From Actinomycetota bacterium (lineage in GTDB: Bacteria > Actinomycetota > Acidimicrobiia > Acidimicrobiales > Ilumatobacteraceae): a stretch of 33,325 nucleotides of DNA. Positions 1-33,325 of this stretch are shown in pieces. How positions within the stretch are numbered: position 1 is the first letter of the stretch; each line of letters starts with the position of its first letter. A program made the position numbers and the translations under genes. Below the pieces are notes generated by a model. It had not been told where the DNA came from. It saw nothing but the letters and a program-made list of their open reading frames with translations, and made no database searches. Location of the stretch: contig VGAK01000019.1 in the NCBI GenBank assembly GCA_016870775.1, positions 1 to 33,325 on the forward strand. Reading direction: 5' to 3'.

Positions 1-45
1 AGGGCCCGAGAAACAGGGCCCAAACAGTGGCACCGGAGCGCCGGC

Positions 46-681
46 TCAGGCGATGTTCCAGGACCTGCGGTGCAGGTCGCACAGTCCGTGCTCACGGATG
101 GCAGCGGTGTGCACGGCTGCCCCATAGCCCTTGTTGGAGTCCCACCCGTAGTGCGGGTGCGTGCCGTGGAGCTCGACCATCAACGCGTCGCGGCGGACCT
201 TTGCGATCACACTGGCGGCCGCGACGCTCGCGCACTGCTGGTCGGCCTTGACACGTGCCACGACCTCGGGACAGTCGTTGCCGGTGGCCCCTCGCTCGGC
301 GAGGAGAAACGGAGTCGTCCCGTCGCAGATCAGCACATCGGGAAGCTCCGGCAATCCGGCGACGGCGCGCGATGCAGCGAGGCTGAGAGCGCCCATGATC
401 CCGAGCAGGTCGACTTCGGCCGCGCTCGCCGCACCCACCGCGTGCGAGTGCGCCCACTCGTGCACCGTGGCCACCATCGCCTCGCGACGCTTTGGTGTCA
501 TCAGCTTCGAGTCGCGCAACCCCTCGGGCACCGTCGCGTGGGCGGGCCCCACGCACACCACACCCACCATCACCGGACCCGCGATCGCACCCCGTCCGAC
601 TTCGTCGAGCCCCGCCACGAGACGCGCACCGGAGACGATGAATCCGTGCTCGATCTCGAGCGAGGGAACCGGTGCGGGCAC
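46..681 (-). CDS. rnhB: Ribonuclease HII
   Basis: Cleaves the RNA strand of RNA-DNA hybrids and removes single ribonucleotides misincorporated into DNA. The 211-residue protein has the family length and all core motifs: GLDEVGRG at residues 24-31 with the acidic pair D26/E27, a DSK motif at 57-59, an acidic residue in LICDG near 120, and the KAD...AAASVIAKV helix near 145-163. The GTG start at 681 is chosen because a TACGCT hexamer lies exactly 6 nt upstream on the minus strand, which suits a leaderless transcript. The gene is divergent from the MOSC gene, with only 22 bp between the two starts. Nothing in the sequence suggests damage. Confidence 0.96.
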   Translation of the reverse strand: MPAPVPSLEIEHGFIVSGARLVAGLDEVGRGAIAGPVMVGVVCVGPAHATVPEGLRDSKLMTPKRREAMVATVHEWAHSHAVGAASAAEVDLLGIMGALSLAASRAVAGLPELPDVLICDGTTPFLLAERGATGNDCPEVVARVKADQQCASVAAASVIAKVRRDALMVELHGTHPHYGWDSNKGYGAAVHTAAIREHGLCDLHRRSWNIA

Positions 682-687
682 GATGCG

Positions 688-697
688 AGCGTAGGCT
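688..697. promoter_or_regulatory. Overlapping divergent -10 elements, rnhB / MOSC gene
   Basis: The ten bases AGCGTAGGCT read as TACGCT on the minus strand (688-693) and TAGGCT on the plus strand (692-697). The two hexamers share the TA at 692-693. Each ends 6 nt before a GTG start (681 and 704). This is what is expected of a bidirectional promoter giving two leaderless mRNAs. The assignment as promoter is inferred from position and the TAnnnT pattern. Confidence 0.65.
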
Positions 698-703
698 CAC
701 CCC

Positions 704-1501
704 GTGGTCGACGCCCGCTTCCCGCTCGCGGTCGGTTCCCATTGTTACACCGCCACCGACACCCGCCGCACCCTCGCCTCGTTGGGCGCGTTGTGGGAGC
801 ACCACGGTCACGCCACCCGTCTCTCCACCGGGGTCCTCGACGCGGCGCGCGAACTGGCGTCGGGTGCGGCATCGTGCGCGGGCGTCACATTGCCGACCAC
901 CGATGACGTCGGCGCGCTGCTCGACACCGCGGGGGCAGCATGCGCCGATCGGCTCGACACACTCTCGGCCACCGACCTCGCGCGGATCCTCGCAGCAATC
1001 TGGGGGGTCTTCTCCCGAACCAGGGACCTGACGGTGACGCACCGGGGCACGGTGTCGTCGGTGCACGCGGGCCGCGGGCTCCCCAAACCCCGCGTCGAGG
1101 GGGCCGCCGTGAGGTTCGGCGGACTGGAGGGAGATGTCCAGCGGGCGCGCACCCACCACGGTCGACCCCAACAAGCACTGTGCCTCTGGACCACCGATGC
1201 CCTCGAGGTGCTGCGCTCGGAGGGACACCCCATCGGCCCGGGTTGTGCCGGGGAGAACATCGTGCTCGATGGCATCCCACGCGACGCAGCCCGGCCGGGG
1301 GCCCGGCTCATCATCGGCGGCGTCGAGGCTTTCGTGTCGTCGTATGCGATCCCCTGCAAGAACAACATCGGGTGGTTCACCAACGGCGACTTCATGCGCA
1401 TGCACCATCAACGCGGCGACGAGAGCAGGTTCTACGCGATGGTGACCGGCGAGGGTCGCATCCGGATGGGCGACACGGTCACCGTCATCAGCGACCGCTG
1501 A
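704..1501 (+). CDS. MOSC-domain protein with unrecognised N-terminal domain
   Basis: MOSC domains are beta-strand-rich folds related to the molybdenum-cofactor sulfurase C-terminus. They bind or transfer sulfur-bearing molybdenum cofactor. The C-terminal part of this 265-residue protein shows the fold's usual blocks: a GLEGD...H.G.P..AL stretch near 142-157, GPGCAGENI near 178-186, and the conserved cysteine in SYAIPCKNN near 211-219. The first ~110 residues are Ala/Thr-rich and match no domain I recognise; typical stand-alone MOSC proteins begin close to the MOSC domain. The GTG start at 704 is set by TAGGCT ending 6 nt upstream. Substrate and partner enzyme cannot be told from this locus, since no molybdenum enzyme is nearby. 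Confidence 0.8.
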   Translation: MVDARFPLAVGSHCYTATDTRRTLASLGALWEHHGHATRLSTGVLDAARELASGAASCAGVTLPTTDDVGALLDTAGAACADRLDTLSATDLARILAAIWGVFSRTRDLTVTHRGTVSSVHAGRGLPKPRVEGAAVRFGGLEGDVQRARTHHGRPQQALCLWTTDALEVLRSEGHPIGPGCAGENIVLDGIPRDAARPGARLIIGGVEAFVSSYAIPCKNNIGWFTNGDFMRMHHQRGDESRFYAMVTGEGRIRMGDTVTVISDR

Positions 1502-1510
1502 CGATGGGCC

Positions 1511-2704
1511 TCAGGCCCGCAGGGGGGCAGCGAACAGCGCCTCACCCGAGGAGTCGACGCTGTGCCACTCGGGATTGGCTGGTCCCCCCGACAGGACCAG
1601 ACCCGGGGCCCCCGAGACCTCCCACAGGATCGCAGGACGGGCCCCGTGCCACCGGACCGCGTAGGAGAGCGCACGGTGCGGATCGGCGACGAGACCGTGC
1701 GCCTCGAAGTTCGTGCCCCACCATGTCTCGGGAATGCCGTGCGGGAGCACCGCGCACTGACCGCCCGAGGCCGCGGGCCGTGCGAGCAGCGACTCGGCCC
1801 AGCACACCGCATCGAGGCCCGATGGCACCAGCACCGGGGGCTCCTCCACGGGGGTGTCGGCGAGACGCAACCACGCCCGCCCGATGTCGCCGGCGGACAT
1901 CTCCTCGTCGAGCAGCACGCAGGCGTGGGCGGCATGGGCCAGAAGATGGGGCGTGGGCCAACTGAGGCGCTTCGCCCGCTTCTCGGCCGAGATCACCGAT
2001 TGTGCCGCCTCGACCACCTGCATGAGGGCCGCCTCGCCGCGCTCGCCGAGGCGGACGCGCTCGATTGCCGCGAGGGGCGATGAGTCCGGTGCTCCGAGCA
2101 GCAGTTCGCTGCGCGCACGGCACACTCCCGCCACCACAGCGTGATCGGCGAGCACCAGACGGGATGCGACATCGCACGCTGTCTCCCACCCACGCACCAC
2201 TTGCTGGTGCCCGGCGAGATCCTGCGGCAGGACGGTCTCGGCACCGGCGTGGGAGAGCCCCACGCGCAGGGTTGCCCGGTGACCGAGGGGCAACACCACG
2301 CTGCCGGGGGGAAGATCGATCCCCTGCGGCGGATTCGGCGCCAACGGACGGGTGGTGGCGATGTCGGACCGGGTGAGCGCGACGGCGACCGTGGTCGGTG
2401 TCTCGTTCTCGAACTCGAGCACCGTCCACCCGCCACGGTCCGCGACACACCAGATCCGCGCGACGATGTCGCCCGACCCGACCCGCATCCGCGTCTCGCC
2501 CACCGGGAAGCCCGAGTACCACTTCTGGCGCACCGTCGGCTCGATGGAGGGTGAGTACCAGCGGTCGTCACCTGCGACGTGCCATGCGAGCGGTGCGCCG
2601 CGCTCGGAGCCGGCGGGCTCGGGATGGAGGGTTCCGTGACCGTCGACGATCCCCCGCCACCTGCCGCCGCGCACGCCGATCGTGCGCCCCTCTCCCGCCG
2701 TCAT
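1511..2704 (-). CDS. Conserved-looking hypothetical protein coupled to gpsA
   Basis: I do not recognise this 397-residue protein. It has no signal peptide and no clear membrane segment. The N-terminal half is beta-rich, with a Trp/Tyr-containing stretch (residues ~45-75) and a VLEFENETP motif; the middle is helical and Ala/Leu-rich; the C-terminus carries repeated tryptophans (ETWWG, ILWEVSG). Codon use is strongly G/C-third, as in neighbouring genes, so it is real coding sequence. The ATG at 2704 lies 10 nt after the gpsA stop with an AGGTGA about 12 nt upstream, so it is very likely co-transcribed with gpsA and may act in lipid or envelope metabolism. That role is inference only. It converges on the MOSC gene, with 9 bp between the stops. 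Confidence 0.75.
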   Translation of the reverse strand: MTAGEGRTIGVRGGRWRGIVDGHGTLHPEPAGSERGAPLAWHVAGDDRWYSPSIEPTVRQKWYSGFPVGETRMRVGSGDIVARIWCVADRGGWTVLEFENETPTTVAVALTRSDIATTRPLAPNPPQGIDLPPGSVVLPLGHRATLRVGLSHAGAETVLPQDLAGHQQVVRGWETACDVASRLVLADHAVVAGVCRARSELLLGAPDSSPLAAIERVRLGERGEAALMQVVEAAQSVISAEKRAKRLSWPTPHLLAHAAHACVLLDEEMSAGDIGRAWLRLADTPVEEPPVLVPSGLDAVCWAESLLARPAASGGQCAVLPHGIPETWWGTNFEAHGLVADPHRALSYAVRWHGARPAILWEVSGAPGLVLSGGPANPEWHSVDSSGEALFAAPLRA

Positions 2705-2714
2705 CGAAATGGGC

Positions 2715-3713
2715 TCACCTGTGCTCCGGGCGTGCCCGGCGCGACATGAGAGCCGCCAGTCCATCAGCGGCCGAGACACCCTCGTGACAGATCGCGACCA
2801 CTTGCTCGGTGATCGGCATGTCGACCCCATGGCGACGAGCCAGGGCGAGCACCGATGCCGACGACCTCACGCCCTCGGCGACCATCGAGGTCGAACCGAT
2901 GATGTCGGCGAGCGCCTCCCCACGGCCGAGCCTGACTCCGACGGTCGTGTTGCGACTCGACTGCGAGGAACATGTCGCGATCAGATCGCCCACACCGGCG
3001 AGTCCGGCGAGCGAGGCGGGCTCGCCGCCGAGCACCATCGCGAGGCGCGTCATCTCGGCGAGACCGCGCGTGATGAGCGCGGCGCGTGTGTTGTCACCAA
3101 AACCCATGCCCTGGGCGATGCCCGAGGCGATCGCGATCACGTTCTTCACCACCCCCGCGATCTCGCAGCCGACCACATCGTCGTTCGTGTAGACGCGGAA
3201 GGTGGGGCTGGAGAAGAGCTCCTGCAGGGCCGTCGCGATCACCGCATCGTCGATTGCGACCACGCTCGCGGCCGGCTGGCCTCGCGACACCTCCGATGCG
3301 AGATTCGGCCCGGTCAGCACCGCAACCGGGTGGCCCGGCATCACGGCATTGGCCACCTCGGACATGCGCAGTTCGGTGCCGGTCTCGAGCCCCTTCGAGA
3401 GACTCACGATCGGCACCCAGGACCGGATGTGCGGTGCGGCCTCGGTGAGGACCTGCCGGAACCCCTGCGAGGGCACGGCCATCACCACGACATCGGCCCG
3501 GGACACCGCCTCGGCGAGATCGGCCGTCGCGCGCAGGTTCTTTGGCAGGGGCACCTCGCCCAAGTACCCGGGGTTGGCGTGGTGCAGGTTGACCGACTCG
3601 ACTACCTCGGCGCGGCGCGCCCACAGAGTGGTCGGTGCGTTCGTGGCCGCGAGGGAGGCCACTGTGGTCCCCCACGATCCGGCGCCCACGACCGCCATGT
3701 GCATCGCCCCCAT
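2715..3713 (-). CDS. gpsA: Glycerol-3-phosphate dehydrogenase [NAD(P)+]
   Basis: Reduces dihydroxyacetone phosphate to sn-glycerol 3-phosphate, the backbone for phospholipids. The 332-residue protein has the N-terminal Rossmann motif VGAGSWGTT (residues ~9-17), the KGLE block near 110, the catalytic-lysine segment KNVIAIASGIAQGMGFGDN near 190-208 and the C-terminal GLAGVGDLIATCSS...N block near 238-256. The ATG at 3713 is favoured by TACGCT ending 6 nt upstream. It leads a two-gene unit with the unknown gene at 1511-2704 and is divergent from fbiD. The same gpsA/fbiD divergence occurs in Mycobacterium tuberculosis (gpdA2/Rv2983). Confidence 0.96.
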   Translation of the reverse strand: MGAMHMAVVGAGSWGTTVASLAATNAPTTLWARRAEVVESVNLHHANPGYLGEVPLPKNLRATADLAEAVSRADVVVMAVPSQGFRQVLTEAAPHIRSWVPIVSLSKGLETGTELRMSEVANAVMPGHPVAVLTGPNLASEVSRGQPAASVVAIDDAVIATALQELFSSPTFRVYTNDDVVGCEIAGVVKNVIAIASGIAQGMGFGDNTRAALITRGLAEMTRLAMVLGGEPASLAGLAGVGDLIATCSSQSSRNTTVGVRLGRGEALADIIGSTSMVAEGVRSSASVLALARRHGVDMPITEQVVAICHEGVSAADGLAALMSRRARPEHR

Positions 3714-3719
3714 GGCGCA

Positions 3720-3757
3720 AGCGTACGCTCCGCGGGCCGCGACAGGCTTCGTAGGCT
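3720..3757. promoter_or_regulatory. Divergent promoters of gpsA and fbiD
   Basis: Minus strand: TACGCT (complement 3720-3725) ends 6 nt before the gpsA ATG. Plus strand: TAGGCT (3752-3757) ends 7 nt before the fbiD GTG. The gpsA element lies in the perfect palindrome AGCGTACGCT (3720-3729), which holds a second TACGCT on the plus strand that could start a longer fbiD transcript. Confidence 0.6.
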
Positions 3758-3764
3758 CGCCCCT

Positions 3765-4337
3765 GTGGAGGTTGCAGTCGTGGTCCCGGTGAAGTCCTTC
3801 GGGTTCGCGAAGGGTCGCCTCGCCGATTCCCTCTCCCCCGATGAGAGACGCGATCTCTCCCGAACCTGCGCCGAGGCGGTCGTGACCGCAGCCTCACCAT
3901 GGCTCGTCTATGTCGTGTGCTCGGACTCCGAGACGGCGCAGTGGGCGCACTCGCTCGGGGCGAGGGTCGTGCTCTGCGAGCAACCCGGTCTGGACACCGC
4001 CGCGGCCGCGGGACGCGCCGCGGTCCGGGCCGACGGCCTCGACCACGTGGTGATCGCACACGCGGATCTGCCGCTCGCACGCACCTTCGCCGCCGTGCCG
4101 CGGGCGGGCCGCGTCTCTGTCGTGCCCGACCGGCACCGTGACGGCACGAACGTGCTGTCGATGCCCGCCGACTCGGTGATGACGACCGCATACGGACCGG
4201 GAAGCTTCGCGAACCACCTCGAGCTCGCCCGTGCGAAGGGCCTCGAGATCGACGTGATCGAGGACCCCGATCTCGCCCTCGACCTCGACACCGTCGAGGA
4301 TCTCGCCGAACTCTTCAGGAGGAGACACACACCATGA
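3765..4337 (+). CDS. fbiD: F420-pathway guanylyltransferase (FbiD/CofC type)
   Basis: Activates phosphoenolpyruvate (FbiD) or 2-phospholactate (CofC) with GTP for the first step of coenzyme F420 biosynthesis. The 190-residue product starts VEVAVVVPVKSF, the N-terminal nucleotide-binding strand and Pro-Val-Lys motif of CofC. It continues with K..KGRLAD.LSP.ER near 12-29, AHADLP near 102-107, a DRH.DGTNVL block near 122-131 and the YGPGSF.NH..LA block near 145-159. The GTG start at 3765 is fixed by TAGGCT 7 nt upstream; a much longer open frame upstream has no family support. Its stop overlaps the next gene's ATG (ATGA). PEP rather than phospholactate as substrate is assumed from actinobacterial homologues. 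Confidence 0.9.
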   Translation: MEVAVVVPVKSFGFAKGRLADSLSPDERRDLSRTCAEAVVTAASPWLVYVVCSDSETAQWAHSLGARVVLCEQPGLDTAAAAGRAAVRADGLDHVVIAHADLPLARTFAAVPRAGRVSVVPDRHRDGTNVLSMPADSVMTTAYGPGSFANHLELARAKGLEIDVIEDPDLALDLDTVEDLAELFRRRHTP

Positions 4338-5107
4338 GTGCGAACGACCCCGGTCAGCCGTCATCGACTGCGCCCGGTCACACGAACAACCATCCCGCGC
4401 CGTCGATCGCGCTCGCCATCGGCGCCCACCCTGACGACGTCGAGTTCGGCTGCGGGGGCACGCTGGCCAAGTGGGCCGCGTCGGGCACCGAGGTGCACCA
4501 CCTCGTGTGCACCGACGGCTCGAAGGGCACGTGGAATCCCGACGCCGACACCGCCGCGCTCGTGCGCCAGCGCCAGGAGGAGCAGCGCGCCGCTGCTGCC
4601 GCTCTCGGCGCCACCGGAACAGTCACCTTCCTCGGCCACGTGGACGGCGACCTGGTCCACTCTCGCGAGGTCGTGGATGCCATCACGCTCGCGATCCGGC
4701 GGATCAAGCCAGAGGTGGTCCTCAGCCACGATCCGTGGAAGAGGTATCGGCTGCATCCCGACCATCGGAACACGGGACTCAACGTCTGTGACGCGATCGT
4801 GGCCGCTCGCGACCCGCACTTCCTGCGCCACCACATGCGCGACCACGGCGTGACCCACCACCGACCCTCGGCCTTGATGCTGTGGGAGGCCGACGAGCCG
4901 AACCACGTCGAGGACGTGGGCGCATGGGTGGACGTGAAACTGGCCGCGCTCGAGCGTCATGCGAGCCAGTTCGAGTCGACGATGAGGGCCACCGACGAAG
5001 CGGGGCTGGAGACCTTCCGCGAGCGGATGCGCACCCGCATGGCCGAGCTCGGCACACCGCACGGACTCGCCGCGGCCGAGATCTTCCACCTGCTCACCCG
5101 GCTCTAG
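4334..5107 (+). CDS. PIG-L family (LmbE-like) Zn-dependent deacetylase
   Basis: Enzymes of this fold remove N-acetyl groups from sugars or act as mycothiol amidases (MshB, Mca). The 257-residue protein has the metal motif AHPDDVEFGCGG near residues 32-43, a DGS.G block near 61-65, and the second histidine motif HPDH near 141-144. Its ATG overlaps the fbiD TGA, and GGAGGAG at 4318-4324 is a good ribosome binding site, so the two genes are translationally coupled. The pairing with fbiD is curious because F420 synthesis has no known deacetylation step. A role in mycothiol metabolism is possible but unproven. Confidence 0.9.
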   Translation: MSANDPGQPSSTAPGHTNNHPAPSIALAIGAHPDDVEFGCGGTLAKWAASGTEVHHLVCTDGSKGTWNPDADTAALVRQRQEEQRAAAAALGATGTVTFLGHVDGDLVHSREVVDAITLAIRRIKPEVVLSHDPWKRYRLHPDHRNTGLNVCDAIVAARDPHFLRHHMRDHGVTHHRPSALMLWEADEPNHVEDVGAWVDVKLAALERHASQFESTMRATDEAGLETFRERMRTRMAELGTPHGLAAAEIFHLLTRL

Positions 5108-5150
5108 GTCATCCACCGGCCACCATGCCGCGCGGGTCGCACGCCCGGGT

Positions 5151-5168
5151 CCGGGACGACGGTCCCGG
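5151..5168. terminator. Hairpin between convergent genes
   Basis: CCGGGAC (5151-5157) pairs with GTCCCGG (5162-5168) across a 4-nt loop, placed exactly between the stop of the PIG-L gene and the stop of the facing gene. There is no T-tract on either side, so termination would rest on the stem alone. Confidence 0.4.
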
Positions 5169-5978
5169 TCAGGCCGTGAACTGACCCCGGGCTCGACCCT
5201 CGCCGGGTGGACCGGCGAACGCCTGGGCGATCGACATCCACTCCCGCGCGGCCGCGCCGGTGATCTCGAGACCGCAATCGTCGACGTGGCGTCTCTGCGT
5301 CACGGCGAGACAGAAGCCGAGCGCATCTCCCGCGATGCGCTCGCTCCCACCCTCTTCACCCCATGTCCAGACCCCGCCATCGGGTGCGGCGAGATCCACC
5401 CGCACCTCGACCGGGGGCATCTCCATGTTGTTGGCCCCGTAGGCGAAGGGACGTGCCCGCACACCGATGTGTGCGATGTGCCGCAGTCTGCGTGTGGGGG
5501 TGCGCGACACCCCGAGCGCGTCCACGATGTCCTGACCGTGTGCCCAGGTCTCCATCAGTCGGGCCGTGATCATCGAGGTCGCCGACATCGACGGCCCGTA
5601 CCACGGGCACTTGGCCGAGGGGTCGATGTTCGCGGCGGCCGCCACGAGGTCACTCGCACCCCTGAGCCACCACGCGCGCAGTTCTGCGTGGTCGCGCCCC
5701 CGCTCGGCGACATGCACATCGACACCGGAGAAGAGCCGTTCACGATCGGCGAGGAAGCGCTCGGCATCGGTGATCGACCAGAGGCAACGGCGGTCGATCA
5801 GCCCGAGATGGACGATCTGGTCCGAGATGCACCAACCGCGTGCGGGTGTGTCGAGCGAGAAGTCGCCACTGCTCAGCGGGCCGAGCACCGAGTCGAGATC
5901 GGCCACCTCGGCTGCGAAATCGGAGACGATGGCATCGAGACGCTCGCGCGCCTCACCGGGGGTTCCCATGGGCTTCAT
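5169..5978 (-). CDS. TIGR03084-like protein, DinB/mycothiol-dependent isomerase fold
   Basis: Related to the DinB-type metal-binding fold of mycothiol-dependent maleylpyruvate isomerase. The 269-residue protein has the helical bundle signatures of that group: W.ISDQIVHLGLID near 48-61 (first metal histidine) and METWAHGQDIVDALG near 144-158 (second histidine in HGQD). The C-terminal ~90 residues form a separate region with a GVWTWG motif. The exact reaction is unknown for this subfamily. The ATG at 5978 is preceded 6 nt upstream by CACCTT, a weaker match to the local -10 pattern; the ATG at 5969 is an alternative. It faces the PIG-L gene, and both could relate to mycothiol. Confidence 0.82.
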   Translation of the reverse strand: MKPMGTPGEARERLDAIVSDFAAEVADLDSVLGPLSSGDFSLDTPARGWCISDQIVHLGLIDRRCLWSITDAERFLADRERLFSGVDVHVAERGRDHAELRAWWLRGASDLVAAAANIDPSAKCPWYGPSMSATSMITARLMETWAHGQDIVDALGVSRTPTRRLRHIAHIGVRARPFAYGANNMEMPPVEVRVDLAAPDGGVWTWGEEGGSERIAGDALGFCLAVTQRRHVDDCGLEITGAAAREWMSIAQAFAGPPGEGRARGQFTA

Positions 5979-6015
5979 TCTTGCAAGGTGACCGATCGAT
6001 GGAGCGGGGCTCCCC

Positions 6016-6053
6016 GGGAAAAAGAAGAGCGGGGGGCTTTCGCCCCCCGCTCT
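6016..6053 (-). terminator. Intrinsic terminator after the HU / Lys-rich unit
   Basis: A perfect 12-bp stem (6026-6037 with 6042-6053) closed by a GAAA tetraloop on the minus strand is followed by TCTTTTTCC. This is a classical Rho-independent terminator for transcription coming from HU and the Lys-rich gene. It is the strongest terminator in the window. Confidence 0.9.
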
Positions 6054-6103
6054 GACACTTCCGAACCAAGTGGTTCTGTTTTGCTTGAAGGTGCGAAGAG
6101 GGC

Positions 6104-6268
6104 TCAGCCCTTCTTCTTGCGGGCCTTCTTGCGCTTCGGAGCGGCCTTCTTGGCCGCTGCCTTCTTCTTTGTTGCCTTCTTCTTCTTGGCTGGGGCCTTC
6201 TTGGCCGCTGCCTTCTTCTTGCGCTTCGGAGCGGCCTTCTTGGCCGCTGCCTTCTTCTTTGCTGCCAC
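6104..6268 (-). CDS. Histone H1-like Lys/Ala-rich protein (detached HupB-type tail)
   Basis: A 54-residue protein made almost only of Lys, Ala, Pro and Arg (VAAKKK..., with two copies of AAAKKAAPKRKK). It resembles the C-terminal tails of mycobacterial HupB and Streptomyces HupS, and eukaryotic H1 tails, which bind DNA without folding. It has no HU domain of its own. A GTG start at 6268 is preceded by GAGG with 8-nt spacing. HU ends 27 nt upstream in the same frame, and the nine intervening codons contain no stop, so the two would form one HupB-like protein if the single TAA were read through. A strong terminator follows. Independent translation is the simpler reading, but no family comparison could be made here. 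Confidence 0.8.
   Translation of the reverse strand: MAAKKKAAAKKAAPKRKKKAAAKKAPAKKKKATKKKAAAKKAAPKRKKARKKKG
6125..6261. repeat. Two 47-bp direct repeats, 90 bp apart
   Basis: Positions 6125-6171 and 6215-6261 are identical and lie exactly 30 codons apart inside the Lys-rich gene. They encode the two AAAKKAAPKRKK units. The arrangement suggests internal duplication and makes the gene prone to length change by slippage. Confidence 0.85.
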
Positions 6269-6295
6269 TTGAGTTTCCTCTCGTTGGGTAAGTGG

Positions 6296-6580
6296 TTACT
6301 TACGGTTTGGATTCAGCGAGGCCTTGAGTGTGGAACTCGCTGTGAACTTCATCGCGGTGGAGGCGGGCACCGAGACGGTCGCACCCGTTTGTGGGTTGCG
6401 ACCAGTGCGCGCCTTGCGTTGGGTGGTGCTGAACGCGCCGAAGCCCGGCCAGGCCACCTTTTCGCCCCTCTGAGTCGAGGCCACTACCAGGTCGAAGAAG
6501 GCATTCAGGGTTCGCTCGGCATCGGCCTTGCTGCACCCTGCTGACTTCGCCACCTCTTCGATGAGCTCTGATTTGGTCAT
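6296..6580 (-). CDS. hup: HU-type nucleoid DNA-binding protein
   Basis: Small dimeric DNA-bending protein of the nucleoid. The 94 residues have the whole HU fold: MTKSELIEEVAKSAGCSKADAE at the N-terminus, the GFGAF turn near 46-50, and the arm with R.GRNPQTGA near 58-66, which contains the proline that intercalates into DNA. The ATG at 6580 has GGGGGA about 9 nt upstream, and the long open frame upstream has no HU similarity. Actinobacterial HupB proteins normally continue into a Lys-rich tail; here the frame ends with TAA after NPNRK, and the tail is a separate downstream ORF. The stop lies in a 6-bp stem-loop (GTAAGT-AACC-ACTTAC). Confidence 0.95.
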   Translation of the reverse strand: MTKSELIEEVAKSAGCSKADAERTLNAFFDLVVASTQRGEKVAWPGFGAFSTTQRKARTGRNPQTGATVSVPASTAMKFTASSTLKASLNPNRK

Positions 6581-7144
6581 TTGTTGATCCCCCTGTTCCG
6601 GAGTGTCCCGATAAGTTGAGTATGTCCCGACGACGAATGCAAGCATTTCCGCGCGACGTTGGCGACGGGAGCACGCCACCACCACCGCGCGCCACTGCTG
6701 GCTCCTTGCGCAACCGAGCACCTGCACGTCGCCATCGTGCTCCGACTCGAGTCCGTGTGCGGTGCGTCCCCGTGCACGGGCACACCCCCGACCCACGGCG
6801 CTCGCTCGGCGCGAAATCCAATAACCACAAGGGTTTCCAACCTCGACGTGTCGCTGCTCGTCGGGGTCTGCCCCCACGCGTGCGGTGGGCGCGGTGCGTC
6901 GACGCACGCCACACATGCTCGGTGAGGTGCGTGCTCGGCGGTGTCGCCACGACGCGCGAACGACCCGGTCGGGGCCCAAAAAATTTTCCAAAAAATTTCC
7001 CGCTGGCACCCGGAATTTCTCCCCGGCACCCGAGTGGGCCTGTGGATGACCATCCACCCGGGGGGTGACCCGTGGATGGGATGATCTGGGCATTGATCGT
7101 TCGCGGCGAAAATCAGTGAGGCGACGTCTGCATCGGGAGGTGCG
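6581..7144. other. 564-bp gene-free region between HU and phoH-like gene
   Basis: No credible gene here: the open frames lack family features. It contains AATGC-AA-GCATT (6636-6647), a perfect 12-bp palindrome CCCGTGCACGGG (6769-6780), a perfect 14-bp palindrome GTGCGTCGACGCAC (6894-6907) and two A/T-tract repeats (AAAAAATTT units, 6978-6999). It also holds two GGCACCCG copies (7005 and 7025) and the inverted repeat GTGGATG-AC-CATCCAC (7042-7057), with a third GTGGATG at 7072. HU and phoH are transcribed outwards from it, so it must hold both promoters; I could not fix them. GGGAGG near 7136 is the phoH ribosome binding site. A structured RNA is possible but not recognised. Confidence 0.6.
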
Positions 7145-8563
7145 ATGACCGATGTCGTAGGGCGCGTGGACAGCGAAGGTCATCGGACCGATCACGCATC
7201 ATTCAGCCTCGCGACAGCCGCCAGTGCACCGGCCGGACCGGGCACCCGGACACGCATCGTGCTCGACACGTCGGTCCTCGTCGCAGACCCCGGGTGCTTC
7301 CATTCCTTCACCGGATGCGACGTCGTCATTCCCCTGACCGTCGTGGAGGAACTCGACGGGTTGAAGACCCGCTCCGACGATGTGGGTCGTGCGGCACGCA
7401 CCGCCCTGCGCACGATCGAGGACCTCCGCCGCCGCGCCGGGGGCTCGATCCACACCCCCGTGGCCCTCGGTCCGGAGCCCGAGAGCGCGACCGTGCACAT
7501 CGAGGTGAACGGCATCCAGAAGCACCTCCTCGTGGAGAACGGGCTCGACCCCGAGGTGCCCGACAACCGGATCATCGGGGCGGCGCTCGGGCAGTCGCTC
7601 CGGTCCCCCACCCGCATGGTCTCAAACGACGCGGGGCTGCGCATCAAGGCCGCCCACCTGGGCCTGGAGGCCGCCGAGCACCAGCCAGTCGGCCGCACCG
7701 CGGCCACCCGCCAGATGGGGTGGTCGACCCTCGAGGTGTCGGCAGAGACGGTGAACGACCTCTACGACAAGGGAGAGGTCGGTGTCGCGCAGTTCGGCGC
7801 GGCGGGTCTCATGGTGAACGAGTTCGCCGTGGTGCGCTCGGGATCGCAGTCGGCACTCGTGCGCAGCATCGGCGACACCGCCGAGTTGCTCCCGGGTCAG
7901 TCCCCCGAGGCATGGGGCCTGCGGGCCAGGTCCAAGGAACAGCGGTTCGCCCTGGAGTTGCTCCTGGATCCCGCCGTCAGCGTGGTGGCCCTCGACGGCC
8001 GCGCAGGCACGGGCAAGACGGTTCTCGCCATCGCAGCCGGACTGGAGCAGGTGGTCGAGGCTCGCAACTACGAGCGGCTCGCCGTGTACAGACCCCTCGT
8101 GCCCGTGGGACGCGCCGACGTGGGTTTTCTCCCCGGCGGCCTCGACGAAAAACTCGACCCCTGGATGTCGGCGATCCACGATGCGATCGTCGCGCTCACC
8201 GACCAACGCTCCTCGCGCGACGCGAGGGGCTTGATCGACGATCTCTCCGCCCGTGGCCAACTCTCGATGGAGTCGGTGACTTTCCTGCGCGGACGCTCAC
8301 TGCACAGGCAGTTCGTGGTCGTCGACGAGGCCCAGAATCTCGAGCCCACCACGCTCAAGACCATCCTGACCCGGATCGGAGAGGGCACCAAGGTGGTCTT
8401 CACGGGCGACACCAGCCAGATCGACGCGCCCTACATGGGAGAGTCGAACAACGCCCTCGCGGTGCTGATCCATGCCTTCGCCGACCAGCACCTGTTCGGT
8501 CACATCACCCTCTCGTCGTGCGAGCGCAGCGAGGTCGCGAGCCTCGCGGCCGAGTTGCTCTGA
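7145..8563 (+). CDS. phoH2: PIN-PhoH fusion protein (PhoH2 type RNA helicase/RNase)
   Basis: Fuses an N-terminal PIN ribonuclease domain to a C-terminal PhoH ATPase; mycobacterial PhoH2 unwinds and cleaves RNA. In this 472-residue protein the PIN part (~37-180) starts with IVLDTSVLVADP, has the acidic VVEELD motif and a later DN..I acidic site and ND near 150-165. The PhoH part has Walker A GRAGTGKT near 284-291, VVVDEAQN (Walker B) near 391-398 and the FTGDTSQID motif near 418-426. The ATG at 7145 follows GGGAGG by 5 nt. The first ~35 residues are a flexible extension. I see no small antitoxin-like ORF just upstream, in contrast to the described mycobacterial phoAT-phoH2 locus. Confidence 0.93.
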   Translation: MTDVVGRVDSEGHRTDHASFSLATAASAPAGPGTRTRIVLDTSVLVADPGCFHSFTGCDVVIPLTVVEELDGLKTRSDDVGRAARTALRTIEDLRRRAGGSIHTPVALGPEPESATVHIEVNGIQKHLLVENGLDPEVPDNRIIGAALGQSLRSPTRMVSNDAGLRIKAAHLGLEAAEHQPVGRTAATRQMGWSTLEVSAETVNDLYDKGEVGVAQFGAAGLMVNEFAVVRSGSQSALVRSIGDTAELLPGQSPEAWGLRARSKEQRFALELLLDPAVSVVALDGRAGTGKTVLAIAAGLEQVVEARNYERLAVYRPLVPVGRADVGFLPGGLDEKLDPWMSAIHDAIVALTDQRSSRDARGLIDDLSARGQLSMESVTFLRGRSLHRQFVVVDEAQNLEPTTLKTILTRIGEGTKVVFTGDTSQIDAPYMGESNNALAVLIHAFADQHLFGHITLSSCERSEVASLAAELL

Positions 8564-8786
8564 GGTGGCAGCCTCCCGCGCACGAGTCCACCCCTGTCTG
8601 ACCGCCGGGGACATCGAGTCACCGGTGGCGATGATGGGTGGGGACCCCGGGTGACCTCGCGAGGGGCACGGTGCTGAACGAGTGCGACGACACGGATGGC
8701 GCGACGACTGGATGGCGCGGCGCTCCTCTGGGCGATCACACCACCTGCTTCCGCGGAGTGACTCGCACCGTGACGCACCCCACGCC

Positions 8787-8792
8787 TACCGT
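8787..8792 (+). promoter_or_regulatory. -10 element of the DEDDh exonuclease gene
   Basis: TACCGT ends 7 nt before the ATG at 8800, so the mRNA is probably leaderless. The rest of the 236-bp gap after the PhoH gene (8564-8799) shows no gene or hairpin that I can support. Confidence 0.6.
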
Positions 8793-8799
8793 GGATCAC

Positions 8800-9423
8800 A
8801 TGGACACGACCCGAGGAGACACGAACCGAGGAGACACGAACCAACCGGCTCGCGAAGCAACCGATGACGTCGCCTTCACCGTCGTCGATTTTGAGACCAC
8901 AGGGCTCGACCCCTCGACGGACCGCATCCTCCAGGTGGCTGCACTCGTGGTCGACGCTGACGGCGCCGTCGTCGACTCCTTCGACACGATCGTCAAACCC
9001 CAGAACCCCGACGAATTCGAGAACTCCGCCGCGCATGTGAACGGGATTTCAGACGAACAGGTCCTGTCGGGCATGCCCCTCAAGGAGGCGCTCGAGAGGG
9101 TGTGGTCGATGAGCCGGGGGCGATGGTTCACGGCCCACAATGCGCGGTTCGACATCGGATTTCTGCACGCCGAGTCCGCCCGGGTCGGAATCGAGGACAC
9201 TCTCGAGACATGGATCGACACTCTCGCGCTCGCTCGGAGCATCGACACTGAGCACACCCGTCGCCACTCCCTCAGCGCGCTGTGCGAGCACTACGGGATC
9301 GAGCGCGAGAGGGCCCATGAGGCGCTGTCGGATGCGAGGGCGACCGCGGAACTCCTGGTGCACCTCACCCGGGAGATCGGTCTCGGGTCCCCACGGGAGT
9401 TGCCGGGCTACTTCGCGCGGTAG
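8800..9423 (+). CDS. DEDDh 3'-5' exonuclease (DNA polymerase III epsilon-like)
   Basis: A proofreading-type exonuclease of the DnaQ family. The 207-residue protein has ExoI VVDFETTGLDP (residues ~28-38; Asp and Glu metal ligands), ExoII HNARFDIGFL near 110-119 and ExoIII HEALSDARAT near 177-186, completing the DEDDh set. It lacks a polymerase or UvrC-type fusion domain, so it may be a stand-alone repair nuclease rather than the replicase subunit. The N-terminus contains RGDTN twice, from a 15-bp tandem duplication (about 8814-8843). The start is set by TACCGT 7 nt upstream. The 3' end overlaps the facing pafC gene by 16 bp. Confidence 0.92.
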   Translation: MDTTRGDTNRGDTNQPAREATDDVAFTVVDFETTGLDPSTDRILQVAALVVDADGAVVDSFDTIVKPQNPDEFENSAAHVNGISDEQVLSGMPLKEALERVWSMSRGRWFTAHNARFDIGFLHAESARVGIEDTLETWIDTLALARSIDTEHTRRHSLSALCEHYGIERERAHEALSDARATAELLVHLTREIGLGSPRELPGYFAR

Positions 9424-10358
9424 CGATCGAGCACCGAGCCCGCGGTTGCGCGACCCAGTCCCACGAGGTGGGCGGGCGCGGTCACCCGCGCCGATCGTCC
9501 TGCGCGCAGCAAGAGGCGCCCGAGCCAGTGCTCGCTCGTGGCCACCAGCACGATCCGGGTCCCACCGCCGGCGAGATCCTCCACCGAGCGGCAGGGGTAG
9601 GTCTCGGCGATCCACCGTGCGGACGCGTCGGCCTCGATCGTCACGACGGTTCCGCTCGGCGAGTCGGCGAACCACGACGGGACATCGACTGCGCCCGAGT
9701 GCGGCGTGCGGAATTCGTCGGTGTGGGTGAGTCCGCGGATGCGATCGATGCGGAAGTGCCGGAGATCTCTCGACTTCTCGTCGTCGGCGGTCATGTACCA
9801 GTTGCCGATGTCGGTGAAGACGCCCCGCACCCAGACCGATCGCTCCGTCTCGGAGTTGTCCGACGGCTTCCAGTAGCGGATCAGGATCCGCTCACCCTGG
9901 CGCGCGGCCTCGGTGACCTCGGCGAGGAAGGGGAGGTCGACCACGTCGACATCCACGAGCTCCTCCGAGGCCGAATTCACCGACTCGAGCTTGTTGAGCG
10001 CGCTCTTCAACGCACCCCGCGCCTTGAAGTTCGGCATCTCGAGCGCGGCCCGGGCGAGCAGCGCGAGCCCGAAGGCCTCCTGCTTGCTGAGCCGGAGGCG
10101 ACGCTCAAGGTGCTTGTTCGGGCCGGTGTGGATCACACCATCCTCGATCCACATCTCGGTGAGCTCCCACGGCGAATACGGGGGCAGTCCGCACATCGCG
10201 GCCATCTCGATGTCGGCGATCAGGTCTTCCTCGCTGATCCCGAACTGCCTCGCCATCTCGGCGACCGGGACCTCGTCGCGCTCCATCAACCAGGGCACCA
10301 TCTCCAGGAGCCCGGTGATGCGCTCGGTGGCGCTGCGCGGTCCGCGCTTCGGGCTCAC
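9408..10358 (-). CDS. pafC: PafC, WYL-domain transcription regulator
   Basis: Partner of PafB; the heterodimer activates the LexA/RecA-independent DNA damage response in mycobacteria. The 316-residue protein has an N-terminal winged-helix region (~10-60, ITGLLEMVPWLMERDEV..AEMARQFGIS), then the WYL domain with WY..ADDEKSRDLRHFRIDRI near 190-210, and a WCX-like C-terminal region. It starts with GTG at 10358, whose GTGA overlaps the pafB stop, so the pair is translationally coupled. The 3' end runs 16 bp into the convergent exonuclease gene. In many actinobacteria pafBC sits by the proteasome genes; none of those is visible here. Confidence 0.92.
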   Translation of the reverse strand: MSPKRGPRSATERITGLLEMVPWLMERDEVPVAEMARQFGISEEDLIADIEMAAMCGLPPYSPWELTEMWIEDGVIHTGPNKHLERRLRLSKQEAFGLALLARAALEMPNFKARGALKSALNKLESVNSASEELVDVDVVDLPFLAEVTEAARQGERILIRYWKPSDNSETERSVWVRGVFTDIGNWYMTADDEKSRDLRHFRIDRIRGLTHTDEFRTPHSGAVDVPSWFADSPSGTVVTIEADASARWIAETYPCRSVEDLAGGGTRIVLVATSEHWLGRLLLRAGRSARVTAPAHLVGLGRATAGSVLDRYRAK

Positions 10359-11308
10359 GGCCCGACCCCGGCGATCGACTCCAGTTCGGCGACGATCTCT
10401 GCCCGGACCTCCTCCGGGGCGATCACCTCGGCTCGATCAACCATCGCGAAGAGCCAGTTCCGGAAGGCGAAGCGGTTGCCGCACGGCACCCGCACCTCCA
10501 CCGACCCGTCGGCGAGACGCGCACGCACGGCCTCCTCGCCGAGTTCGCGGACGACTCCGGGCGCCAGACGACCCTCGACCCGGACGATTGCGTGCTCGTC
10601 ATCGCCACCGTCGAACAACTTGGCATCCCGCGCGAAAAGATCCTCGAGCACGATGCCAGCGGGCCTGTCGAAGGAGTCGGGCCCCGAGAACGTCGGCTCG
10701 TCCTCGATCCGGTCGACTCGGTACCTGGTCACCGCAGCGCGCTCGGTGTCGTGGCAGATGAGGTACCAGAACCCGCGGCGCGCCATCAATCCGTAGGGGT
10801 GCACGGTGCGCGCCCGACCGTGGTACGAGAACGCGGTGGTGCGCCGCCTCGCGCAGGCCTCGTGGAGTGCGGGCAGGCGTGCGTCGTCGGCCACGACGCG
10901 CGCGGCAGTGTGCTCGTGGTCGTCGACGATCTCACCCCCGAGCCAGAGCACGGCACGACCGCCCCACGGCGTGCCCATGCGGACGATCGCCGCGGCCTGC
11001 TGCAACGCCGACATCTCGTCATGGTTGAGCCCGAAATCGACGAGCGCGTACTCGCTCTTGTCGACCGAGTAGGCGGTCTTGCCCGCGTCGTTCCCGCCGA
11101 GCACCTGCTTGACGATCGGCACCCCCGCATCGCGCAGGACCTTCTTGTCGCGCTCGAAGGTGATGCGCCGCGCCTCGTCACCGACCGGGTACTGCTCACC
11201 CATGTCGTTCATGATCTGTTCGTAGGTGACCGGCACATTCGACTCGGTGAGGAGCACGAGCAGGTTGATGATGCGCTCGGTCGAGGGAATCTTTTTCTTG
11301 CCCGGCAT
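10355..11308 (-). CDS. pafB: PafB, WYL-domain transcription regulator
   Basis: First gene of the pafBC pair. The 317-residue protein opens with a winged helix (STERIINLLVLLTESNVPVTYEQI, ~9-32), followed by a helical linker containing AARRITFERDKKVLRDAGVPI, typical of WYL regulators. The WYL core has Y.GLMARRGFWYLICHD....TRYRVDRI near 178-205, and a C-terminal WCX region ends in VIAPEEVRAEI. The ATG at 11308 is preceded 7 nt upstream by TAGCGT (leaderless). PafBC is thought to respond to DNA damage by sensing a nucleic-acid ligand through the WYL domains; the ligand cannot be judged from sequence. Confidence 0.93.
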   Translation of the reverse strand: MPGKKKIPSTERIINLLVLLTESNVPVTYEQIMNDMGEQYPVGDEARRITFERDKKVLRDAGVPIVKQVLGGNDAGKTAYSVDKSEYALVDFGLNHDEMSALQQAAAIVRMGTPWGGRAVLWLGGEIVDDHEHTAARVVADDARLPALHEACARRRTTAFSYHGRARTVHPYGLMARRGFWYLICHDTERAAVTRYRVDRIEDEPTFSGPDSFDRPAGIVLEDLFARDAKLFDGGDDEHAIVRVEGRLAPGVVRELGEEAVRARLADGSVEVRVPCGNRFAFRNWLFAMVDRAEVIAPEEVRAEIVAELESIAGVGP

Positions 11309-11315
11309 CGCCGCA

Positions 11316-11321
11316 ACGCTA
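11316..11321 (-). promoter_or_regulatory. -10 element of pafBC
   Basis: TAGCGT on the minus strand ends 7 nt before the pafB ATG. An overlapping TATAGC could serve as an alternative hexamer. Confidence 0.55.
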
Positions 11322-11361
11322 TACGGCGCCGAGAGCCGTCACTCACCGAGTTAATTGTCGA

Positions 11362-12948
11362 TCAGACTTTTTGTGAGCGGTACCACTCGAGCAGGGGGTG
11401 TGTCATCGTCAGGGGGTGTGACACGGATGATTTTGGCCCTGCAGCAGAGGCAGCCTCGTCGGTCGCTCTTAGCGCCTCTGCTGCGGCGTGGGCCACCTGC
11501 TTGCCCATCTCGACGCCGAATTGGTCGAAGGAATTCACGCCGGCCAGCACACCCTGGACCAGAACCGAGTGCTCATAGAGCGCAACCAGCGCCCCGAGGT
11601 GCCGGGGATCGAGCCGGCTCAAGAACAACACGGTGCTCGGTCTGTTGCCCGGGGACGAGCGGTGGGGATCGGCGGACCCGGTCGCCGCTTCGGTTTCGCC
11701 GAGGCTGCGACCAGTGGCCAGCGCGTCCGACTGGGCGAGCATGTTGGCCACGAGCAGGTCGTGCGCCGCCGAGTCCCCGCCGAGTGGTTCCACGACCCCG
11801 ATGAAGTCGACCGGAATCGGCCGCGTTCCCTGGTGGAGCATCTGGAAATACGAATGCTGGGCATCGGTGCCGGCGGTTCCGAACACCACCGGTGATGAAT
11901 CCAGCGACAGGGGACCGCCGAACTCTGACACACCCTTGCCGAGGCTCTCCATCACGAGTTGCTGGAGATGTTGGGGCAGGAGCGCCAGATCCGCGGCATA
12001 CGGGACGACAGCGACCGCGGGAAACCCCCGAATGGCCGAGTTCAACCACCACAACAGCCCGTGGACGACCGGCAGGTTCTCGGCGAATGGTGCATGGAGG
12101 AAATGGGTGTCCATCTCGTGCATGCCGTCGAGAAAGTCGGCGAACCCAGCGGGGCCGATCGCAGATGCGACCGGGAACCCCACCACCGACGACACCGAGA
12201 ACCGCCCGCCGACCCATTCGGCCAGGCGCAGGCACCGCACGGGGTCGATCCCCCATGCGACCGCTGCCACCGGATCGGCCGTCGAGGCCACGACATGGTC
12301 CTGCCAGCGGGGACAGGCGTTCGCCAACCACCGCCGCGCACGCTCGGCATTGTGCAGGGTCTCTTGGGTGGTGAAGGTCTTCGACGCAACGCACACCAGC
12401 GTCGTCTCGGGGTCCAGACCCGCCAGTGCCGCATCAAGATCGGCGGAATCGATGTTCGACACGAACCTCACCTCGGGTCCGTCGTGGAACCTCCGCAACG
12501 ACCTCGTGACCGTCTCGGGCCCGAGCGAACTGCCACCGATCCCGATGTTGACGACATGGGTGAAGCGACGACCCGTCGATCCGACCACGGCGCCGTCGCG
12601 CACCTGCGCGGCGAGCTCGAGAGCCCCGGCCATCCATGTCGCGGCCTCACGCGCCTCGGGTGCCTGGCTCCCCCGCGCCCTGAGCGCGGTGTGCAGTGCC
12701 GCGCGACCCTCCGTGTGGTTGACGGTGCGACCGGCGAACATCGCCTCGATCCGGCCGCGCAGGCCGATCTCGTCGCAGTGAGCCAACGCGGCGGCGAACA
12801 ACGCGGTGTCCATCAACTGCCGGGAGAAGTCGGCGTGGATCCCGCACGCGTCGAGGGTCCCCCTCTGTGCACGCTCCGCATCGGAGGCGAACATCTCGCG
12901 GAGCCCGGGCACGCGGGAGGCGAGCAGGCGGAGGTGGTCGATGCTCAT
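11362..12948 (-). CDS. pgi: Glucose-6-phosphate isomerase
   Basis: Interconverts glucose 6-phosphate and fructose 6-phosphate in glycolysis and gluconeogenesis. The 528-residue protein has GIGGSSLGP near 145-153, the substrate loop SKTFTTQET near 200-208, the EWVGGRFSVSSVVGFP block near 260-275 and the family signature NSFDQFGVEMGKQVA near 470-484, with a C-terminal lysine near the end. Length is in the long bacterial PGI range. The ATG at 12948 is 7 nt after the tetR stop, so the two genes form an operon; no clear Shine-Dalgarno is visible. The pairing implies that expression may follow the TetR regulator's ligand. Confidence 0.95.
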   Translation of the reverse strand: MSIDHLRLLASRVPGLREMFASDAERAQRGTLDACGIHADFSRQLMDTALFAAALAHCDEIGLRGRIEAMFAGRTVNHTEGRAALHTALRARGSQAPEAREAATWMAGALELAAQVRDGAVVGSTGRRFTHVVNIGIGGSSLGPETVTRSLRRFHDGPEVRFVSNIDSADLDAALAGLDPETTLVCVASKTFTTQETLHNAERARRWLANACPRWQDHVVASTADPVAAVAWGIDPVRCLRLAEWVGGRFSVSSVVGFPVASAIGPAGFADFLDGMHEMDTHFLHAPFAENLPVVHGLLWWLNSAIRGFPAVAVVPYAADLALLPQHLQQLVMESLGKGVSEFGGPLSLDSSPVVFGTAGTDAQHSYFQMLHQGTRPIPVDFIGVVEPLGGDSAAHDLLVANMLAQSDALATGRSLGETEAATGSADPHRSSPGNRPSTVLFLSRLDPRHLGALVALYEHSVLVQGVLAGVNSFDQFGVEMGKQVAHAAAEALRATDEAASAAGPKSSVSHPLTMTHPLLEWYRSQKV

Positions 12949-12955
12949 CGCGGAG

Positions 12956-13594
12956 TCAGCCGAGATGGTCGCCCCGGCCGCTCTCGACGAGTGCGAGGAA
13001 CGCTTCACTGGCGGCGCGGTGCCGGTCGTGCATGCCGCGCGCACTCAGTCGTCCCGTTCCCGAGAGAACCACCATGAGAAGATCGGCGAACCCTGCCGGA
13101 GGGGTGCCACCGAGAACGGACTCGGATTCGCTGCCGCCCTCGACCATGTCACGGACCATCTTGCGGAACGCCACCGACATGGTCTCTGCTCCGTGGGCGA
13201 TCTCGGGATGTTTCTGGACCGCGGCCGGGATCCCCGCCACGAAACCGAGCAACGCGGGGGAGGTCTTGCCGAGATCGATGTTCTCGTCCATGATCCGCGC
13301 GAGGCGACCCGCGAGCGTGGGTTCTGCGCCGGTGACGCGCGCGAACACGTCGGCGAAGCGATCCGTGATCGCCCCGCACACGGCGACATAGATGTCCGAC
13401 TTGGAGGGGAAGTAGTGGTAGAGCGCCGCACTGGAGATCCCCGCCAGCTCGGCGATGCGGCGGTTGGTCGTGGCGTCGAACCCCTCGGTCCCAAAGAGCA
13501 CGAGCGCGTGGTCGAGGATGCGCGCACGCGTGTCGGCCGAGTCGGAGTCGACCGGACGACCCGCACGCCTGTGCTCCTCGGTGACGACCCCCAC
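12956..13594 (-). CDS. TetR/AcrR family transcriptional regulator
   Basis: A 212-residue one-component repressor. The N-terminal DNA-binding domain is clear: TRARILDHALVLFGTEGFDATTNRRIAELAGISSAALYHYFPSK spans about residues 21-64 and contains the helix-turn-helix and the YHYF hinge typical of the family. The C-terminal ligand-binding part is divergent, so the inducer is unknown. The GTG start at 13594 follows TAGCCT by 8 nt; a longer upstream frame reads through the divergent promoter and is rejected. It is co-transcribed with pgi and divergent from the DUF305 gene. The two -10 elements are one base apart, so binding here could regulate both directions. Confidence 0.92.
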   Translation of the reverse strand: MGVVTEEHRRAGRPVDSDSADTRARILDHALVLFGTEGFDATTNRRIAELAGISSAALYHYFPSKSDIYVAVCGAITDRFADVFARVTGAEPTLAGRLARIMDENIDLGKTSPALLGFVAGIPAAVQKHPEIAHGAETMSVAFRKMVRDMVEGGSESESVLGGTPPAGFADLLMVVLSGTGRLSARGMHDRHRAASEAFLALVESGRGDHLG

Positions 13595-13602
13595 GAGACC
13601 GC

Positions 13603-13615
13603 AGGCTAGTACCGT
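13603..13615. promoter_or_regulatory. Back-to-back -10 elements, tetR / DUF305 gene
   Basis: Minus strand TAGCCT (complement 13603-13608) serves tetR at 8 nt. Plus strand TACCGT (13610-13615) serves the DUF305 gene at 7 nt. Only one base separates them, so the RNA polymerase footprints must exclude each other. Confidence 0.6.
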
Positions 13616-13622
13616 GATCCAC

Positions 13623-14249
13623 GTGGAGGAGGCTGTGAACGACGGGACCATCCTTCCGTGGTGGTGGAGCAAGTTGAACCTCCTGCTCGCCGCGATGGTG
13701 GTCATGATGCTCGCCGCTGGCATCGGGTGGTGGGCCGGTCGCTCCGGATCCGAACTGGCGCACAACGACGTCGACACCGGATTCCTCCACGACATGCGCA
13801 TCCACCACGAGCAGGCAGTGGCGATGTCGATGACCTACCTGGAGGCCTCCGCCGACGGGGGCGACGCGGTGATGCGGTCGATCGCGCGCGAGATCATCAT
13901 CAAGCAGGGCATGGAGACCGGGCGCATGGTGCAGTTGCTGCGCGTCTTCGACGAGCCCGAGGCGAGCGCATCCGATCAGGTGATGGGCTGGATGGGAATG
14001 CCGGTCGATCTCGCGGACATGCCCGGTTACGCCAGCGACTCCGACCTCAAAGGCCTGCGGGCCTCGCGCGGTGCGGCCGCCGACACGGTCTTCTCCGAGT
14101 TGATGATCGCCCACCACGAGGGGGGCATACACATGGCCGAGTACGCGCGCGACAACGGCCTCAACGACGAGGTCGACAAGATGGCGCGAGCCATGATCAG
14201 GTCCCAGCGCGTCGAGATCGCCGAGATGGACACCCTCGGCGGCCGCTAG
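13623..14249 (+). CDS. DUF305 membrane-anchored His-rich protein
   Basis: DUF305 proteins have a ferritin-like helical bundle; some are linked to copper handling, but the function is not settled. The 208-residue protein has a short cytoplasmic start (VEEAVNDGTILPWWW), one membrane helix (~residues 18-38) and an outer domain with two histidine motifs: FLHDMRIHHEQAVAMS near 56-71 and LMIAHHEGGIHMAEYA near 160-175. Methionines are frequent around them, as in copper-binding proteins. The GTG at 13623 is chosen from the TACCGT spacing; the open frame extends further upstream without support. It converges on the L,D-transpeptidase gene with a 5-bp gap. Confidence 0.88.
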   Translation: MEEAVNDGTILPWWWSKLNLLLAAMVVMMLAAGIGWWAGRSGSELAHNDVDTGFLHDMRIHHEQAVAMSMTYLEASADGGDAVMRSIAREIIIKQGMETGRMVQLLRVFDEPEASASDQVMGWMGMPVDLADMPGYASDSDLKGLRASRGAAADTVFSELMIAHHEGGIHMAEYARDNGLNDEVDKMARAMIRSQRVEIAEMDTLGGR

Positions 14250-14254
14250 GCCGG

Positions 14255-15370
14255 TCAGCCCGCCGGGGGCGAGGTCGTCGTTGTCTGTGCCGGCGGTGCG
14301 ACCCCGGTCGGCGCGGGCTTCACGGTCGTGGGGAACCTCGGGATCGTCGTGCTCGTGGTGGTCGACGACGACGTCGTCGTCGTGGTGTAGTTCGGGTCGG
14401 GCCGGTCCCACGGAGGTGGCTGAGATCCGTACTCCTCTGGTTCCTTCTTCCCGTCCCAGACATAGACGCGATCGTTGTAGCGAACCATCGCCGGGAAGTA
14501 CTCCGAGATGAAGATCGGGATGCGAATACAGCCGTGCGACGCCGGCTCCTTCGGCACCTGCATCGCCCCGTGGACCGCGATCCCGAAGTTGAAGTACACC
14601 GGGTTCCACATCGTGCCGAGCTTGCTCTCGCGAAGGCCGTACTTGCGGTTGTAGAAGTAGTAGATGCCACCGGGTGTCACGGCCTCGCCGCAGATGCCGG
14701 TCTTGATCGGCTCCCTCGTGGTGTTGCCCTCCTCGCCCGGGTCGATCGTGACCTCCTCGCACCACACCTGACCCGTGCCCGACGAGATGTGGGTGACGAG
14801 AAGAACCTCGGTTCCCTTGAAGACGGCCATGACCTGCTCGGGCAGGTAGATCTCGAGGTGGGTGGGTGATCCCGGCTGGCGACGAGGGATGATGGCCACG
14901 TCGTCGCGCATCGCATCCCAGATCACCGGTGTCACGAAGTCGACGACAGTGTCGCGCGACATCTCCATCACGAGGGACTGGAACGCCCACACCGCCATGC
15001 GCGTGTCACCGCCGAAGATGCCGTCGATGCGGCCCGGATCGAAGTGCAGATCCCTGAGGCGCTGCTGGATGCGCTTCACGTCCTCTCCCCTGTCGCCGTC
15101 GCGGATGACCCGGGTGAGCGGGTGACAGGTGATCGGCGACCCCGGGGGGCACGCCTCGGTCGGCACGGTCGTGGAGGTCGTCGTGGTGGCAGGGGACTCG
15201 GCCATCTGCGACACGGTCACAGCCGAGAGCGCGCCAGCGAGGAGAACCGAGGCCAGGATCGCGGGGCGCCAGCGCACCCACCGGGAGCCGCGGGAGACCG
15301 ACCCGGCACCGGGCTCACCATCGGCATGGGGCCCGGCCGGCCCCGTGGGCGGGTCGAAGGGGGCGCTCAC
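14255..15370 (-). CDS. L,D-transpeptidase (YkuD) with peptidoglycan-binding domain
   Basis: Forms 3-3 cross-links in peptidoglycan or attaches proteins to it, outside the membrane. The 371-residue protein has a membrane anchor near 34-53 and a Thr-rich stretch. A peptidoglycan-binding repeat follows (DRGEDVKRIQQRLRDL...DGIFGGDTRMAVWAFQ, ~91-132). The YkuD domain runs about 170-305, with HGAMQVP and the catalytic SHGCIRI (nucleophile C281). The C-terminus is a Pro/Thr-rich low-complexity tail. The GTG start follows TAGCGT by 9 nt. Confidence 0.93.
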   Translation of the reverse strand: MSAPFDPPTGPAGPHADGEPGAGSVSRGSRWVRWRPAILASVLLAGALSAVTVSQMAESPATTTTSTTVPTEACPPGSPITCHPLTRVIRDGDRGEDVKRIQQRLRDLHFDPGRIDGIFGGDTRMAVWAFQSLVMEMSRDTVVDFVTPVIWDAMRDDVAIIPRRQPGSPTHLEIYLPEQVMAVFKGTEVLLVTHISSGTGQVWCEEVTIDPGEEGNTTREPIKTGICGEAVTPGGIYYFYNRKYGLRESKLGTMWNPVYFNFGIAVHGAMQVPKEPASHGCIRIPIFISEYFPAMVRYNDRVYVWDGKKEPEEYGSQPPPWDRPDPNYTTTTTSSSTTTSTTIPRFPTTVKPAPTGVAPPAQTTTTSPPAG

Positions 15371-15379
15371 AAGATGAAA

Positions 15380-15385
15380 ACGCTA
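15380..15385 (-). promoter_or_regulatory. -10 element of the L,D-transpeptidase gene
   Basis: TAGCGT on the minus strand ends 9 nt before the GTG at 15370, giving a leader of zero to a few bases. Confidence 0.5.
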
Positions 15386-15450
15386 TCGGCGGTCGTGCTC
15401 GGACGAATTTCGGTCCTCCGTCACGGAAACGCGGGATCCACCCCGGGTGA

Positions 15451-19179
<3,729 letters not shown>

Positions 19180-19183
<4 letters not shown>

Positions 19184-20280
19184 GGGAGTGCCTCCATTGC
19201 CGCCCCGGTGATCATCTCGGACAGCGGCTCCCTCCCGATTCCCGCGGTGGCGGGCACCCGGAGTCTCCCATCTGCCAGAACGAACGGCTCGGTCACGTCG
19301 TGCTCGAAGTACCTGGCCGATGCCGAGAGATCGGGGGCGAGCGTGCACGCCGGGTGGGTGGCGAGCGCGAGGGCGGCGGCCCGGCCGACCCCGGACTCGA
19401 GCATTCCGCCGATCCATGCGTCGAGCCCCTCGGCACGACACCGCTCGAGAATGCCGACGGCGGCGCCGAGCCCCCCGAGTCGCGAGGGCTTCACATTCAC
19501 CGCATCGACCGCTCCCGCGGTGAGTGCGAGATCCAGGTCGCACATCGTCATGATCGACTCATCGAGACCGACCTTCACCGATCTCGTCGCGCTCAACTGA
19601 CCCGAAGCCGCGAGGTCACCGGGTGCAAAGGGTTGCTCGACGAGGTCGACGCCGACCTCGGCGAGGCCGGCGAGGAGGCCGACGTCGTCGGCCGAGTAGG
19701 CACCGTTCGCATCGACGGACAACGAGGCACCGGGCCCGACCGCATCCCGGACCGCTGCGACGACCTCGCGGTCACGACCGCGAGCGATCTTCAATTTCAG
19801 GTGCCGGTACCCCTCGGCCACTCTGGCAAGTGCCTCGGTGACCGTGTCAGCGGCCGAGGGATGAAGACCCACGACAGCGCCGACCGCCACATCGCCCGGT
19901 GAGCCACCGAGCGCGGTGGCGAGCGCGATCCCGCGACCGCGGCACCACGCATCCCACACGGCCGACTCGACGGCGCACCTCGCCATCGGGAACTCCGTGG
20001 TGCCCCACCACGAGGCATCAAGTTCAGACGGCGCGCCGAATTCCCGGTCGACGATGCCTCCCAGCAGATCGCCGCGCATCGCCCTCACCGACGTCGATGA
20101 TGTCTCACCGGTGTAGAAATCCTCCTCCGGAGAGACGTTCTCTCCCCAGCCGACCGATCCATCGTCGAGGACAACCGCGATCAAGGTCGCAGAGCGCGCC
20201 GAGTGAGTTCCCGACGACGTGTGCAAAGGACCGACCAGGGCCAGCGGAACCCGAGCAAGTGTTGCCTCGACAATGCGCAC
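19180..20280 (-). CDS. Enolase-superfamily racemase/synthase (NSAR/OSBS type)
   Basis: Belongs to the muconate-lactonizing subgroup, o-succinylbenzoate synthase / N-succinylamino acid racemase family. The 366-residue protein has N-terminal capping motifs (GPLHTSSGTH, FYTGET), the base pair HLKLKIARG near 158-166, metal ligands in VDANGAY near 186-192, EQPF near 212-215 and GLDES near 235-239, and the opposite-face lysine in NVKPSRLGG near 258-266. The adjacent, coupled M20 hydrolase favours a racemase role (D-amino-acid salvage via N-succinyl intermediates) over menaquinone synthesis. GTG 20280 is chosen since TACCGT ends 7 nt upstream; GTG 20289 overlaps that hexamer. Confidence 0.88.
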
Positions 20281-20287
20281 CTTCGCC

Positions 20288-20293
20288 ACGGTA
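20288..20293 (-). promoter_or_regulatory. -10 element of the racemase-M20 operon
   Basis: TACCGT on the minus strand ends 7 nt before the GTG at 20280. Confidence 0.55.
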
Positions 20294-20400
20294 CCGCGCC
20301 AACTTCTGGGACGACCCGGCGCTCTCGTGTGACTCCGACCCTCCGGGAACAGGGAGGATCTCGTCGTCACCCTCGACTGAACATGACCCACATCAGAACG

Positions 20401-20486
20401 TGCCCGGGGTGGGGGTCGAACCCACACGCCACTTGCGCGGCTGGGGGGTTTAAGCCCCCTGCGTCTGCCAATTCCGCCACCCGGGC
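20401..20486 (-). tRNA. tRNA-Leu (anticodon UAA)
   Basis: An 86-nt class II tRNA. The acceptor GCCCGGG pairs with CCCGGGC and the discriminator is A. The D-arm contains GGCAGA, the anticodon stem is GGGGG/CCCCC with loop CTTAAAC (anticodon TAA), a long variable arm typical of tRNA-Leu follows, and the T-arm is GTGGG-TTCGACC-CCCAC. No CCA is encoded, so it is added after transcription. It reads the rare UUA codon, which matters in a high-GC genome. Confidence 0.97.
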
Positions 20487-20496
20487 GCGGAGTGGC

Positions 20497-20940
20497 TCAG
20501 GCTACGCGCCGATTCGGTGCGTCTCTGCGGCGGCTCGGCATCGCCTCGATGGTGAAGGCGAGCATGAGGCGCCACAAGTGAGTGCGGGTCCTGTCGGCTT
20601 CAGCGACGTCGAGCCGGTTGAGCACGACGACGCCCTCGATCATGTCCCCGATGACCGCGGTGAAGGGGCGGTCGGCGAGCCGCACGGCGATGACACCTCC
20701 GAGTCCGGCCGGCGCGCGCCTGAGGGTGCGGTTGACCCCGACGGCACGGGGCGGACTGCGAAAGCCCGGGACCATCAGATCCATGCCGGCGACATGCTGG
20801 GCAAGAACCCGTGCCGCCTCGGTGAAGAGCGTGGTGGGCATGACGCCGTCTCTGACCTCGCTTCCGGCATCCACGCCGGAAGCGCCCTGTGAGCGCCCCT
20901 GGACATATGCGCCATGTGCCGTCTCGGTGCCCGCTGCCAT
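20497..20940 (-). CDS. Hypothetical protein upstream of tRNA-Leu
   Basis: I do not recognise this protein of about 147 residues. It has no membrane segment or signal peptide. The central part (FRSPPRAVGVNRTLRRAPAGLGGVIAVRLADRPFTAVIGDMIEGVVVLNRLD) alternates short strands with basic residues and could be a small globular domain; the end (TRTHLWRLMLAFTIEAM) is helical. Codon choice is strongly G/C-third, which supports real coding. The start is uncertain: ATG 20940 lacks a clear ribosome binding site, and ATG 21018 would add 26 residues and lie 12 bp from the divergent nuclease gene. Its last codons hold the tRNA-Leu -10 element. Confidence 0.65.
   Translation of the reverse strand: MAAGTETAHGAYVQGRSQGASGVDAGSEVRDGVMPTTLFTEAARVLAQHVAGMDLMVPGFRSPPRAVGVNRTLRRAPAGLGGVIAVRLADRPFTAVIGDMIEGVVVLNRLDVAEADRTRTHLWRLMLAFTIEAMPSRRRDAPNRRVA
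20499..20504 (-). promoter_or_regulatory. -10 element of tRNA-Leu inside an upstream CDS
   Basis: TAGCCT on the minus strand ends 12 nt before the mature tRNA 5' end, leaving about 5 nt of leader for RNase P. It lies in the last codons of the gene at 20497-20940. Confidence 0.45.
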
Positions 20941-21030
20941 TGCGACATCGTCGCAGGAGGGTGTGTCACCGCTGATCGGTCCCCCGTCGCACCCCTTCTC
21001 TAATGTGACCCCCGACATGCGGAGTCCAAT

Positions 21031-21972
21031 GTGACCGAGGAACTGAATCCACTGCAGCTCGAGATCATCGACTCGCTCGGCGTGCCTGCCGGATGGGAAC
21101 CGCTCCCACCCGAGATCATGGCTGGGGTCGAGACGATGCTGGCCGACGAACTCGCACCGATCGATGGACTGTTCACGCCCGAAGATCCACTCAGGGTCAC
21201 GAAGCACCATCTCGGCACCGTGCACGGCTGCGAGAAGCGGTTCGTCGCAGAGCGGTCGCAAAAGTTCGCGTGGTCGGTTCCGACGGTGCGCGGCACGGTG
21301 GCCCACAAGGCCATCGAACTGATGATCAACTGGCCGGGCGAACCCGTTCCCGCCGATCTTGTCGAGGCCGCGATCACGAGCATCATCGAGAATCCCCGCG
21401 AATCAGCCTCCACCTTCCTCGAGACCCTGCCCGACCACGACATGGCCGAGCTACGGGGCCAGGTCGCACAACTGGTCACCAATTTCGGGGACTGCTTCCC
21501 CCCCATCAAGCCGCAGTGGCGGCCGATGGTGGAGTACACCGCGAAGTACTCCCTCTTCTCGGGGGCGGTGATCTTCACCGCGCGAATGGACCTCGTGCTC
21601 GGCCTCCCTGGTCGGCGGGTGATCATCGACCTCAAGTCGGGATGGATCGGGGCGCAGCATCGCGACGACCTCCGCTACTACGCACTCATCGAGACATTGA
21701 GGAGCCGCCAGGCCCCGCGGCGATTGGGCACCTATTCACTGGAGCGTGCCCGCCTCGACCACGAGGAGGTCACCGAGGGGATTCTGCAGGCTGCGGTGCG
21801 CCGCACCGGCCAGGGGGCCCGTGCGATGGCCGAGTTGATCGCTGGCACGCGGGATGCCGAGGTTCGGCCGGGCTTTCACTGCCGGTGGTGTCCGCTGAAC
21901 CAAACCTGCGAGGAGGGTGTGCGCCACCTGCACACGCTCGACGGCGACGAGGCTGACGGCGACGACTGGTGA
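21031..21972 (+). CDS. Cas4/AddB-like PD-(D/E)XK nuclease with Fe-S cluster
   Basis: A RecB-family nuclease standing alone. The 313-residue protein has the nuclease core RGTVAHKAIE (H92), FTARMDLVLG (D187) and VIIDLKSG (D200, K202), followed by a YY motif near 211-212. Four cysteines fit the Cas4/AddB iron-sulfur pattern: C67 near the N-terminus, then C284, C287 and C293 (C-x2-C-x5-C). Cas4 and AddB use this fold to process DNA ends. Neither CRISPR genes nor a helicase partner lie nearby, so a repair role is likelier than spacer capture. The GTG at 21031 has GGAG 6 nt upstream, with TAATGT at 21001-21006 as a possible -10. Confidence 0.9.
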   Translation: MTEELNPLQLEIIDSLGVPAGWEPLPPEIMAGVETMLADELAPIDGLFTPEDPLRVTKHHLGTVHGCEKRFVAERSQKFAWSVPTVRGTVAHKAIELMINWPGEPVPADLVEAAITSIIENPRESASTFLETLPDHDMAELRGQVAQLVTNFGDCFPPIKPQWRPMVEYTAKYSLFSGAVIFTARMDLVLGLPGRRVIIDLKSGWIGAQHRDDLRYYALIETLRSRQAPRRLGTYSLERARLDHEEVTEGILQAAVRRTGQGARAMAELIAGTRDAEVRPGFHCRWCPLNQTCEEGVRHLHTLDGDEADGDDW

Positions 21973-21978
21973 GCGGAC

Positions 21979-22647
21979 TCAGCGCTGGTGCGGGGTCATG
22001 AGCGCGAACGCGACACCGAGACCGACTGACTGACGCACGGTGGAGATGGATCGTCCCGGCTGAACCGCGGCCTTCGGGGCCGACACCACCCCCTCGCCGA
22101 GCCGCGTTGCGACCCCATCGAGGTCATCGACGCTCGCGACCATTCCCCACAGGGTGGCCGGACCTGCGGGCACCTCCGTCGACGTCACCACTTCGATGAC
22201 CGTGTTGTCCGGCTTGTAGAACCATTGTTCCCACCCGTTGCCCACCGGACGCACGCGTCGCAACTCGAGGCCGAGCACTCTCGCCACTGCGTCACGAAAA
22301 CCCTCGGGATCCGATGTGTGCACCACGACATGATCGAGGCCGACTGCCACGGCGCCAGCAATCGGCGATGTCGCGGTCCCATCCGGGGCGGCCTCCGGAC
22401 CAGCGCCGACGATGGTGGTTCTGATCCCGGCGACATCCACCACGAGGGGACCGCCCCCGTGAGCGGGACTCGCGAACACCCAGCCCTGCAATCCGGGTTC
22501 ACCACCTACGAACCTCACCTCGACATCGGCGATACGCGAGCAGGGAGTGGTGACGAGATGACCTATCGACGTTTCACCCACCGGGAGCCCGATGGCCTTC
22601 CACGGTTCCGTGTCGCCCCCAACCTCGAGGGCGACGAGGCGGGTCAT
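21979..22647 (-). CDS. VOC (glyoxalase-like) superfamily protein
   Basis: The vicinal oxygen chelate fold covers metal-dependent lyases, dioxygenases and resistance proteins. In this 222-residue protein the clearest part is LDHVVVHTSDPEGFRDAVARVLGLEL near 104-129, with an HVVVH strand and DNTVIEVV near 149-156, where a metal-ligand glutamate is expected. The N-terminal ~95 residues look like a second degenerate half. Substrate unknown. The ATG at 22647 lies 13 nt after the bL37 stop, so it is probably on the same mRNA. It converges on the Fe-S nuclease gene with a 6-bp gap. Confidence 0.82.
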   Translation of the reverse strand: MTRLVALEVGGDTEPWKAIGLPVGETSIGHLVTTPCSRIADVEVRFVGGEPGLQGWVFASPAHGGGPLVVDVAGIRTTIVGAGPEAAPDGTATSPIAGAVAVGLDHVVVHTSDPEGFRDAVARVLGLELRRVRPVGNGWEQWFYKPDNTVIEVVTSTEVPAGPATLWGMVASVDDLDGVATRLGEGVVSAPKAAVQPGRSISTVRQSVGLGVAFALMTPHQR

Positions 22648-22660
22648 CAAAGACTGGGGC

Positions 22661-22747
22661 TCAGCCCCGGCCCATGTTCGGGCGCTTGCCGTGGTTGGCC
22701 TTCGAGCGGCGCATGCGCGCCTTGCGCTTCTTGGTCTTCTTCGACAT
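22661..22747 (-). CDS. Ribosomal protein bL37 (actinobacterial small protein)
   Basis: A 28-residue, very basic protein whose core SKANHGKRPN (residues 15-24) is the signature of bL37, a 24-residue protein found in the large subunit of mycobacterial ribosomes. The N-terminus MSKKTKKRKARMRR is of the expected composition, and four residues (MGRG) extend the usual C-terminus. The ATG at 22747 follows TAGTCT by 8 nt, so it is transcribed from its own leaderless promoter. The VOC gene follows. A small palindrome GGGGC-TGA-GCCCC spans its stop codon. Homology is recalled from the motif, not searched. Confidence 0.85.
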   Translation of the reverse strand: MSKKTKKRKARMRRSKANHGKRPNMGRG

Positions 22748-22755
22748 GGGAACCA

Positions 22756-22761
22756 AGACTA
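22756..22761 (-). promoter_or_regulatory. -10 element of the bL37 gene
   Basis: TAGTCT on the minus strand (within GATAGTCT) ends 8 nt before the ATG at 22747. Confidence 0.6.
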
Positions 22762-22792
22762 TCGCGAGCCCCGGTTGCACCGGCGGGCAGGT

Positions 22793-23857
22793 TCAGTCCC
22801 TCACCCACCGTGCCCGGTTGTCCGTGTACCGAGTCCCATCGGCCTTTGTCCGGGAACACACGACAGGGTCCCCCGCGTACGTGCCACGCGCCCCCTCGGG
22901 GGTGCAGAAGCGACCGGGCCGACCCTCTGGCAGAGATCCGGTCGCCGGCGTCGTGGTCGTGGGCTGGGTCACCGACGGCGACGTGGCCGTGGGCTGGGTC
23001 ACCGGTGCCACGCCGGCAGTCGTGGTGGTCGGGGCGACCGAGCTCGCTGTGGTTTCCCCTGTCGACTTGGGCCCCGAATCGGATCCCCGGCCCCAGACCG
23101 GGACCGATGTCGACTGGCACCCGGCTGCGATTTTGCGGACGCGTCCCGCCTCGCTCTCATCCATCGTGAGACCCCAACGCGCCTTCACCGCGACCCAGTT
23201 GGCGATGTAGGTGCACCAATAGTTTCTGCGGTCGGGCATCCAGTTGGAGGGGTCCTTGTCGCCCTTGGACCGGTTCTCGCCCGCCGTCACCGCGATCAAC
23301 GAGCGCGGGTCGGAGAGATCGTTGGCGAACTGACGCCGCCGAGCGGACGTCCATGAATGCGCACCCGAGTCCCATGCCTCCTTCAATGGCACGAAGTGGT
23401 CGATGTCGAGATCGGATGGGTCGGTGTGGCTCACACCGTCATAGGGCGAGTACCAGTCACCGGCGATCACGGCGCAACCGTAGGCATCGACTTGGGCGCG
23501 CGTGGACGACTCAGCGATCAGCACCTCCTTGCGCGTGTCGCATCCGTCCCCGTCCTCGTCGGTCCAGTGCGTGAAGAGCGAGCGCTTGTAGCCCGCGGGG
23601 CGTTCACGCGCAACCTTGATGCCGGCGGCGACGGATGCGACCGAGGGCGCGGCACCACCCTTTGCGACGGTGGTCGTCGTCGGCCTGGCACCCTGGCTCG
23701 ATGCGGCACCGGGGGAACCCGACGCGGCCGCACCGACCGATGCCGCCGAGGAGGGCGCCGTGGTCACCCCGGCCGTCGTGCCCACAGCTGCACACGACAC
23801 GGACACTGCGATTGCGAGCACGGGAAGAGCGATCACGCCCCGATGAGACGACTCCAC
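22793..23857 (-). CDS. Secreted HNH (DUF1524-type) nuclease
   Basis: The 354-residue protein starts with a signal sequence (MESSHRGVIALPVLAIAVSVSC); the cysteine near residue 22 could be a lipobox cysteine, though the residues before it are atypical. A Ser/Ala/Thr-rich linker follows. The catalytic domain has DLDIDHFVPLKEAWDSGA near 149-166 (HNH-type His), LSDPRSLIAVTAGENRSKGDKDPSNW near 180-206 and RNYWCTYIANWVAVKARWGL near 211-230. A second Thr-rich linker leads to a 45-residue C-terminal module with two cysteines. Family members are extracellular DNases. The GTG at 23857 follows TAATCT by 6 nt. Confidence 0.88.
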   Translation of the reverse strand: MESSHRGVIALPVLAIAVSVSCAAVGTTAGVTTAPSSAASVGAAASGSPGAASSQGARPTTTTVAKGGAAPSVASVAAGIKVARERPAGYKRSLFTHWTDEDGDGCDTRKEVLIAESSTRAQVDAYGCAVIAGDWYSPYDGVSHTDPSDLDIDHFVPLKEAWDSGAHSWTSARRRQFANDLSDPRSLIAVTAGENRSKGDKDPSNWMPDRRNYWCTYIANWVAVKARWGLTMDESEAGRVRKIAAGCQSTSVPVWGRGSDSGPKSTGETTASSVAPTTTTAGVAPVTQPTATSPSVTQPTTTTPATGSLPEGRPGRFCTPEGARGTYAGDPVVCSRTKADGTRYTDNRARWVRD

Positions 23858-23863
23858 CGCGTC

Positions 23864-23869
23864 AGATTA
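23864..23869 (-). promoter_or_regulatory. -10 element of the secreted nuclease gene
   Basis: TAATCT on the minus strand, one of the closest matches here to TATAAT, ends 6 nt before the GTG at 23857. Confidence 0.6.
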
Positions 23870-23984
23870 TCTCGTTGTCGGCTCGTGGCGGACCGTCGGT
23901 GTGGTGGCCGCGGTCGCGAACCCCGACCCCGCGCGCCCCGGTTGCCCGGCGGCAGGCGGACCGCGGTGGGTCACGGAGAACCGG

Positions 23985-24257
23985 TCAGGCGAACAGAGGC
24001 AACTGTTCTGCGTGAACAGTCGCATCCATCTCGATGAAGATGCACTCCCCCGGACAAACGTCGGCTGCTTCCACCACCGACTGCAGGTGCCGATCCGGGA
24101 CATCGGCGAGCGAACCCGACCCGCCCGGGTCGTTCAGGATGACGCCCAACTCGGCCACATAGGCGATGCCATCCTCGAGTTGGACGAACACATCGGGACA
24201 GTGGTCGACACAGAGACCATCGCCCGTGCAGAGGTCTTGGTCGATCCACACGCGCAC
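23985..24257 (-). CDS. Ferredoxin with CxxDxxC cluster motif
   Basis: Small electron carrier. The 90 residues begin VRVWIDQDLCTGDGLC, giving C10-x2-D13-x2-C16, then HCP (C20) and a distal CP (C68). The pattern matches Pyrococcus furiosus ferredoxin, where an aspartate replaces the second cysteine ligand of the cluster, so the cluster may be [4Fe-4S] with Asp ligation or [3Fe-4S]. C20 corresponds to the P. furiosus disulfide cysteine, but its partner position is Ser here (S60). A 15-residue loop and the tail HAEQLPLFA are additions. The GTG at 24257 follows TACCTT by 7 nt. The partner may be a P450 or similar enzyme, not present here. Confidence 0.88.
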   Translation of the reverse strand: MRVWIDQDLCTGDGLCVDHCPDVFVQLEDGIAYVAELGVILNDPGGSGSLADVPDRHLQSVVEAADVCPGECIFIEMDATVHAEQLPLFA

Positions 24258-24264
24258 ATGAAGC

Positions 24265-24302
24265 AAGGTACAGCCCGCCGGCTCCGGACTTCCCCTTAGT
24301 CT
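24265..24302. promoter_or_regulatory. Divergent -10 elements, ferredoxin / oligopeptidase
   Basis: Minus strand TACCTT (complement 24265-24270) ends 7 nt before the ferredoxin GTG. Plus strand TAGTCT (24297-24302) ends 6 nt before the ATG at 24309. Confidence 0.55.
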
Positions 24303-24308
24303 GTCGCG

Positions 24309-26336
24309 ATGCCGAACGTCACCCCCGTTCCCTCCGCGCCCCGCGAGCCACACGTCTGGCAGCGCGCGTTCGGACCCGTCGAGGACCCGTGGATGTGGCT
24401 CCGGGAGGCCTCGCGGCCCGAGACCCTCGCCTACCTCGCGGCAGAAAACGCCCGGGCCGAGGAGTTCTTCGCCGAGGACCCCGCACTCGTGGGCGCGATC
24501 TACGACCAGATCGTCTCGCGTGTCGTCGAGGACGACGCGTCCCCACCGGTGGAGCACCGCCGATGGTGGTACGCATCGGCCACACGGAAGGGTCTGTCGT
24601 ACCCGATCCACACCCGCGGCCCGTCGGCCGACAGTGCCGGGGATTCGATCGTTCTCGACGAGAACCGCGAGGCCGAGGGACACGACTTCTTCGCGCTCGG
24701 CGCCCTCGAGGTCTCGAACGACGGACGCTTCGTCGCATGGTCGGCCGATCTCGACGGCAGCGAGAAGTGCACCCTGCGTGTGCGCGACCTCGGCAGCGGG
24801 CAGGACCTCGCCGACGAGATCCCCGGCACCATCTCGACAGGTGTCGCATGGTCGGCCGATGACCGCCATCTGTTCTACGTGGTGCCCGACGAGGCCATGC
24901 GCCCCTGGCAAGTGTGGCGCCACGAGATAGGCACCCCGACCGCACAGGACGTCTGCGTCCGCACCGAGACCGACGAGCGGTTCTACGTCGGCCTCGGTGC
25001 GAGCAGATCCGGTCGCTGGATCCTGATCGGAGCCGACAGTCGCACCACGAGCGAATGGTGGCTGATCGATGCCCGCACGCCGGGCGAACCTGCACGGTGC
25101 GTGCGACCGCGCCAGGACGGGGTGGAGTACTCGGTCGACCACTGGGGCGACCGCTTCGCAATCCTCACCAACCTCGACGCCCTCGACTTCCGCGTGATGA
25201 CGGCCGAGCCCGGTGACCCCGGACGTTGGCATCCCTTCCTCGACCATGTGGGGGGATCGCGGATCGTCTCGTTCGAGTGCTTCGACGGATTCGCCGTCAT
25301 GCAGCGCTGGACCGCCGCCCAACAGACCCTCGTGCACGTCGGCACCGACGGCACCACACGGACCATCGCGGTGCTCGACGAACCGCACGAGGTCGAGCTG
25401 GGATCGAACCCCAACTGGCAGACAGACCGGGTCCGTATCTCGTACCAGTCACTCACCGTTCCCCACACCGTGGCCGATTGGTCGCCCACTACGGGTGAGT
25501 TGACCACCATCAAGCGCACCGAGGTGCCCAACGCCAGGCCCGATGACTATGTCGCCGAGCGAACTTGGGCCGTGTCCCATGACGGTGTTCGCGTGCCCCT
25601 CGACATCGTGAGGCGACGCGACACTCCCGTCGACGGGACCGCACCCGCGGTGGTCTACGTGTACGGGTCCTACGAGGCATCGGTGCCTCCGTGGTTCTCG
25701 GTGGCGCGCCTGTCGTTGCTCGACCGGGGCTGGGTGTGGGCACTGGCCCACCCTCGCGGTGGCGGTGAGATGGGGCGCAACTGGTACCTCGACGGCAAGT
25801 TGCTCGCCAAGAGAAACACCTTCGAGGACACGATGGCCTGTGCCCGCCACCTCGGCGCGGGGGGCTGGGCCGATCCGTCCCGATTGGCAGTGCGTGGCGG
25901 GAGTGCGGGCGGCCTCAACGTGGGTGCCTGCATCACGAGCGACCCGGACCTCTTCAGGGCCGCGGTCGCAGAGGTGCCCTTCGTCGACGTCGTGACGACG
26001 ATGAGCGATCCGTCGCTCCCCCAAACCGTGATCGAGTGGGAGGAGTGGGGCGACCCGCGCGCCGAACCCTTCGCCTCCTACATCGCCTCGTACTCGCCGT
26101 ACGACAACACCGGTGCGGGCCCGTACCCGGATCTCATGGTGACGGCGGGCCTCAACGACCCCCGCGTCGGTTTCCATGAGCCCGCAAAGTGGGTTGCCAA
26201 GATCCGCGACCTCTCCCCCGGGACGTTCGTGATCTTCAAGTGCGAGATGGGAGCCGGCCACCAGGGCCCGTCGGGCCGCTACGAGCAGTGGCGCGAAGAG
26301 GCGCGGACCCTGTCGTTCCTGATTCGACGGGTCTGA
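24309..26336 (+). CDS. ptrB: Oligopeptidase B (S9A prolyl-oligopeptidase family)
   Basis: Cytosolic serine peptidase that cuts short peptides after Arg or Lys. The 675-residue protein has the family layout: an N-terminal segment with DPWMWLR near 24-30, a seven-bladed propeller (~70-390) that filters substrates, and the C-terminal alpha/beta hydrolase domain. The latter has YGSYEAS near 453-459, HPRGGGEMGRNWY near 480-492, the nucleophile in RGGSAGG (Ser near 532), the Asp in NDPRVGF near 617 and the His in GAGHQGPSGR near 651. No signal peptide. The ATG follows TAGTCT by 6 nt. It is a single-gene unit convergent with the MauE-like gene. Confidence 0.95.
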   Translation: MPNVTPVPSAPREPHVWQRAFGPVEDPWMWLREASRPETLAYLAAENARAEEFFAEDPALVGAIYDQIVSRVVEDDASPPVEHRRWWYASATRKGLSYPIHTRGPSADSAGDSIVLDENREAEGHDFFALGALEVSNDGRFVAWSADLDGSEKCTLRVRDLGSGQDLADEIPGTISTGVAWSADDRHLFYVVPDEAMRPWQVWRHEIGTPTAQDVCVRTETDERFYVGLGASRSGRWILIGADSRTTSEWWLIDARTPGEPARCVRPRQDGVEYSVDHWGDRFAILTNLDALDFRVMTAEPGDPGRWHPFLDHVGGSRIVSFECFDGFAVMQRWTAAQQTLVHVGTDGTTRTIAVLDEPHEVELGSNPNWQTDRVRISYQSLTVPHTVADWSPTTGELTTIKRTEVPNARPDDYVAERTWAVSHDGVRVPLDIVRRRDTPVDGTAPAVVYVYGSYEASVPPWFSVARLSLLDRGWVWALAHPRGGGEMGRNWYLDGKLLAKRNTFEDTMACARHLGAGGWADPSRLAVRGGSAGGLNVGACITSDPDLFRAAVAEVPFVDVVTTMSDPSLPQTVIEWEEWGDPRAEPFASYIASYSPYDNTGAGPYPDLMVTAGLNDPRVGFHEPAKWVAKIRDLSPGTFVIFKCEMGAGHQGPSGRYEQWREEARTLSFLIRRV

Positions 26337-26357
26337 GACCCGACGACCGGGGTCGGG
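26329..26357. terminator. Hairpins between convergent stops
   Basis: The palindrome GGGTCT-G-AGACCC (26329-26341) contains the ptrB stop. CCCGAC (26339-26344) can instead pair with GTCGGG (26352-26357). Both lie between the facing stops at 26336 and 26359. No T-tract is present. Confidence 0.35.
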
Positions 26358-26358
26358 C

Positions 26359-26751
26359 TCAGCCGGCGATCGTGGCCGCGGCGACCAGCAGGGACATCAG
26401 CGCGAGGTTGCGCGCGACATCGCGCCAACCCGGTGGCCGACGTCGCACCGCACCGAAGCACGCGCACGGAACGGTGCTCCCTGTGGCGACCGATACGACG
26501 AGGAACACGGTGAACACGAGCAACAACGCCGTCGCAGCCCCGAGCGTCGCCGGATTCGGTGGGAGGGCCACGAGTGTCGCCCCGATCAGGATCTCGACAT
26601 ACGGGAGCACGTTCGCGACGATGGGCCACACCGCCTGGGCGCGGGCATCGCGTCGCCACGATTCCATGTCGAGGAGTTTCGAGGCACCCGCGACCGCGAG
26701 CACCGCGCCGACGGCGGCCGCGCACACCCGGGCCAGGTTCTCCTCCAACAC
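26359..26751 (-). CDS. MauE/DoxX-like membrane protein
   Basis: A 130-residue protein with four predicted membrane helices (about 8-26, 43-62, 68-90 and 113-128). A CACFG motif near 96-100, between helices 3 and 4, is typical of MauE-type proteins, which help disulfide formation or cofactor maturation in methylamine dehydrogenase systems and occur with thioredoxin-like partners. No methylamine genes are here. The GTG at 26751 is 13 nt after the flavin reductase stop, so the two form an operon, suggesting a redox function linked to flavin. That link is inferred. Confidence 0.8.
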   Translation of the reverse strand: MLEENLARVCAAAVGAVLAVAGASKLLDMESWRRDARAQAVWPIVANVLPYVEILIGATLVALPPNPATLGAATALLLVFTVFLVVSVATGSTVPCACFGAVRRRPPGWRDVARNLALMSLLVAAATIAG

Positions 26752-26764
26752 GCGACCCGTCTCC

Positions 26765-27250
26765 TCAGGAATCGGCGTGGACGCTCAGCACCTTGCCGCG
26801 GAAGAACACCATCGCATCCCCGGGCGAACCCTCGAGCGACTCGACCCTCCCGACGACGAAGTGATGGTCTCCCGCTGGACCAACCGACTCGACGGTGCAG
26901 TCGATCCATGCCAGTGATCCCGCGAGCAGCGGACTGCCCAGTGCAGAGGCTCGCCACTCCAGCCCGGCGAACCTGTCCTCGCCCTCCTTGGCGAACCGCC
27001 AGCAGATCTCGTCCTGCCCCGACCCGAGGACGTTGACGGCGAAGCGCCCGGAGTCCGCGATCGCCGCCCACGAACGCGACGTGACGCCCGGGAAGAACCC
27101 GACGAGGGGCGGATCGAGCGAGACCGACGCGAACGACCCGATCGTGACGCCGTGCGGTGCCCCCGAGGCGTCGAGCCCGGTCACCACGACCACCGATGTC
27201 GGCACATGACCCAACACGGAACGGAATTTCGTCGAGTCGAACTCACCCAT
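26765..27250 (-). CDS. Flavin reductase-like FMN-binding protein
   Basis: Split-barrel flavin reductases supply reduced FMN or FAD to monooxygenases. The 161-residue protein has FRSVLGHVPTSVVVVTG near 9-25, the flavin-site block HGVTIGSFASVSLDPPLVGF near 33-52, the RFAVNVL strand near 70-76, and DHHFVVGRV near 128-136 in the C-terminal part. Length is normal. The ATG at 27250 follows TACTGT by 6 nt; a longer frame upstream is not supported. It precedes the MauE-like gene in one unit. No flavin monooxygenase is adjacent, so the partner is unknown. Confidence 0.92.
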   Translation of the reverse strand: MGEFDSTKFRSVLGHVPTSVVVVTGLDASGAPHGVTIGSFASVSLDPPLVGFFPGVTSRSWAAIADSGRFAVNVLGSGQDEICWRFAKEGEDRFAGLEWRASALGSPLLAGSLAWIDCTVESVGPAGDHHFVVGRVESLEGSPGDAMVFFRGKVLSVHADS

Positions 27251-27256
27251 GGACAC

Positions 27257-27262
27257 ACAGTA
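27257..27262 (-). promoter_or_regulatory. -10 element of the flavin reductase gene
   Basis: TACTGT on the minus strand ends 6 nt before the ATG at 27250. Confidence 0.6.
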
Positions 27263-27351
27263 CGGGGTCCTGCCCGACGGGGCTGGTTCGTGGGGTTCCC
27301 GCCGAACACGCCGCGGTGGCTCCGTGCCGAGGTCAACGGCACAGCGGAACC

Positions 27352-28173
27352 CTAGAGCTCGAGGACGAGCCCCTCGCGGGCCGCGAACACCTCCAGCGTG
27401 GACCCCGCGCACGACGCGACGCAGTCGAGCTCGGCGTCGGTGCGTTCCGGGTCGTGGTGGAACATCGCGAGTCTCCCCACCCCGCACGATGCGGCGAGTG
27501 CGACGGCGTATTCCTGTGTGCTGTGTCCCCAGTGGGCCTTGTGCGCGAACTCGGGTGTGGTGTACTGCGCGTCGTGGATCAACAGATCGACCCCCTCGGC
27601 CAGTTCGCGCACGCTCGGAGGAACCGAGAATGATCCATCCACGGGCTGCTGGTGGTCACTCACATAGGCGACGCTGCGGCCGGCGTGCTCGATGCGGAAT
27701 CCCAGGGTCGGACCGATGTGGGGCACGAACCGCGACAGGACGCGCACATCCCCCACCATCATCGACTCGTCCCCGATGTCGAGGAGTGTGACGGAGCCGG
27801 GGAACTCATCCAGTGTCACCGGGAAGGTGGGCGGCTGGACGACCCGGCGCACCGCGTCCTCGAACGATCCGTCCTCCTGGCGGGGGCCATAGACCGTGAG
27901 GTGCGAGTTCGCCGAGATCAACGGGGAGAAGAACGGCAGGCCCATGATGTGGTCCCAGTGCAAATGGGTGACGAGTGCGGTGCCACAGAAGGTGCTGCCG
28001 TGGCGCTCCCACCACGAGCGTCCGAAGTACCGGAACCCCGTGCCCAGATCGCACAGGATCGGTTCCTCGCCGTCGACCTCCACCGACACGCACGCAGTGT
28101 TGCCACCGTACTTGGCGGTGTCGGGGCCATGGCACGGCGTTGAACCACGCACGCCATGGAACGTGATGCGCAT
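27352..28173 (-). CDS. MBL-fold metallo-hydrolase
   Basis: Metallo-beta-lactamase-fold hydrolase close to the RNase Z / cyclic-phosphate phosphodiesterase group. The 273-residue protein opens with MRITFHGVRGSTPCHGPDTAKYGGNT, a start common to this subgroup, then has the metal motif THLHWDH near 69-75, a later VAYVSDHQQP acidic site near 170-179, LIHDAQYT near 200-207 and the histidine of GHSTQEYA near 217-224. The HH near MFHHDP completes the site. The substrate is unknown. The ATG at 28173 differs from most lead genes: a TATCGT lies about 21 nt upstream with AGAGGTGG between, so it has a real leader and ribosome binding site. Confidence 0.9.
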   Translation of the reverse strand: MRITFHGVRGSTPCHGPDTAKYGGNTACVSVEVDGEEPILCDLGTGFRYFGRSWWERHGSTFCGTALVTHLHWDHIMGLPFFSPLISANSHLTVYGPRQEDGSFEDAVRRVVQPPTFPVTLDEFPGSVTLLDIGDESMMVGDVRVLSRFVPHIGPTLGFRIEHAGRSVAYVSDHQQPVDGSFSVPPSVRELAEGVDLLIHDAQYTTPEFAHKAHWGHSTQEYAVALAASCGVGRLAMFHHDPERTDAELDCVASCAGSTLEVFAAREGLVLEL

Positions 28174-28194
28174 TGCCGGATTCCCCACCTCTTC

Positions 28195-28267
28195 ACGATA
28201 GGAATGACGCAAGGTGCCGTCCATGCCCGCGGCCGGTGACTTCCGTCGCAAACCTGCCATGTACGGT
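28195..28267. promoter_or_regulatory. Divergent promoters, MBL hydrolase / alpha-beta hydrolase
   Basis: Minus strand TATCGT (complement 28195-28200) is followed by AGAGGTGG and a leader of about 15 nt. Plus strand TACGGT (28262-28267) ends 6 nt before the ATG at 28274. One pair thus mixes a leadered and a leaderless gene. Confidence 0.5.
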
Positions 28268-28273
28268 GCTCAC

Positions 28274-29152
28274 ATGGCTCCTTCGATCACCACCGGCTCC
28301 GGCACCGCGAACGGCATCGATTTCGGGTGGCTCGAGTGCGGTTCCGGTTCTCTCGCCCTGTGCCTCCACGGTTTCCCCGACTCGGCCCACGGCTGGCGTC
28401 ACACCCTCCCCGCACTCGCCGAGGCGGGGTTCCGCGCCGTCGCACCGTTCACACGCGGGTACGCACCGACGTCGGTCGCCCCCGACGGGATGTACCAGAC
28501 GGGTGCGCTCTCTGCTGACGCAAACGCACTCCACGAGATCCTCGGTGGAGACGCCAGTGCGGTCATCATCGGTCACGACTGGGGTGCACCGAGTGCATAC
28601 GGTGCGGCGGCCGACGAACCGGACCGCTGGCGCCAAGTGGTGGGCATGGCCGTCCCCCCGGGAAGCGCCTTCGGGGCCGCGTTCGTGTCGAACCTGGATC
28701 AGATCAAGCGCAGTTGGTACATGTTCTACTTCCAGCATCCGCTGTCCGACATGGTGGTGCCCTCCAATGACCTCGCCTTCATCGACATGTTGTGGCGCGA
28801 CTGGTCCCCCGGGTACGACGGCGCGGTCGATGCCGAGAACTGCAAGGCATCACTGCGTGATCCGGCGCACCTCTCGGCCGCCCTCGGCTACTACCGCGCC
28901 ACGATCGGGGCGGGCCCGCGCGATCCCCGCTACGACGCGATCCAGGCGAAGTCACAGACGGAACTCACCCAACCCGTGCTGTACCTGCACGGAGCCAATG
29001 ACGGGTGCATCGGAGTCGAGATCGCAGAGTCGGTGCGTGTGCACTCGCCCTGGGTGACAGTCGAGATCATCCCCGGTGCGGGCCACTTCCTGCAGTTGGA
29101 ACAACCGGGGATCGTGAACCGGAGAATCGTGGAGTGGCTCACGGCGCGCTGA
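28274..29152 (+). CDS. Alpha/beta hydrolase, epoxide hydrolase-like
   Basis: The 292-residue protein has the oxyanion motif HGFPDSAHGW near 32-41, the nucleophile elbow GHDWG near 100-104 (Asp as nucleophile, as in epoxide hydrolases and haloalkane dehalogenases) and the histidine in GAGHF near 268-272. A lid region lies between about 130 and 215. Tyrosines in the lid fit epoxide hydrolase better than dehalogenase, but this is not decisive. The ATG at 28274 is chosen from TACGGT 6 nt upstream; an upstream in-frame ATG at 28214 would overlap the promoter. It ends 7 bp before the facing mutY stop. Confidence 0.9.
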   Translation: MAPSITTGSGTANGIDFGWLECGSGSLALCLHGFPDSAHGWRHTLPALAEAGFRAVAPFTRGYAPTSVAPDGMYQTGALSADANALHEILGGDASAVIIGHDWGAPSAYGAAADEPDRWRQVVGMAVPPGSAFGAAFVSNLDQIKRSWYMFYFQHPLSDMVVPSNDLAFIDMLWRDWSPGYDGAVDAENCKASLRDPAHLSAALGYYRATIGAGPRDPRYDAIQAKSQTELTQPVLYLHGANDGCIGVEIAESVRVHSPWVTVEIIPGAGHFLQLEQPGIVNRRIVEWLTAR

Positions 29153-29159
29153 CGCTCTC

Positions 29160-30038
29160 TCAGGGGGCTGCGACCGAGTCGCCGCGCTCCACCATCAAGC
29201 CCTCGGCGACGAGGGCGGCGATCAATCGCTCGGCCCTCTCTGGCTCGACACCCATCGCCGCGACCACCTCTCGGCGGGGGACTCCCGCCGCCGACACGGC
29301 ACGCATCGCGCGGCCCCGCGCCTGACGGTCCGAGCCCTCGAATCGACCCTGGGGTCTGCTCGCTCCGGCCGAACTCCGAGCAGGATCGTCACCCAGCCCC
29401 CTCCATGCGCACGTGCCCGCGAGCGGGCACCGACCGCACATCGGCCCGCGCGCCGTGCAGATCCGCGCGCCGAGATCCATGATCATCTGATTCCACTCCC
29501 AGCCCATCCCGCGGGGCACGAGGGAGTCGGCGGTCTCCTGCAGCTCGCGCGCCGTCATCGATCGGTTGTCGAGACGTGACAGCACGCGCGACACGTTGGT
29601 GTCGACGACTGCGACATCGGCACGATGCGCGAATGCGAGCACGGCCCTGGCCGTGTAGGCGCCAACGCCCGGCAGCGCCAGCAGTGCCCCGAGGGTCGAC
29701 GGCACGACCCCACCGTGACTGTCGCAGATGAGCGTCGCCGCGTCGCGCAGGTTGCGGCAACGGCGCGGATACCCCAATCCCCGCCACAATTCGAGTGCCT
29801 CGCCGAGCGGCGCAGCCGCGAGAGCGGCCGGATCGGGGAAGCGCCCGATGAAGTCCGCGTACTTGGGGAGGACGCGGGAGACCGAGGTCTGCTGGAGCAT
29901 CACCTCACTGACGAGGATGGACCACGGGTCACTCGTGGTCCTCCACGGGAGCTCGCGCAGCCCGGCAAGCCCCCACCCGATGAGGGCCGACGACACCGCA
30001 TCGCGGTACGCGTCGGTGCCGCTGGTCAGTCGGCCCAC
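29160..30038 (-). CDS. mutY: A/G-specific adenine glycosylase, short actinobacterial form
   Basis: Removes adenine mispaired with 8-oxoguanine. The 292-residue protein has LPWRTTSDPWSILVSEVMLQQTSV near 27-50, the helix-hairpin-helix LPGVGAYTARAVLAFA with the catalytic Asp in VVDTNVSRV shortly after, and an Fe-S cluster C-x6-C-x2-C-x5-C (CTARGPMCGRCPLAGTC). The NUDIX-like C-terminal domain of the E. coli enzyme is absent; instead the last ~50 residues resemble a small winged helix (VPRREVVAAMGVEPERAERLIAALVAEGL). The GTG at 30038 overlaps the end of the MaoC gene by 13 nt, so both are read from one mRNA. Confidence 0.93.
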   Translation of the reverse strand: MGRLTSGTDAYRDAVSSALIGWGLAGLRELPWRTTSDPWSILVSEVMLQQTSVSRVLPKYADFIGRFPDPAALAAAPLGEALELWRGLGYPRRCRNLRDAATLICDSHGGVVPSTLGALLALPGVGAYTARAVLAFAHRADVAVVDTNVSRVLSRLDNRSMTARELQETADSLVPRGMGWEWNQMIMDLGARICTARGPMCGRCPLAGTCAWRGLGDDPARSSAGASRPQGRFEGSDRQARGRAMRAVSAAGVPRREVVAAMGVEPERAERLIAALVAEGLMVERGDSVAAP

Positions 30039-30541
30039 ACGTCCTGTCCGTCGTGGGGACGACGGCGCACCGGGGCGAACTCGCGCTTCCACACCATCAC
30101 GCGGCGACGGAAGTAGCAGACCTCCTTGCCGTCCTGGTTGAAGCCCTTCGTTTCCACCGTGACGACCCCCCTGTCGTTCTTCGACTTGCTCTCCGTCACC
30201 TCGAGAACGCGCGTCTCGGCGTGGATCGTGTCGCCGTGGAAGGTCGGGAACTTGTGCTGGAGCGTCTCGACCTCGAGGTTGGCGATCGCGGCACCGCTCA
30301 CGTCGGGCACGCTCATGCCGAGCACCAGCGAGTACACGAGGTTGCCCACGACCACGTTGCGCCCCTGCACACTCTCGCTCGCGAACCAGTCGTTCGTGTG
30401 CAGCGGGTGATGATTCATCGTGATCATGCAGAAGAGGTGGTCGTCGTACTCGGTGATGGTCTTGCCGGGCCAGTGCCGGTAGACGTCGCCCACCGTGAAG
30501 TCCTCGAGGCATCGGCCGAAGGGGCGCTCGTGCGTTGTCAT
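30026..30541 (-). CDS. MaoC-like enoyl-CoA hydratase
   Basis: A single hot-dog-domain hydratase of 171 residues. It opens with FGRCLEDFTVGDVYRHWPGKTITEYDD, has the active-site region MNHHPLHTND near 43-52 and the hydratase segment GDTIHAETRVLE near 103-114, and ends in FRRRVMVWKRE. The closest recalled group is the actinobacterial MaoC proteins linked to CitE-like lyases and acyl-CoA dehydrogenases, including mesaconyl-CoA hydratase of the ethylmalonyl-CoA pathway. The acyl-CoA dehydrogenase at 31932 fits that idea. The ATG at 30541 follows TAGCGT by 8 nt. mutY overlaps its 3' end. The exact substrate is an inference. Confidence 0.88.
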   Translation of the reverse strand: MTTHERPFGRCLEDFTVGDVYRHWPGKTITEYDDHLFCMITMNHHPLHTNDWFASESVQGRNVVVGNLVYSLVLGMSVPDVSGAAIANLEVETLQHKFPTFHGDTIHAETRVLEVTESKSKNDRGVVTVETKGFNQDGKEVCYFRRRVMVWKREFAPVRRRPHDGQDVWAD

Positions 30542-30549
30542 GAGCGCAG

Positions 30550-30555
30550 ACGCTA
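30550..30555 (-). promoter_or_regulatory. -10 element of maoC-mutY, using the upstream stop codon
   Basis: TAGCGT on the minus strand ends 8 nt before the ATG at 30541. Its first three bases are the TAG stop codon of the preceding membrane protein gene. Confidence 0.5.
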
Positions 30556-31806
30556 CTCCGGGCGTTCGGAACCATCCGTGTCGTCGGAGAACTCGAGATC
30601 TCCCGGCTTGAACGTCGGCATCGGGAACTGGCCGGTGCGGTCGCGCGGCGCATACTGCTCCACCCAGTCCACGGTCGTCAGCTTGCGTTTCGTTTGCGAC
30701 CCTGCCACCTTCGTCAGGGTCGCGAGACGGTGCTTGCGATCGATCGCGAACGGGCCGAATCGCAGGGACAGGTACGAGAGCCATCCGGCGAGGATCGGCA
30801 TCCAGTACTGGGCGACCCTGTACGACAGGACACTGATCGTCGCCGTGGACTGCGCGAGTCCGAAGCCCACGAGCGTCGGTATGTAGACGCCCTCGACGAT
30901 GCCGAGCCCACCGGGAGTGATGGGGATGACGCTGAGCACGTTGGCGATGCCGTATGCAACGACGAGGGCGTCAAGATCCAGGTTCACCCCGAAGGCACGG
31001 ATGAAGATCCACAGCGAGACCATGTCGAGCAACCAGTTCAAGGTCGCCCACAGCACCACCCGACGCAGGAGCGTGCGCTCCGCGACGAGCCACTCGATCC
31101 GTCCGCCGAGATGACTGAGGACCTCGGCTGCATGGTCGTCGTCGAAGCGGAGCCGTCGCGCGATCGACCGCACGACGCGCTCGGAGCGGCCCTGGCCGTC
31201 GATGAGCCCGAAGATGAGGAACGCGGCGAAGGCCATCAGCAGCACACCCACGATCGCCGCGGTTCCATAGATGGGATTCACCCCGCGCACGGGGATCGAC
31301 ACGATGAGCCCGAACCAGAGGATGAAGTTGAGCACCACCGCGGACCCGATGCCGGCCGTGGCGAGCGCGAACGCCGCATCGGGTTTCGGGATGGCGCACA
31401 TCGTCAACAACCGGTACCCGAGCGCGGTGCTCGCCGCACTGCCGCCGGGGACGATGTTGCCGAGGGCCTTGGTGCTCATCTGGATGCGGAACAACTTGAG
31501 GAGTCCGATCTCGTCGCCGTGCTCCACGAGGGCCGCCCGGGTCAGCAGCGAGTAGCACAGCAGGGACATGACCTGGAGACCGAAACCCGCGGCCACGAGA
31601 CGCGGATCGATCGGATTGAGTTCCGACACCGCCCCGCGGAAGCCCGGCACCAACGGAACGACGAAGAAGTAGACGACCGCCGCGGTCACGATCACGAAGA
31701 CGGCCCGCGGGATCCGCGGGAGACGACGCACCGGTTCGGCCCCCGCATCCCCGGCGGCCCGTGCGTCGGCTCCCTCGGCGTCCTCGGCTCGTGCCACGAC
31801 CTCCAC
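30553..31806 (-). CDS. Lysylphosphatidylglycerol synthase TM-region-like protein (UPF0104)
   Basis: An integral membrane protein of about 417 residues with eight or more hydrophobic helices between about residues 35 and 365. It belongs to the family that shares the flippase domain of MprF and AglD-type proteins. Family marks include LFRIQMSTKALGNIVPGGSAASTALGYRLL near 108-137 and YGIANVLSVIPITPGGLGIVEGVY near 293-316. The synthase domain of MprF is lacking, so it is probably a lipid or polyprenol translocase. The C-terminal ~50 residues are charged and cytoplasmic. The GTG at 31806 is chosen because GAATCT ends 8 nt upstream, a weak match; the frame stays open to 31848. Confidence 0.85.
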   Translation of the reverse strand: MEVVARAEDAEGADARAAGDAGAEPVRRLPRIPRAVFVIVTAAVVYFFVVPLVPGFRGAVSELNPIDPRLVAAGFGLQVMSLLCYSLLTRAALVEHGDEIGLLKLFRIQMSTKALGNIVPGGSAASTALGYRLLTMCAIPKPDAAFALATAGIGSAVVLNFILWFGLIVSIPVRGVNPIYGTAAIVGVLLMAFAAFLIFGLIDGQGRSERVVRSIARRLRFDDDHAAEVLSHLGGRIEWLVAERTLLRRVVLWATLNWLLDMVSLWIFIRAFGVNLDLDALVVAYGIANVLSVIPITPGGLGIVEGVYIPTLVGFGLAQSTATISVLSYRVAQYWMPILAGWLSYLSLRFGPFAIDRKHRLATLTKVAGSQTKRKLTTVDWVEQYAPRDRTGQFPMPTFKPGDLEFSDDTDGSERPE

Positions 31807-31814
31807 TCTTGTCC

Positions 31815-31923
31815 AGATTCGCACCGTTGCAGGTGACCCCGACCCCACAGCAGTCCCCCGTGGAAGTCCTTCGTCACACCACGTTTCACGGCATGGGATC
31901 GGGGGAATGTCCCGTTGTAGCGT
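31815..31923. promoter_or_regulatory. Divergent -10 elements, UPF0104 protein / acyl-CoA dehydrogenase
   Basis: Minus strand GAATCT (complement 31815-31820) is an imperfect match 8 nt before GTG 31806. Plus strand TAGCGT (31918-31923) ends 8 nt before the ATG at 31932. Confidence 0.45.
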
Positions 31924-31931
31924 TCGTTCCC

Positions 31932-33325
31932 ATGAGCGCCGCGCCCGATCTCCAGACAGCCGCCACCGTCATCTCCACCGCGCGGGGAATGGTCGACACG
32001 GCGATCTCCTCGCTCGTTGCCAAGGGTGGGCCCGACTCGAATCAGACGTTGGCCTACGACATCGCCCATGTCGCGGCCGCCGTGGAGACCGCCCGGTCGC
32101 TGCTCGATTATGGCGCCAAGGGAACGGTCGAGGGCAACATCGCGTGCGCCTTCACCGCCGACATGGTCCACGATTTCGTCTCGCGACTCGTCGGGCGCGA
32201 GACCCTGTGGGGCATCGACCCATCGCAACTGTCGACGGTCCACGAGTTCGTCACGACGTACCGCGACCCCTCGTTCCTCGCCTCCCTCGCCGATGTCGCC
32301 GGACCGCGCCATCTCGCCGACGAGTTCGAGATGGTGCAGGACACGTTCCGATCCTTCGCCACCAAGGTGGTCGCACCGCGCGCCGAGCACGTGCACCGAC
32401 ACAACGGTGACGTCCCCGAGGACATCATCTCGGGACTCGCAGAGATCGGTGCGTTCGGTCTGTCGATCCCGGTGGAGTACGAGGGATTCAGCGAGGGTGG
32501 CGAGAGCGAGTACATGGCATCGGTCATCGCCACCGAGGAGCTCTCACGCGCGTCGCTCGGGATCGGAGGCTCGCTCATCACGCGCCCCGAGATCCTCACG
32601 CGAGCACTCGTCAAGGGCGGCACCGAGGAGCAGAAGCACGAGTGGCTGCCGAAGTTGGCCAGTGCCGAGGTGTTGTCTGCCGTAGCGGTCACCGAACCCG
32701 ACTACGGATCCGACGTGGCGGGGCTGAAGACGACCGCCGTCGAGGGCACCGACCCGAACGGAGAACTCGGCTGGGTCATCAACGGCGTCAAGACATGGTG
32801 CACCTTCGGTGCGAGGGCGAACGTTCTGATGCTGCTGGCACGCACCGATCCCGATCGCAGCAAAGCCCACCGCGGCCTCTCGCTCTTCATCGTGCCCAAG
32901 CCCGTCGGTGACGCCCACGGCTTCGTCTTCACCCAGGACGGTGGTGGCCGCATGGAGGGACGCCCGATCGACACGATCGGCTACCGCGGCATGCACTCCT
33001 ACGAGATTGCGATCGAGAACTGGTTCGTGCCCGAGTCCAATCTCATCGGTGGGCGCGACGGGCTCGGTCAGGGCTTCTATCTCCAGATGGCGGGCTTCGA
33101 GAACGGTCGCCTGCAGACGGCTGCGCGCGCCGTGGGCGTGATGCAGGCCGCGTACGAGGCGGCGCTCGACTACGCGCAGAACCGCGTCGTGTTCGGCAAG
33201 CCGATCAGCGACTACGAACTCACTCGCGTCAAGCTCGGCCGCATGGCCGTGCTCACCGAGGCCTCCCGCCAGTTCTCCTACGCGGTTGCGGGCCTCATGG
33301 GCAAGGGCGAGGGGGCCATGGAGGC
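31932..33325 (+). CDS. Acyl-CoA dehydrogenase with N-terminal extension (partial)
   Basis: FAD-dependent acyl-CoA dehydrogenase, cut by the window end after 464 codons. The usual fold begins only near residue 130 (DEFEMVQDTFRSFA); the first ~129 residues are a helical extension. Core motifs are LAEIGAFGLSIPVEYEG near 168-184, VAVTEPDYGSDVAGLKT near 253-269, GVKTWCTFGARA near 286-297 and IGYRGMHSYEI near 355-365. The extension and block sequences recall (2S)-methylsuccinyl-CoA dehydrogenase (Mcd), which would pair with the MaoC gene 1.4 kb away in the ethylmalonyl-CoA pathway. The substrate call is tentative. The ATG follows TAGCGT by 8 nt. No stop is seen within the window. Confidence 0.9.
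   Translation, partial: MSAAPDLQTAATVISTARGMVDTAISSLVAKGGPDSNQTLAYDIAHVAAAVETARSLLDYGAKGTVEGNIACAFTADMVHDFVSRLVGRETLWGIDPSQLSTVHEFVTTYRDPSFLASLADVAGPRHLADEFEMVQDTFRSFATKVVAPRAEHVHRHNGDVPEDIISGLAEIGAFGLSIPVEYEGFSEGGESEYMASVIATEELSRASLGIGGSLITRPEILTRALVKGGTEEQKHEWLPKLASAEVLSAVAVTEPDYGSDVAGLKTTAVEGTDPNGELGWVINGVKTWCTFGARANVLMLLARTDPDRSKAHRGLSLFIVPKPVGDAHGFVFTQDGGGRMEGRPIDTIGYRGMHSYEIAIENWFVPESNLIGGRDGLGQGFYLQMAGFENGRLQTAARAVGVMQAAYEAALDYAQNRVVFGKPISDYELTRVKLGRMAVLTEASRQFSYAVAGLMGKGEGAME

Follow-up and report, generated by a model that had tools for sequence, protein, structure and literature searches.

The analysed window, a 33,325-nt contig (C19) from a draft genome of 1.74 Mb that is ~80% complete, carries on its minus strand a gene for an HU-family DNA-binding protein followed by a gene for a free, Lys/Ala/Pro-rich, histone H1-like protein. 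Judged from the DNA and from its conservation in relatives, this co-transcribed pair is very probably a two-protein counterpart of HupB of mycobacteria and HupS of Streptomyces, with the production of both proteins, their joint transcription and their function predicted rather than observed. The in-frame TAA between the two coding regions, which the initial annotation had suspected of cutting a HupB-like protein in two, is on comparative grounds the ordinary end of the HU gene in an old HU and H1-like gene pair.

Layout of the HU-tail locus

The HU frame (6296..6580, minus strand; codons 6580-6299, TAA 6298-6296) encodes 94 residues without a C-terminal extension. Its membership in the HU/IHF family is documented by a match to PF00216 (E 3.9e-31, 107.6 bits with a cut-off of 22.4, profile positions 1-90 of 90) and by matches to HU/IHF structures in the PDB. 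It shares 85-88% identity with the best copies from the same genus, and 85% with the HU of the closest named relatives (L033, L034). A 27-nt linker of nine sense codons (PLTQREETQ; 6269..6295, minus strand) separates it from the tail gene (6104..6268, minus strand; GTG 6268-6266, TGA 6106-6104), which encodes 54 residues and is preceded by a GAGAGG that, by its sequence, resembles a Shine-Dalgarno site (6277..6282, minus strand). The unit ends in an intrinsic-terminator-like hairpin of 12 bp, ten of them G-C, with a TCTTTTT run (6026..6053, minus strand). The elements listed in the initial annotation, i.e. an HU of 94 residues, the TAA, nine codons, a Shine-Dalgarno motif with GTG and a 54-residue frame, are all found on the minus strand.

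We found neither a hairpin of at least 8 bp within the window's 27-nt linker nor another strong hairpin between the two frames. Rfam gave no match at gathering scores across 5900-7200, and a search for a sigma-70-like promoter at the locus found none. Downstream, the unit adjoins a gene for a Mycothiol maleylpyruvate isomerase N-terminal domain protein (PF11716; 5169-5978, minus strand); upstream, a gene for a PIN_4 plus PhoH-like protein (7145-8563, plus strand) diverges from HU at a distance of ~560 nt.

The stop had been described as lying inside a perfect stem-loop. The 6-bp stem (GTAAGT-AACC-ACTTAC; 6288..6303, minus strand) does exist, but it pairs just the first base of the TAA, and both A's lie in the loop. 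When truncated segments were folded, five of its pairs amounted to ~ -1.2 kcal/mol, and the 91-nt context shows no clear structure (z -1.61, with 14 of 200 shuffled versions folding equally well). The arms of the stem are identical in nine genus-level loci, which therefore offer no covariation; linkers from more distant relatives do not preserve them. We considered this hairpin as a device acting at the stop codon and rejected it as weak, confined to the genus level and devoid of covariation; it is probably not functional.

Conservation of two separate genes in the family

A search of 101 family genomes returned HU matches in 94, and 83 of these hold an HU of the window's type (E <= 2.8e-31); the remaining 18 had no match (seven) or weaker matches only (11). 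All 83 loci, together with three on named contigs that were added by similarity (L033-L035), form the family group of 86 loci that we examined. Applied to the 86, the rule identified 78 in which the HU gene ends in a stop and a distinct Lys-rich ORF follows. Among the eight rule-negative loci, two were counted as tailed by eye (L020, which runs into Ns, and L134, with a frame shift), three lie on contigs that end too early to be informative (L009, L017, L165), and in three the tail is truly absent (L114, L151, L162). At 80 of 83 informative loci, a distinct Lys-rich ORF thus comes after an HU that lacks a tail, and none of the 86 carries a fused tail, so that the continuous HupB in relatives that would have spoken for a broken gene was not encountered.

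Many family-group contigs terminate in or beside the tail gene (e.g. G001:C2:13, G013:C23:7, G026:C106:135). Such ends are expected if the repeats in these genes break short-read assemblies, and breaks of this kind may explain part of the genomes without an HU of this type.

The relative reading frame of the two genes is not maintained. Among the 78 loci, the tail ORF lies in frame 0, 1 or 2 relative to HU in 24, 28 and 26 cases, respectively; between members of the genus, a linker difference of 1 nt suffices to shift the tail frame (L006, L007, L034 vs L003, L004). As the tail occurs in all three frames, readthrough is not conserved, and the in-frame position of the window's tail amounts to about a one-in-three coincidence (24/78). 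The start region of the tail gene, on the other hand, is maintained while linker length and frame drift: an SD-like 4-mer precedes the start at all 49 family-group loci with a gap of at least 20 nt, whereas shuffling the linkers gave 6.8 such loci on average and 14 at most. In 23 of the 78 loci the HU-tail gap is 10 nt or less, suggesting coupled translation there.

These observations bear on the possibility that a point mutation or a base error divided a single HupB gene only recently, with readthrough perhaps still yielding a minor fused form. The window taken by itself could be read in this way, given that its tail is in frame and its nine-codon linker is open. However, genus-level copies keep the TAA, which is hence not an isolated base error, HU and tail differ in frame at 54 of the 78 loci, another stop interrupts the linker in ten of the 24 in-frame cases, and the SD-like motif is present at every start with room for it. 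We consider a recent split extremely improbable. The pattern of a kept stop, SD motif and start next to a drifting linker is the one that the initial annotation had named as a sign of two real proteins, and its alternative of a readthrough fusion is contradicted within the family group by the same frame and stop counts.

Hairpins point to a shared transcription unit. At least 8 bp of stem follow the tail gene at 61 of 63 loci, with 3.3 expected from shuffles, whereas no strong hairpin was seen between HU and tail at 55 loci, a comparison in which short linkers leave little power. When a T-run was also required, terminators were found after the tail at 41 of 63 loci and between the genes at none of 78. 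In the three tail-less loci (L114, L151, L162), a hairpin of 12-15 bp stands directly after HU. HU and tail thus form one apparent transcription unit. In two of the tail-less loci (L114, L151), a frame that by eye looks similar to the window's PF11716 gene lies directly downstream of HU. The idea that HU and tail are made at independent levels is unproven, because the genes appear to share a transcription unit and nearly touch in the 23 closely spaced loci. Across the sequences compared, the conserved order of HU stop, SD motif and start, Lys-rich ORF and hairpin is beyond what chance would produce.

We also weighed whether the tail ORF is spurious, the DNA being repetitive, or its RNA serving another role such as a leader or in mRNA stability, with no protein made. 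Its low-complexity repeats with direct copies would fit such an origin, as would the lack of any match of the window tail in Pfam, NCBIfam or the PDB. Among 12 close pairs of tail genes, however, differences fall at codon positions 1, 2 and 3 in 26, 27 and 113 cases, with 90 synonymous vs 31 non-synonymous codons, a pattern from which we conclude that the tail protein is under purifying selection. Furthermore, an SD motif with a start is found only in the Lys frame, while the other two frames over tail DNA contain 32 and 135 stops. A non-coding origin is accordingly very unlikely.

The family-group free ORFs, which had been picked as Lys-rich, consist of Ala (0.418), Lys (0.409) and Pro (0.096), with four acidic among 5588 residues; they thus share the Lys/Ala/Pro repeats and near-absence of acidic residues of HupB/HupS-type tails. 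The 63 complete tails range from 22 to 170 residues, and the window's gene contains direct repeats of 52 nt that are 98% identical, suggesting that tail length changes through the gain and loss of repeats. Together with the three tail-less loci, this variability indicates that the tail is not indispensable.

As a query of its own genome, the window tail matched itself and one further site at E 0.6. It also has no match, up to E 10, to the HC2 profile (PF07382, curated cut-off 40 bits). Four longer relatives scored 47.8 (L025) and 94.4 (L242) bits, passing the cut-off, and 24.2 (L163) and 25.6 (L191) bits, failing it. On another contig of the window's genome (G000:C1:92851-93234, minus strand), a Lys/Ala/Pro-rich stretch within a 1017-aa frame matches HC2 below the cut-off (E 7.2e-8), showing that other stretches of this composition exist in this genome. 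Across the order, 87 of 118 genomes match HC2 at E <= 0.001 and 38 score above the cut-off, with many sites per genome, often in long frames. HC2 was tried as a marker of free H1-like genes and rejected, since it tracks composition; it was not used for any count.

Distribution in the class and direction of change

Elsewhere in the order we examined 66 of the 99 non-family genomes with a match; by rule, their 66 loci comprise 25 fused, two free and 39 without a tail. Several order families (f5, f7, f9, f10, f14, f30, f45) combine a fused tail with a free H1-like gene downstream, and at L177 and L203 the HU lacks a tail while a free gene is present. In other orders of the class, which is probably Acidimicrobiia, the rule scored 21 of 37 loci as free, and inspection by eye added two (L247, L267); here an HU with 0-6 extra residues is followed after 49-95 nt by a protein of the MPPAKRR type. 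Altogether, we count 19 family groups within the class in which HU is followed by a free H1-like gene. When up to 900 nt of downstream sequence were scanned for Lys-rich frames, all 54 rows scored free or both were positive, and none of the 72 scored fused or none was. The phylum sample comprised 44 loci, two of them inside the class; among the 42 from elsewhere, none has a free gene after HU and seven have a fused tail. No free gene was found either at 77 further loci from mixed phyla with a few Actinomycetota (73 none, 3 fused, 1 cut).

To place these arrangements on the history of HU, we used a tree of 127 chosen rows, including 24 of the 86 family-group loci and 15 loci from the phylum sample; near-duplicates and some further rows were left out, and two rows that the first rule had called none (L195, L226) were scored as fused. 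The tree contains a supported clade of 74 rows (95/89) in three parts. One comprises 20 rows from other orders, all of them free; the second, clade B, has 21 rows (11 fused, 9 both, 1 free); and the third, which includes the window, has 33 rows (21 free, 9 none, 3 fused). Three other rows that were scored free or both (L176, L177, L267) fall outside this clade. Under a two-state Mk reconstruction, the base of the 74-row clade carries a free gene with P=1.000 and a fused tail with P=0.007, values that were similar after tips had been thinned by pruning, not rebuilding, the same tree (free 0.9998, fused 0.007), and that depend on one tree of 90 columns with 47 of 124 branches open.

It is conceivable that the free gene instead arose several times by fission of ancestral fused tails. 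Some Actinomycetota beyond the class do have fused tails (the seven of 42 loci above), 20 of the 21 rows of clade B are fused or both, and L167, L170 and L171 are fused as well. One of these, L167 (G112:C63), has another family code and is placed among the family-group rows; its HU is 70% identical to that of the window and has a fused 43-aa tail without a free gene, reflecting either re-fusion or transfer. The second HU of the window's genome is also fused: this paralogue (L002, G000:C17:38903-39166; 124 aa, 80.8 bits) has a short Lys/Ala/Pro tail and no free tail gene within the scanned sequence, and it groups on the tree with a fused HU from the order level (L226). The lineage therefore does not depend on the split arrangement alone. 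Repeated fission is nevertheless unlikely, given the reconstructed state at the base of the 74-row clade and the nine or more family-level groups that keep free tails only.

We conclude that the free gene is likely older than the fused tails in this HU clade, a result of the tree that also argues against a HupB cut by a single stop. Taken further, the pair would be an old operon for a two-protein HupB that was already present at the base of one HU clade in the class. Its tail would work in trans, the ratio of bender to tail could be set, tail length would be free to change through repeats without touching HU, and fused tails would be later or separate developments; we hold this extended account to have an even chance of being correct.

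Relation to known nucleoid proteins

In HupB and HupS, an HU core is joined to a PAKKA-type Lys/Ala/Pro tail of similar make-up, as described in the portions of PMC5683647 and PMC11229371 available to us. The window tail differs in being a separate gene with its own start, whose frame relative to HU is not kept; with the TAA and a separate start, and with no fusion in the family group, the pair is not the single polypeptide of HupB/HupS. Loss of the HupB tail is reported in the excerpted text of PMC11229371 to leave the protein without affinity for DNA and to make the nucleoid looser. An HU survey lists, in the part seen, Acidimicrobiia among the groups with tail-less HU only, class HU_acti_0 (PMC5683647). 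The window HU likewise has no extension, a likeness that does not imply membership in that clade. In contrast to the survey, some families of the class do have fused tails, and the accessible part of PMC5683647 mentions no downstream Lys-rich gene. The same paper reports lineages, Frankia and Streptosporangiales, whose HU_acti_C has hardly any extension.

Free H1-like proteins are also known from other bacteria. Hc2 of Chlamydia and its relatives in Bordetella, Burkholderia and Ralstonia are, according to the abstract of PMC2848022, free Lys/Ala-rich repeat proteins whose length follows repeat number. The free tails resemble them in this respect, and two of the four longer relatives pass the PF07382 cut-off, largely by composition; the window protein, however, lacks an HC2 match, and the new element is that the free protein is tied to an operon with HU. 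In Pseudomonas, AlgP and PhaF have H1-like C-terminal domains, whose disordered Lys/Pro/Ala repeats bind DNA (PMC9239181, extract). These tails are fused to other N-terminal domains and are neither free nor beside HU. In the open-access literature searched, we found no description of an HU gene paired with a free H1-like gene.

AlgP also bears on what the free protein does. As its similar KPAA tail positions polyphosphate granules (same extract of PMC9239181), the protein might act on polyphosphate or storage granules, or bind RNA or ribosomes, rather than condense the nucleoid with HU. We consider such a role improbable, because the gene shares a unit with HU and other lineages fuse the same kind of sequence to HU. 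We therefore favor a nucleoid function. The first gene would supply a tail-less HU that bends DNA, and the second a free, disordered and extremely basic Lys/Ala/Pro repeat protein. Both would be transcribed together up to the hairpin 3' of the second gene, and the tail would be translated from its own SD start, or via coupling where the genes nearly touch. The free tail would probably bind DNA electrostatically and help condense the nucleoid, the role of the fused tail in HupB/HupS, and may act together with HU.

If both products are indeed synthesized, the modular design of HupB, a bending core plus an H1-like tail, would be realized in two separable proteins, and these bacteria would provide a natural experiment on whether DNA compaction requires a tail joined to HU. 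Surveys based on HU sequences only would then score such bacteria as tail-less, although a tail is encoded next door.
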